This document shows, in pieces, positions 1 to 64,000 of a stretch of DNA of 64,000 nucleotides. The notes under the pieces are model-generated. The model did no database searches and was not told the DNA's origin. It saw only the letters and a list, made by a program, of their open reading frames with translations. Positions within the stretch are counted from its first letter, which is position 1; every line of letters begins with the position of its first letter. The position numbers and the translations under genes are program-made. Origin of the DNA: Gerris lacustris (Eukaryota; Arthropoda; Insecta; Hemiptera; Gerridae); assembly GCA_951217055.1 (NCBI GenBank), contig OX578282.1, forward strand, positions 72,011,092-72,075,091. The letters are read 5' to 3'.

Positions 1-600
1 TACAAGCAGTCAAGATTAATTTGTATCATTATTGCGATCATTATTGAGGTAGTTTAATCGAGTAAATTGTGTTAAGTCTAGTTGTTTATTTATTTAATTT
101 TATTTAGCAAATTCATTTGTTTTACTTGATCATTATAAACTCTGACCAATTAGTATGATTTAGCGAGAAGAATTAGGTTTTGTTAGCTTTTTAAATTATT
201 ATTTTCGATAGACAACTAAAATGATTTGCTCTACTTCCCCAAAGAAGAACTAAGAGAGAATAAGAAGAAAGGATACATACGTACAGTTTGTTTTACAGCC
301 CTTATCTTTTATTGCCAAATATTCATTATTTATTTTTATTTATTAATTATTTATTGTTTTTTAATTTGAATATAGGAAATAAAAATTCTTACTAAACCTC
401 TTTATTTACAGATTTTTTTATTTTTTTATTGTGTTTAGTCAGCTTAATAAAAGCGATTACTATGCTGAGAGTGAAATTTATATACTTTGTTTGTTGTTTC
501 TTATTGTTTAATTCTATCACTGGGAATAATTTATTTACCTAATTTTCTTTACCAGTGTTGTTTCTTTGTAAATTTTATTTAATTAATTTTTTTATGTTTT
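1..600. other. AT-rich DNA, no gene recognised
   Basis: No open frame with recognisable protein similarity and no clear repeat boundary. It lies upstream of a repeat that separates it from the gypsy gag-pol at 2619, so it could be leader sequence of that element with the 5' LTR left of the window. I cannot show this, because nothing here matches the 3' LTR-like segment at 7197-7617. Confidence 0.5.
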
Positions 601-2537
601 ATATTATATACTAGCTGGATACCCGTGCTTCGCTACGGGGTGTGTTATTTTCAATTTGATTGGTGTATAAACTACCATCAAGATACATTTAAATTAGTTT
701 ACTAAGCGAGAATATCTAGATTCTATCCTTTCCCCTTATTTCTATACCCACTCCCCTTTGATAAGATAATTTTCTAATATCCCAAGTCCCAAGTTAGTAA
801 TTTAATTGATTCCGACTACTGAAGAAAACATTCTTAAAAGATAACTTTCCGGGAAAAGCCCCCCCGGGGATATTCCTTCTGACCCCCTCCCGCCCCCCCC
901 CCATGTCTTTACCCATCCCTGAGTTAAAATTGGAATTATCTTTGATTAATATGTTATATGTTTACATCCCAAATAGGAGCCCTATCTCAATTATTATTAT
1001 TTAGAAGATCGGTCTGGGCTCAATTACCCTTTTTTTCTTACTTTGTCCTTATGTTCCCCTTAGGGATAAAATTTTATAAAATCGCTATCGGCAGTCATCA
1101 ATATAACTTAGAAATTATTATTCTACGTGTACACTCGTAGATTTCATTTTAGCATTTTAAAGAAGTGGTGATGATTATGTTATTAAAGTTTTAGGCACGG
1201 TAATGTGTGATTTGTAAACTATTTTCTTAATATCTAAAAATAAATCTACAGACACAACAATTATTAGTTTTTTATACATAGATATAGATATATTTTTCCA
1301 TTTTACCCCCCTAAATGTACATAACAATAATTGTACAGCACTCTTAAAGAGCTCTTAAACGGTATGCATCGTGAAGGGTTTTCATTACTTTGACATTTGT
1401 ACCCCGTACCCCTGTGTACCAAAATCAGTGTCAAATCAAAGTCAGTGACCTTCCCCTTTTCCCCTTGCTTTAAAGGTCAAGCGTGCAAATTTTCATTGAA
1501 ATCGGAATAAAACTGTAGATTTGAATAAAGAACACACACACACGCGCCCGTTCGCGCGCGCGCGCACACACACTTACGTTGAAAATTCCTTTTTACCCCT
1601 CTCCTAAATGAAAATAATGACAAAAACGTACATTACAATTACTTTTCTCTTAAAGAGCCTTTCAACGATATGAATCATAAAGGGTACCTATCAATTACTT
1701 TGTACCCCGTACTCCTGTGTACCAACATTTTAACTTTATAATCTCATGTAAGCAGTACACTCTTAGACACTCTTCATTTATATAAGATAAAAGACACTCA
1801 TAGACACTCTTCATTTATATAAGATGTAGTAATAAACATTTTTCCATTTTACCCCCTCCTAAATGAAAATATGACAAAACTGTACATAACAACAATTACT
1901 GTACTTTTAAAGAGCTTTTCAACGATATGCATCATTAAAAGTATTCATTACTTTGACATTTGTACCCCGTACCCCTAGGTACAAAAATAAAAATTTCGCA
2001 AAATCCTTTCTTAGTGGATGCCTATGATATGAACCGAGTATATACTCAAAATTTCAAGTCTCTCGGTTAAGCAGATTTTGCTGTGCGTTGATTCTATGTC
2101 AGTCAGTCAGTTAATCAGGACATTGCCACTTATATTATAGATGTAAGCAGTACACTCTTAGACACTCTTCATTTATATAAGATAAAAGACACTCATAGAC
2201 ACTCTTCATTTATATAAGATGTAGTAATAAACATTTTTCCATTTTACCCCCTCCTAAATGAAAATATGACAAAACTGTACATAACAACAATTACTGTACT
2301 TTTAAAGAGCTTTTCAACGATATGCATCATTAAAAGTATTCATTACTTTGACATTTGTACCCCGTACCCCTGGGTACAAAAATAAAAATTTCGCAAAATC
2401 CTTTCTTAGTGGATGCCTATGATATGAACCGAGTATATACTCAAAATTTCAAGTCTCTCGGTTAAGCAGATTTTGCTGTGCGTTGATTCTATGTCAGTCA
2501 GTCAGTCAATCAGGACATTGCCACTTATATTATAGAT
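601..2537. repeat. Dispersed repeat with a CCCGTGCTTCGCTACGGG head
   Basis: The block begins at TATACTAGCTGG followed by a short GC palindrome (CCCGTGCTTCGCTACGGG, 620-640) and ends near TATTATAGAT after an AGTCAGTCAGTC run. A related head occurs at 57705 (TTCCCGTGCTTCACTAAGG). Inside are C-runs near 860-905, an (AC/CG)n microsatellite at about 1534-1573, and four diverged copies of a TTTTACCCC...TTTGTACCCCGTACCCC segment (about 1296, 1590, 1838, 2233). No protein is encoded. It looks like a non-autonomous transposon, class unknown. Confidence 0.55.
1748..2537. repeat. Two near-identical 395-bp tandem units
   Basis: GTAAGCAGTACACTC starts at 1748 and again at 2143. Each unit runs to TATTATAGAT, and I see only a handful of differences between them (for example AGGTACAAAA versus GGGTACAAAA). 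This is a recent direct duplication inside the larger repeat. Confidence 0.85.
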
Positions 2538-2618
2538 TATTTAATAACCCTGTTTCCGTATTGCAGGCATTAATCATTTTCCTATTTTAATTTTTACTTA
2601 CATATTTAGACTCTTATC

Positions 2619-5600
2619 ATGTCTGATAACGAAACGGGAAGTATAGAAGAAGGAATACAGACTCACGATAGAGTAGAAGAGCGGGATGATACGCGTCGTA
2701 GCAGCGATATACTCGAAGGTCTGTTAAGGGCTCTACAAGCACCCCGAGTTATTCCAGAGCAGGTGAGCTTGCCACCGTTTCGACCGGACTCCGATGATCC
2801 TCTAAAGTGGATAGAACTTGTTGAGAGTTGCCGACAGGAATTTTGTTGGAGTGACCTCCAAATATTGATCTGTATTGGCAAGTTTCTTTTACACAACGCC
2901 AGGCGGTGGTTCGAACATTGGTGCCCGGACGTTCGCGACTGGCCGACATTTCGAAAAGATTTTTTAGAGGCGTTCCCTAACAAACGGAATTTGGGAAAAC
3001 TTCTTGAGGATGTCGCTAATTACAATAGCTCTAAGGTGAACACATATGAGACCTACATTCACGAGAAGTCGTCCATGTTAAGAAACTTAAGAGCCGGGTG
3101 GAAAGAGAAAGATTTGGTTGAAATTATCGTGTACGGAATAACCGAATCGGACGTACGGAACGCAGTTATAAATCGCGACTGTAAGACCGTAACCGAGCTA
3201 CTCTCTTTCATATCGGCCTTCAAAAAGACCCCAAAGAGACTACAAGCTGAGGATTTCCATACGCCGTGGCCTAAGAAGAGACATACCGACAGCAGGCCTA
3301 GTACATCTTCCCAATCACATTCGGGGCCGAAATGTTTTCGGTGTGGTAGATCGGGTCACATTAAGAGTAATTGTCATGCTCAGTTGCGTAAACCTTCCTT
3401 CTCTAAAACCCCGTCAACGCCAGTTCAAACGGGCCACAAGAACTTCGAATTAAAATGCGATTTTTGTTTTAAAAAGGGGCATTCTCAGGCCAACTGTTTC
3501 ACCAAGGCTGGGATTGAGAAAAGACGAGTTAATCTGTGTTCTTTAACTAAGGCACCCGCTCTTACAACTATTTACATTGATGAAATTCGATTCAAAGCTC
3601 TCATAGACAGTGGTGCCGACGTGAGTCTAATATCCGACAAATTTCTCCAGCTGTTCCAGCCCAAAATTACCGAGTGCAAGGTTCCTCTTCGTGGGTTATT
3701 CCCCGGCACCGTGGAAGCCCTGTACAAATTCGAGGCTAAACTGAGAATCGACGACATTACGACCACCATAACATTCCTCATCATCCCATCAGATCTCATG
3801 GATCATGATGTCCTCATTGGCTCTAAGGTGATAGGATACAAGTCTTCACAAGTTAATGTAGTTTACGACATATCTCCTTTACAAGTCCCGGAATGTTATA
3901 GAGCTTCACTAGAGTCCGTGCTTCAGGACTACAAGGAAATGTTGACGAGTTCCAATAAGGTTGCCGCTATAACAACCGATACTGTCAAAATTAAACTGAT
4001 TAAGGACGAAATAGTGAACAGACACCCTTATAGACTGGCTGCGTCTGAAAAACAGGTTATGCGGGAGCTCATATCCGATCTTCTGGCTAATGGCATCATA
4101 CGTGAAAGTAATTCTCCTTTCGCTAGCCCTGCACTACTCGTAAAGAAGAAGGACGGCTCTTATCGCTTATGTGTTGATTTTAGGGAACTAAATCGTAATA
4201 CAGTTAAGGATAGATTCCCCCTTCCTCTCATCGATGACCGACTGGACAGACTCGGTAAGGCAAAATACTTCACTACCCTTGATTTGGCTTCCGGGTTCCA
4301 TCAGCTGCCGATCGAGGAGGACTCAATTGGGAAAACGGGATTCGTAACGCCAGATGGGCACTACGAATACTTGCGGATGCCTTTTGGATTGGCCAATGCG
4401 CCAGCAGTTTTTCAGCGAGCCTTGAACAAAGCGTTAGGCTCATTGTGTTACACGATAGCCTTAGTCTACATGGACGATATTTTGATTCCCTCGCAAACAT
4501 CAGAACAGGGGCTCCAACATTTAATTCAAGTATTAAACGCCCTTCTTCGAGCTGGGTTCTCTCTGAACGTCTCAAAATGTATGTTCCTACAACCATCGGT
4601 GGAGTACTTGGGCAGGGAAGTATCTGCCGAAGGAATTCGTCCTTCCAAGAGGAAAATCCAAGCGTTGTTGGAGACTAGTGTGCCTACAACACAGAAAGAA
4701 GTTCGACAGCTAATGGGACTTGCTGGTTACTTCAGGAAGTTCATACCTGAGTTCGCTACGAGGACAGCATGTATCACAAAACTGACGAAACAGAATGTTC
4801 CTTTTGAGTGGGCTCAAGAACAAGATGCCGCTCGTGAGTACGTAATTTCCTGTCTCACATCAAGACCATTACTCGCTGTCTTTGACCCTAACCTCCCTAC
4901 GGAACTGCATACCGACGCCAGCAGCATCGGTTATGGTGCTATTCTCTTCCAACGTCACGATGGTCAGCTCAGAGTAGTCGCTTACTTTAGTAGACGTACG
5001 ACCAAGGAAGAAGCGCGATACCATTCGTATGAGCTGGAGACCCTGGCGATCGTTCGCGCCCTCAAATACTTCCGAGTTTATATCGTTGGTATTAAATTCA
5101 CCCTAGTTACAGACTGCAATGCAGTGAAATCAACTGCTCAGAAAAAGGACCTGGTTCCCCGTATTGCGCGATGGTGGCTAATGATGCAAGATTTTGATTT
5201 CGATATAGTGTACCGTAAAGGAAGCTCATTACCTCATGTGGATTTCCTAAGCCGCAACCCAGCTCAAGTTATTTGTCGAGTTAGCCATAATAATTGGCTC
5301 TACATAGAGCAAAAAGGCAATGCTGAAGTTCGCGAAATGCTTGAGGCGTTAAAAGAGGGGCGCCTTGACGGAAATCAGTATGCAGAAAAGGATGGTCTTT
5401 TGTATCATAAATGTAGCAATTCTGACGGTACTGAAAATTTACAGTGGTTTGTTCCTCGACAAAGCCGCCTAGGCCTTTTACGAATATTCCACGACGAACA
5501 ATGCCATGTTGGAGTTGACAAAACATTGACATCAATTACGGAACATTTTTGGTTCCCTAGGATGAGGAACTTCGTCCGCAATTACGTCCGTCACTGTTTG

Positions 5601-6584
5601 GTGTGTTCAGTGAAGAAAACACGAACTGGTCCTCTACAGGGTTATATTTACCCTATGGAGAAACCTGGTGAACCGTTTCATACAGTTCATGCCGATGTGC
5701 TTGGTCCATTACCTTCTTCTAATGGCTTCAAATACATTCTAGTTATCGTTGACTCATTCACCAAGTACTGTCTTATTATACCCTTGAAATCTGTTACGGC
5801 GGCTGAAACAAAAGAAAAATTTCAATTCGTTATTTCCCTATTTGGAGCGCCGACTAAATTGATAATGGATGCTGGGTCCAATTTTAGGAATACGACCTTT
5901 CCAAAGTATTTAGACCACTGGAACATCGACTATCATTATGTTACCCCTGACGTCCACAGGGGGAATGGTCAAGTCGAGAGATATATGAGAACGATTATGA
6001 ACCTTATCCGGATTGAAACAAAGGTAAGGTCAGAATGGTCGAGCACGTTGTGGAAAATTCAATTAGTTCTCAACACTACATTACAAAGGTCGATCGGGAC
6101 GACACCGATGCAGCTGTTGCTTGGGATTAAGCGCTCTACCCCTTTAATCCAAGCTGTCCTTAAGGATTTGTCGGGCGATATAAGTCCGTTACGGAACCGT
6201 GATTTAGATCGGAAGCGTGTCGCTTCACTGCTAAATGCCGATCAAGGACAAGGGAACATGCTAAATGCTCGTCGCAGAGATACGGTTCAGTTTGCTGTTG
6301 GAGACTTCATTTTAATGCATCGGGATTCAGAGATGCACAAAAGTAAAACCGATTTCGAGTTCCTTGGGCCTTATGAGATTATACGTTGTCTTGACCGTGG
6401 CCGCTACGAATTAAGAAAAGTTGGTTCGTCGGTGGTTACAAAGGCTGCCAAAGAACAACTTAGACACTGGCCGGCGGATTGGTCACTAAATTGTGATATT
6501 GACCGCCTGTTAGCCTTCATGGAAGAGGAGTCCCAAGAGGCGGTAGAAGGTAATATTTTACAACTAAGTTGTGTTTGGTTTTAA
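2619..6584 (+). CDS. Ty3/gypsy-type gag-pol polyprotein, uninterrupted
   Basis: A single 1321-residue frame carries all domains of a Ty3/gypsy retrotransposon in canonical order. Gag occupies about residues 1-235, with two CCHC zinc knuckles at 239-252 and 280-293. The aspartic protease shows DSGA at 330-333, and reverse transcriptase shows YMDD at 617-620. RNase H has TDAS near 766, with later E and D residues. Integrase has an HHCC finger (C993, C996) and a D1026, D1084, E1120 triad with 35 residues between the last two. I see no internal stop or frameshift, so gag and pol are fused without recoding. The ATG at 2619 is the first in frame. No 5' LTR or primer site is visible just upstream; a repeat lies there instead. 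The clade is not assigned. Such a protein would assemble particles, copy the RNA and integrate the cDNA. Confidence 0.93.
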   Translation: MSDNETGSIEEGIQTHDRVEERDDTRRSSDILEGLLRALQAPRVIPEQVSLPPFRPDSDDPLKWIELVESCRQEFCWSDLQILICIGKFLLHNARRWFEHWCPDVRDWPTFRKDFLEAFPNKRNLGKLLEDVANYNSSKVNTYETYIHEKSSMLRNLRAGWKEKDLVEIIVYGITESDVRNAVINRDCKTVTELLSFISAFKKTPKRLQAEDFHTPWPKKRHTDSRPSTSSQSHSGPKCFRCGRSGHIKSNCHAQLRKPSFSKTPSTPVQTGHKNFELKCDFCFKKGHSQANCFTKAGIEKRRVNLCSLTKAPALTTIYIDEIRFKALIDSGADVSLISDKFLQLFQPKITECKVPLRGLFPGTVEALYKFEAKLRIDDITTTITFLIIPSDLMDHDVLIGSKVIGYKSSQVNVVYDISPLQVPECYRASLESVLQDYKEMLTSSNKVAAITTDTVKIKLIKDEIVNRHPYRLAASEKQVMRELISDLLANGIIRESNSPFASPALLVKKKDGSYRLCVDFRELNRNTVKDRFPLPLIDDRLDRLGKAKYFTTLDLASGFHQLPIEEDSIGKTGFVTPDGHYEYLRMPFGLANAPAVFQRALNKALGSLCYTIALVYMDDILIPSQTSEQGLQHLIQVLNALLRAGFSLNVSKCMFLQPSVEYLGREVSAEGIRPSKRKIQALLETSVPTTQKEVRQLMGLAGYFRKFIPEFATRTACITKLTKQNVPFEWAQEQDAAREYVISCLTSRPLLAVFDPNLPTELHTDASSIGYGAILFQRHDGQLRVVAYFSRRTTKEEARYHSYELETLAIVRALKYFRVYIVGIKFTLVTDCNAVKSTAQKKDLVPRIARWWLMMQDFDFDIVYRKGSSLPHVDFLSRNPAQVICRVSHNNWLYIEQKGNAEVREMLEALKEGRLDGNQYAEKDGLLYHKCSNSDGTENLQWFVPRQSRLGLLRIFHDEQCHVGVDKTLTSITEHFWFPRMRNFVRNYVRHCLVCSVKKTRTGPLQGYIYPMEKPGEPFHTVHADVLGPLPSSNGFKYILVIVDSFTKYCLIIPLKSVTAAETKEKFQFVISLFGAPTKLIMDAGSNFRNTTFPKYLDHWNIDYHYVTPDVHRGNGQVERYMRTIMNLIRIETKVRSEWSSTLWKIQLVLNTTLQRSIGTTPMQLLLGIKRSTPLIQAVLKDLSGDISPLRNRDLDRKRVASLLNADQGQGNMLNARRRDTVQFAVGDFILMHRDSEMHKSKTDFEFLGPYEIIRCLDRGRYELRKVGSSVVTKAAKEQLRHWPADWSLNCDIDRLLAFMEEESQEAVEGNILQLSCVWF

Positions 6585-6794
6585 TCGACCGGAGTGGAGA
6601 CTGTTTTCTCTTATAATCATGTTTATGATGTTGATGTTAATGATATTGATTTTTATGATGATAATGTTGATGTTTATGATGTTCAGGTTTATGATGTTGA
6701 TGATTATTGTTGTTGATATTTATTATGTTGAAGTTATGATGTTGAGGTTTGTGGTGTTAATGTTTCTGATTATGTTATGGCTATGTTGCGGCTT
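6585..6794 (+). repeat. ATGATG/TTGATG-rich low-complexity stretch
   Basis: Immediately after the gag-pol stop the plus strand is built of TTATGATG/TTGATG words. It is open for a while but encodes only a Met/Leu/Ile-rich string, so I do not treat it as a gene. It belongs to the 3' untranslated part of the gypsy element. Confidence 0.7.
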
Positions 6795-7151
6795 GCTCAT
6801 TTTCGGTTGACGAGCCAGAGGTGTGAGCTGTGGTCTCACTGATTATTTTGTCTCGATCTTTCGTATGACGAGGCTGAGGTGTAGACAGAGGTCTCACCTG
6901 GTATTTTATGTCTGGGTCTTGCTCATTTTCGGTTGACAGACCAGTGGTGTGAGCTGTGGTCTCACTGATTATTTTGTCTCGATCTTTCGTATGACGAGAC
7001 GGAGGTGTAGACAGAGGTCTCACCTGGTATTTTATGTCTGGGTCTCGCTCATTTTCGGTTGACGAGCCAGAGGTGTGAGCTGTGGTCTCACTGATTATTT
7101 TGTCTCGATCTTTCGTATGACGAGGCTGAGGTGTAGCCAGAGGTCTCACCT
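6795..7151. repeat. 126-bp minisatellite, about 2.8 copies
   Basis: GCTCATTTTCGGTTGAC recurs at 6795, 6921 and 7047, giving an exact 126-bp period. Because 126 is a multiple of three, the minus strand stays open for 122 codons, which makes it look like a repetitive protein. I regard this as a by-product of the period. The array sits between gag-pol and the LTR-like segment of the gypsy element. Confidence 0.88.
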
Positions 7152-7940
<789 letters not shown>

Positions 7941-8250
7941 GACATAATCACCTCTCTTGCGAACACACCTCCCTTGCGGACTGTTCGCTAGAGAGGTGAT
8001 TATGTCTACAACTCGAAATCTGTAACTTTTTATTTCTTTGTCCTCTAGGGAGGTATTTTTAACTTTTAAACAACAAATGTACCTCCGTAGCGAACAAAAA
8101 TATACAGACCTCTCCAGCGATCAATTTCATTCAAAAACACCTCTTTAGAGACCATACCTCTTTTAAGGCCAAAATTATGTAAAAATAGCTCCGTGGCGAC
8201 CATACCTCCGTTAAAGCCAAAATAATATAAAAATACCTCCTAAAAGGCCA
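7941..8250. repeat. AGGGAGGT/GTTCGC box repeats with a hairpin
   Basis: The segment opens with an inverted repeat: 7941-7964 (GACATAATCACCTC...) pairs with 7983-8006 with one mismatch over 24 bp. The words ACCTCC(C)TTGCG, CTCTAGGGAGGT, ACCTCCGTAGCGAAC and ACCTCCGTTAAAGCC then recur at irregular intervals. The same box, GTTCGC(T/A)(A/T)GG(G/A)GGTG, is the core of the satellite at 19441-22400 and of 22460-22670, so these loci are related. Confidence 0.75.
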
Positions 8251-8831
8251 TTCTTATTTGGAGCCAATTACTTCTTTCTTGATTGCTTCTTATTTAATTA
8301 TTGTAAAAGTTATTTTTATTCTGAGCTTATGTATGGACAAAAGTATACATTATAGTTGTATACATAGCACAGTTATATATTGCTTTTCCTTTTACATTGG
8401 TATTACATCTATATCTCTCAATGAACTACTGCAGCCATTAGTTTTTATATTTATGATACTACTAAAAAAAACTATTTAATACCTACTATAGCTTTGATCC
8501 TAGGTTATTATTTAAAAAAATATCAGTTCGTCTCTAGACAGGGAAGAGTGCAGACGTATTAGATAACGCTCTTGTTTATATAGTTCCGCTAACCTCTAGA
8601 CTTTTGGTTTCTTTCTTTCATACCGTTTTATTTAATTTAATCCGGTCACTTTTAAATTTTTTTATTTTTTATTTATTTATTTATTTATTTATTTTTTTTT
8701 TTTATAGATAATCATATTTTTTAAATATATAACAACCACGGAATACTTAAATCGTCCTACTAAGAGAACTGAAATAATTTTATAAACATTTATTTTATTT
8801 CAAATAATAATTTATAACAAAATAATAAAAA
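8251..8831. other. AT-rich spacer, possible LINE 5' region
   Basis: No gene is visible. The stretch from about 8520 (GTCTCTAGACAGGG...) to the ATG at 8832 could be the 5' untranslated region of the short LINE-like unit that follows. A (TTTA)n run lies at about 8670-8705. Confidence 0.4.
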
Positions 8832-9146
8832 ATGTTTTGTGGCAGTTGTGAAAAAAACATAAATGAAGATTCAAATATTATGTGTAACCTTTGTAGAAAG
8901 CAATATCATTCAGAGTGCGAGGGAATTACTAATTTTAAGAAAATGAGCAAGGACTCAAAAAGCAAGTGGAAGTGCTACAGTTGCAAAAATCCTCAAGATT
9001 CGGCTCAAGCAACTCCTAGCGTCAACTCGGACATAATATGTAAGGAGATGAGAGCTATTCTTGAAGAGTATAAAGAGGAAACCAATAAATATGTCGAGCT
9101 TATATTATATATAAACATTATTGTTATTTGTTTATATTATACATAA
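8832..9146 (+). pseudogene. PHD-finger protein, LINE ORF1-like, truncated
   Basis: The first 51 residues form a clean C4HC3 PHD finger: C3, C6, C18, C21, H26, C29, C48, C51, with W46 two residues before C48. A charged helix-like stretch follows to about residue 90. The remaining residues come from a 31-bp tandem repeat and are probably not original coding sequence. PHD fingers of this kind occur in ORF1 of several arthropod non-LTR retrotransposons. The ORF is far shorter than a complete ORF1, and LINE-like 3' sequence ends nearby, so this is best read as an internally deleted LINE. A small host PHD gene is the alternative. Confidence 0.55.
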
Positions 9147-9343
9147 ACATTATTGTTATTTGTTTATATTATATATTATATATTAGGTTAAGGAATAAAC
9201 AAGTTAGAAGTGTAAAATAATATTAGAGACGGGGCCCTCATCAAGTATTTTTACTTTTATATTTATGTATTATACATTTATGTATTGATTTATTTATGTA
9301 TTATTTCTGTTTGTTTGTTTTTTTTGATATGATGGAAAATAAA

Positions 9344-9374
<31 letters not shown>

Positions 9375-9375
9375 T
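9098..9375 (+). mobile_element. LINE-like 3' end with (ATT)n tail
   Basis: Two to three tandem copies of a 31-bp unit (TATTATA(T/C)ATAAACATTATTG) are followed by GATGGAAAATAAATATT and a run of about nine ATT triplets. A polyadenylation-like AATAAA next to a short-motif tail is typical of the 3' end of some LINEs. With the PHD ORF it makes a compact unit from about 8520 to 9375. Confidence 0.55.
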
Positions 9376-9624
9376 CTATAGTGTTAAAGCATTCGAGTTT
9401 AAGGAAATTTTTGTAACATCCAATTCATTGAATTTTTAAAATTCGGAATTACTTAATAAATAGTTTTGATAATAAAATTGTTTTAGAGTTAATATAACTG
9501 ATTACTTTTTAAAACGATTAAAGATTTATGGTTTAGCTGAAGCAAGGAAAAATTGCTAACTGATTTTTTTCTGCTCCTCAAATCTAATGATTCATTTTTT
9601 GTAATACATATTAAAAAAATCAAT

Positions 9625-9785
9625 TTTCCTTATTTAAGTTTTTGGTAGTTAGTAGTATTCATACTACGGAAAGTTTAAATTTTAATTTAAATCAAATTAT
9701 AATTATTATTAACAACGGGAGATAGACAGAGAAAAATAGACTCCAGCGCCGGGACTCGAACCACGGGGTTCTATATGGTATATAT
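9625..9785 (-). mobile_element. tRNA-derived SINE, copy 1
   Basis: Read on the minus strand, the unit starts with a tRNA B box (GTGGTTCGAGTCCCGGCGC). It continues into TATTTTTCTCTG...TAATAATTATAATTTGATTTAAAT and a CTTTCCGTAGTATG...CTACCAAAAAC tail. The same body is at 44665-44762 and 61945-62090. The A-box half of the head is missing in this copy. Confidence 0.7.
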
Positions 9786-10140
9786 AAACTACAGAGGGAA
9801 AAATATTTCTCGAAAACCGTTCCGACGACTTTGATTAAAAAATTCTAAAATGCCGTCTATTTAAATATGAATCTAACGATAAGCCGTTTTCCCGGGAAAA
9901 ATCTAGTTCCAGATGAAATAGCTTTAAATGCGGACGGAGAGAGCGGACGGGTTCGATTCCCCGCCGAGAAGAAGTTATTTTTATGATACATTTTGTTAAA
10001 ATTTTGAATAATAATTAAATTTACTGACGAAAACTAATCAATAGAAAACACTGGGCTAAGTAATTATGAACTCTTATAATATGAGAAATTGTCTGAGTTG
10101 TCTCGGACCGATTCCTATATTTTTGATATGCTTAAAAACC
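9786..10140 (+). repeat. Dispersed repeat family R (partial copy)
   Basis: Carries the family landmarks in order: CGAAAACCGTTCCGAC, CCGTTTTCCCGGGAAAAATC, GGTTCGATTCCCCGCCGAGAAG, ACACTGGGCTAAGTAATTATGAA and TCTGAGTTGTCTCGGACCGA. Other copies are at 17047, 48768, 55383 and 58881. GGTTCGATTCC fits a tRNA B box, so the family may have used Pol III. No protein is encoded. Confidence 0.75.
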
Positions 10141-10754
10141 ATTATTTACTCTTCATATAGAAAAAACTATAGAGGGCATCCCTTCTGCTGGTTTACATAA
10201 AATATGTCACCAAATTTGAAGCGATTCATAATAAAATTGTAGGCCCTATTAAGGTTAAGGTTTTTAAGATTATTTATTTGTTGAATAAAAGGGAGAGGTT
10301 TTGTCGTCACATACTAGTACTAGGAAAGGAAGCACACACACGCTGACATGGAAGGAGAAAGGTAGAAAAGACTAACACCGAATAGACCTCGAGTTAAGAG
10401 TTCAGACTGACTGGCAGCTTATTCATTCATTTTTTTAATAGATATGATAAACTCCTACTTTTATTTTACACTAGCCTTCACCCCGCGCTCCACGCGGGGC
10501 TCATGCTAGGTATTAGTGGCTAAGTTTCCTATTGTCATGTAGGCCTAGCAATTAAATGAAATGGCTAAATAATTTTGTTTCCAAGCCTTCTAGGAATAAA
10601 ATCAGGACTATATTATACATAATTCATTCCCTTACTAAGAATATAATATTCTCCAAATCGTAGTTTGGAGTCTATCTATATATTTACAAAATAGCCAATA
10701 GAAACTAATTAATATGTATAGCAATTATCAAAATAATAAAAAAAGGTAAAAAAG
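10141..10754. repeat. Mostly anonymous AT-rich DNA with an ACTAGCC...CGCGGGGCTCATGC repeat
   Basis: From 10471 the sequence ACTAGCCTTCACCCCGCG and a short GC palindrome lead into GCTCATGCTAGGTATTAGTG and AAGCCTTCTAGGAATAAAATC. A parallel copy is at 55021. Nothing recognisable lies in 10141-10470. Confidence 0.55.
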
Positions 10755-11099
10755 GTTGGCACGGGGCCGGATAGCATGGCACGCCGAAAATCAAACTCGT
10801 CTTGGTCATCGCGCCACGCATTTCAGGTCGTGCTATGCACGGAGACCTCCACACACTGGCATGTTTCGTCCATTTTGTGGACGGCGTGCTTGCACGCTAT
10901 GCAATGCACGCGTAGTGTAAAGCGGCTCATACACTACACGTGCATTGCAAGGCGTGATTGCACGCCATGCAAAAATCGGACGAAACGTGCCAGTGTGTGG
11001 AGGTCTCCGTGCCAAGCACGGCGTGCAATGCTTGGCACGATGAGAAAATCAAGACGAGTTTGATTTTCGGCGCGCCATGCCATCCGGCCCCGTGCCAAC
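10755..11099. repeat. 345-bp GC-rich foldback (long inverted repeat)
   Basis: The left arm starts GTTGGCACGGGGCCGGAT at 10755, and its reverse complement closes the unit at 11099. Both arms carry GACCTCCACACACTGGCA and CACTACACGTGCATTGC. The symmetry centre is near 10921-10933, around AAGCGGCTCA, so each arm is about 165 bp with small gaps. GC content contrasts sharply with the surroundings. Short open frames here mirror each other and are not genes. Confidence 0.9.
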
Positions 11100-11206
11100 G
11101 TGCTAGTGTGTAGGCCTTTTTCGCGCCACGTGCTAAGAGTGCAACATCTTTTGAGGCTATATTTCGTTCGCTAGCATCAAGAGATTCTTGCTTGTATTTC
11201 TTTAAA

Positions 11207-11428
11207 ATGAGTGATACATCCGTTTTTCTGTCACCCGATTTCTTGCCGTTGTTTATTGACGCTTATAGAAATCACCCCATTGTTTGTGGCGAGTTAAGTG
11301 CAAAGTTATCTTTCTTCTTCAACCAATTGTTAGTCCATATTTGCCTCTTCTTCCGTTTCTCCTTCCTATCTATCTTCATGTATCAGGCCAATCTGCTAAA
11401 GCTTTATGTTTCGTTACTACAGGCATAA
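11207..11428 (+). pseudogene. Possible MADF-domain N-terminus, fragment
   Basis: From ATG 11207 the first 30 or so residues contain FLPLFIDAYRNHPIVCGEL. The spacing resembles the opening helix of MADF domains (hydrophobic residues, then Y-x-x-x-P). The remainder of the frame is hydrophobic, without family features. MADF proteins accompany transposases of PIF/Harbinger elements, and the fragment lies between the foldback and a related GC-rich end at 11495-11585. This is a weak call from a short match. Confidence 0.3.
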
Positions 11429-11494
11429 CTGGTCGTGTACACTAAAAAATGACAGTATGAACTCCGACTTCTAGCACGTCACAGAGCCAACTGC

Positions 11495-11585
11495 ATTTTA
11501 CAGTGTGTGGCGCACGGCGCGCCAAAATAAAAAATGGCACGGCGTGCAATGCATGTGTAGTGTATGGGCCGCTTAAGAGCCGCTT
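11495..11585. repeat. GC-rich segment related to the foldback
   Basis: GGCACGGCGTGCAATGCATG followed by GTAGTGTATGGGCCGC repeats words found in both foldback arms, and GGCGCGCC occurs in both places. With 10755-11099 it brackets the MADF-like fragment and may be the other end of the same element. Confidence 0.55.
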
Positions 11586-11589
11586 AATA

Positions 11590-13147
11590 ATCAGTTTCGA
11601 AATTCATGATCGATTGATTCATTTATCGAAATTAATGAATCTGACATTTTCTAATAAAATAAACAATATAAAAATAATAGACAGCCACATAGCTTCCTCG
11701 CATCCTATCATGTACTTTATTCTTATATTAACATTAACATTATTGTTATTTTAGATTATTGTTATATTTTTTATTTTGTAAAAACTATTAATAGTTTTAC
11801 CGATCTTTAACACTTCATAGCGGTGTCGCTGTTGGTTTTACTAAAAAATTGTATTTGAAAAAATGTCTCACTGAATACATGAAAAAATGTCTCATTGAAT
11901 GAAATTTGGCATACTTATTCTTAAAATTCATACCCCAAAATAATTATTTTTGTTCTAAATTTGGTGTGTCTTCGGTTTTTTTACACCGAAAAAATCTAGT
12001 TTACGAGATATTGATGAAAATAAATAAAATTAAGATGAAAATTGGAAACGCATTTTAAATAAAATGTAATGGCAACATATTGCAAAACATTTGTCGAAAA
12101 AAAAAGTCGAGTTTACATTTTTGTAGCGACACGGTAAGCGATGTTTTTTTACAATATGAAATACCAAGACTAAACAATATTATATTTAATACATTTTTTT
12201 AGTACGAAACAGGACAATTTTTTTAACAATATAAATATAAATCCTAAGACCTAAAAAAATATAAATAAAATTTAAACACTTATTGGACAGATCAAATGAA
12301 GTGGGTGATGTAATATTTTTTTATTTAAATAATAAATAATGGTAATGGTTACAGAATTGTAAGTTATCTTTATGATTATGTCTCTCTTACTCTATGAGTA
12401 AGACGTTGACATGAGACTCGCTACAAAATATCTCAAAACATAAGAATTATTGTAAATACTTCACTACAGATTATACATATAGATGCTTGGCCGCTTGGCA
12501 GACACTAAAAAAAGGGGCATAATGAGATGTTTATATTAATTATTTAGACTTCCAACTATTTAGATTAGTTATGATTAACTATTTAGACTATGTTATCTGA
12601 CTTACAATGTTTAAATTTTTTTTGACTATCAGGGACAAAGATAAGTTATTCAGTTCCAAATGACTAAAATGTATCTAGATAGACAAATATAAATTTTTAT
12701 ATTTCTTATATAGAGGTTTTACCATATAGTGATGTCATTTAGATTACCGAATTTTTACATTATTGAGCTACAAGTTTTTCCTATTAGTAGGGTAATCAAT
12801 ATTTTTTAACAAGGTATGTACAACAAAATTTTGATATTCCCACAATATTTCGTGTATACACATTATAATGTGTAATGAATAATATAATTTGTATTTTTAC
12901 TGTTGAAAACAAAAAGTTCTTAGAATGAGGGTGTTAAAAACAGTAAAAGACTCAGTTTCATGTTGTTGTTAAATGAAACAAAGAGAGAGTAACCCGATCT
13001 TATTATAGTTTCCCTGAATGGTTTTGCTAGGACTAACGATGAGATAGAATTGTTTCAAGGAATCTTTTGGACGAACGAAATATGTGTATACATTTTTAAC
13101 ACAATCACAATTTAAAGATTTACTTTATTTATGAACACTTGTGACAT
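11590..13147. other. AT-rich DNA, no gene or named repeat
   Basis: No frame has convincing protein features, and I see no clear repeat boundary in about 1.5 kb. Confidence 0.6.
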
Positions 13148-13168
13148 CCGGTAGGAACTTCCTACCGG
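13148..13168. repeat. Perfect 10-bp palindrome with 1-nt centre
   Basis: CCGGTAGGAA at 13148-13157 is mirrored by TTCCTACCGG at 13159-13168. It lies 30 bp left of a hAT-like terminus. Confidence 0.9.
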
Positions 13169-13197
13169 GTGTCTCGTGACTGTCGTGACACGACATG

Positions 13198-13765
13198 CAG
13201 TGGCGTAGGAACGGGGGGGGGACTATCGGGCTTGAGGCCCCCCCCCCGTCAGATTTTAAGAGGCTATAAAATTACAAATAAAATAAAAATTAGTACATGG
13301 GTATGTCTAAAACTGCTTAAAATGCTGTTTTCGAACATTCATTTTCCAAAATTTTCCTGGGGGAGGACCCCCGGACCCCCTTTCTATAGGGGGGGGGGGG
13401 GGGGGGGGGAGAGAGAGAGGGTAGGTTGTAGTCTAGCACTTACCCTAGGCACCTACTAAGAGTATTTAAGGAGCCCCCACCATAAATCCCCCCTAATAAT
13501 TAACTGCAGACGACGCCCATGACTTACAGTAAGATATTGCACTGCAGTAAGCATCAGCATAACATTTTCTAACGAATACGTTCTAAAACAGTTGTTTTGT
13601 TTGTTTATTAGTTGTACTTTTTTTTTGGGGGGGGGGGGAGGAGCAGCTGCTTTTTGAATAAGTAGTTCCCTTGTCTTGTTACCACTCAAATACCCCCCCC
13701 CCCCCCCAATTTAAACTGACTCAAAATGTGCCCCCCCCCAGACCTAGCCGCTGGATACGCCACTG
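13198..13765. mobile_element. hAT-like non-autonomous element with long G and C runs
   Basis: The left end CAGTGGCGTAGGAACGGGG and the right end (reverse complement CAGTGGCGTATCCAGCGG) share a CAGTGGCGTA terminus common in hAT elements. The interior contains a 21-G run at 13389-13409 and further runs of about 9-15 G or C near 13215, 13240, 13630, 13690 and 13732. I did not find matching 8-bp target duplications, so the boundaries may be altered. It has no transposase. Confidence 0.55.
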
Positions 13766-14239
13766 GGTGGCATATTGTTTTTCTTGTCTATTCAATGAAA
13801 TGACTCCAGGTCCAGGTTCCTCGTTTTGTTTCTGTGCATTACACCTCCTCCTCATTTCTTCATTGAATTTCTGTCTTTATGTTTATTTTAGAGATTGCTT
13901 AGAAAATCGTGAATAGATGGTGAAATTTTTATTAACTGGTTAAATAGAATTAATAAAACTATAAACTATAAAGGCAGCTCAAAACTCTCGAAGAAACGTT
14001 TTGCCGTTATTCTCGGCCAATATGCACGAGAACGAGAGGTTCTTTGGGTAATTTTAAAAAAATGTGACTCTTTGACAATTCTGAGCAAACCTTTATGTCC
14101 AAAATTTATTTTTAAGATTTTGATTCAGCTAGTGCTTTATTTTGATGCTGAACATCTATACATAAGAATATGTATGTGGGTCGCGGGATTTTTAAGTTTT
14201 AATATTTTTTATCAATTTTTAAATAAAAAAAGGCAAGTT
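13766..14239. other. No recognised gene; partial internal duplication
   Basis: A segment at about 14125-14185 (CTAGTGCTTTATTTTGATGCTGAACATC) recurs at about 14740-14790, preceded in both places by a diverged GTGACtcttTGA stretch. A 103-codon frame at 14072-14383 has no recognisable domain. Confidence 0.45.
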
Positions 14240-15340
14240 TTTTTAGTCACATTAGTTACAGGAATTTTCTTCTACTTACCTATTTGCAAAATGGTATTTA
14301 CCACCAAACGACAATTGGAAATCGTCACACAGACTCAAAACAATATTATTGTCTACTCAGGACATTTCTTACATTGGTTTTAATTTGTGAAAAAATGAAT
14401 TAATTATAATTTTGTCACGATAGTTACCGTTCAAGTTCCTTTAATTAAAGTTCCTGGTCATAGCAATTTTTGTAAGCTAATTAGATTTAATTTCCTAAAT
14501 AAGTCATTGTACACTCAACTCTATGATGGGGACGAAGTTTTTTTATTTTAAAAAATAACCTATTTAAATTCAATTTTTTAGTAACTATCGTGACATGTAG
14601 TACGCTGGGTAACTAATGTGACATCTATCTTGTTCCTTGGTAACTATCGTGACAAGTGTCGTGCTCCTCTAAAGTTAGGCATGATAAAATAGTTAAAGCG
14701 ACATTTTCAAAAAAAGTGACACTGAACAACTTTGAGCCAACTAGTGCTTTATTTTGACGCTGAACATCTATACAACAAGAATATGTATGTGAAAAGTAAC
14801 TATCGTGGCTTATAAACTAAAACATGGAGGCCAAGCCACACTAATGTATTAATGCTTTCAAAGGAAAGCATAAGTATTCTGTATATAACTGGGGTATTCT
14901 CAAAAAAAATAATAACCTTTAAATGCACTTTTAAATACTAAAATGTATGGTAACTATTGTCACTTTGAATAAACATACGCCCCATGATTTTTTAAGAGAA
15001 TTGTTGTGTGACCGAGGCTTACTTCAGAAGACGCGGAGACGATCTTTAGGTTATAAAGGAATGATTCTTTTATCTGTAAAACACTGAAATCTCGCCCTCA
15101 GTCAAACAGTGCAGCCAATTTTTTAGTAACTATTGAGATGACCGATTGCTGGGACAAGCCTTTTTATTAAATTCCCGACAAGTTACACTGAAATAAGAAA
15201 GAAATTATATTTAGTATCACAAAGTACATTATATTTCCTATCTAGGATCATAGTTAGAAAGTCAAAGAAAATTATTTTTTGAACATTTTTGAGCATGGTA
15301 ACTTAGGTTAAAAGGGACTGGGACATAACTATCGTGACCT
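14240..15340. repeat. Region with a recurring GTAACTATCGTGAC 14-mer
   Basis: GTAACTATCGTGAC or a close variant occurs at 14246 (minus), 14414 (minus), 14581, 14609, 14640, 14796, 14950, 15126 and 15326. The intervals are irregular (about 28-200 bp) and both orientations occur. No surrounding protein is recognised. The motif may be a subterminal transposase- or factor-binding repeat of a decayed DNA transposon. Confidence 0.6.
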
Positions 15341-15536
15341 TTTTGTATATATAAATTTAAATTTCTCCTCCCTAAAAAGGATATTCAAGAATCTGACTAC
15401 ACCAAAATGACGAATTTAATCTATAGAAACGTGTTTATCTACGATTGATACGAAATATAAACATTATATCTCTGTTTAGATGCGTAGAAAGTGATACTTT
15501 ACGTACTTGTATTCATTACGTATGCGCGTCATAGTT

Positions 15537-15592
15537 CTGAAGAATTCCTCTTCTTTACCACGCTAGCGCGGTAAAGAAGAGGAATTCTTCAG
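15537..15592. repeat. 56-bp near-perfect hairpin
   Basis: CTGAAGAATTCCTCTTCTTT... at 15537-15559 is mirrored exactly at 15570-15592 (23 bp). The 10-nt centre contains the palindrome CGCTAGCG. The related copy near 54595 keeps only a degenerate version. Confidence 0.95.
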
Positions 15593-15690
15593 CTTTACGC
15601 ACGATTAGCGAGTTTGTTTACATTTAACAAGACTAATTTGCTGTTTGTTTAATAAAATTAATTTTTATATCGAGTTTTTTGTGAAAATCA

Positions 15691-15840
15691 ATGAGTGATT
15701 TAAATGATTATGACGAATATGAGGAGAATAATACGCTTCCCGAAATAATTCGGCACAAAATACAATTAATGAATTAATGTCATCTTTATCAAAAGAGAAA
15801 TACGAACTTGTATACTGGAAGTTCATTTTTTTCTGTATTT
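15691..15840 (+). pseudogene. Short acidic N-terminus, possibly Crypton-like recombinase remnant
   Basis: ATG 15691 opens an acidic start (MSDLNDYDEYEENN). A second frame then encodes LMSSLSKEKYELVYWKF, the type of sequence that opens the N-terminal domain of Crypton/DIRS-like tyrosine recombinases (S-K-x-x-Y-x-x-x-Y-x-x-F). The copy at 54704 retains AATT where this one has a 4-nt gap near 15754, which explains the frame change. No catalytic domain is present. The family call is tentative because the match is short. Confidence 0.3.
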
Positions 15841-16040
15841 ATTATTTAAATCTAACAATCGAAAATAAAGTACGGTACGCAACTCGTGCGAAAACGGCAT
15901 TTTGCATTGCTCGTGTGGTTTTACCACCCTCGCTGTCGCTCGGGTGCAAACTCCTCACTCGCATGCAAAATGCTACTTTCCGCACTCGACGCGTAATGTA
16001 CTATTGTGGGGTTGTAGATTTTTTTAATTATTTGGAGTGC

Positions 16041-17046
16041 AAGTAATTTTTTTTTAACTCGCGGACAGTGAAAGTGTCACTTTTTTTGAAAATGACCCCT
16101 TTACACTTTCTTGCCATTTCGCGTTTCCAATCATTTTTAAAATAATTATGAGTATTTTATTCACCTCTAACCACCTATATAATTATCCTATTTAATTATT
16201 TCTTTCCTTCTTTTACGATTTTTAATTTTTCGAAGCCAAAGAAATTGATATGATAAAAGAGATTTAATCAACTTAATAAATAATAATAACAATAAATAAT
16301 TGAAAAATGATAAGATGTGACTAGTGAAAGATATTGCTTTAATATTATTTTACGAGTACATACAGACATATCTTATCATGTACTTGTACTTAAACATACT
16401 AATGTATACATTTTTATAGGATTTATTGAGTTGCAAATTTATACTAGTAGTCAATGGATAACAAACAATTAGGTACCTATTTTGTTATCAGCTGTTTTTG
16501 GATAATAACAGTTTCGTTTTCGTATAATGGGAAAGACTATAAAAGAAGTAAGGAGATAAATAAACTCAATAGAACGTGGTGGCGGTGTCATGAAAGATTA
16601 CGAGTTAAAAGGGTATCAAACTTTCTTAGAACACAGCAACACAGGAATAGAATTTAAGAATCAGAGTTTTGCGATTCGTTATGATTAATCTTAAATTGAA
16701 TTTTTTATATCATAAGAATTGTTTTTAACAAAAATAATATATAATAATATTGGTCATTGGTAATTAAGACCTACTATCCAAATTCCATTAAAGTCAGACA
16801 AGTAGTTTTTAAGATAAAATGTTGCCACCAACGTTCACAAAAAGTTTAGATGGATCAACAGTGCTGATATTTCTGATTTTTAAGGCATCAATTTTTCGGT
16901 CTTCGGCACGATCACAATGCTTTCGATACCTTTCAACTCGTGTTGTTTTATGTTTTATTATAAAAAATTTAATGTTTTATTTATAAAATTTATATCAGCA
17001 TATCAGCTGTGAATTGAGTTCATTTATTTTGTTTTTACTCTCATAT
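16041..17046. other. AT-rich DNA, no gene recognised
   Basis: No protein-like frame or clear repeat is seen in this kilobase. Confidence 0.6.
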
Positions 17047-17360
17047 AAAGAGAAAGTATTGTGAAGCTCGAAAAATCGATTTTGAGATTTTTATGGATAC
17101 ATGTTGTTTACAAGTTATGAGGTCCCCTAATTCCAAAAAAGTGGTTTTTAAAAAATGTCTGTCGTCTGTGCAAACGCCTGAAGCCTATACTACCGGGCCA
17201 ACGACGAAATTTGGCATACATGTTCGGAAAAATCATACCCCGAGGCGAAATCGATGAATGTATTTTACCACTAAATTTGGGGGCTCTACCCCCCAAAAAC
17301 TGAAAAACCCCAAAAACTGAAAAAACGAGGGAAAAAATTATTTCTCTAAAACGGTTCCGA
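17047..17360 (+). repeat. Dispersed repeat family R (5' half)
   Basis: Shares AGAAAGTATTGTGA, GAGGTCCCCTAATTCCAAAAAAGTG, GTCTGTGCAAACGCCTGAAGC, CCCCGAGGCGAAATCGATGAA and GGGGGCTCTACCCCC with the copies at 55383 and 58881. It has no coding capacity. Confidence 0.8.
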
Positions 17361-17745
17361 CAATTTTTATTAAATAGATGAAGTTTGATTTTTACCCTAC
17401 CTAAAATTCATATTTTAAATTTGAAGTTCACGTTTACGCAAGCGTTACGCGTGAACGCTTGACCGGATAACGTTGTCCAACGGACTCGTCCTGGGCATTG
17501 GTAAAATGAACATGTCTACCAAATTTTATCAAAATTGGTCGACATTTACTCAAGTTATCGTCGCACGTTTCAGGATTCGCGGACACACAGACCGACAGAC
17601 AGACAGAAACAAGACCAAAAATGTTCCCTGATGTCTGAAACGGATTTCAGTCTTGGAATTATTAAAATCGGAGACATAAAAGTTTTTCGTTCTCAAAAGT
17701 GAACACAATGTTTCCGTTACCTTCGGTAAGCTCGGAAGCAAAAAT
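17361..17745 (+). repeat. Second dispersed repeat (CGGACACACAGACCGACAGACAGAC family)
   Basis: Contains a GCGTTACGCG palindromic stretch, TTTCAGGATTCGCGGACACAC, ACAGACAGAAACAAGACC, and TTCCGTTACCTTCGGTAAGC. An inverted partial copy lies at about 18690-18845 (CTAACCGAAAGTAACGGAAG...GGGAACATTTTTGG). It is non-coding. Confidence 0.7.
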
Positions 17746-18304
17746 ATCCACTTTGATTTAATAATAATAATAAAAAAATAAGAAAACAAGTATTTATTGC
17801 TATATAATTATAAAAACGCTTTAACTATATCAATACTATAACTGACTCCCTACTCCTACACTGATGTATCTATCTCCATATTTATTAAAAACATTAGCGC
17901 TCTAGAGTTTTATTTTCTCTACTGAGGGTCCTCACCATTCTTTATCTCATTATTATTATTATTTTTTTTTTTGGTTGTAGTTTTAGTTCCGTTCAACAGC
18001 TCATTAGGTCATCTCATTATTATAATTTATTTTTTATCTTCATATAATATTTCTATGTATGCAACACAAACAAAGAATATATTTATGTGTGTGTGTAAAT
18101 AATGTAATATGTAATTAAAAATATAATGTAATGTATTTACTATGGTGAAATAAAAACAATTCATTCCTTCATTTGACCCCTGGTTTTTCTCATATTTTCG
18201 AATATCTGAAGTACAATTTTAGAAGTTACATACTCTCCTACAATCTTAAATATCGAAACGGAGAAGACAAGAAGAAGAAAGAAAGAAAGAAAAAAAAATA
18301 GTAC
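17746..18304. other. AT-rich DNA, simple repeats only
   Basis: ATT triplets and A/T runs; no gene is recognised. Confidence 0.6.
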
Positions 18305-18596
18305 GGGGGACGCATATCACACAGAAAAACGCACTCCAGAGAAATCCATGTTGCTTCTAGTCCGCCGCGAACTCAGTGAAAAATTACAACTTCAAATCTG
18401 TCAGCCGCGGACAGTCGCCTTATGTTTGACCAGTTTAATGCAATATTATAGACTATAGACCACAGGGTCCGCCGTGCACAGATTCCTTCTGTTCGACAAG
18501 GATAATGCAAAAAAACAGCACACAGAGTCCGCCGCAGACCAAATACTTGTCCGCCGCGGACAGTCCGCTTCCTGTGTGACCGGGCCTTTAAGCTCG
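18305..18596. repeat. GC-rich MITE-like unit with GTCCGCCGCGGAC words
   Basis: GTCCGCCGC/GCGGAC words recur near 18361, 18405, 18469, 18529 and 18550. The right end CTTCCTGTGTGACCGGGCC looks like an inverted GGCCCGGTCACACAG terminus, and a CACACAGAAAAACGCACTC stretch at 18319 could be its diverged partner. It is probably a small non-autonomous DNA transposon. The boundaries are approximate. Confidence 0.45.
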
Positions 18597-19440
18597 GAAA
18601 GAAAAAAAAGAAAAAATATAGGTACACTAATTCTTAAATGCAGAACATACTTTTTTATTCTTGTATAGAATTGTTTATTCTTGCGATATTTAACAGTTAT
18701 TTTTGCTTTCGAGCTAACCGAAAGTAACGGAAGCTATGTGATCGTTCTGAAGAAAGAAACAATTTTATATCTTCGATTTCAAAATTCCAAGACAAAAATT
18801 CGGTTTGGGCATCAGGGAACATTTTTGGTTCCGTGTCTGTCTACATTTATTTATACCTATAGCTTCATAAGTACTTATCTGATTTGTATGAAACGTTTAT
18901 AGTTTATCGAAAGTAACCCGCAGATAGCCCCAGATTAATTAGAGCCGTCTGCGCTCTTTAACTTTTGCTGAATTGAAACAATTCATGTAAAAAGTCAAAA
19001 CAATTTTGACAGATTTAAAAAACGGGGGAAACAATTAAAATAATTAATATAAAAATGTCATTTTTCAAAACTGGTCTTATTTTCAACTTTTTTATTTTTG
19101 GTTTCTGTATTCTTCACCTTAGTTGTATCAATGTGCAAAAATTGAGGAAGATTGAATCACGGGAAGTGGTTACAAATTGGGGAAACGGAAATGTGCGATG
19201 AAACTTACAAAGCAAAGTAATATAAGACCAGTAAAAATTAGACAATAATGGCTTGTAAAAGCATAAAGTCAGTAATATAGGTGATAGGAAGCGAGGAAGC
19301 TATGTGCCACACCAAAAGGCAATGTATTTAAATTTAGAATATAAATAGTATTAGGAAATATAAATATTGAGATTAACTGGCCAAGATTGCAATTTAGCTA
19401 AAGAGTTACGTTGTAAAATTTTGTGCACGCTGAAATAAAA
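18597..19440. repeat. AT-rich DNA with inverted fragments of dispersed repeats
   Basis: About 18690-18845 is an inverted fragment of the repeat at 17361-17745. About 18900-19000 (CGCAGATAGCCCCAGATTAATT...CGCTCTTTAACTTTTGC) is the reverse complement of a segment at about 56780-56860. The rest shows nothing recognisable. Confidence 0.5.
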
Positions 19441-22400
19441 CATATTTTCAGTTAGCGAAATTGTTACAAGACAACAATATGTTCGCTTGGGAGGTGTTAT
19501 TATATTTAATTACCTGCTACAGAGGTATGATTTTTTTTTTCTTTAAAAAAGAAATGTTTTTAATCAAATAACATAATTATTAGTTTTTAATTAAAACTAA
19601 GCAAATAAATAATAAAGTACTTAGGTAATGCACATATGGATCTAAATGATGTTGTAAGTGATATGATCGCTTAGGAGGTGTTTCTATAGTATATTAGCTG
19701 CGCTAAGCAGGCGCGACAAAAAAAAATTCCAAAGAAAGTTTTTTTTAATTATTAAATGATATAATTTTAATTTTCAATTTACTTAAACTCTCAAAGGAAA
19801 GAATTTATGTTATAGGATATTCACATATAGATCCAAATGGTGTTGTATGTGAAATGTTCGCATAGGAGGTGTTTTTATATTATATTGGCTGCTAGGGAGG
19901 TACGACAAAAATCTTTATTTTTATTTTTATTTTTTTTTATTAAATAATGTAATTTTATGTTTTAAATTTTCTTAAACTCTCAAAGGAAAGAATTTATATT
20001 TTAAGGATATGCACATATAGATCCAAATGGTGTTGTATGTGAAATGTTCGCATAGGAGGTGTTTCTATACTATATTGGCTGCAAAGGAGGTACGACAGAA
20101 AAATCTATTTTTTTTTAAAAAAAAGTATTTTTTATTAAATGATATAATTTTTAGTTTTCAATTTACTTAAACTCTCAAAGAAAAGAATTTATATATTTAG
20201 GATATAGACATATAGATCTAAATGGTGTTGTTTGTGAAATGTTCGCATAGGAGGTGTATTTAGATTATATTGGCTGCTAGGGAGGTACGACAAAAATCTT
20301 TATTTTTTTTATTTTTTATTAAATGATGTAATTTTATGTTTTCAATTTACTTAAACTCTCAAAGGAACGGATTTTTGTTTTTAGGATATGCACATATAGC
20401 TCCAAATGGTGTTGTATGTGAAATATTCGCGTAGGAGGTGTTTTTAGATTATATTGGCTGCTAGGGAGGTACGACAGAATTTTTTTTTTTTTTTTTTTTT
20501 TTAAGTATTTTTTATTAAATGATATAATTTTTAGTTTCCAATTTACTTAAACTCTCAAAGGAAAGAATTTATATTTTTAGGATATGCACATATAGATCCA
20601 AATGGTGTTGTATGTGAAATGTTCGCATAGGAGGTGTTTCTATACTATATTGGCTGCTAGGGAGGTACGACAGAATTTTTTTTTTTTTTTTTTTAAAGTA
20701 TTTTTTATTAAATGATATAATTTTTAGTTTCCAATTTACTTAAACTCTCAAAGGAAAGAATTTATATATTTAGGATATGGACATATAGATCCAAATGGTG
20801 TTGTTTGTGAAGTGTTCGCTTAGGAGGTGTTTTTAGATTATATTGGCTGCTAGGGAGGTACGACAATAATCTTTATTTTCAATTTTTCTTTTAAATGATA
20901 TAATTTTTAGTTTCCAAATTACTTAAACTCTCACAAAAAGAAGTTTTGTATTTAGGATATGCACATATAGATCCAAATAGTGTTGTATATGAAATGTTCG
21001 CGTAGGAGGTGTTTTTAGATTAAATTGGCTGCTAGGGTGGTACGACAGAATTTTTTTTTTTTTTAATTATTTTTTATTAAATGATATAATTTTTAATTTT
21101 TAATTTACTTAAACTCTCATAGGAAAGAATTTATGGTTTTAGGATATGCACATATAGATCCAAATGGTGTTGTATGTGAAATGTTCGCGTAGGAGGTGTT
21201 TTTAGATTATATTGGCTGCTAGGGAGGTACGACAGAATTTTTTTTAAAAAAAAGTATTTTTTATTAAATGATATAATTATTGTTAGTTTTCAATTCACTT
21301 AGACTCTCAAAGGAAAGAATTTATGTTTTTAGGATATGCACGCATAGATCCAAATGGTGTTGTAAGTGAAATGTTCGCATAGGAGGTGTATTTAGATTAT
21401 ATTGGCTGCTAGGGAGGTACGACAGAATTTTTTTTAAAAAAAAGTATTTTTTATTAAATGATATAATTATTGTTAGTTTTCAATTCACTTAGACTCTCAA
21501 AGGAAAGAATTTATGTTTTTAGGATATGCACGCATAGATCCAAATGGTGTTGTAAGTGAAATGTTCGCATAGGAGGTGTATTTAGATTATATTGGCTGCT
21601 AGGGAGGTACGACAAAAATCTTTATTTTTTTTATTTTTTATTAAATGATGTAATTTTATATTTTCAATTTACTTAAACTCTCAATGGAAAGAATTTATGT
21701 TTTTAGGATATGCACAAAGAGATTTAGATCTCTAAATGGTGTTGTATGTGAAATGTTCGCATAGGAGGTGTTTTTAGATTATATTGGCTGCTAGGGAGGT
21801 ACGACAAAAAATTATTTTTTTTTTTTATTATTATTTTTTTTTTTATTAAATGATGTAATTTTATGTTTTCAATTTACTTAAACTCTCAAAGGAAAGAATT
21901 TTTGTTTTTAGGATATGCACATATAGATCCAAATGGTGTTGTATGTGAAATGTTCGCATAGGAGGTGTTTTTAGATTATATTGGCAGCTAGGGAGGTATT
22001 CAATTATTTTAATTTTTCAAAAAATCTGTTTAATAATAATAAGTAATTAATAGTTTTTTTACTTAATTAAAACTACACGAATAAATAATTCACTAATGAG
22101 GTTATGGACTTATGGATCAAATTGGTGTTGTATGCACTATGTTCGCTGAGGATGTGTTTTTATATTATAATGGCTCCTAGGGAGGTACGGAAAATCTTTA
22201 TTTATTTTTTTATTACAAAGATTTTCCTTTCCTCCCTAACCCCTAACGTACCTCCGTACCTCCCTAAACTTAAAATGTCACAAGAAAGTAGTTATGTATT
22301 TAGGGTATGCTAAATACACATATAAATCCAAATGGTGTTGTATGTGATAAGTTCGCTTGGGAGTTGTTATTATACTTTATTGGCTGCGCTATGGAGGTAT
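19441..22400. repeat. Satellite array, about sixteen 190-bp units
   Basis: The anchor (G/A)TTCGC is at 19481, 19856, 20046, 20241, 20425, 20621, 20814, 20996, 21183, 21373, 21563, 21755, 21952, 22141 and 22351 (a GATCGC variant is at 19665), so the period is 182-210 bp, mostly near 190. Each unit has GTTCGC-TAGGAGGTGT, TATATTGGCTGCTAGGGAGGTACGAC, a T-rich tract of variable length, TTAAATGATATAATTTT, ACTTAAACTCTCAAAGGAAAGAAT and GCACATATAGATCCAAATGGTG. The units around 21373 and 21563 look identical. No protein is encoded. Confidence 0.95.
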
Positions 22401-22803
<403 letters not shown>

Positions 22804-22829
22804 AACGAAACAACACACGACCGCGAATA

Positions 22830-23469
22830 GTTATTAAAACACTGAAAAAAACCCAGGGTTCGGTCACAAAACAAAATCCAACTCACACCACTCACAACAT
22901 ACTTAAAAACCCGACGTTTCGGCTTTATTTAAAACCTTCTTCAGAGGATCTAAAACAGAAGAAATACAAAAGGTTTACAAAGAATGCAAGTAAATATTAG
23001 AGAAAAGTTAACAGAAAACCCCTTATGGAAGCGCAAAGATTTTAACTTACATTAAGAAACGTTGAAGTGAGAATTAATATAATAAATAATGGAAAGAAAA
23101 CATTAAAATTGACTAGATAAGTAGGGAACAAAAAGTAAATAGAAGAGGTAACCAAAAAGAGAAGGTAACAATATAAAACTTAACTGGTGGCGCCATCTAG
23201 CGGCAACACACCAAAACTACATACAAATTGAATTCAAAAATTCTATAAAACAAATCTAAAAAAGTCCAATAACCATTAAAAACATTAAAAAACATTATAA
23301 AAACATTAAAAATACTAAAAATACTCTATTCAATCAGTCCAGAATTCACAACATGCAAATTATCTATGTCACTTCTAAAATTTAGAGATAATGGGTCCTT
23401 TTTAATAAAAAGCATTTCCAGGGTACGGCGTTTATTTTCATCTGGCTCCTTAGCCAATACCTTGACGTC
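22830..23469 (-). mobile_element. Inverted partial copy of the Penelope-like 3' half
   Basis: The reverse complement matches 28370-28443 and 34218-34779: GACGTCAAGGTATTGGCTAA, the end of the endonuclease frame, TCTAAATTTTAGAAGTGACA, GTGTTGCCGCTAGATGGCGC, and CCTCTGAAGAAGG...GCCGAAACGTCGGG. Homology stops at about 23469, where the plus-oriented copy begins. It keeps only the last residues of the coding region. Confidence 0.88.
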
Positions 23470-23790
23470 AATAGAAACAAAAATAGGAGACGATTACAAG
23501 CATTTTTCGGCAATAACGGCAACCCTATTCAATTTGTTAACCGATGTTGGTATCGTTATTATCAAAATTTGAATACTAAGAGAGATGATGATGGTCCTGT
23601 TGCTTATTTTAAGTTCCCTTTTATTGATGGTCTTTCTCGGGGAATTCAGCGGATCTTACGACGAGAAATACCACGGATTTCTTTGGCCTTTTATAGTAGA
23701 TACAGAGTTGGGTCTCTATATACTAAATTAAAAGATAAATACCCGGTTCACTTACAGTCGAATGTAGTGTATGCTATCAGTTGTCTGGAT
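23470..23790 (+). pseudogene. Penelope-like RT C-terminus and linker, 5' truncated
   Basis: The frame open from about 23494 encodes FVNRCWYRYYQN, a conserved FPFIDGLSRGIQRILR and LKDKYPVHLQSNVVYAISC. These are typical of the region between RT and the GIY-YIG domain of Penelope-like elements, including a Cys-rich linker (AISC). It ends at the copia target site. The catalytic RT motifs lie upstream of the inversion junction and are absent, so it cannot be active. Confidence 0.82.
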
Positions 23791-23868
23791 TGATGAAAGA
23801 TTATTAATAAGAGTATATACTTTAATAAAAAGCTATTTATTACATAACACACATGAACAAAGAAATAA
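23791..23868 (-). repeat. Copia 3' LTR, truncated to 78 bp
   Basis: Matches the first 78 bp (plus-strand order) of the 226-bp LTR, then diverges into AT-rich sequence before the RNase H stop. The missing part is the U3 start and polypurine tract side. The target duplication is intact, so the deletion followed integration. Confidence 0.85.
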
Positions 23869-23899
23869 TCTATTTTTAAATAAAATAAATAATCTATAT

Positions 23900-24871
23900 T
23901 TAAATAAATCTATTTTTTAAGGTATTAAATTTATTAAATTTTAATGATTTTGTCAATATGTCTGCTACTTGATGTTCAGACGGACAATACTCAATGGTCA
24001 AAACTTTATTAATGACATTTTCTCTAAGAAAGTAAAACCGAACATCTATATGCTTGCTACGTTTGTTAATAACACCATTCTTAACCAGTGATATGGCACT
24101 TTGATTGTCAACCATAAGTCTTATATTAACGTGTTTATTATCTAATTCACTGAGAAGTGATGTTATGTACAATACCTCAGGACAACAATCTGCTGCCGCA
24201 ATGTACTCAGCTTCACAACTTGAAGTTGCAACAATTGGCTGGAGACGTGAGCACCAGGAGATGGGTCCTCCTCGGTATAGCAGCATGTAGCCAGTAGTGC
24301 TACGTCTTGTCTTCACACAACCTGCATAATCTGAATCTGAGAATGCTAAAACATCTTCAGATCAACTGTTTCTCTTCAACTCGATTCCTTCGTGTATAGT
24401 CCCTTTTAAGTATTTTAGTATTTGTTTTACCTGGTTAACATTTTGTTTGGTAGGTTTCGACATAAACCTGCTGCAGTAACTTACAGCAAAGGTTATGTCT
24501 GGTCTCGTCCATGAACTTAAGTAAATCAAACATCCAACTGCTTCAGAGTAAGGGAAATTAACTGGCTGATTATTTTCCTCATCTTCATTTAAATTATTAA
24601 GAGTCATTGGTGTTTGTGATTCCTTGGCTTGATCCAATCCAAATTTCTCAAGGATTCCTTTGGTATATCTAGAGTTAGATAGCTTCAGACCGTTCTCTGT
24701 ATAACTAATTTCCACACCCAAAAAGCTTTCAACTTTATCACACACTGTTATTTCAAAGTCTTTGTATAATTCATTTATAATCCAGTTAAGTTTACTTTCA
24801 TTTTGACTGAAAATAATTCCATCGTCAACATACAAACAAAGATAAATAGAACTATCCTTATGCTTGAACAA
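23900..24871 (-). pseudogene. Copia RT C-terminal part and RNase H
   Basis: The RT catalytic box YVDDGIIFS lies near the start, then YTKGILEKFG and VNQVKQILKYLKGT. An in-frame TGA at 24362-24364 interrupts. The same frame then continues into copia RNase H (TRRSTTGYMLLYRGGPISWCS, SSCEAEYIAAADC, NKRSKHIDVRFYFLRE). It ends at 23900, shortly before the truncated 3' LTR. Confidence 0.9.
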
Positions 24872-24942
24872 GCATTGTTCAGTTTTGCACTGTATGAATC
24901 CTCGTTTTTGAAGAGCTTCACAGAATTTTAAATTCCACCTGC

Positions 24943-25992
24943 TTAAGCCTGCTTAAGCCCATACAGGGCCTTGCGGAGTTTAAGAACCTTCTTATTGTTA
25001 TAACAGCCTTCAAACCCTTGAGGAATATATATGAAAATATCTTCTTCTAGTTCTCCATGTAGAAATGCAGTTTTAACATCAAACTTCTTGAAAATATAAT
25101 TCCTGTGAACTGCCAATGCAAATAGTGTCCTGAGAACAGATTTTCCAACAACTGGACTAAATGTTTCTTGATAGTCAATTCCTTTGACTTGTTCACACCC
25201 TCGGATTACCAACCTGGCTTTATAACGACCATCGTCTTTAATTCGCAATACCCATTTTGAGGTTAATATTTTTTTATCCAGGTCAATTTTGTCTTTGTCA
25301 ATTATTTCCCATGTTTTATTGTTTTTTAAAGCTTCTTTTTCTTCATTAATTGCAAACATCCATTTTTCTCGATCTGACCCACTTAATGCTTCATCATATG
25401 TGAGCAACACATAGTCTTTCAACCAGTCTGGAGTTTTACGTTTACGAGGTTTTGGTGTATCATCTATTTCAGTGTCAGATTGTGTTGTCCCAGTTTCTTC
25501 TTCATTATTTATACTTTGTTTTTCCAGATCTTGCAAGTCCCATCCACGCCATGGTATGTTGTCATCATCTTCTTCAGGAAAAGTCTCAATAGTTTCATCA
25601 GAGTCATGATTTTCTTAAATTTTTACTTTATTTTTGTTCAGTCTCTTATCTTCTTCTTCAGATAATTCAGCTTTATCAGTTTGGTCAAAGATTACATCTC
25701 TAGATATTATTACTTTTCTTTTCTGTCGATCCCATAATCTGTATCCACACAAAGCATATCCAACAAAAATATAACTGTTGCTTCTGACATCTAACTTCTT
25801 CTTATAGGTATTGTCCTTGGCATATGCTGTGGAGCCAAATAATTTTAGGTTAGATAGATTGGGTCGCTTCCCATGCCATAATTCTGCAGGGGTAGCATTC
25901 TTAATTGTTTGTGTAGGGGACCGATTAATTAAATAAGTGGCGGTGTACAAGGCCTCTGTCCACATTTCTTTGTCTAGTTTTGAGTCGAACAA
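24943..25992 (-). pseudogene. Copia integrase C-terminus and RT N-terminal part
   Basis: Starts with integrase tail (WTEALYTATYLINRSPT, with GYALCGYRLWD further on). It meets an in-frame TAA at 25615-25617 and continues in the same frame into RT (ALKNNKTWEIIDKD, KARLVIRGCEQVKGIDYQET, FDVKTAFLHGELEEDI). It ends at 24943, where a 10-bp duplication (CCTGCTTAAG twice, 24938-24957) shifts the frame after the GLKQA motif. Confidence 0.88.
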
Positions 25993-26012
25993 TAGACTTC
26001 TTACTTTGTCAT

Positions 26013-27797
26013 TTAATGTCCTATGATTCGCTCAGCTTTGCCATTTAGCTGGGGACAATGCGGAGGAGCATAATCAAGCATGATTCCTTTTGACTTACAC
26101 CATGCAATTAGATTCTTACCAACATACTCACCTCCGTTATCACACCTGATTTTAAAAACTTTTTTATCACCCCATTTGGCTTCGGAAGTTAAAACATATT
26201 CTCGCAGCTTTTCAGCAACTTCATTTTTACATGTTATTGGAAATACAGATAAAAAATGAGTAAAATCATCTAGAAAAGTAACATAATACCTTTTTTTATC
26301 CCATGACTGGGGTGTTACAGAGACAACATCGCTATGTATAATCTCAAGAGGTCTTGAGGCACGACTTCTATGTCCATCAAACGGAGTTCTAATGTGCTTT
26401 GCCTTTGCACAAATTTTACAAACATCAGGGGCTTTAGTCTTCAAGTCCATAACAACTCCGTCTGTGACTGATTTAAGTCGATCCAAATTGGACCAACCTA
26501 AGTGTCCTAGCGCTCTATGCCACCAATTTCTATCTTGCACAGTCAATAGAGCCACGTTTTCTTCCTTGTGAATTACAAACAATCCAGAGTGATTTTTTTC
26601 TCCACTAAGAATAATGAAGTTATTTTTGGAAATGGTAACAATGTTTTTACTGAACTCTACTTTACCTCCATTTCTTGTTATTGCATTAACAGAAAGCAAG
26701 TTTTTAGCTAATTGTGGTACAAACATAACTCTCTCGAGTGAACAGTTACCAAGTTCAATTTCACCAACTCCTAAAGATTCAATCGTTTCGCCGTCTTTGG
26801 CCAGACCCACACTTGCTTTCTTCCATTCCATTTTATTAAACAATTCACGGTCTTTAAACATATGGGCGGTGCATCCAGAATCAACGACAAGTTCTATGGT
26901 GTTCGAGCAGCTAGTACTGGCCATGAAAGCAACTTTGCCTTCCTTAACAGACTTTTCTTGCTTTCTGTTTTTAAAGAAACAGTCTTTTGTCAAATGATTA
27001 TTTTTATGGCATATCTGACAAACAGTCTGTTGTTTACAGTTTCGAGCAATATGCCCCACAGTTTGACATTTAAAACATTTTAATTGCTGTTTACAATTCC
27101 GTGCAATATGCCCTACAGCTTGACATTTATAACATTTTAGTTGCTTACCAGCTGAGACTGAAGCTCTGGCAGTTAAAGCCACACTTGATTCATCAGTGAT
27201 ATTATCGGCGGAGTTAAGTCTAGTTTCTTCAGCTATCAGTCGAGAAGTCAAATTTTCTAGAGTCTTATTTTCACTGGAGGCAGACTCCCACGCAGACGAA
27301 AAATGTTGGTACTTGCTAGGCAATGTGACCAAAATTTTTGATATTATCATATCATCTGTAATGGTTTTTTTAAGTGTTTTTAGTTTGAACGCTATATTTT
27401 CCAATCGACTAACGTACGCGACAATGTCCTTGTTTTTATCATACGACGCATTGAAGAATTCTTGATATAATAAGCAAGCTTGTTGCTCCGAATCTCGCTC
27501 ATAGATCGCACACAGTTTATTTAACATTTCATACGACGAATCACAACACATTATGTGCATTTTAGCGTTCCTGTCTATAGTGCCGACGATCAGCCTCTGC
27601 GCCTTGGCGTCCTTTCTCTCCCAATCTGCTTTCTTCTCTGAAGTCGTCTCATTCTCGAGTTTTCTTACTCCTTCCACTATGTCAAACAGTCCATGAGCCT
27701 TTAATAAAATTTTTATTTGAAAAATCCACATTTGGAAACTTTCAGAGTCACACAGTTTCTCAACGTTCGAGATATCGTTTTCCATATCGTTTGCCAT
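26013..27797 (-). pseudogene. Copia gag, protease and integrase N-terminal part
   Basis: 594 residues from ATG 27797. A copia-type gag (about 1-215) is followed by three CCHC knuckles at 222-235, 241-254 and 260-273. The first two are nearly identical and come from a 57-bp duplication at about 27035-27150. The protease motif DSG is at 306-308. The gag-pre-integrase HHCC (WWHRALGHLG...CKICAKAKH) lies near 435-478, and the integrase D, D, E residues near 496, 556 and 590. The frame ends just after NGKAER because of a frameshift, and the next part continues in another frame at 25992. Confidence 0.92.
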
Positions 27798-27975
27798 TTT
27801 ACTTGCTTTACGCTTTTCAGCTCTCTTTACTATATATACGCGAACTCAATTAAACCGAACGCACACACTTTTTTTTTTTTTTTTTTTAAAAAAACAAAAA
27901 CCGCAACACGTTGTTTACTCACGTGCACTTGCCGACATGAAACTGAAATAACTTCACAAAAACAAAATTAGCGAT

Positions 27976-27992
27976 CACTGCGGCCCATAACC
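27976..27992 (-). promoter_or_regulatory. Copia-type primer binding site
   Basis: Minus-strand GGTTATGGGCCGCAGTG follows the 5' LTR directly. Drosophila copia uses a very similar GGTTATGGGCC site, which pairs with an internal fragment of initiator tRNA-Met. Confidence 0.75.
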
Positions 27993-28218
27993 TGATGAAA
28001 GATTATTAATAAGAGTATATACTTTAATAAAAAGCTATTTATTACATAACACACATGAACAAAGAAATAATATTTAAGGCAACGAGACAACTTAAGCTGG
28101 CACGCGATCATACAGAGAGAGCGGGAGAAAAGCCAGCGGTGTTACCAGAAGGGCAGAACAAACAAAAAAACATTAATACACAAGGGGGGGCTACTAGTAA
28201 TAATTACACATTTCAACA
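27993..28218 (-). repeat. Copia 5' LTR, 226 bp
   Basis: Begins (minus strand) TGTTGAAATGTGTAATTA and ends CTTTCATCA. It is complete, unlike its partner at 23791-23868. Confidence 0.9.
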
Positions 28219-28443
28219 TGGATTGTGGTAAAGTATACTACGGGGAGACCTCTAGGTTTCTAAAAGAACGTGTTTATCAACACGAGTATAGTATTGGGAC
28301 TCGCAAGATTACTTCTACGGCTTTAGCTCTACATGCGGTAAACCAAGGGCACAAGTTTAACTTCCAGGACGTCAAGGTATTGGCTAAGGAGCCAGATGAA
28401 AATAAACGTCGTACCCTGGAAATGCTTTTTATTAAAAAGGACC
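28219..28443 (+). pseudogene. Penelope-like GIY-YIG endonuclease domain
   Basis: Directly after the copia element the frame resumes with CGKVYYGETSRFLKERVYQH. This has the paired tyrosines, G and R of a GIY-YIG nuclease, followed by a conserved H, and ends with RRTLEMLFIKKD, which carries the catalytic-type E. The domain is nearly complete but is cut at 28443 by a LINE 3' end. Its last codons resume at 34218. In these elements the nuclease nicks target DNA for priming. Confidence 0.85.
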
Positions 28444-28579
28444 AATTTTTTTTTTTTTTTTTTTTTTTTTAAAGATTAAGAATTTTTATTAAATTATCAT
28501 ACAAGAAAATACATAAATAATACACTGTTAATTCATCCCACCACTAGAGGGAAAGCCCTGTGGCTGTGGTGAGGGTCTC
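28444..28579 (-). mobile_element. LINE 3' end fragment, left part
   Basis: A 25-T run at 28446-28470 (the poly(A) tail of a minus-strand element) is followed by AAAGATTAAGAATTTTTATTAAATT and non-coding sequence up to the target duplication of the larger LINE. Its other part is 34150-34217. Together they are a 5'-truncated retroposon of about 220 bp inserted in the Penelope endonuclease. I see no clear target duplication. Confidence 0.65.
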
Positions 28580-28596
28580 CTCCTATCCTTAGTTTA

Positions 28597-29417
28597 GAAT
28601 AGAATAGAATAGAATAGAATAGATTTTATTTGTTTAAGTACATATAGGATACTTGTTACAAATAGAGTTGCTTTTGATATATATATATGATACATTTCAA
28701 TCAAAGTAAAAAGAAATCGTTTTTTTTACAAAACAGAACGTAAGTTTATAAATGAAAATGAAAATTAAATTTTATAATTGATCACTTGTGATCCTGTATT
28801 ATTTTAATGAAAATATGAAATATGTTGAAATTAAAATGTACATATGTTGGCTTAAACAATACGATAATAACAATTATAATAAAATAAATTAAACTGTACA
28901 TTCATGAAATATAATGATGACCTCTAACACCGGAGGTAATGCACTGATAAGGAGGCAGACAAAAGAAAGAAAGAAACCAATAAATAAATAATTATGTACA
29001 TTTAACTCTATGTGAGTCATGCCGAGTCTGGCTTCAAACAATAAACATTAAACATTAAATTATAATCTGACTTTATGCTCGACTAATCAAAAACTAGTTT
29101 AAATTTTAGACATATAATAATGATAACGTAATATTTTAACACTTTATAAAATTGACCAAAAATAAGACAAATTAAATTTAAAAATTAGTTAAATAAAAAT
29201 TAATTTAATATCTTCACAAAAACAATGATTAAAATTATATAAGTGGCTGGCAAAGTAGAATAATGTCCATAGACATGTATGTAGACGAATTAAGCCAAGT
29301 CTTTTCGTTGACATAGGTTGATTCGTAAGTGTAAGGTAGATTGGTAAATTAAACATTTAAAATTATATATAAAGGGGGGAAAATTTATATAATAGTATTA
29401 CTTAATATATTTATATA
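28597..29417 (-). other. LINE 3' untranslated region
   Basis: AT-rich non-coding sequence after the ORF2 stop, ending in the TATTC-repeat tail. No further ORF is recognised. Confidence 0.75.
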
Positions 29418-32400
29418 TTAATCATAAAGGAGAAAGCTTCTTATAGTAGCAATATTTTTAAAATAAAAAAAGATGTTTTTACTGGTTGTTTTATCAAAGG
29501 AACTTAAGATGGAGGCAATGTTGGTCGAGGTACTACTATTGGGATCTGTAAGGTTCATTGGTAAGTATTGTTTTCTGATAGGTTCGTATAGGGGGCAGTG
29601 AAACATTATATGACCTAGGTCCTCAGCTTGTTGATTATTACATACGTTGCAAGTAGTGTCAGTGTGGATCTTATATACGATACCATTGAAACAAATTCTT
29701 ATCGAGTTAAACCCTGAGGTACGAACTTGTGCTAAGACTTTCTGGAAATTAAAAGGTAGGTTTGAAAATAGGTAGTTACTGTTAGAGCAGTTAATCGATT
29801 TGTAGAAAAGGCTGTAAGAAGACTCGTTGATTCTTTTCAGATTTTCCTCTTGTAGTATCATTTCATATTTCTCTATGATATCGTTTATCATTGGTTTGTC
29901 TATGGCTCTAGTCAACATACTGTCAAAATCCAAACCGTCGATATTATTTATAATAGCTTTTAGCTGAGTGAACCAATTTAGCTTCAAACTATTATTGGGA
30001 GTCGAGTCTAGATATTTAAGCCTTTCAAAGCAAACTTTTACTAGTTTATCTGGGTCTAGATATTGGATGTGACTGACGTAGTTCAAGGCTTGTTTTAATA
30101 CAAAAGATGAAACATGTGTTAGATTAAATTCAGCTCTTACGATGTAGTGGGGGACATTACTCTGTAGGGAGAAATATTTTTTAAAGAAAAAGGTTTGAGC
30201 CGCTTCAAGATCCGATAGGTACCGTAAAGCCCATACTGGGGCACCGTAAGTCAAAGTAGGAATTACACAAGATTTGAATGTTTGTAACACTGCGTCAAAT
30301 GAACTATTTTTGGCCGCTGCCAAGGTTGATTTGAGTGCACCGGAAGCGGAACGAGAACGACTTATAGCTTGCTGCGACGCTTGCTCAAACACTCCTTTTC
30401 TTGAGAAACACACACCCAAATAATTAAACTTGTTCATTTCTTCCACAATGTGACCGTTATAGAATATTTTTTTTCTATTTTTAGATAAGTTGCCTTTGCT
30501 AAAAATTACAGCTTTAGTTTTATCTAAATTGACTTCTAACCCATAGAGACGACAATATTCGTGCAGTATATTCAGTTTTTTATTCATATCGAGTGCAGAG
30601 GTAGCAAATATAATTAAATCGTCACAGTAAAGTAGAATAATAATATCTTTCACTCCATCGATATTAACTCCTTCAGCCCCTCTGGCTCTAAGAAAGTCTT
30701 CTAAATCAGCTATGAGGATATTAAATAAAAGGGGGGAGAGTATTTCGCCTTGTAATAAGCCTTTCAGAATATCGATAGGGTTAGAAGTCAGATTATTATA
30801 TCTAATTTTTGTCCGAGCTCGACTATATAAGTTTTTGACGACTCTAATTATTTTGTCACTGACTTTAAGATCTTTAAGTTTAGCAAATAGGATGTTATGA
30901 CGCACTTTATCAAAGGCTTTTCTAAAATCAATGAAACATGTGTAAATTTTCCTTTTTGAAAGTCTCAAATGGTTTTGTATAACAGTGTTTAGGATGAATA
31001 TATTGTCAAGGCAGCTTTTGCCACTCCTAAATCCTGCCTGTATATCGGGGATAAGCCTGTGCTTTTCAACCCACTTATATAATCTTTTATTAAGAATAGA
31101 AGTAAAAATTTTTGCGGTACAATTTACCAACGAAATACCCCGGTAATTATTTAAGTCCTCTTTGTCTCCTTTCTTAAACAAGAGAGTTGTTAAAATGTCT
31201 GACCAGTTACGTGGAATTTCACCTGAATCTATTATTCTATTAAATAAAACTGTCAGACATAAAATCCAATTAGGTGGTAGATTTTTGAGAACATTGTAAC
31301 CAATTCCGTCAGTTCCCGGCGAGGAACTATTCTTTGATTTGGATATGGCATCTATTATTTCTTCTTTGGTGATGGGTGAATCAAGTTCGGGTTCAGAATG
31401 AATTAGTTCGAAGCAAGAATTGTCCGAGAGTGGATTATTATCATCGTACATCAGATCTTTGTAAAACGTTTCCCATGCTTTAATATCGATTTTAATTGAG
31501 CCATTGAAGGTTTTTTTTTTAAAACTCATTATAGTTTTCCAAAATTCACTAGAATTTTTAACGTTGTTCAATGCTTGGGTTATGCTGAAATTATAGTTTT
31601 TCTTTTTTTGACGAACTAGTTTTTTATATTGTGCAGCGACCTTACAAAAATTACTTTTATACGGTTCGAAAAATGTATTCTTTTTACAAATTCTTAACTG
31701 CTTACGGAGAGATCTTTGGGAATTATAGCATTCAGCATCAAACCACGGTTTTTTGTATCTAGGCGAGGAAGTTAATAGGTTTCTAGGTGATCTTTTTATA
31801 AGCCCTAGCTGATTCGCTACAGATGTGGCTTCCTCTATAAAACAGTTATACAGCTCGTCTACCGATAGGTGATTTATCTCAGTAAGCCGTCGGGAGAGAG
31901 ACATGAGAGATTGAAAATTATGACTCGAGTTTTCGTTCCAAACAAGTTTAGAGAAATAAGTAGTTACGGAACCATCCCCGGTTTTATAAGGGGGGATTCG
32001 AGAGGGTAAATCTAATGTAAGTAAGAGAGGTAAATGGTTGATTAAAGGCAGCGATGTTATAACTTCAAGATCTATAACTTTTTCTAATTGGGGAAGTCTA
32101 CACCAAACTAGATCTACCGTACTTGTACCTGACACAATGATGTTAGTGAAACTACCCGGATTATCGGATTTAGATCTACCGTTAATCAAAACAAAACTAT
32201 AAGATTCAAATAGTTCTATTAGGTCTTTACCTCGTTTGTCAATTTTAGCATCCATAGACCGCCTGTATCTTAAAAGATTTGTATTATTTTCGTCTGTAGG
32301 TAAACAGTTATTAAGATCTCCTACTCTGCCATTGAAATCCCCACCCACGATAAACAGCTCTTCTGGAAAGTTAGATATTATATTATTTAGAACTTCGTTA

Positions 32401-32804
32401 AAGTAATCAAAAATAAATTCTATTTTGATATTAGGTTTAAAATAAACTAAACCGATTATTAGGGGCAGGGTGTCATTAGATGTTAATCTTAAGAATAACC
32501 AATATTCAGACTTATCAAGTACATGTGAAGTATACCTTTCTGAGACTAAGCATGCCAAGCCACCGCTGGCTCTTCCACGACTCTTTTCTCGAATAGCAGC
32601 AGAGGTAATAATATTATGGCGTGGTAGAGAGGAGGGAGCTGCAGTGATGTCTTCCATCTTCCATGTCTCACAAAGACCGATTGCAGTGTAGTTAGCGAAT
32701 TTGTGGCTGAATTCCAGAAAATTATTGTATCCATTGCAGTTCCAGAAAGTTAATAATGTGGTTGGAGCCGTGGACTTGGTGGTGTTAGACGGGTTTGCTC
32801 TTAG
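29418..32804 (-). CDS. LINE ORF2, endonuclease-reverse transcriptase
   Basis: The frame is open from the codon after the ORF1 stop. The first ATG is 49 codons in (32657), but conserved APE residues precede it (FWNCNGYNN and GLCETWK), so functional translation must start or enter upstream. APE endonuclease continues with FIVGGDFNGRVGD and SGTSTVDLVWC. RT follows with SPGTDGIGYNVLK, FIDFRKAFDKVRH, GLLQGEILSPLLFNI and the catalytic YCDDLIIFA. The C-terminus carries a C-x2-C...H...C cluster (CNVCNNQQAEDLGHIMFHC). About 1128 residues from the stop, or 1079 from the ATG. It nicks target DNA and copies LINE RNA by target-primed reverse transcription. No internal stop. Confidence 0.93.
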   Translation of the reverse strand, partial: LRANPSNTTKSTAPTTLLTFWNCNGYNNFLEFSHKFANYTAIGLCETWKMEDITAAPSSLPRHNIITSAAIREKSRGRASGGLACLVSERYTSHVLDKSEYWLFLRLTSNDTLPLIIGLVYFKPNIKIEFIFDYFNEVLNNIISNFPEELFIVGGDFNGRVGDLNNCLPTDENNTNLLRYRRSMDAKIDKRGKDLIELFESYSFVLINGRSKSDNPGSFTNIIVSGTSTVDLVWCRLPQLEKVIDLEVITSLPLINHLPLLLTLDLPSRIPPYKTGDGSVTTYFSKLVWNENSSHNFQSLMSLSRRLTEINHLSVDELYNCFIEEATSVANQLGLIKRSPRNLLTSSPRYKKPWFDAECYNSQRSLRKQLRICKKNTFFEPYKSNFCKVAAQYKKLVRQKKKNYNFSITQALNNVKNSSEFWKTIMSFKKKTFNGSIKIDIKAWETFYKDLMYDDNNPLSDNSCFELIHSEPELDSPITKEEIIDAISKSKNSSSPGTDGIGYNVLKNLPPNWILCLTVLFNRIIDSGEIPRNWSDILTTLLFKKGDKEDLNNYRGISLVNCTAKIFTSILNKRLYKWVEKHRLIPDIQAGFRSGKSCLDNIFILNTVIQNHLRLSKRKIYTCFIDFRKAFDKVRHNILFAKLKDLKVSDKIIRVVKNLYSRARTKIRYNNLTSNPIDILKGLLQGEILSPLLFNILIADLEDFLRARGAEGVNIDGVKDIIILLYCDDLIIFATSALDMNKKLNILHEYCRLYGLEVNLDKTKAVIFSKGNLSKNRKKIFYNGHIVEEMNKFNYLGVCFSRKGVFEQASQQAISRSRSASGALKSTLAAAKNSSFDAVLQTFKSCVIPTLTYGAPVWALRYLSDLEAAQTFFFKKYFSLQSNVPHYIVRAEFNLTHVSSFVLKQALNYVSHIQYLDPDKLVKVCFERLKYLDSTPNNSLKLNWFTQLKAIINNIDGLDFDSMLTRAIDKPMINDIIEKYEMILQEENLKRINESSYSLFYKSINCSNSNYLFSNLPFNFQKVLAQVRTSGFNSIRICFNGIVYKIHTDTTCNVCNNQQAEDLGHIMFHCPLYEPIRKQYLPMNLTDPNSSTSTNIASILSSFDKTTSKNIFFYFKNIATIRSFLLYD

Positions 32805-33680
32805 TCAAGTATTTTTCCTGTCGTTCTTAAGATTTGATTTTAAATTTGAGAGAAAACCCGTAAGATCTATGGTGCTGATTTCATTTAATTTTTCAATCCC
32901 AGGTTTCTTCTTGTGTAGGAGATCGTGTTCATCATTTATGTCGAAACGAGTGTTATTGACATACATATAGTCATCTACAACTGAAACTCTTATATGTGCA
33001 TTTTTAGTCTTGATTTCTTTCCTTAAAGCTAATAGGATGTGACGTTTGGTTCTTACTTTAGGGGAGAAGTCCCTCTGTACACTGTAAGAAGTTCCTGCAA
33101 GTACTGAGCATTTGCTTAAGATTAAATGAATGTCGGCGTCCCGCGGTAAGTTTACTATTATTAGGTGCTCGTTGGAGTTTTTATTTTTGATAACTCGGGC
33201 TTTGTTAATACAAATTTCAGACGGCTCAATTTTTAATACATCATTACAGAAAGCTTCGATGGTATTATCTGCACTTAAATTATTTTCAGCTGGAAGGCCT
33301 TTGAAAATCAAGTTATTTTTCCTAGTTAGATTATCCAAGTGATCTAGCCGACGAATAATGTCACTGTTTGAGGTTTGTAAAGTTGATATATTCGCTTTAA
33401 TCTTTGAATTGTCTTCAGACAATTCGGATAGCTTAGCATTAATGCCCCTCAGATCGTCTTTAGTAGCTATATTAGCTAATTTTTCATCAAAGAGTTTCTC
33501 AATTGATTCAAGGGATAATGCCATTTTTTTTGTATTATTAACTGGTAAATTGGGAGATGTCGATAGTTCCCGTTTTTGTCTTTCCTTTACGCCTTGTCCT
33601 TGAAGAACTGATTGTTTACTAGTATTAGCGATAACAGGCTTATCTTGGGTATTATATGAATTGTCTTCTAGATTAAACAT
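32805..33680 (-). CDS. LINE ORF1, coiled-coil RNA-binding protein
   Basis: From the first ATG (33680) the product is 291 residues; the open frame extends upstream to about 33770 without ATG. A helical stretch of charged heptads (LFDEKLANIATKDDLRGIN through TSNSDIIRRLDHLDNLTRK) suggests a coiled coil. It is followed by NNLIFKGLP, a conserved KARVIK and HLIIVNLPRDADIHLIL. This layout resembles L1-type ORF1 (coiled coil, RRM-like domain, C-terminal domain), which coats LINE RNA. It ends in a TGA at 32805-32807 followed by CTA, in frame with ORF2. Confidence 0.8.
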   Translation of the reverse strand: MFNLEDNSYNTQDKPVIANTSKQSVLQGQGVKERQKRELSTSPNLPVNNTKKMALSLESIEKLFDEKLANIATKDDLRGINAKLSELSEDNSKIKANISTLQTSNSDIIRRLDHLDNLTRKNNLIFKGLPAENNLSADNTIEAFCNDVLKIEPSEICINKARVIKNKNSNEHLIIVNLPRDADIHLILSKCSVLAGTSYSVQRDFSPKVRTKRHILLALRKEIKTKNAHIRVSVVDDYMYVNNTRFDINDEHDLLHKKKPGIEKLNEISTIDLTGFLSNLKSNLKNDRKNT

Positions 33681-34149
33681 CAGCTTTGCACCGAGCCCCG
33701 CACTAAAGAAGGGAGGGAGTAAGCTTCGAGTTAGCACGGGCTGACCCGGGCGATCCCCACTCCTCGGCAACGAGGATTATGAATGGACTGCCTCGCTCGG
33801 TAGCGTATTAATGAATGGAATGCCCCTCTACTCCACTTCACTACCAATGTGACATGCGCGTAGGCTTTTCAACGGTCGTTTCTTTGAAATCACGCAAATA
33901 ATGTAAAATGCCTGAGAAATTTTACCTTCTAACGATACTTTTTATGCTGGAAATATCCACAGATTTTTAAAGATGAGTTAAGAAAATGAAACACAAATTC
34001 ATAAGCTACCAATTACCACAAAAAATAACTGTCAAATAACGGTTTGAACTGTAAAAAATACGATTTTAAACGGAGCGTATGAGAATAGATGTTACTCGCA
34101 TGGCGTCAAGGACACAACTCTCAAGGACACAACTCCTATCCTTAGTTTA

Positions 34150-34217
34150 CATATAATTATAATTAGTCACATGACATACCAGTAGTTAAACAAAATTCAA
34201 CATTTTTTCTTATTTAT
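34150..34217 (-). mobile_element. LINE 3' end fragment, right part
   Basis: AT-rich sequence between the right target duplication of the full-length LINE and the resumption of the Penelope frame at about 34218. By position it is the 5' remnant of the short retroposon at 28444-28579. Confidence 0.5.
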
Positions 34218-34773
34218 CATTATCTCTAAATTTTAGAAGTGACATAGATAATTTGCATGTTGTGTATTCTGGACTAATTGAATAGAGTATTTTTAGTATT
34301 TTTAATGTTTTTATAATGTTTTTTAATGTATTTAATGGTTGTTGGACTTTTTTAGATTTGTTTTATAGAATTTTTGAATTCAATTTGTATGTAGTTTTGG
34401 TGTGTTGCCGCTAGATGGCGCCACCGGTTAAGTTTTATATTGTTACCTTCTCTTTTTGGTCACCTCTTTCTATTTACTTTTTGTTCCCTACTTATCTAGT
34501 CAATTTTAATGTTTTCTTTCCATTAGTTATTATATTAATTCTCACTTCAACGTTTCTTAATGTAAGTTAAAATCTTTGCGCTTCCATAAGAGATTTTCTG
34601 TTAACTTTTCTCTTATATTTAGTTGCATTCTTTGTAAACCTTTTGTATTTCTTCTGTTTTAGATCCTCTGAAGAAGGTTTTAAATAAAGCCGAAACGTCG
34701 GGTTTTTAAGTATGTTGTGAGTGGTGTGAGTTGGTTTTTGTTTTGTGACCGAACCCTGGGTTTTTTTTCAGTG

Positions 34774-34779
<6 letters not shown>
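34218..34779 (+). mobile_element. Penelope-like 3' region with hammerhead-like core
   Basis: Continues the endonuclease frame (ATTATCTCTAAATTTTAG) to a TAG at about 34280, then runs through untranslated sequence. At 34668-34699 the order CTGAAGA, a short GGT...GCC stem, then GAAAC-GTC matches the conserved core of hammerhead ribozymes (CUGANGA ... GAAA ... UC). Hammerhead motifs are known in Penelope-like elements. The inverted copy has the same core at 22913-22944. Confidence 0.75.

Positions 34780-34865
<86 letters not shown>
34780..34865. repeat. (TA)n tract
   Basis: Lies between the Penelope-like right end and the LTR of errantivirus-like copy A. Confidence 0.97.
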
Positions 34866-34866
<1 letters not shown>

Positions 34867-35128
34867 CTTATATCGGTTCGTATAAGAATTTGGTTTTTAA
34901 AAAACTTTATTTTAAATTTACAAAACAAATTTTACTTTATTGGCTCTACAGTATTAAACACAACTCAATAAAGGGTATTCAATTTAACTACGACTGACAT
35001 GGATTCACACCGCGTAACATTTAAAAGAGAAATACAAAATACAATGAAAAATCTTAAGCTTATATACGGTGAGTCCTGCTGGGGTCTGCATTAAAGTTGA
35101 CACCTCAGTATAATTAGCTGATGTAACT
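34866..35128 (-). repeat. Copy A 3' LTR
   Basis: On the minus strand it begins AGTTACATCAGCTAATTATA and ends CCGATATAAGT. It contains TATATAAGC (promoter-like) and CCAATAAAGT (polyadenylation-like). Confidence 0.93.
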
Positions 35129-35137
35129 CCTCCATCC

Positions 35138-36793
35138 TTAGAATCGGACTTCCTTCGGAAGGCTGATAGGTGATGATGGTGTCGGCTCTGGGTCCTGGAT
35201 ATTTTCCTGATGGCTAATGGAACTTATAATTTTCCTAAGTTTGTTGTATACAAGGAAAACGATTATAGCAATTAAGATAATTAGGAAAACATAGAATGAC
35301 CAAAATATTGCATGATGACCATCAGTGATGTAAGGTAACTCTGCAACTGCTGGCATGACGGGGTTGATACTTATATCCTTGGTGTTTAATGTCTTCAGGT
35401 TAACCGTGAAGTTTGGTGAAGTTAGTTCGTTTAATTCAATGTTTAAGGGTCTGATAATATCAGGTTGCCCTTTGCTAACAGAAACATAGTTTAGTAATTT
35501 ATTTCTGTAATATATCTTGTCCCTACCTGGATTTATTAAAAATACACCTTGAAGAGACTTGCTTTCTGTTCCTTTGTCGGTGGAAGCGACTATCTCATCT
35601 TTGTTAGGGAATACTAACAATAATTGATTAATTTCAGGTATGAGGTCCACATGACTTTTCTCTACTGTAAGTCCTAAGTAGGTACAAGCTTTAGCAGTTT
35701 TATTTAGCATTATTTCTTCTTCGCAATAACTATGTCTATGTGATAGCAGTGACATTGTACATTGATAGACTTCATTTTTGGTACACATATTATTTAGAGG
35801 TTTAATTACATTATTTTTGTCAGATTTCAACAAGTACTTGGTATCAGGAATTATCGTTACAAATCTATGTTTGTTTTTTGTAGGAAGAGGATGTAAGTAA
35901 TACAATTGGTATGTTTCGTCATCATTAATCGGTAATGTTAAAAAGTATATAATCTCGCTAGACTGTACTTTGCAATCTACTTTTAATAAGGATTCCAAGT
36001 TTAATATATTTTCATATTTTAATTCAAGCGGTAAGGTTGAACCATAGTGACTTTGAATCATTTTAAGTTCATCAAAGAATTCATTTGTTTTAATGATACT
36101 GGGATGCAAGGCTTTAAGCTTGCAAAAAGTCAATGATGTTTCTACATCTTGTAAAATACTTACAATGGTACTATATAAAATTTGCAATTGATTTAATAAG
36201 TCCTTAACAATAAGAATATTATAAACATGATTATTTTTAATAACTAAATCCTTAACCTCTAATATTTTTTTCCTTATTTCTATAGTGTTATACTGAATGT
36301 CTTTTATGGTGTTATTAAAATTATTTATTATTTGTCTATTAATAGAGTATTGAGCATTCAGTTGGGTTTGTAAATTTAGCTCGTTAGTCTTGATATGTTC
36401 TATGACTTTATCATACTTCAAAGCGTCTTCGGCATCTAAATTACCGGTAATGGCTTTTATAAGACTTCCTAACCCGTTTATAGCACCTCTTCTAAATCTA
36501 GTTTTAAATTGATTGACATCTATATTCCTAATTTTATTCCTTATAATATTTTTTGTAAATTCTATAATCTTACAGTAACTAGTTGTGTCATTATTATAAA
36601 ACTTACTATTAGACAAAATATTATTATATTGAAAATTTAAAAATTTATATTCTTCATAAAGTGGCCTTAAATTATAATAATGGATAAATGTATGGTAGGA
36701 AGTTTGCAGTTTAGCAAGGCCCAATTTGATTGGGAGGACGCCCAAGTTATTGGTGACGTCTTTTATTTCGTGTCCTCCTGCGATCCAGAACAA
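35138..36793 (-). CDS. Copy A envelope glycoprotein, baculovirus F-like
   Basis: Open for 551 codons, nearly identical to the env of copy B. A basic RFRR site at residues 99-102 is followed by GAINGLGSLIKAITGNLD, the fusion-peptide-like signature shared by errantivirus envelopes and baculovirus F proteins. A hydrophobic segment (FWSFYVFLIILIAIIVFL) near residues 497-518 is the expected membrane anchor, with a cytoplasmic tail of about 30 residues. No ATG occurs in the first 240 codons and no signal peptide is visible, so translation probably needs an upstream exon supplied by splicing. The frame overlaps the end of pol by about 30 bp. Confidence 0.88.
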   Translation of the reverse strand: MFWIAGGHEIKDVTNNLGVLPIKLGLAKLQTSYHTFIHYYNLRPLYEEYKFLNFQYNNILSNSKFYNNDTTSYCKIIEFTKNIIRNKIRNIDVNQFKTRFRRGAINGLGSLIKAITGNLDAEDALKYDKVIEHIKTNELNLQTQLNAQYSINRQIINNFNNTIKDIQYNTIEIRKKILEVKDLVIKNNHVYNILIVKDLLNQLQILYSTIVSILQDVETSLTFCKLKALHPSIIKTNEFFDELKMIQSHYGSTLPLELKYENILNLESLLKVDCKVQSSEIIYFLTLPINDDETYQLYYLHPLPTKNKHRFVTIIPDTKYLLKSDKNNVIKPLNNMCTKNEVYQCTMSLLSHRHSYCEEEIMLNKTAKACTYLGLTVEKSHVDLIPEINQLLLVFPNKDEIVASTDKGTESKSLQGVFLINPGRDKIYYRNKLLNYVSVSKGQPDIIRPLNIELNELTSPNFTVNLKTLNTKDISINPVMPAVAELPYITDGHHAIFWSFYVFLIILIAIIVFLVYNKLRKIISSISHQENIQDPEPTPSSPISLPKEVRF

Positions 36794-37779
36794 CCTGCAA
36801 CAGGTTCATTATCTTTAATTTTAACTCTAGGTCTTTTTATATTGCTTAAATGAATTTTTTCCCTGGTGTTATAGTGTCTAGGTTCTATTTGAGCTGTTTT
36901 TAGCGTTTTGTTAACAGACTTTGAGGTTTCCTGTTTATATTTAGGTTTTGTTTTGCTCTGTTTCTGTTTGATTTTAACATATACTTTCTCAGGTATATTT
37001 GGAAGGGGTTCTCTATCTTTGTTTGCATTTCCAATTACTTTAGCTTTATAATTAATACTTTGTTCGTTAATGTTATTGTATAAGAGTTTCATTTTTTCTC
37101 TGTGACTCTCTATGTAGTCATTTACAAGCTGTTGTTCCTGATAAAATTCGATTGCATTTTTAGTTGAGTTAATAATTATACAATTTGCTTCATGATTATT
37201 AACATTTACAAGACATTTGGGAATTTCTAAGTTATTGATTTTTGTGTATGGAATTACGGCTTTTCCGTTTTGAATATTATTTATTTTTAACTTTGTAAGT
37301 CTTTGGGACTTGGGAGGAATAATATAAGGAGATTTATTATGCTCTTGAAAAGGTTTAATTCTCTTGTCAAATTTTTCGGGAGGAATATCTGTATCTCTAA
37401 AATATATCTTAATTTCAGTGCAAGGTGTTATGATTTTATTATTAATAAAATCTACTTGAGCTTGAAGCATTATTAAGTTGTCTAAACCTAACAATACATC
37501 GTAATTATCATGGAAATTAAATAGATGAAACTTAAGTTTCAGGTTTTTTATTTTAAACAAGTCCTCACAGTCTATTTGAGTACTATATTTTCCTACGGAG
37601 TTTCCATGAGCGGTAGTTATTTGATACGGGTCATCTACAATTAAATCTTTGAAATATTTATGGGCTACATCAGGTCTGACAAATGATTTACTGCTTCCAC
37701 TATCAATAAGAATTTTTAAACTATATTTAAGTAAGATTACATATGGTAAAACACTAAATTGATTTGATAGGTTTAACAT
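36763..37779 (-). pseudogene. Copy A protease joined to integrase tail (RT, RNase H and IN core deleted)
   Basis: 338 codons open from ATG 37779. The protease motif LIDSGSSKSF is near residue 25 and the protease-linker region runs to about residue 211. The sequence then jumps directly to the integrase C-terminal tail (EQQLVNDYIESHREK) and ends normally with GCSGSQEDTK. Compared with copy B, about 2.7 kb covering RT, RNase H and integrase catalysis is missing, yet the frame stays open. It cannot replicate without help. It starts 24 bp after gag and is entered by frameshifting. Confidence 0.9.
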
Positions 37780-37802
37780 TTGAAAATTATTTCCGAGGCT
37801 CT

Positions 37803-38984
37803 CTACCCTAAAAAATTATCGCTTTCTGAAATTTCACTATCGTTATTCTCTTGTTCATTTTCGGTATCATTTGGATCTGGACACAAATTAATTTCGTCGT
37901 TTTCAGGAATACCGAAGTTGTTGCCTTCAATTGCATTATAATTAGTATTTCGTGTAGAGATACTCATAGGTGTTGAAGTATAATTATTAGAATTGTTTTG
38001 ATTGAATTGCCGGGAATATGGGGCTTGATTGAAATTTTTATTTTGCTGCTGACTTATTGGCTGTAGCGTGTTCTGAGCTTGATGGCTTTGAGAAATCCCA
38101 TTTGGAGGTGGATAACCACGATTTGCTTGATATGCCGGTTTTGGGTTTTGAAATGGAGCTTTCGAATAATTTTGAACTGGAGTCGTGTTTGTTTTATTCT
38201 CCCCTCTATTTCGGACAACGGGATAAGACTGTGGTTGTGAGCTATTTGTATGACCATTTGGGACAAACTTTTGTTGAGGAGTATTGCTTGAAATATTTAA
38301 TTGGTTCATTTGTCTAGTTGCATATAAGAAATTCTCTTCCTCGACTATATGGCCCATTGCCTTTTCTAAACTATCAGGGTTTCTCAATCTAATAATTGTT
38401 TGAAGGGAACTAGGCAAACCCCTGATAAATGTGGTTAATGCTAAGTCATTACAGTTCTTAATTCTTACGAGTTTCTCTGCCGGATCGATATCTAAGGTGT
38501 TAAGTTTTGAAATTATTAAACATCTCGCGTCTTGACAACGCATACCGAATTGGTACGGAGTGTCCTTTTTACTGGGTCTTAGTATAATTAGATCTTGCAC
38601 TAAACAGTCTATGTCACGTTGATCACCAAAGCATTCGGTTAAAGCTTTTTTAATTTCTGCCCAGGAATTAAGCTCGATACGAGATCCGATAAGTAAAAGT
38701 GCTCTACCTGTAAGCTTGCTAATAACCGCTCTAATTAAGAATGCTTGTAACGCCTCGTTACCATTAAATTGTGTCATTAAATTTCCTACATTATTCAAAA
38801 ACAATGATAATGTGTGTGGATTACCGTCATAATGCGGAATTGTTTCGATATATAATTTTAGTAAACTGTAATCAACCGTGGTAGTCATAGTTGGTATTAT
38901 TCTACTACTTGTTACTGATAATTCTAAATCTGTACTATCTATGGATATATTGTCAAATAAGTTTGTTAAATTATCAATTGACAT
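37803..38984 (-). CDS. Copy A Gag
   Basis: 393 codons from ATG 38984, differing from copy B by only scattered residues. The N-terminal two thirds are capsid-like (HYDGNPHTLSLFLNNVGNL; LIRAVISKLTGRALLLIGSR). The C-terminal third is rich in Asn, Gln, Ser and Pro and has no CCHC knuckle, as in other errantivirus Gags. The last codons hold a T TTT TTA heptamer (37809-37815) that could shift ribosomes into the protease frame. Confidence 0.9.
   Translation of the reverse strand: MSIDNLTNLFDNISIDSTDLELSVTSSRIIPTMTTTVDYSLLKLYIETIPHYDGNPHTLSLFLNNVGNLMTQFNGNEALQAFLIRAVISKLTGRALLLIGSRIELNSWAEIKKALTECFGDQRDIDCLVQDLIILRPSKKDTPYQFGMRCQDARCLIISKLNTLDIDPAEKLVRIKNCNDLALTTFIRGLPSSLQTIIRLRNPDSLEKAMGHIVEEENFLYATRQMNQLNISSNTPQQKFVPNGHTNSSQPQSYPVVRNRGENKTNTTPVQNYSKAPFQNPKPAYQANRGYPPPNGISQSHQAQNTLQPISQQQNKNFNQAPYSRQFNQNNSNNYTSTPMSISTRNTNYNAIEGNNFGIPENDEINLCPDPNDTENEQENNDSEISESDNFLG
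37809..37815 (-). promoter_or_regulatory. -1 frameshift heptamer T TTT TTA, copy A
   Basis: Read in the gag frame on the minus strand, T TTT TTA is followed by GGG and the TAG stop. The pol frame is -1 relative to gag and is open across the site. The heptamer fits X XXY YYZ. Confidence 0.8.
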
Positions 38985-39095
38985 GTAATGTATTTATTTA
39001 ATGTCTATTTAATTTTTAGTAAAATGTAATATTAATTATATTATCTAATCAATTTAGTTTTTAGTCTATATAATTTTTATAATAAAGAAGAATAT

Positions 39096-39301
39096 TGTTG
39101 GATTTGGGGTATTTATTTAATTGTGTTATTATTTTTGTTTTATTTATTTTTTGTTGTTGTCAAGGTAATTGTTTTGTTTATGAATGTCAAGTTTTTGTAA
39201 AAGAGAAAAATATAGTTTATTTTGGAAAGTGGTTTTGATTCCAACGGGAAAAAAGAAGCTCTCGTCTTATTCTTGCGAACTTAGTGCTCTTAGTTCTTAC
39301 A
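39096..39301 (+). repeat. BEL 5' LTR
   Basis: 206 bp, TGTTGGATTTGGGG...TTAGTTCTTACA. Confidence 0.92.
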
Positions 39302-39308
39302 TTTTTTG

Positions 39309-39322
39309 TGGCGACCGTGACT
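39309..39322 (+). promoter_or_regulatory. BEL primer binding site
   Basis: TGGCGACCGTGACT just downstream of the 5' LTR, the site typical of BEL/Pao elements. Confidence 0.75.
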
Positions 39323-39334
39323 CCAAGAATAGAC

Positions 39335-41362
39335 ATGGACCAGCTTAAAGTATTGCGGTCAACTTTGAGAGCTTCAGTGACAAGGCAGGTAACAAATATT
39401 GAAAATTTAATTCAGAATAATGGAGAGCAGAATTTAATCAAACTGCAATTTTTAGTATTAAAAGAATGCTATAATAAATTAAATGAAGTAGAAGATAGGA
39501 TAATAGAAGCCATGCTTGAGGCGAAGTGTAGTGAAGAGGAGCTTCTTCAAAATTTTGACGAATCTGATGTTTATATAGCTAAATTTGCCGGAGTAAAAAT
39601 TCTTTTAGACGAAGAGATTTTTGTTAATAATTCAAAATTAAATCAATCTGATGCAATAGTATTTTCTCAAAATTCAGAAACTTCAGGACCAAAATGCCGT
39701 TTACAAAAAATAGAGTTGAAAAAGTTTAGTGGAGAGTTAATTGAGTATTTACCATTTTGGTCGCTTTTCTCAGTAGTTAATGATGGCCCGAACCTAAGAC
39801 CTGAAGATAAGTTTCAGTGCCTACTTCAGGCTACTGTAATAAAGTCGAAGGCTCGTGAGTTAGTGGAAAGTTACCCGCCTACTGCGGAGAACTACCCTAA
39901 AGTTATTGAGGCATTGAAGGCTCGCTATGGAAGGGATGACTTACTGGTAGAAGAATTGTTGAAGCTAGTCCTTCAAAATGCATTGGGAAAAGTGAAAGAT
40001 AAAAATATTGTCTCTTTGTATGATCGTTTGGAATCCCACTTAAGATCGCTAGAATCACTAGGCATCAGCAATGATATGTTTGCAGCTGTGTTGTTGCCCC
40101 TTATTGAATCCAGTTTGCCTGAAGAAATTTTGCGGGTGTGGCAGAGAAGTGGAGTCAGTGCTTCAATTAATGAGAGTACTAAAGAATTTCTATCTAATAG
40201 GAGGCTCGAAAGCATGATGAGGTTTTTAAAGAACGAAGTAGAAGCGGAAGAGCAAATCGAATTAGCAAAATCAGGATTTAGTGTTAGTAACGTAGGTTCA
40301 ACGGTAAAGAACTATGAGGTAAAGCATCAGAATTTAAAACAGAAACTAGAATTGTCTACTGAACCTATTGCTGCAACCTTAGTTGATTCAAAATGTGAAA
40401 CTGCTAAGAATATGTCCCTTGACCAGAAGAATGACATAATTAGGCAGAAGAAAAGATGCTATATTTGTTTAAAGTTCAACCATACGGCAAAGATGTGTAG
40501 GGTGAAAGTAATTTGCAAAAACTGTGGACTAAGACATTTAGCTATTATGTGCCCAATAGTATATCAAAATGCGGCACCAAGAAAAGAAGAAAAAACTGTG
40601 ATTATCACCAAAGAAAGAGGCAGCTCTTACAAACTACTCGATAGGAAATGTTTTGCTGCAAACCGTTACTGGTCGATGATCGGAAAGAAGGACAAAATAA
40701 AAGTTCGAGTTCTCATAGACTGGGATCAGGTAGGTAACCACTGTGCCGAAAAACTCATCATGTGGAAATTCTCCGTACCGTCCGCAGCGTGGTGGGGAGG
40801 ATGGTGGGAGCGATTAGTCCGAGTAATGAAAGCATTGCTTAGGAAGATCCTTGGTAGAGCGAGTCTAACTTACCAGGAGATGCTATCTGTGCTGTGTGAT
40901 TGTGAATCGGTTATAAACAACAGACCCTTAACTTACGTTTCCGAAGATCCTACAGACCTCTCACCTCTCACACCAAATATATTTTTACAAGAACAGAAAG
41001 AATCTGGGCTTCCGGAATGCGATATTGTGGATTCGCATTTGTTGAATCGGCGTGCCAAGAGGAGGCAACTTCTACGAGAACAATTTCGACGAAGGTTTCG
41101 ATCTGAGTACTTAGGGCAATTAGTACATGGTCCTAAAATGAAGGGAGAAAGGAGAAAGCTTATCGTGGGAGATTTGGTGCTTGTTGAAGATGAGTCAAAG
41201 AAGAGGATCTCATGGCCACTTGCAAGAGTAAAGGAGTTAATCCCTGGTCGAGATGGCCACGTAAGAGTGGTTCGGCTGCGGACGGCTAAAGGGGAGGTAC
41301 TTCGCCCCCTGAGGAAGATATACCCTTTGGAGATGGTTCCAGAGACGCATGACTTAGAGTAA
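39335..41362 (+). CDS. BEL Gag fused in frame to integrase C-terminus
   Basis: 675 codons from ATG 39335; the frame is open further upstream but crosses the primer site, so this ATG is the likely start. Gag shows the BEL-type region IELKKFSGELIEYLPFWSLF followed by AKSKARELVE-like helices, then two Cys/His clusters (CYICLKFNHTAKMC, CKNCGLRHLAIMC). After about residue 465 it jumps to the integrase C-terminal segment WWGGWWERLVRVMKALL, with INNRPLTYVSEDPTDLSPLTP and the terminal chromodomain-like part (GDLVLVEDESKKRISWPLARV). Protease, RT, RNase H and the integrase catalytic core are missing, so the element depends on a full-length relative. The uninterrupted fusion suggests selection or a recent deletion. 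Confidence 0.88.
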   Translation: MDQLKVLRSTLRASVTRQVTNIENLIQNNGEQNLIKLQFLVLKECYNKLNEVEDRIIEAMLEAKCSEEELLQNFDESDVYIAKFAGVKILLDEEIFVNNSKLNQSDAIVFSQNSETSGPKCRLQKIELKKFSGELIEYLPFWSLFSVVNDGPNLRPEDKFQCLLQATVIKSKARELVESYPPTAENYPKVIEALKARYGRDDLLVEELLKLVLQNALGKVKDKNIVSLYDRLESHLRSLESLGISNDMFAAVLLPLIESSLPEEILRVWQRSGVSASINESTKEFLSNRRLESMMRFLKNEVEAEEQIELAKSGFSVSNVGSTVKNYEVKHQNLKQKLELSTEPIAATLVDSKCETAKNMSLDQKNDIIRQKKRCYICLKFNHTAKMCRVKVICKNCGLRHLAIMCPIVYQNAAPRKEEKTVIITKERGSSYKLLDRKCFAANRYWSMIGKKDKIKVRVLIDWDQVGNHCAEKLIMWKFSVPSAAWWGGWWERLVRVMKALLRKILGRASLTYQEMLSVLCDCESVINNRPLTYVSEDPTDLSPLTPNIFLQEQKESGLPECDIVDSHLLNRRAKRRQLLREQFRRRFRSEYLGQLVHGPKMKGERRKLIVGDLVLVEDESKKRISWPLARVKELIPGRDGHVRVVRLRTAKGEVLRPLRKIYPLEMVPETHDLE

Positions 41363-41393
41363 ATTAACTTGGAAGTTAATTTAGGTGGGAGTG

Positions 41394-41589
41394 TGTTGGA
41401 TTTGGGGTATTTATTTAATTGTATTATTATTTTTGTTTATTTATTTTTTGTTGCCAAGGTAATTGTTTTGTTTATGAATGTCAAGTTTTGTAAAAGAGAA
41501 AAATATAGTTTATTTTGGAAAGTGGTTTTGATTCCAACGAAAAAGAAGCTCTCGTCTTATTCTTGCGAACTTAGTGCTTAGTTCTTACA
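41394..41589 (+). repeat. BEL 3' LTR
   Basis: 196 bp; preceded by the purine-rich TTTAGGTGGGAGTG. Confidence 0.92.
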
Positions 41590-42379
41590 AATATATATGT
41601 TTTTTTTTTTTAGATTTGTTTTTAATTAAGTAAAGTGATAATTAATATTATCTAAGTCACTTAGTTTTTAATTAAAATAATATTTTTCTTATATCAATAA
41701 GAAAATGAATTTTTATTTAAATGAAATAATAATAATTTTATTTAAGTATAATAAAAGGAAAAATATATTTTCTCAGTTTATTTTTAATAATAATATTTAA
41801 TAGTAATAATTATATTTTTTATTACTTAGTTTTAATGAAAATAATATTTTTCTTATTATAAATAAGAAAATAAATAAAATAATAATTTTTTATTTTATTT
41901 ATATAATATGATAAAAAGGAAATTTTCCTCAATTTATTTTTAATGAAATATAATGTTAATTATATTCTTTGGATACTTAGTTTTAATTTAAATAATATTT
42001 TTCTTATACTAAATAAGAAAATAATTTTTTATTTAAATAATATTTTTATTTAAATATGATAAAAAGGAAAATATTTTTTCTCAATTTATTTTTTTTAATA
42101 AAATATAATAATTATATTCTTATAAAACTTGTTTAACCTCTTCAAAAGACAAACATAGATTTTATTTTTATAAAAATGATTAATAATAAATTTTATTGAT
42201 ATGAATAAAATTGACAAAGGTTTAATGTTGAAACCTCTAAATCAAAATTTGGTACTTACAGTAGAAGTCCGATGAATTTCATTCTGTTGAAGTTATATTC
42301 CCTAACTTCAGAAAAAAGAGAAACAATCAGTAAATCACTAAGTGAACCAAAAAATCGTATTCCCCGATTAATTGTCTGA
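41590..42379 (-). repeat. Copy A leader, right part, with imperfect tandem units
   Basis: Very AT-rich leader of copy A between primer site and gag, cut by the BEL element (continued at 38985-39095). It mirrors 45407-46305 of copy B, including repeated TTTCTTAT...ATAAGAAAA and AAACTAAGTA blocks. Confidence 0.8.
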
Positions 42380-42398
42380 CTGTCCTACCGACTGCGCC

Positions 42399-42399
<1 letters not shown>
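42380..42399 (-). promoter_or_regulatory. Copy A primer binding site
   Basis: Minus-strand TGGCGCAGTCGGTAGGACAG follows the 5' LTR directly. This GGCGCAGTCGG site resembles that of the 17.6/297/tom group, where tRNA-Ser is the proposed primer. Confidence 0.75.
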
Positions 42400-42971
<572 letters not shown>

Positions 42972-42988
42972 ACTCGCTGGCCAGGAGT

Positions 42989-44526
42989 CTGACTTCCGAC
43001 GGGTTTATGGCTTCCGCTGCTTCCGAAAAGTCGTTTTTCAAAGGGTTCTTACCTCCGATATCCTGAAGTTCAAACACGGCGAATTATAGTTTCCGTTTAT
43101 ACAAAAATGCGACATTGACATGAAACACCCTCTGTATATGACTTTAAATTCGAAGGTGTATGGACTCCGATAGTTTTATAGTATATATATAAATATCTAA
43201 TACAAGTGTAAAATTACAGTTTTACGATTTTTTATGATATTACTCATTAATTGTTCCCACATATGTCTATATACTATAAAGCCGCATGGCTAACTGACTC
43301 ACTCACTGACATTAATGTTTGCCCACTTCCAGAAGAGCTAGAGACTTGAGGTTTGCGCCATTCGACGCACAATGTCCATATTGTGAACCAAAATAATTAT
43401 AAAAAGTTCACTTTTCCCACTCCTTCCCCCCCTAAAAAAATAAAAATGGCCGACTTGATTTTTAAGCTATTTTGGGGCTAATTGCAGCTAAACGGTAAGT
43501 CGTATTGGAAAACAGATAGCACCAGCGGTAACTGATTTTAAAAGATCTACAACTTTGGTTCTATGACTTTTTGTCGTACCTCTATCGGTTGTACCCTAAA
43601 TGGTGATAATTTTGGATTTTTTTTTGTTTTTATTTTTTCAATTTGTTTACTTTGAATTGCCATATTTTTTACAATTGTAGACCGATTTTATTTCTGATTG
43701 GGGCGCTTAAATCTCACACTAATGCTCTTTAAATTGAGTATATTTTATTTCATTAGTTCATCCTATTTCCTGAGAACATGAGAGTACACTTTTTCTTTTG
43801 TGCCGTGTTACGTGACCACGTTATTGGTTTTTAATATTGTGTCGTATATCATTTGAAAGGCCTTGATTTGTACATTAAAGCTATTATATTTATTTATTTT
43901 TTAAAAATGTTGTACACGTACTTTTGTACCGATTTTTAATTTTGTTGTAGGTTAAAGGGTTTGAATAATTTTTTTTTATTAGGTTATTTTATTTATATTT
44001 ATTTATTAGTTAAATTAATGCCCTTTTGTATTGTTTGTTTTTTTTAAATATAATTTTGGTACCCTTAGAGTACAGGAGTACAAATGACAAAATGTAATTG
44101 TTTATAATATAATATTGATGTATATCGTTGTAAAGCTTTTGAATTGTATATTAATTTCTGTTCGTTCAATTTTGAGTTTTTTTGGTTTTTTTGGGGGGGG
44201 GTAAAATTTAAAAACTGTTTATATAGCGGTTTTTACTTGTTTTTTGCTGTTATTTGTTTATTAAATTATGTTCGACCTTCCCATCCTCTCCCATCACTCC
44301 TGTCATCCCACATTACTCAATCCCCTCTATAACTCCACGCAGTCAATCGCTTTCTTACTTTGCACTGTTAGTTTACTTAGTCATTTTTAGACTGCGAATA
44401 ATTATAACTGTATTATTAACCCACCTCCTAAAACATTACCAGATCTTACAAGTACCAACTACTATACAAGTGCCTGGCCACTCGACGGGCAAAGGCTGGC
44501 CGCAGGCCAGCCAAGACCGGCGAGTA
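42989..44526. other. Mixed non-coding repeats, no gene
   Basis: Contains one copy of the ACTCCGATAGTTTTATAG unit (about 43150) and a GGCTGGC...GCCAGCC hairpin at 44494-44512. The remainder is anonymous AT-rich DNA without a convincing ORF. Confidence 0.55.
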
Positions 44527-45034
44527 TATTGTATATAACTTTAAAGTCACCGGTGTATGGACTCCGATAGTTTTATAGCTAATATATAAATATCGTTTAC
44601 AGGTATAAACTCACAGTTTGCTTTTGATAAAATTAGTCGTAAATTGTTTCCACATATATATATTCACTGTCTGTTTCCCGTAGTTAATAATAATTATAAT
44701 TTGATTTAAATTAAAATTTAACTTTCCGTAGTATGAAAACTACCAAAAACCTAAAAATCATATATATATTGTATATAACTTTAAAGTCACCGGTGTATGG
44801 ACTCCGATAGCTTAATAGGCAATATATAAATATCTTTTATAGGTATAAACTCGCATCAGTTTTACGATTTTGATGATATTACTGATTGATTGTTTCCACA
44901 TTTATATATTGTATATATCTATAAAGTCACCGGTGTATGAACTCCGATAGTTTTATATTCCATACTTAAATATCTTTTACAGATATAAACTCGCAGTTTT
45001 ACGGATTTTGATGATATTACTGATTGATTGTTTC
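44527..45034 (+). repeat. CACCGGTGTATGGACTCCGATAG repeat units
   Basis: Units of about 140 bp (TGTATATAACTTTAAAGTCACC, TGGACTCCGATAG, TATAAATATC, ACAGGTATAAACTC, GATGATATTACTGATTGATTG) at about 44527, 44765 and 44908; others at 43150 and 54405. A SINE tail (44665-44762) lies between the first two. Confidence 0.8.
44665..44762 (+). mobile_element. tRNA-derived SINE, tail-only copy
   Basis: CTGTCTGTTTCCCGTAGTTAATAATAATT and the CTTTCCGTAGTATGAAAACTACC tail match the minus-strand copy at 9625-9785. The tRNA head is missing. Confidence 0.65.
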
Positions 45035-45037
45035 CAC

Positions 45038-45125
<88 letters not shown>
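45035..45125. repeat. (TA)n tract, left flank of copy B
   Basis: About 90 bp of TA directly abutting the AGTTACATC start of the copy B LTR. Confidence 0.97.
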
Positions 45126-45127
<2 letters not shown>

Positions 45128-45387
45128 TTACATCAGCTAATTATACTGAGGTGTCAACTTTAATGCAGACCCCAGCAGGACTCACCGTATATAAGCTTAA
45201 GATTTTTCATTGTATTTTGTATTTCTCTTTTAAATGTTACGCGGTGTGAATCCATGTCAGTCGTAGTTAAATTGAATACCCTTTATTGAGTTGTGTTTAT
45301 TACTGTAGAGCCAATAAAGTAAAATTTGTTTGTAAACTTAAAATAAAGTTTTTTAAAAACCAAATTCTTATACGAACCGATATAAGT
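45126..45387 (+). repeat. Copy B 5' LTR
   Basis: AGTTACATCAGC...CCGATATAAGT, with TATATAAGC near 45188 and CCAATAAAGT near 45311. Confidence 0.94.
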
Positions 45388-45406
45388 GGCGCAGTCGGTA
45401 GGACAG
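45387..45406 (+). promoter_or_regulatory. Copy B primer binding site
   Basis: TGGCGCAGTCGGTAGGACAG, the same site as in copy A, beginning at the last LTR base. Confidence 0.75.
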
Positions 45407-46305
45407 TCAGACAATTAATCGGGGAATACGATTTTTTGGTTCACTTAGTGATTTACTGATTGTTTCTCTTTTTTCTGAAGTTAGGGAATATAACTTCAAC
45501 AGAATGAAATTCATCGGACTTCTACTGTAAGTACCAAATTTTGATTTAGAGGTTTCAACATTAAACCTTTGTCAATTTTATTCATATCAATAAAATTTAT
45601 TATTAATCATTTTTATAAAAATAAAATCTATGTTTGTCTTTTGAAGAGGTTAAACAAGTTTTATAAGAATATAATTATTATATTTTATTAAAAAAAAATA
45701 AATTGAGAAAAAATATTTTCCTTTTTATCATATTTAAATAAAAATATTATTTAAATAAAAAATTATTTTCTTATTTAGTATAAGAAAAATATTATTTAAA
45801 TTAAAACTAAGTATCCAAAGAATATAATTAACATTATATTTCATTAAAAATAAATTGAGGAAAATTTCCTTTTTGTCATATTATATAAATAAAAAAAATT
45901 ATTATTTTATTTATTTTCTTATTTATAATAAGAAAAATATTATTTTCATTAAAACTAAGTAATAAAAAAATATAATTATTACTATTAAATATTATTATTA
46001 AAAATAAACTGAGAAAAAATATTTTTCCTTTTTATTATACTTAAATAAAAATATTATTATTTCATTTAAATAAAAATTCATTTTCTTATTGATATAAGAA
46101 AAAAATTATTTTAATTAAAAAGTAAGTGACTTAGATAATATTAATTATCACTATACTTAATAAAAAGCAAATCTAAAAAAAAAAAAAAACATATATATTC
46201 TTTTTTTTTATAAAAATTATATAGACTAAAAACTAAATTGATTAGATAATATAATTAATATTACATTTTACTAAAAATTAAACAGACATTAAATAAAAAC
46301 ATTAC
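45407..46305 (+). repeat. Copy B leader with about three imperfect tandem repeats
   Basis: From about 45675 to 46110 blocks of roughly 130 bp recur. Each has AAATAAA(T/C)TGAG(G/A)AAAA, CCTTTTT(A/G)TCATA or a variant, TTTTCTTATT...ATAAGAAAAATATTATTT and TTAAAACTAAGTA. The whole leader is extremely AT-rich and has no long ORF. Confidence 0.75.
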
Positions 46306-47487
46306 ATGTCAATTGATAATTTAACAAACTTATTTGACAATATATCCATAGATAGTACAGATTTAGAATTACCAGTAACAAGTAGTAGAATAATACCAAC
46401 TATGACTACCACGGTTGATTACAGTTTATTAACATTATATATCGAAACAATTCCGCATTATGACGGTAATCCACACACATTATCATTGTTTTTGAATAAT
46501 GTAGGAAATTTAATGACACAATTTAATGGTAATGAGGCGTTACAAGCATTCCTTATTAGAGCGGTTATTAGCAAGCTTACAGGTAGAGCACTTTTACTTA
46601 TCGGATCTCGTATCGAGCTTAATTCCTGGGCAGAAATTAAAAAAGCTTTAACCGAATGCTTTGGTGATCAACGCGACATAGACTGTCTAGTGCAAGATCT
46701 AATTATACTAAGACCCAATAAAAAGGACACTCCGTACCAATTCGGTATGCGTTGTCAAGACGCGAGATGTTTAATAATTTCAAAACTTAACACCTTAGAT
46801 ATCGATCCGGCAGAGAAACTCGTAAGAATTAAGAACTGTAATGACTTAGCATTAACCACATTTATCAGGGGTTTGCCTAGTTCCCTTCAAACAATTATTA
46901 GATTGAGAAACCCTGATAGTTTAGAAAAGGCAATGGGCCATATAGTCGAGGAAGAGAATTTCTTATATGCAACTAGACAAATGAACCAATTAAATATTTC
47001 AAGCAATACTCCTCAACAAAAGTTTGTCCCAAATGGTCATACAAATAGCTCACAACCACAGTCTTATCCCGTTGTCCGAAATAGAGGGGAGAATAAAACA
47101 AACACGACTCCAGTTCAAAATTATTCGAAAGCTCCATTTCAAAACCTAAAACCGGCATATCAAGCAAATCGTAGTTATCCACCTCCAAATGGGATTTTCC
47201 AAAACTATCAAGCCCAGAACACACAACAGCCAATAAGTCAGCAACAAAATAAAAATGTTAATAAAGCGCCATATTCCCGGCAATTCAATCAAAATAATTC
47301 TAATAATTATACCCCAACACCTATGAGTATCTCTACACGAAATACTAATTATAATGCAATTGAAGGCAACGACTTCGGTATTCCTGAAAACGACGAAATT
47401 AATTTGTGTTCAGATCCAAATGATACCGAAAATGAACAAGAGAATAATGATAATGAAATTTCCGAAAGCGATCATTTTTTAGGGTAA
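46306..47487 (+). CDS. Copy B Gag
   Basis: 393 codons from the first ATG after the leader. The capsid-like N-terminal region contains HYDGNPHTLSLFLNNVGNL, LIRAVISKLTGRALLLIGSR and TTFIRGLPSSLQTIIRLRNP. The Asn/Gln/Pro-rich C-terminus ends in an acidic tail. It has no CCHC zinc knuckle, as expected for errantiviruses. It ends in TAA (47485-47487), directly after a T TTT TTA heptamer, and pol continues in the -1 frame. Confidence 0.92.
   Translation: MSIDNLTNLFDNISIDSTDLELPVTSSRIIPTMTTTVDYSLLTLYIETIPHYDGNPHTLSLFLNNVGNLMTQFNGNEALQAFLIRAVISKLTGRALLLIGSRIELNSWAEIKKALTECFGDQRDIDCLVQDLIILRPNKKDTPYQFGMRCQDARCLIISKLNTLDIDPAEKLVRIKNCNDLALTTFIRGLPSSLQTIIRLRNPDSLEKAMGHIVEEENFLYATRQMNQLNISSNTPQQKFVPNGHTNSSQPQSYPVVRNRGENKTNTTPVQNYSKAPFQNLKPAYQANRSYPPPNGIFQNYQAQNTQQPISQQQNKNVNKAPYSRQFNQNNSNNYTPTPMSISTRNTNYNAIEGNDFGIPENDEINLCSDPNDTENEQENNDNEISESDHFLG
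47475..47481 (+). promoter_or_regulatory. -1 frameshift heptamer T TTT TTA, copy B
   Basis: In gag frame the codons are CA[T TTT TTA] GGG TAA. The -1 frame is open from here through ATG 47511 into the protease. The same heptamer is used by lentiviruses and other retroelements. I did not identify a downstream stimulatory structure. Confidence 0.8.
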
Positions 47488-48115
47488 AAAGCCTCGGAAA
47501 TAATTTTCAAATGTTAAACCTATCAAATCAATTTAGTGTTTTACCATATGTAATCTTACCTAAATATAATTTAAAAATTCTTATTGATAGTGGAAGCAGT
47601 AAATCATTTGTCAGACCTGATGTAGCCCATAAATATTTCAAAGATTTAATTATAGACGACCCGTATCAAATAATCACCGCTCATGGAAACTCCATAGAAA
47701 AATATAGTACTCAAGTTGAGTGCGGGGAGTTGTTTAAGATAAAAAATCTGAAACTTAAATTTCATCTTTTTAATTTCCATGATTATTATGATCTGTTATT
47801 AGGTGTAGACAGCTTGAAATTACTTCAAGCCAACTTAGACTTTTTAAATAATAAACTCATAACACCTTGCGCTCAAATAAAAATATATTTCAGGGATACT
47901 AACAATCCTTCCCTAGAAATTGACGAAAAGAACAAACCTGTTCAGGCGTATAATAAGTCCCTTTACATTATTCCTCCCAGGTCTCAAAAACTTACGAAAA
48001 TAAAATTAAATAATATTGAAAACGGAGAAGCCATAGTTCCATACACAATAATCAATAACTTAGAAATTCCCGAATGTCTTGTAAAGGTTAATAATTATGA
48101 AGCATATTGTATGGT
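47479..48115 (+). pseudogene. Copy B pol, first part (protease), cut by a hAT-type insertion
   Basis: Enters by -1 frameshift (an internal ATG is at 47511). The protease signature ILIDSGSSKSFVRPD lies just after the start and a DLLLGVDSL flap/hydrophobic region follows. The linker is conserved with copies A and C. It stops being pol at 48115, where the target duplication TGTATGGT (48108-48115) borders the inserted element. The frame then runs into GC-rich transposon sequence and stops at 48194. Confidence 0.9.
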
Positions 48116-48767
48116 CAGGGCCGGCGCAAGGACCATGCGAGACATGCGGCCGCATGTGGCGCCGCCTAGGACGAGGCGCCGGCGAAGCCGCTAGATTCCT
48201 TATACATTTTTTGTTTAGCAATCTTTTGCAAGTAGCTCAAACTAAAAATTTAAAAAAAGTGAAGTAAATAAATATAATATTATATTTATTATAATATTAT
48301 ATTAAATTAAAATAACGGGAAGCAGTAAGAAATAATTGCAGCAGAAATATTAGTATGAACTGTAGATGGAACCGCAAAATCATACTGTTGTTTTTGAGTT
48401 TTAAATAAAAAAAAATAAATCGGAGGGGTGTGTAGTAAGGGAGATAAGAGGGATGAAAATGCAGATATGGAAATAAGTGAGAGAGTAGAAGTTGAGAAAT
48501 AAGTGAGAAGGTAATAGAACAGTAGGACTACTGCGAGAAAGAAAGTGATAAAAACACTATGTCTAAAGACACTAGGGACACCTGGCATTCTTATCTACCT
48601 TCTACCTTAGATAATCATCTAAAGATAAGATTAAATAGAAGCTTATTAAAATCTTTTTTACATACTATATTTTTAATTTTTTGTCAGTTTTATTTAACTA
48701 GGCATCGCGTGGCTCTATCATTGAAGCGAGCATATAGTAATAAATATGTATAGTATATTGAAAAAAT

Positions 48768-49110
48768 CGGTCCGAGACAACTAAGACAAACTTTCTCATA
48801 TTCGAGTTCATAATTACTTAGCCCAGTGTTTTCCATTTATTAGTTTTTGTATGTACATTTAATTATTACTGAACATTTCATCAAAATTTACCAAAAAAGT
48901 AACTTCTCCTTGGCGGGGAATCGAACCCGATCTCCCTGTCCGCGTTTTAAGCTATTTTCTCAGGAACTAGATTTTTCCCGGGAAAACGGCTTATATCGTT
49001 ACATTCGTATTTAAATGGACTATATTTTATAATTTTTTAATCAAAATCGTCGGAACCATTTTCGAGAAATAATTTTTTTCACGGTTTTTCAGAGTTTCAA
49101 ATTTACTTTG
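48768..49110 (-). repeat. Dispersed repeat family R inside the hAT element
   Basis: The minus strand shows the family order TTTTCCCGGGAAAAATC, GGTTCGATTCCCCGCC (here as GGCGGGGAATCGAACCCGA), ACACTGGGCTAAGTAATTATGAA and TTGTCTCGGACCGA. A repeat nested in a transposon nested in an endogenous retrovirus. Confidence 0.78.
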
Positions 49111-49162
49111 TTAAAAAGAAAAAAATTGTGATATATATAAATTTATATATATAAATTTTTAT

Positions 49163-49166
<4 letters not shown>

Positions 49167-49252
<86 letters not shown>
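49167..49252. repeat. (TA)n tract in the hAT element
   Basis: About 85 bp of TA bordered by TATATAAATTT words. Confidence 0.95.
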
Positions 49253-49255
<3 letters not shown>

Positions 49256-49356
49256 TTATATGTGTGTGAAGTTTATGTTTTAAAATTTAGTGATATACAT
49301 ATTGGCGCCAAATCTAGATTTCGCATGTCCCAAAAAAACCCCTTGAACCGGCCCTG

Positions 49357-52300
49357 TGTATGGTTGTTAATTCAACTGAAAACTTGATAGAATTTGTTCA
49401 AGAAGATCCAATATTTGCGGAACAATATGTTAGATCCAATGTCCCAATTTGCAATTTAAACAATAGTCATTGTAAGAGAGTTATTTTTGATGAATCGAAA
49501 TTACGGACAGATCATTTGAACAAAGAAGAAAAAATTGCTATAACCAAATTAGTTCGAGAATACGCAGATATATTCCATAGTGATGATAAACCTTTAACAT
49601 TTACTAATTCAGTGAAGCATCACATCAGAACTTCAGACGAAATACCGGTCTACACTAAAACTTATAGATACCCCGAGGTTCATAAAAAAGAAGTAGAAAA
49701 CCAAATCAACAATATGTTAAAACAAAACATCATAAGACCCTCAGATTCCCCTTGGAACTCTCCGCTTTGGGTAGTTCCTAAAAAATTAGATTCTTCTGGT
49801 AAAAGGAAGTGGAGAATAGTTATAGATTACCGTAAACTGAATGAAAAAACAATAGATGATCGGTACCCACTCCCAAACATCACGGATTTGCTGGATAAAC
49901 TTGGCAAATGCCAGTACTTTTCTGTAATTGACTTAGCCTCGGGATTCCACCAAGTTGAACTTACTGAGTCCAGTATACCAAAAACAGCTTTTAGCACAGA
50001 ACAAGGGCATTATGAATTCCTAAGAATGCCTATGGGTTTGTCCAATAGCCCCCCTACTTTTCAGCGCCTTATGAACAATATCCTAAGAGGTATTCAAGAC
50101 GCTCGTTGTGCTGTTTACCTGGACGACATAATTGTGTTTAGTACAAGTTTACAGGAACACATCGAAAGTTTGAAAATTATTTTCGAACGTCTCAGAAGTG
50201 CTAACTTTAAAATACAGTTAGATAAAACAGAGTTCCTTAGAAAGGAAGTCGCTTATCTCGGACACTTGATTACGTCCCAAGGTATAAAGCCCAATCCCGA
50301 TAAAGTCATAGCTGTAAAAAATTATCCGATTCCCAAGACTCAGAAACAGTTAAAAGGATTCCTAGGATTACTCGGTTACTATAGAAAGTTTATCAAAAAT
50401 TTTGCTAAGTTAACTAAACCGTTGACAAGCCGTTTGAAAAAAAATGCAGTAATAAACATCCAAGATAAAGATTACGTTGAATGTTTTAACACGTGTAGGA
50501 ATCTCTTGATAAACGAGCCCATATTGCAGTACCCTGACTTTTCTAAAGAATTCCATCTGACAACTGACGCTAGTAACTATGCCATAGGTGCCGTGTTAAG
50601 TCAAGTCAAGGACGGGAACGATCTCCCAGTCGCTTACGCAAGCAGGACTTTGAACACGACAGAGACTAACTTATCAACGATAGAAAAGGAACTGTTAGCA
50701 GTAGTCTGGGCGACTAAATATTTTAGGCCTTATCTCTATGGGAGAAAGTTTACAATCTTTTCAGACCACCGACCTTTGCAATGGTTATTTTCATTAAAAG
50801 ATCCCACCTCAAAACTACTCCGATGGAGATTAAAATTAGAAGAGTACGATTACAAAATAATTTACAAAAAGGGGTCGCAAAATCATGCAGACGGACTCTC
50901 TCGTATCGAGTCAAATGCAAACGAAACTACAGACGCGGACAAAATAATAGATGAAATTGTTTCGGACTTTTTCAAAAATAATCCTGACGTCGAAGACAAT
51001 GCGTCTATGATAGCAAACCACGATAGCGAGGAGGAATCAGACATAGAGACAGTCCATACAAATTGTGAAGGCAATACCATAGTAAATATCCCGATAGCCG
51101 ACGGTCCTTTAAATCAAGGTTCTAATCAAATAGTGTTTTCTCTCGTGGAACACAGTCCCGCCGAAACTAAAGTAATCCAACTATTCAACAACAAACAAAG
51201 ATTAGTTGTTCAGTTATCAAAAAACAATTTTGATCAAGATTTAATCAAATTTATTAAAGCTTATGTAGTCCCTAGAGTTAAATATAACATTTACTTTGAA
51301 ACTGATTTTTATGAGACCTTTTGTGCTGCCTTTATGAAACACTTTAGGGAATCGGAAATAAACTTTGTTCGGTTTACTAAAAAATTAATTGACGTAATAT
51401 CTAACGATGAAACTTTAGAAATAATAAATAATTATCATATTGGAAAAACTAACCATAGAGGTATTGAGGAAACCTTAAACAAAATTAAAGCCTTATACTA
51501 TTGGCCAAATCAAAAAGAGTCCATTCAGAAATTCATTAATAATTGTGAAATTTGCCAAATCACCAAATATGATAGAAGACCGTTAAAATTAGAATTTAAT
51601 ATCACCCCTACGGCAGTAAGACCGTTAGAAATACTTCATATTGATAGCATAACTTTGGAAGGCCATAAATTTTTAACAATTATTGACACCTTTTCAAAAT
51701 ATGCGCAAGCTTATAAACTAGACTCAGGACAAGGTATCGAAATCGTGAATAAACTCCTTAAGTATTTTTCACATCATGGGATACCAAATAAAATTATATC
51801 GGATTATGGTTTAGAATTTCAGAACAGTCTAGTCAAAGAGCTATTGAGTCTCCACAAAATTGAAATACATTTCATCACTTCCCAACATCCGGAATCCAAT
51901 GGTCCAATCGAAAGATTTCATTCTACTCTCGTCGAGCATATAAGAATTTTCAATTGCAAAGATGAGTTTAAAAACGAAACGATAGAGAACAAAGTTAACT
52001 ATGCCTTAATTGCGTACAATAATTCCATACATTCAGTAACTAAACTAACTCCAGTAAATATCCTGAACGGGCATTTAGATCTGGAATCCCCCTTCAATAT
52101 GAACTTAGAACAACAGCTTGTAAATGACTACATAGAGGGTCACAGAGAAAAAATGAAACTCTTATACAATAACATTAACGAACAAAGTATTAATTATAAA
52201 GCTAAAGTAATTGGAAATGCAAACAAAGATAGAGAACCCCTTCCAAATATACCTGAGAAAGTATATGTTAAAATCAAACAGAAACAGAGCAAAACAAAAC

Positions 52301-52482
52301 CTAAATATAAACAGGAAACCTCAAAGTCTGTTAACAAAACGCTAAAAACAGCTCAAATAGAACCTAGACACTATAACACCAGGGAAAAAATTCATTTAAG
52401 CAATATAAAAAGACCTAGAGTTAAAATTAAAGATAATGAACCTGTTGCAGGTTGTTCTGGATCGCAGGAGGACACGAAATAA
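49357..52482 (+). pseudogene. Copy B pol, second part (RT, RNase H, integrase)
   Basis: Continues pol after the hAT insertion, beginning with the second target-duplication copy. Counting from ATG 49360: RT with WRIVIDYRKLNEKT (about 151) and catalytic YLDDIIVFS (253-261). RNase H has TTDASNYAIGAVL (about 400) and later E and D residues. The integrase HHCC finger ends CEICQITKYD, and the catalytic D, D, E lie near residues 759, 814 and 849 (HIDSI, SDYGLEF, PIERFH). A basic Lys/Gln-rich tail ends GCSGSQEDTK. No stop is seen inside. The break at 48116-49356 separates it from the protease and gag, so the copy is inactive as it stands. Its 3' end overlaps the env frame. Confidence 0.93.
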
Positions 52483-54107
52483 AAGACGTCACCAATAACT
52501 TGGGCGTCCTCCCAATCAAATTGGGCCCTGCTAAACTGCAAACTTCCTACCATACATTTATCCATTATTATAATTTAAGGCCACTTTATGAAGAATATAA
52601 ATTTTTAAATTTTCAATATAATAATATTTTGTCTAATAGTAAGTTTTATAATAATGACACAACTAGTTACTGTAAGATTATAGAATTTACAAAAAATATT
52701 ATAAGGAATAAAATTAGTAATATAGATGTCAATCAATTTAAAACTAGATTTAGAAGAGGTGCTATAAACGGGTTAGGAAGTCTTATAAAAGCCATTACCG
52801 GTAATTTAGATGCCGAAGACGCTTTGAAGTATGATAAAGTCATAGAACATATCAAGACTAACGAGCTAAATTTACAAACCCAACTGAATGCTCAATACTC
52901 TATTAATAGACAAATAATAAATAATTTTAATAACACCATAAAAGACATTCAGTATAACACTATAGAAATAAGGAAAAAAATATTAGAGGTTAAGGATTTA
53001 GTTAGTAAAAATAATCATGTTTATAATATTCTTATTGTTAAGGACTTATTAAATCAATTGCAAATTTTATATAGTACCATTGTAAGTATTTTACAAGATG
53101 TAGAAACATCATTGACTTTTTGCAAGCTTAAAGCCTTGCATCCTAGTATCATTAAAACAAATGAATTCTTTGATGAACTTAAAAAGATTCAAAGTCACTA
53201 TGGTTCCACCTTACCGCTTGAATTAAAATATGAAAATATATTAAAATTTGAATCCCTATTAAAAGTAGATTGCAAAGTACAGTCTAGCGAGATTATATAC
53301 TTTTTAACATTACCGATTAATGATGACGAAACATACCAATTGTATTACTTACATCCTCTTCCTACAAAAAACAAACATAGATTTGTAACAATAATTCCTG
53401 ATATCAAGTACTTGTTGAAATCTGACAAAAATAATGTAATTAAACCTCTAAATAATATGTGTACCAAAAATGAAGTCTATCAATGTACAATGTCACTGCT
53501 ATCACATAGACATAGTTATTGCGAAGAAGAAATAATGCTAAATAAAACTGCTAAAGCTTGTACCTACTTAGGACTTACAGTAGAGAAAAGTCATGTGGAC
53601 CTCATTCCTGAAATTAATCAATTATTGTTAGTATTCCCTAACAAAGATGAGATAGTCGTTTCTACCGACAAAGGAACAGAAAGCAAGTCTCTTCAAGGTG
53701 TATTTTTAATAAATCCAGGTAGTGACAAGATATATTACAGAAATAAATTACTAAACTATGTTTCTGTTAGCAAAGGGCAACCTGATATTATCAGACCCTT
53801 AAACATTGAATTAAACGAACTAACTTCACCAAACTTCACGGTTAACCTGAAGACATTAAACACCAAGGATATAAGTATCAACCCCGTCATGCCAGCAGTT
53901 GCAGAGTTACCTTACATCACTGATGGTCATCATGCAATATTTTGGTCATTCTATGTTTTCCTAATTATCTTAATTGCTATAATCGTTTTCCTTGTATACA
54001 ACAAACTTAGGAAAATTATAAGTTCCATTAGCCATCAGGAAAATATCCAGGACCCAGAGCCGACACCATCATCACCTATCAGCCTTCCGAAGGAAGTCCG
54101 ATTCTAA
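52452..54107 (+). CDS. Copy B envelope glycoprotein, baculovirus F-like
   Basis: 551 open codons from 52452; the frame is open only from 52440, just after an in-frame TGA, and has no ATG for more than 240 codons. A basic RFRR cleavage-type site (99-102) precedes GAINGLGSLIKAITGNLD, the fusion-peptide-like signature of this family. The ectodomain has Cys residues and N-x-S/T sites. The membrane anchor is FWSFYVFLIILIAIIVFL (about 497-518), with a 30-residue tail. A TTGCAG at 52445-52450 could be the acceptor of a spliced env mRNA, as known for errantiviruses. Function inferred by family: receptor binding and membrane fusion. Confidence 0.9.
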   Translation: MFWIAGGHEIKDVTNNLGVLPIKLGPAKLQTSYHTFIHYYNLRPLYEEYKFLNFQYNNILSNSKFYNNDTTSYCKIIEFTKNIIRNKISNIDVNQFKTRFRRGAINGLGSLIKAITGNLDAEDALKYDKVIEHIKTNELNLQTQLNAQYSINRQIINNFNNTIKDIQYNTIEIRKKILEVKDLVSKNNHVYNILIVKDLLNQLQILYSTIVSILQDVETSLTFCKLKALHPSIIKTNEFFDELKKIQSHYGSTLPLELKYENILKFESLLKVDCKVQSSEIIYFLTLPINDDETYQLYYLHPLPTKNKHRFVTIIPDIKYLLKSDKNNVIKPLNNMCTKNEVYQCTMSLLSHRHSYCEEEIMLNKTAKACTYLGLTVEKSHVDLIPEINQLLLVFPNKDEIVVSTDKGTESKSLQGVFLINPGSDKIYYRNKLLNYVSVSKGQPDIIRPLNIELNELTSPNFTVNLKTLNTKDISINPVMPAVAELPYITDGHHAIFWSFYVFLIILIAIIVFLVYNKLRKIISSISHQENIQDPEPTPSSPISLPKEVRF

Positions 54108-54116
54108 GGATGGAGG

Positions 54117-54377
54117 AGTTACATCAGCTAATTATACTGAGGTGTCAACTTTAATGCAGACCCCAGCAGGACTCACCGTATATAAGCTTAAGATTTTTCA
54201 TTGTATTTTGTATTTCTCTTTTAAATGTTACGCGGTGTGAATCCATGTCAGTCGTAGTTAAATTGAATACCCTTTATTGAGTTGTGTTTATTACTGTAGA
54301 GCCAATAAAGTAAAATTTGTTTGTAAACTTAAAATAAAGTTTTTTAAAAACCAAATTCTTATACGAACCGATATAAG

Positions 54378-54378
<1 letters not shown>
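54117..54378 (+). repeat. Copy B 3' LTR
   Basis: 262 bp, identical by eye to 45126-45387. It is preceded by the purine-rich AAGGATGGAGG. Confidence 0.94.
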
Positions 54379-54410
<32 letters not shown>

Positions 54411-55020
54411 ATTTAACTTTAAAATCACCGGTGTATGGACTCCGATAGTTTTGTAGTCCATATATAAATATCTTTTATCTTCGATTGATACGAAATATAA
54501 AAATTGTATCCTGTATCACTGTTTAGATGCATAGAAAGTGATTCTTTACGTACTTGCATTCATTGCGCATGCTTGTTTCATAATTCCTCTTTTTTCCGCC
54601 CTAGTACGGTAAAAAAGAAGCGAGTTTGTTTACATTTAATGAAACCAATTTGCTGTTTGTTTAATTAAATTAACTGTTTATATCGTGTTTTTAGTGAAAA
54701 ACAATGATTGATTTATGCCATTATGACTAAAATGAGGAGAATAATACGCCTCCCGAAATAATTAATTCGGCACAAAATACAACTAACAAATTAATGTCAT
54801 CTTTATCAAAATAGAAATACGAACTTACAGGAAGTTTATTAATTTTTTTTCTGTATTTATTATTAAAATCAAACAATCTTAGATTAGTGCGTAAACTTCA
54901 TTTTGCTTTGCTCGTGTGGTTTTACCACCCTCACTTATCAATCGGGTGCAAACTCCACACACGCATCCAAAATGCTACTTTCCGCACTAGACGCGTTATA
55001 ATAATGTACTATTATAGGTA
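54379..55020 (+). repeat. (TA)n, one ACTCCGATAG unit, and a copy of the 15.5-kb element
   Basis: TA to about 54405, then CACCGGTGTATGGACTCCGATAG. From 54480 on it parallels 15466-16040, including the decayed hairpin, GCGAGTTTGTTTACATTTAA, the acidic coding start (54704) and TGCTACTTTCCGCACT. Confidence 0.75.
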
Positions 55021-55382
55021 TACTAGCCATTACCCCACGTGGTGCGTGGGGCTCATGCTAGGTATTAGTGACTATGTTTCCTATTCACATGTAGCTAGGC
55101 CTTCAATTGAATAAAATGCCTACAGTTTTGTAACAGTTTTGTCTCCAAGCCTTCTTGGAATAAAATCAGGACTATATTATACACCATGCATTCATAAAAC
55201 ACACCTACATACATAAAATTATTGATAGTTAAATAAAAGCTTGTAACAAAGAAAACCTTTTCGAATATTGGTTTAAATACAAAGGTTAAAAACACAATAG
55301 TTTTAAAAGTATCAATAAACTCTAAAACGTCCATATTTCTTCTGGTTTGTATTTTTCTCCTTTTTCTTTTTTTATTACTTTA
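55021..55382 (+). repeat. ACTAGCC...GTGGGGCTCATGC repeat, second copy
   Basis: Matches 10471-10640: GGGGCTCATGCTAGGTATTAGTG, TTTCCTATT and AAGCCTTCT(A/T)GGAATAAAATC. It is non-coding. Confidence 0.7.
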
Positions 55383-56570
55383 AAGTATTGTGATGGCGTG
55401 AAAACTCGATTTTGAGTTTTTGATGGATTTACACATCTTGAGGTCCCCTGAGTCCAAAAAAGTGTTTTTTTTAAAATGTCTGTCTATCATCTATGCAGAG
55501 GCCGGGAGCCTAAACTACTGGAACGATTTTGAAGAAACAAATTTGAGGCGAAATCGAGAAATGAATTTTAGCTCCAATTTGGGGGCACTACCCCAAAAAT
55601 TCTGAAAAAACGTGAAAAAAAATATTTCTTGAAAACGGTTCCGACTATTTTGATTAAAAAATTCTAAAATTTAGTCCATTTAAATACGAATCTAACAATA
55701 TAAGCCGTTTCCCCGAAAAAATCTAGTTCCTGAGAAAATAGCTTTCAACGTGGACAGAGAGAGGGGTTCGATTCCCCGCCGAGAAGAAGTAATTTTTATG
55801 ATAAATTTTGATTAAATGTTCAATAATAAGGAAATGTACCTACGAAAACCAATAAATAGTCCAGAGAAATAAGACTTCCTCTGCCCCCAAATTTTGAGCT
55901 AAAATTAATTCCTTGATTTCGCCTCGGGATATGATTTTTTTGAAAATGTATGCCAAATTTCATCAAATTCGGCCCAGTAGTTTAGGCTCCATGCGTCTGC
56001 TCAGACGCCAGACAAACGACAGACTGACGACTTACATTTTTTAAAAATAAAACACTTTTTTGGACTCAATAGACCTCAAAACTTGTACTCCATAAATATC
56101 TTAAAATCGAATTTTTGCGCCATCACAATACTTTCTCTTCCTATGAGAAAGTAAACATGCGCGCTCTCGCTTCTTCACGCTATATTTCGAAAACGGTTGT
56201 TGGTACGAAAAAATGTATAAAACCAAACTTGTTGAGAATGCTGTATTACGTAAGTTTTGATATAACTTCTTCAGACTCAGTCTTACCGGAAGCAAGATTT
56301 TCGCAAAAAAATGATTTTCCTGACCTTTGACCTTCGATATCTCGAGACGAACAAGGGTGAGCATATTAAACGTTTTGGTGCTTCATTAGAACATCAAAAC
56401 GAAGGTCTCTGCAAAAATTCAGCTTGCTTTCTCTCATTACACAGATTGGGTTTTTGTTTACCTTATTTCCCTGGATTAAAATGGAAAACACTGGACTAAT
56501 TGATTATCATAACTCGTATATGAGAACGTTTGCCTGAGTTGTCTCCGACCAATTTTTTCCCCTTGATACA
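55383..56570. repeat. Family R inverted pair plus tail
   Basis: A plus-oriented copy runs from AGTATTGTGATGG (55386) to about 55865. A minus-oriented 5' half follows at about 55870-56160 (TTCGCCTCGGG...GCCATCACAATACTTTCT). A tail fragment (AACACTGGACTAATTGATTATC...GTTGTCTCCGACC) lies at about 56485-56560. The two facing halves could fold into a long hairpin. Sequence between 56161 and 56480 is unassigned. Confidence 0.75.
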
Positions 56571-57169
56571 ATGTATAAATTTAACGATATAAATACAGTA
56601 AAACGTTATACCAAAAATAGTCTGCCTATTAGAGTGGCCCATATCTAGCTTCCTCACATCCTATTTTGTATACTAAAAGCGTATTATGCTTTTACAACCT
56701 ATATTTGTCAATTTTATTAAATTGATTAGGTTTTTAAACCTGTTAAAGTTGTTTTGATATTTTACATGAATTAAAGTATTAATTAAGCAAAAGTTAAAGA
56801 GCGCAAACGGTGAAAATTAATTTGGTGCTATCTGCGGTCTACTTTGGACAAATCATCTAAATTTCATAAAAAAACACATAAGTAATTTTGAAGATATTGG
56901 TGTGAATGAGTGTATGTTTCTAAGCATGTTGAAGAGAAATTAATGGACGCAGAAGGTTGAAACTTATATTATATGGATAGGGGGGTCTCAGGATCCCCCC
57001 CCCCCCGAAGATTGTTTAACCGGAAGATTTATTAACCGGAATAAATGCGGTTGATTCAGATTGGCAATAACAAACATTTTGCTAAAACTACGCATCTATA
57101 AATTATTTAAAAAATAAATTATCAGAATATAGTGAATTTGTTTAAACGAATTAATCTATTAACGGCGTT
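56571..57169. other. AT-rich DNA, no gene
   Basis: About 56780-56860 is the inverted counterpart of about 18900-19000. A run of C residues is near 56995-57006. Nothing else is recognised. Confidence 0.55.
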
Positions 57170-57470
57170 CTATTGAAAACTAGGACATTTTGGCGTCCCG
57201 AAAAGTGTTTTCGGGAGACAAGTTCGGGATTTAAAGTCCAAAACCGGGACAACTGGCGTCGCAGAAGTTTATTATTGGGGGGGGGGGATAAATTGCGAGG
57301 CCGGGGGTCCTCCCTTGGACAATTTTGAAAATATTACCTCTCAAAACAGCGCTTTTATGCATTTCTGATATGAAATTTGGTAGTCGTTGGAAAAAAGTAT
57401 AATCAAGGGGGGGGGGGGGGCGGTCGCCACCCCCGCCCCCCCCTTTAATCCGCCACTGACTGTTACTGCA
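57170..57470. mobile_element. hAT-like fragment with G/C runs
   Basis: The right end TTAATCCGCCACTG matches a CAGTGGCGGATTAA type of terminus. The interior holds G runs (12 near 57278 and 14 at 57407-57420) and GGCCGGGGGTCCTCCC, like the element at 13198-13765. The left boundary is not defined. Confidence 0.45.
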
Positions 57471-58880
57471 TGGAAATTAGATTTTCATTTTCCAGTCATT
57501 ATGTTCCTAAATATCAATTGTTTGTAGCTGAAAAATGAATCCACAAATTTTATTTTGAAGAAGTCATAAGTATTTCAAAGTACTGTTCTGGAAATGATCA
57601 TTCGAAATTGCATTTTATTGCTAAGCATATAATAGAAGCATAAACCAAAAAAGGGAATAATACAATAAGTGTCCGATACTTCACATAGTAAACTTTTATT
57701 TATACATAACTAGGCAGATTCCCGTGCTTCACTAAGGAGTGTTTTATTTAAAGTATTTTTATTTAATTTGATGGGTTAATAAACTACCGTCAAGAAACAT
57801 AGTGTTTCTAAGAGGGGAAATAATTATGTTTGAGGGGACAAATACTCTATCTGAGTAAAATGTATTCGGTAATTTAATTTTTTTTTCACTACATTTTTTT
57901 TAAGAAGTCTTTTTTACTTTTTATCAGTTTTTATTTCAACGCGCTGAAATTCAGACCCCAAAATTAATTTCTCAATCTTTCTCGGTTTACGATTAGTATG
58001 CAACTACAAATATTATGCAACTAGGTTCAACAAATAGGCTCATGTGTCAGCAAACAAAAGTAATTTTTGTTTTATCACAATAATTTCCCGTTATATAAAT
58101 ATCGCGTACACAAAGAGAGATAATACTGACAGGCTGAAAGGAAATAATATATGTATTATAATTTTTTTTTATAATTTTTATTAAATTCAGTAGTTAATTA
58201 TTAAATTCAATTTCTTTATAATAGTATTAACCCATCAATTAAGCACATGTTGAAGGTAAAGCCAATAGCTCCTTACTCTGTTGAGAATCTGACTGTAGCT
58301 AATGTGAACTATTCCGGTCCAAATGACCTGTAGAAACATTGTTATCAATATAGTGATAATATTGATTCAGCCTGTATATATTTAGCGTAGTTACCTGAAC
58401 TAATGCGTTGTTTGAAGCTGCCTGGTATCAAGTCTTATCACAACTCGTAACTAGTTAAATGTTCAAACTTAGTAAATATAAAGTTCTATTTCATTACACA
58501 GAAGATCTGACAAAGTATTTGAAGCAATGTTCGGACTGAGGAATGACTTGTAAGTGAGCCTCGCCCTGCTATATGCTCACAAGTACAGCTGTCGTATCTT
58601 ATCATCTACTAACACGGCCACACCTCTCTATCGTTGTTACGTCATGTCTGTGTGAGTGCTCACGTCCTTATCAAAGTGATAATATTATATTTCACATGAA
58701 ACTGATTTCTGTAATGCAAATATATTCTAATATGCAGGGTGTGGTAATCTCAAACTCTGGCAGACTTCTCAGAACCAACAAGCAAATATATCCTTACATA
58801 TAATCGTTACAACCCTAATTTAATTCACTCGCGCCTTAATTGGGCCTAATTTATGGGACTTAATTGTTTTATTTTTTACT
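57471..58880. repeat. AT-rich DNA with a CCCGTGCTTCACTAAGG repeat head
   Basis: 57705-57830 parallels 613-720 (ACTAG...CCCGTGCTTC, TTGAT(G/T)GG, AAACTACC(G/A)TCAAGA). The remainder (57471-57704 and 57831-58880) has no recognised gene. Confidence 0.5.
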
Positions 58881-59295
58881 TTTTCATATAAATAGAAAGT
58901 ATTGTGATGGCGCTAAAATTCGATTTCCAGATTTTGATGGATTTATACGTTTTGAGATCCCCTGAGTCCAAAAAAAGTGGTCGTCTGTCGTCTGTCTTTC
59001 TGTAGTCTGTCTGTCTGTGCAGACGCCTGGAGGCTATACTAGTGGGCCGATTTTGACGAAATTTGGTATATACGTTCAGAAAAATCATACTCCGAGGCGA
59101 AATCGATAAATGAATTTTAGATTTTTTAGATTCCCCGCCCGGGAGAACTTATTTTTATGATAATTTTTGATAAAGTGTTCGATAATATTTAAATGTAGCT
59201 ATGAAAACTAATAAATGGAAAACACTGGGCTAAATATAATTATGAACTTGTATATGAGAAAGTTTGTCTGAGTTTTCTCGGACCGATTTTTTTAT
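58881..59295 (+). repeat. Dispersed repeat family R, nearly end-to-end copy with internal deletion
   Basis: TTTTCATATAAATAGAAAGTAT at the left and TATATGAGAAAGTTTGTCTGAG at the right, with CGCCTGGAGGCTATACTAGTGGGCC and TACTCCGAGGCGAAATCGATAA between. The ends contain a short inverted ACTTTC...TCATAT similarity. Confidence 0.75.
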
Positions 59296-59324
59296 TATAT
59301 AGTCTATTATATTTTATATAAGTA

Positions 59325-59720
<396 letters not shown>

Positions 59721-59729
59721 CCTCCATCC

Positions 59730-61334
59730 TTAGAATCGGACTTCCTTCGGAAGGCTGATAGGTGATGATGGTGTCGGCTCTGGGTCCTGGATATTTTCCT
59801 GATGGTTAATGGAACTTATAATTTTCCTAAGTTTGTTGTATACAAGGAAAACGATTATAGCAATTAAGATAATTAGGAAAACATAGAATGACCAAAATAT
59901 TGTATGATGACCATCAGTGATGTAAGGTAACTCTGCAACTGGCATGACGGGGTTGATACTTATATCCTTGATGTTTAATGTCTTCAGGTTAACCGTGAAG
60001 TTTGGTGAAGTTAGTTCGTTTAATTCAATGTTTAAGGGTCTGATAATATCAGGTTGCCCTATGCTAATATAAACATAGTTTAGTAATTTATTTCTGTAAT
60101 ATATCTTGTCACTACCTGGATTTATTAAAAATACACCTTGAAGAGACTTGCTTTCTGTTCCTTTGTCGGCGGAAACGACTATCTCACCTTTGTTAGGGAA
60201 TACTAACAATAATTGATTGATTTCAGGTATGAGGTCCACATGACTTTTCTCTACTGTAAGTCCTAAGTAGGTACAAGCTTTAGCAGTTTTATTTAGCATT
60301 ATTTCTTCTTCGCAATAACTATGTCTATGTGATAGCAGTGACATTGTACATTGATAGACTTCATTTTTGGTACACATATTATTTAGAGGTTTAATTACAT
60401 TATTTTTGTCAGATTTCAACAAGTACTTGATATCAGGAATTATTTTTAAAAATCTATGTTTGTTTTTTGTAGGAAGAGGATGTAAGTAATACAAATGGTG
60501 TGTTTCGTCATCATTAATTGGTAATGTTAAAAAGTATATAATCTCGCTAGACTGTACATCGCAATCTACTATTAATAGGGATTCAAATTTTAATATATTT
60601 TCATATTTTAATTCAAGCGGTAAGGTTGAACCATAGTGACTTTGAATCTTTTTAAGTTCATCAAAGAATTCATTTGTTTTAACGATACTGGGATGCAAGG
60701 CTTTAAGCTTGCAAAAAGTCAATGATGTTTCTACATCTTGTAAAATACTTACAATGGTACTATATAAAATTTGCAATTGATTTAATAAGTCCTTAACAAT
60801 AAGAATATTATAAACATGATTATTTTTACTAACTAAATCCTTAACATCTAATATTTTTTTCCTTATTTCTATAGTGTTATACTGAATGTCTTTTATGGTG
60901 TTATTAAAATTATTTATTATTTGTCTATTAATAGAGTATTGAGCATTCAGTTGGGTTTGTAAATTTAGTTCGTTAGTCTTGATATGTTCTATGACTTTAT
61001 CATACTTCAAAGCGTCTTCGGCATCTAAATTACCGGTAATGGCTTTTATAAGACTTCCTAACCCGTTTATAGCACCTCTTCTAAATCTAGTTTTAAATTG
61101 ATTGACATCTATATTCCTAATTTTATTCCTTATAATATTTTTTGTAAATTCTATAATCTTACAGTAACTAGTTGTGTCATTATTATAAAACTTACTATTA
61201 GACAAAATATTATTATATTGAAAATTTAAAAATTTATATTCTTCATAAAGTGGCCTTAAATTAAAATAATGGATAAATGTATGGTAGGAAGTTTGAAGTT
61301 TAGCAGGGCCCCATTTGATTGGGAGGACGCCCAA
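59730..61334 (-). CDS. Copy C envelope glycoprotein
   Basis: The frame is open for 534 codons as listed and extends upstream to the same FWIAGGHEIKD start as copies A and B. The RFRR-GAINGLGSLIKAITGNLD site and the C-terminal anchor (FWSFYVFLIILIAIIVFL) are kept. One Ala codon is missing near the anchor (MPVAEL versus MPAVAEL), plus scattered substitutions. The intact frame contrasts with the ruined pol just upstream. As in the other copies there is no early ATG. Confidence 0.85.
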   Translation of the reverse strand: MGVLPIKWGPAKLQTSYHTFIHYFNLRPLYEEYKFLNFQYNNILSNSKFYNNDTTSYCKIIEFTKNIIRNKIRNIDVNQFKTRFRRGAINGLGSLIKAITGNLDAEDALKYDKVIEHIKTNELNLQTQLNAQYSINRQIINNFNNTIKDIQYNTIEIRKKILDVKDLVSKNNHVYNILIVKDLLNQLQILYSTIVSILQDVETSLTFCKLKALHPSIVKTNEFFDELKKIQSHYGSTLPLELKYENILKFESLLIVDCDVQSSEIIYFLTLPINDDETHHLYYLHPLPTKNKHRFLKIIPDIKYLLKSDKNNVIKPLNNMCTKNEVYQCTMSLLSHRHSYCEEEIMLNKTAKACTYLGLTVEKSHVDLIPEINQLLLVFPNKGEIVVSADKGTESKSLQGVFLINPGSDKIYYRNKLLNYVYISIGQPDIIRPLNIELNELTSPNFTVNLKTLNIKDISINPVMPVAELPYITDGHHTIFWSFYVFLIILIAIIVFLVYNKLRKIISSINHQENIQDPEPTPSSPISLPKEVRF

Positions 61335-62640
61335 TTTATTGGTGACGTCTTTTATTTCGTGTCCTCCTGCGATCCAGAAAAACCTGCAACAGGTTCATTA
61401 TCTTTAATTTTAACTCTAGGTCTTTTTATATTGCTTAAATGAATTTTTTCCCTGGTGTTATAGTGTCTAGGTTCTATTTGAGCTGTTTTTAGCGTTTTGT
61501 TAACAGACTTTGAGGTTTCCTGTTTATATTTAGGTTTTGTTTTGCTCTGTTTCTGTTAGATTTTAACATATACTTTCTCAGGTATATTTGGAAGGGGTTC
61601 TCTATCATCGTTTGCATTTCCAATTACTTTAGCTTTATAATTAATAATTTGTTCGTAAATGTTATTGTATAAGAGTTTCATTTTTTCTCTGTGACTCTCT
61701 ATGTAGTCATTTAAAAGCTGGTGTTCTAAGTTCATATTGAAGGGGGATTCCGGATCTAAATGCCCGTTCAGGATATTTACTGGAGCTGGTTTAGTTACTG
61801 AATGTATGGAGTTATTGTACGCTATTAAGGCATGGATTACTTTGTTCTGAGTCTAATTTAAAAGCTTGCGCATATTTTGAAAAAGTGTCAATAACTAAAA
61901 AAAAAATTGTGGCTTACCAAATTGATATTAAATTCTAATTTTAACATCAGAGAAACTCATTCTCCTGCGTAGCTTAGTTGGTAGAGCGCTTTACTGGAAA
62001 TATAGAGGCCCGTGGTTCAAATCCCGGCGCTGGAGTGTATTTTTCTCTGCCTGTTTCCCGTAGTTAATAATAATAATAATTTGATTTAAATCTAATTTTA
62101 ATGATCTATCATATTTGGTGATTTGGCAAATTTCACAATTATTAATGGATTTCTGAATAAATTATTTTTGATTTGGCCAATAGTATAAGGTTTTAATTTT
62201 GTTTAAGGTTTCCTCAATATCTCTATAGTTGGTTTTTCCGACATGATAATTATTTATTATTTCTGATGTTTCATCATTAGATACTAATTTATTAGTAAAC
62301 CTAACAAAGTTAATTTCTTATTCCTTAAAGTATTTTATATAAAGGCGGCACAAAATCAGTTTCAAAGTAAATGTTATATTTAGCATATTTATTATTTTTT
62401 ATTTTTGGGGACTACATAAGCTTTAATAAATTTTACTAAATATTTTTTTCTTTGATAACTGAACAATCAATATTTGTTTATTGTTGAATAGTTGGATGAC
62501 TTTAGTTTGGGCGGGACTGTGTTCTACGAGGGAAAACACTATTTGATTAGAACCTTGATTTAAAAGACAGTTGGCTATAATAGGAACAATTACTATGTAT
62601 TTCCTTCACAATTTGTATGGACTGTTTACTAACTTACTTT
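61335..62640 (-). pseudogene. Copy C pol remnant (integrase fragments)
   Basis: The minus strand shows similarity to the integrase tail (61378-61740) with an in-frame TAA near 61559. A direct jump near 61850 goes from FSKYAQA-type sequence to the C-terminal helix region, so the second D and the E are deleted. A SINE then interrupts (61945-62090). Beyond it (62100-62640) lie shifted pieces of the HHCC finger (NCEICQITKYD-like) and the RNase H-integrase linker. It cannot encode an enzyme. Confidence 0.8.
61945..62090 (+). mobile_element. tRNA-derived SINE with 11-bp target duplication
   Basis: Flanked by TCTAATTTTAA at 61934-61944 and 62091-62101. The head (about 61962-62036) folds like a tRNA: A box TAGCTTAGTTGG, B box GGTTCAAATCC, acceptor arms TCCTGCG/CGCTGGA with one mismatch. 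The anticodon stem is imperfect, so it is a SINE head and not a tRNA gene. The body TATTTTTCTCTGCCTGTTTCC matches the copies at 9625 and 44665. Confidence 0.85.
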
Positions 62641-62959
62641 GAGGTTTTTGAATAATATATATCTTGATAAATTATCACTTAGATTTAAATTCATAAGTAA
62701 TATACTGCCGATATCCTTAATTGTGTTATTACAATTTACTATTTATCCTTAATTAATTATTGGCTGGCTATACTTGACCAGATAAGTTGTATGAAATTTA
62801 TATTATTAAAAATTATTGCTAGTTAAACTGTTATCATTATATATAATTATGTAATTTTAATAATTATTAATCTTAATGTATTTTTCAGTTTTTCCTAAAT
62901 ATCTAGTATTTAATATTATAATCTTAATCTAAAAATAAATTACAAACAAGAAGGAATGA
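62641..62959. other. AT-rich DNA, no recognisable coding
   Basis: Lies between the copy C pol remnant and a diverged pol fragment. I cannot assign it to either. Confidence 0.5.
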
Positions 62960-63439
62960 TTATTTACATTTTTCTCGGTCTTTTAATAGTTGGAAGAGAT
63001 ATCTTTTCTCTTGTTTTGTTGTATACGGGATCTTAGTAAGCATTGCTTCTGGGTTCATTGCTCCAGATGTTTCATTCTTGCACTTGATCTTTGTCTTACT
63101 TTGATTACGCCTATTAGCAGTATACAGGGTTTTATCTTTACACGTGGCTATGTAATCTGTAGACAGCTGTTTATTTATGTCTTGACCTAGAGATGATGTT
63201 ACTTGTACATGAGAATGTGCGGGAACAGTCTCTGATGGAGACAGCTTTGTCAGCGAATTGACTATCTCACTGTCTGCTACTTTACATGGGACTCTAACAT
63301 TTATCGGATTATCTTCACATTGAATTTCTGGTGTCATGTTTATTTTTTGTTTGGACATATCGTGAATTTGTCTTTCTACCTCTGTTTTATGAACATCAGG
63401 ATGGCTATAGGTTGCCACAGTCATAATATTATTTTTCAC
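62960..63439 (-). pseudogene. Diverged errantivirus pol: RT start joined to integrase tail
   Basis: The first 30 residues (YSHPDVHKTEVERQIHDM) align with the start of RT in copy B. After a gap the rest aligns with the integrase tail (LTKLSPSETV; QSKTKIKCKNETSGAMN; TTKQEKRYLFQLLK). RT, RNase H and the integrase core are therefore missing, as in copy A but with a different breakpoint. A frameshift separates it from the protease fragment at 63436-63990. Confidence 0.75.
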
Positions 63440-64000
63440 TGATTTGGAAATGTTGAAGGTTTATCATTACCGTGGAATATAATATCAGAATATTTTTGAA
63501 TCCACTCTTGTATAGCAATTTCCTTTTCTTTATTCAAATGATCTTTTGTTAATTTTAATTCGTTAACCTTTACTTTTTTACAATGATGATTGTTCAAACT
63601 ATAAGTAGGGACATTTATTTTGACGTATTGTTTAGCGAATATTGGTTTTACTTGACAAATTTCGATTGCATTTTCGGTTGGGTTAATAACTGTACAATAT
63701 GCTTCATAATTATTAACATTTACAAGACATTTGGGAATTTCTATGTTATTGATTTTTGTGTATGGAACTACGGCTTTTCCGTTTATAATATTATTTATTT
63801 TTACTTTTGTAAGTTTTTGGGACCTGGGAGGAATAATAGAAAGAGATTTATTATGCGCCTGAAAAGGTTTAATTTTATTTTCAATTTTTTGGGAAGGAAT
63901 ATCAGAATCTCTAAAATATATTTTAATTTCAGTGCAAGGCGTTATGAGTTTATTATTAATAAAATCTACTTTAGCTTGAAGTAATTTCAAGTTGTCACAG
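63436..64000 (-). pseudogene. Diverged errantivirus protease-linker fragment
   Basis: Similar to the protease C-terminal region and linker of copies A and B (VDFINNKLITPCTEIKIYFRD, IIPPRSQKLTKVKINNI, KINNIEIPKCLVNVNNYEAYC). It continues past the right edge of the window. The reading frame is shifted relative to 62960-63439 near 63437. Confidence 0.8.

Follow-up and report, generated by a model that had tools for sequence, protein, structure and literature searches.

A clade of LINEs in the genome of Gerris lacustris very probably makes its ORF2 protein as an ORF1-ORF2 fusion, through programmed readthrough of the stop codon that lies between the two frames. The element studied here is on the minus strand of the window, as we call the whole stretch of 64,000 nucleotides that was analysed; it is young, and its putatively leaky stop is kept also in sister families of the same genome. 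It seems probable too, if by a shade less, that this recently active clade has exchanged restart at ORF2 for programmed readthrough on a short context, namely a stop followed by a C that is invariant in every family read. Both UGA and UAG would serve as the stop, up to the exact tobamovirus motif, and the resulting ORF1p-ORF2p fusion would be an analogue of Gag-Pol. An earlier note on this DNA had put forward readthrough for the single element, and this interpretation draws support from the conserved stop and C and from the common frame of ORF1 and ORF2; it is from these features that we infer readthrough itself, its level and the working of an uncleaved fusion.

Structure of the element and of its ORF1-ORF2 junction

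The element is a full-length non-LTR retrotransposon of 5536 bp (28597..34132, minus strand), whose 3' tail is made of TATTC repeats. It is flanked by a 17-bp target-site duplication (28580..28596 and 34133..34149), the two copies of which match perfectly, as the earlier note had read them. At the 5' end of the LINE a 15-bp unit is repeated in perfect tandem (34106..34135, minus strand), its last bases overlapping the duplication, and the alignments of three other copies described below (L007, L008 and L009) begin at or next to the second of these units.

ORF1 (32808..33680, minus strand) has 291 codons counted from its first ATG at 33680, and upstream of the TGA its frame runs for 323 codons without a stop. 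The predicted protein consists of a coiled-coil-like stretch and a conserved domain, and has a database relative in P0040. In Pfam no family was matched consistently by the six ORF1 proteins compared, and a PDB search with their profile returned weak matches only, mainly to coiled coils. ORF2 (29418..32804, minus strand, 1128 codons) ends in a TAA at 29420-29418 and encodes an APE-type endonuclease, a reverse transcriptase and a C-terminal zf-RVT-like stretch that scored below the cut-off. The reverse transcriptase is of the non-LTR type (RVT_1, 3e-37 in Pfam), Exo_endo_phos_2 was matched at 4e-5, which is under the curated Pfam cut-off, and no protease domain was found in the element by Pfam. 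With this reverse transcriptase, an APE-type endonuclease at the N-terminus of ORF2 and target-site duplications, the element is a non-LTR retrotransposon (LINE). Scans of viral contigs and of the genome contigs database returned no relatives of it.

Other features of the window were observed alongside. A 383-bp repeat is present at 23012-23393 and at 34218-34600, 97.4% identical and in opposite orientation, and the second copy adjoins the LINE insertion upstream. Three near-identical frames of 554-555 codons (35138-36805, 52440-54107 and 59730-61394), two of which have gag- or pol-like frames as neighbours, have what we take to be the look of envelope genes of insect gypsy-type elements.

The ORF1 stop and the bases +4 to +6 after it occupy 32802..32807 on the minus strand, with TGA at 32807-32805 and CTA at 32804-32802, and the same frame then stays open for 1128 codons. 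ORF2 has no in-frame ATG before codon 50 (32655..32657, minus strand), which leaves a leader of 49 codons between stop and ATG (32658..32804, minus strand), composed of linker codons 1-16 and of the endonuclease start in codons 17-49. The motifs FWNCNGYNN (codons 20-28) and GLCETWK (codons 43-49) both lie in this leader, as does a near-cognate start codon, the ACG of codon 12 (32769..32771, minus strand). These coordinates bear out what the earlier note had said of the ORF1 TGA, the CTA next to it, the frame common to both ORFs, the ATG at codon 50 and the endonuclease motifs ahead of that ATG. The layout is more than a chance one. Counting both strands, the window contains 8530 stop trinucleotides, of which 25 (0.29%) are a TGA with CTA next to it, and only two of its in-frame stops are flanked on each side by 150 open codons or more. 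The other is a TGA TCT at 24364 on the minus strand, and the frames upstream of it are presumably copia-like.

The junction in other copies of the family

A search of the 937-Mb genome with the junction as query returned six matches, the window included. Two of the other copies are full-length: L007, which is 99.64% identical over 5513 bp and flanked by a duplication of 17 bp, and L008, which is 99.86% identical over 5503 bp and flanked by one of 15 bp. The three full-length insertions occupy different sites, are 99.6-99.9% identical and each contain 323 open codons, TGA CTA and then 1128 open codons, and the first ATG is codon 50 in L007 and L008 as it is in the window. The TGA CTA is kept in three older copies as well, at 97% (L009), 88% (L010) and 80% identity (L011), the last of these being a relic with 214 bp matched in which a TAA follows a few codons past the TGA. 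The earlier note had held that a TGA CTA conserved in most intact copies would favour readthrough, and this is the pattern found, in 3/3 full-length intact insertions and in the 97%, 88% and 80% copies besides. Since the TGA CTA is common to copies at different sites, the source elements of these insertions already carried the stop.

An in-frame ATG ahead of the endonuclease motif is absent from the three full-length insertions and from the three older copies. The ATG at codon 50 is itself not conserved, being absent from the 88% copy (L010/L015), whose 150 open codons contain no ATG at all. The string TGA CTA AGA GCA AAC is identical in this copy and in the window. Over leader codons 1-49 the two differ by seven synonymous and nine nonsynonymous changes, a pN/pS of 0.35 that is a rough guide, the 88% copy being itself decayed; the corresponding values are 0.17 for ORF1 and 0.66 for ORF2 codons 50-149. 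When the leader is subdivided, pN/pS is 0.62 in codons 1-16 (5 changes) and 0.26 in codons 17-49. These values show some coding constraint downstream of the stop and in its frame, that on linker codons 1-16 being weak.

Sister families share an in-frame stop followed by C

When the same genome was searched with ORF2, 41 of 11532 candidates scored, the relatives being about 46-54% identical to the window ORF2, and further places were added through searches with the L033 ORF2 and with P0001. The 48 loci collected (L011-L058, window included) comprise 42 with an intact junction and six that were left out. In four of the six (L019, L032, L035 and L056) no endonuclease start was found; L018 is decayed, with a TAA in the leader and another in-frame stop eight codons upstream of the TAA; and L011 is the 80% relic, with its TGA CTA kept and a TAA soon after. 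Clustering into families was by single linkage with a cut-off of 75% identity, for which at least 40 of the 200 N-terminal ORF2 residues had to be compared; this threshold, of our own choosing, gave 14 families, L053-L055 being clustered on 46-74 residues only. L057 and L058, with 281 and 221 bases read, were added by eye as families 15 and 16, and for these two the in-frame count was likewise made by eye. At least eight related places stand outside the junction count (C1:95298147, C1:3582175, C9:57926554, C8:59852686, C3:6187944, C1:124164344, C2:61063189 and C6:11910161), as do several 5'-truncated places from the L033 ORF2 search; all eight are related LINEs in which ORF2 stays open over a long stretch. 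The P0001 search brought up nine new places, namely the seven first named here and L057 and L058, whereas C6:11910161 came from the search with the L033 ORF2.

A single in-frame stop followed by C was observed just upstream of the endonuclease in all 16 families with a readable junction and, counted by copies, at 42/42 loci with an intact one. The trait is thus wider than the single element for which it was first proposed. The stop is TGA in 13 families and TAG in three. The window family has TGA CTA, while TGA CGG is found in L016, L020 and L037, TGA CAA in L022, L026, L043 and L048, TGA CGT in L027 and L053, TGA CAT in L028 and L054, and TGA CGC in L030; the TAG families read TAG CAA ACG (L033), TAG CAA CTA (L057) and TAG CAA TTA (L058). 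ORF1 is in the same frame as ORF2 in the 14 longer families. An ORF1 HMM matched in 13 of these 14, with E-values that are flattering, the HMM having been built from members of the same set, and in L027 ORF1 was placed in frame by a tblastn match of the window ORF1 C-terminus. Over the upstream codons read in L057 and L058 (57 and 47 respectively) no stop interrupts the frame, which falls short of an identification of ORF1. Inside families the length of the leader changes twice, both times by 3 codons.

In an ORF2 tree of the 12 families with full ORF2 and 10 database relatives (L053, L054, L057 and L058 left out), the 12 families group in a single clade (100/100), their terminal branches measuring 0.39-0.57 changes per column. 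Compared with L028 and L030, the TAG family L033 falls inside the TGA families. Given this single clade with long end branches and the position of L033 within it, the stop and its C have outlasted heavy change around them; the stop changed between TGA and TAG while the following C stayed.

The alternative that fares best, improbable as we hold it to be, is termination followed by reinitiation at a nearby non-AUG codon after the UGA, such as the ACG of codon 12. This would be an unusual form of the restart after ORF1 that has been described for SART1 and proposed for L1 (PMC5972666). The ACG GCT at codon 12 has a G at +4 and is kept in the 88% copy, and in three of the 16 families (L022, L030 and L033) an in-frame ATG does occur after the stop and ahead of the endonuclease, an observation that also speaks against the readthrough reading. 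However, an in-frame ORF2 AUG of the SART1/L1 kind, located no earlier than the ORF1 stop yet ahead of the endonuclease, is absent from 13 of the 16 families, the window family included, and the ACG is replaced by TCG in the 80% relic. In Zorro3, changing the ORF2 ATG to ACG left less than 5% of wild-type retrotransposition, or 18% when the RNA-matched set was used (PMC1965478). Restart at a non-AUG codon, moreover, predicts neither the common frame nor a C after the stop in every family.

The stop and the following C as a signal

Position +4 is C in all 14 longer families, while +5 and +6 vary and the residue encoded after the stop is Leu, Arg, Gln or His; this variation points to a constraint on the nucleotide C. 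As a control, C followed the ORF2 terminal stop in 0 of the 10 families in which that stop was read, and it followed 16.8% of the off-frame stops that these loci contain in their other two frames. A contrast of 14/14 against 0/10 would arise by chance once in 1,961,256 if the rows were independent, a figure that is overstated, the families being related. The 16 families are not 16 independent origins, and their in-frame layout is partly inheritance.

The general marks of programmed readthrough, a conserved stop with a weak context and coding constraint downstream in the same frame, are found at this junction. Among viral readthrough contexts, UGA-CUA and UGA-CGG are classed as type II and UAG-CAR-YYA as type I (PMC3542737). 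UGA followed by CUA or CGG occurs in the window family and in three sister families, and the other UGA families, with CAA, CGT, CAT or CGC, lie outside the type II context. The type I context occurs in L057 and L058 only, L033 having TAG CAA ACG. UGA CUA is also the high-readthrough consensus for human genes (PMC4359377), and UGA-CUA alone has been reported to support only 1.5% readthrough (PMC4132726), a low level that speaks against the readthrough reading.

In the 100 nt 3' of the stop, no RNA structure beyond that of shuffled sequences was detected in 14 families (all but L057 and L058; z -1.47 to +2.07), and none stood out in four stretches around the window stop (z +0.69 to +1.08). The stem-loop which in type II begins about 8 nt downstream was not found, and the site is not classed as full type II. 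The lack of a 3' structure counts against readthrough, as type II viral sites often have one; in view of its absence from 14 families, the short stop context seems to suffice.

A further alternative is that ORF2 is translated from a separate or spliced mRNA, or from an internal ribosome entry site, the in-frame stop being incidental. We regard this as highly improbable, since it would leave the invariant C, the common frame and the codon constraint after the stop all unexplained.

The start of the endonuclease

A profile built from ORF2 together with five relatives from the database matched human L1 ORF2p with an E-value of 2.4e-60, the alignment beginning at the very start of the endonuclease. 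In this alignment the Asn of codon 22 (32739..32741, minus strand) is matched to an L1 residue that we take to be the one named N14, and the Glu of codon 46 (32667..32669, minus strand) is matched to E43; the reference chain, 9k6g_A, is numbered one lower than the residue names used here. The claim that endonuclease residues precede the first ATG is thereby confirmed at codons 22 and 46. E43 is one of two residues changed in EN-dead L1 (PMC10830420). Zorro3 requires an endonuclease Asn that is highly conserved and lies close to the start of ORF2, as seen with N17A (PMC1965478); this N17 is taken to be the same Asn as codon 22 and L1 N14. A single-sequence structure model of the endonuclease had a mean pLDDT of 36 and was set aside.

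As codons 22 and 46 precede the first ATG, translation from codon 50 would give a protein that lacks both residues. To such a start, with the endonuclease dispensable or truncated, we give almost no credence: codon 50 is the first AUG in frame, but the residues aligned to L1 N14 and E43 would be dropped, the Asn among them being needed in Zorro3, and the ATG is unconserved, its position, where seen, wandering from codon 3 to codon 203 in the sister families, with none in the 88% copy. Just as negligible is the idea, raised in the earlier note, that the stop is a post-insertion mutation in a single fused ORF, or else that the copy lost a real ORF2 ATG; a single substitution in one copy could achieve either, but both are ruled out, and the former refuted, by the TGA CTA without an early ATG that separate insertions share and by the same layout in the sister families. 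A search for a fused-ORF relative gave 0 of 7392 candidates at E <= 0.01, the search being of low power and missing endonuclease relatives too.

Proposed mechanism and comparison with known systems

In the readthrough mechanism that we propose, ribosomes would make the ORF1 protein and mostly stop at the UGA, or at the UAG in some families. The C directly after the stop would weaken termination, and in a small share of the ribosomes a near-cognate tRNA would read the stop, so that translation continued in the same frame, the product being an ORF1-linker-endonuclease-reverse transcriptase fusion. The ratio of ORF1 to ORF2 would then be set by the stop context. The arrangement strongly suggests that occasional readthrough is needed to make the enzyme by which the element is copied.

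A predicted protein of Cordylochernes scorpioides (P0006) has an ORF1-like start joined to a partial ORF2, which may be a gene-model join. It carries ESNPGP near its N-terminus, a string that we take to resemble a 2A motif.

The closest parallels are viral. The type II sites of alphaviruses and tobraviruses share with these LINEs a UGA followed by CUA, as in this element, or by CGG, as in three sister families, and in those viruses, as here, the C-terminal extension carries replication enzymes (PMC3542737). They differ in that the present sites belong to LINEs and have no detected 3' stem-loop. The type I sites of tobamoviruses and Providence virus (UAG CAR YYA) are matched by the TAG CAA TTA of L058 and the TAG CAA CTA of L057, although here the context belongs to a retrotransposon group in which most families use UGA. 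Gammaretroviruses are LTR elements with a protease. Their gag-pol resembles the fusion predicted here, in that a structural protein is joined to reverse transcriptase by readthrough of an in-frame stop, but it relies on UAG-G and a compact pseudoknot, unlike the present sites (PMC3542737). The animal UGA-CUA readthrough genes OPRL1, AQP4, MAPK10, LDHB and MDH1 have the same six-base context (PMC4132726, PMC4359377), whereas their extensions are those of cellular proteins.

L1, SART1 and Zorro3 likewise pair an ORF1 with an endonuclease and reverse transcriptase ORF2, but reach ORF2 by restart, overlap or an ATG of its own and not by in-frame extension (PMC5972666, PMC1965478); in Zorro3 the ORFs do not overlap, an interORF region lies between them, and the ORF2 ATG is needed (PMC1965478). 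Passages of a recoding review name HeT-A frameshifting and unusual initiation in L1, readthrough in LINEs not being among their examples (PMC5009743). No precedent for readthrough in LINEs was found among the titles and abstracts listed from the open-licence literature, subscription papers and Repbase notes being outside that scope. The mode of recoding is known, and in this class of element it is apparently new.

The way in which LINEs obtain their second protein has long been an open question and has been studied in few elements, and in these families the answer can be read from the sequence. A single genome here also supplies a ready-made set of candidate readthrough signals that show no obvious RNA structure. 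If the readthrough reading is true, the logic of Gag-Pol, with its fixed low ratio and a reverse transcriptase physically linked to the ORF1 protein, would extend to non-LTR elements, and it would also bear on cis preference.
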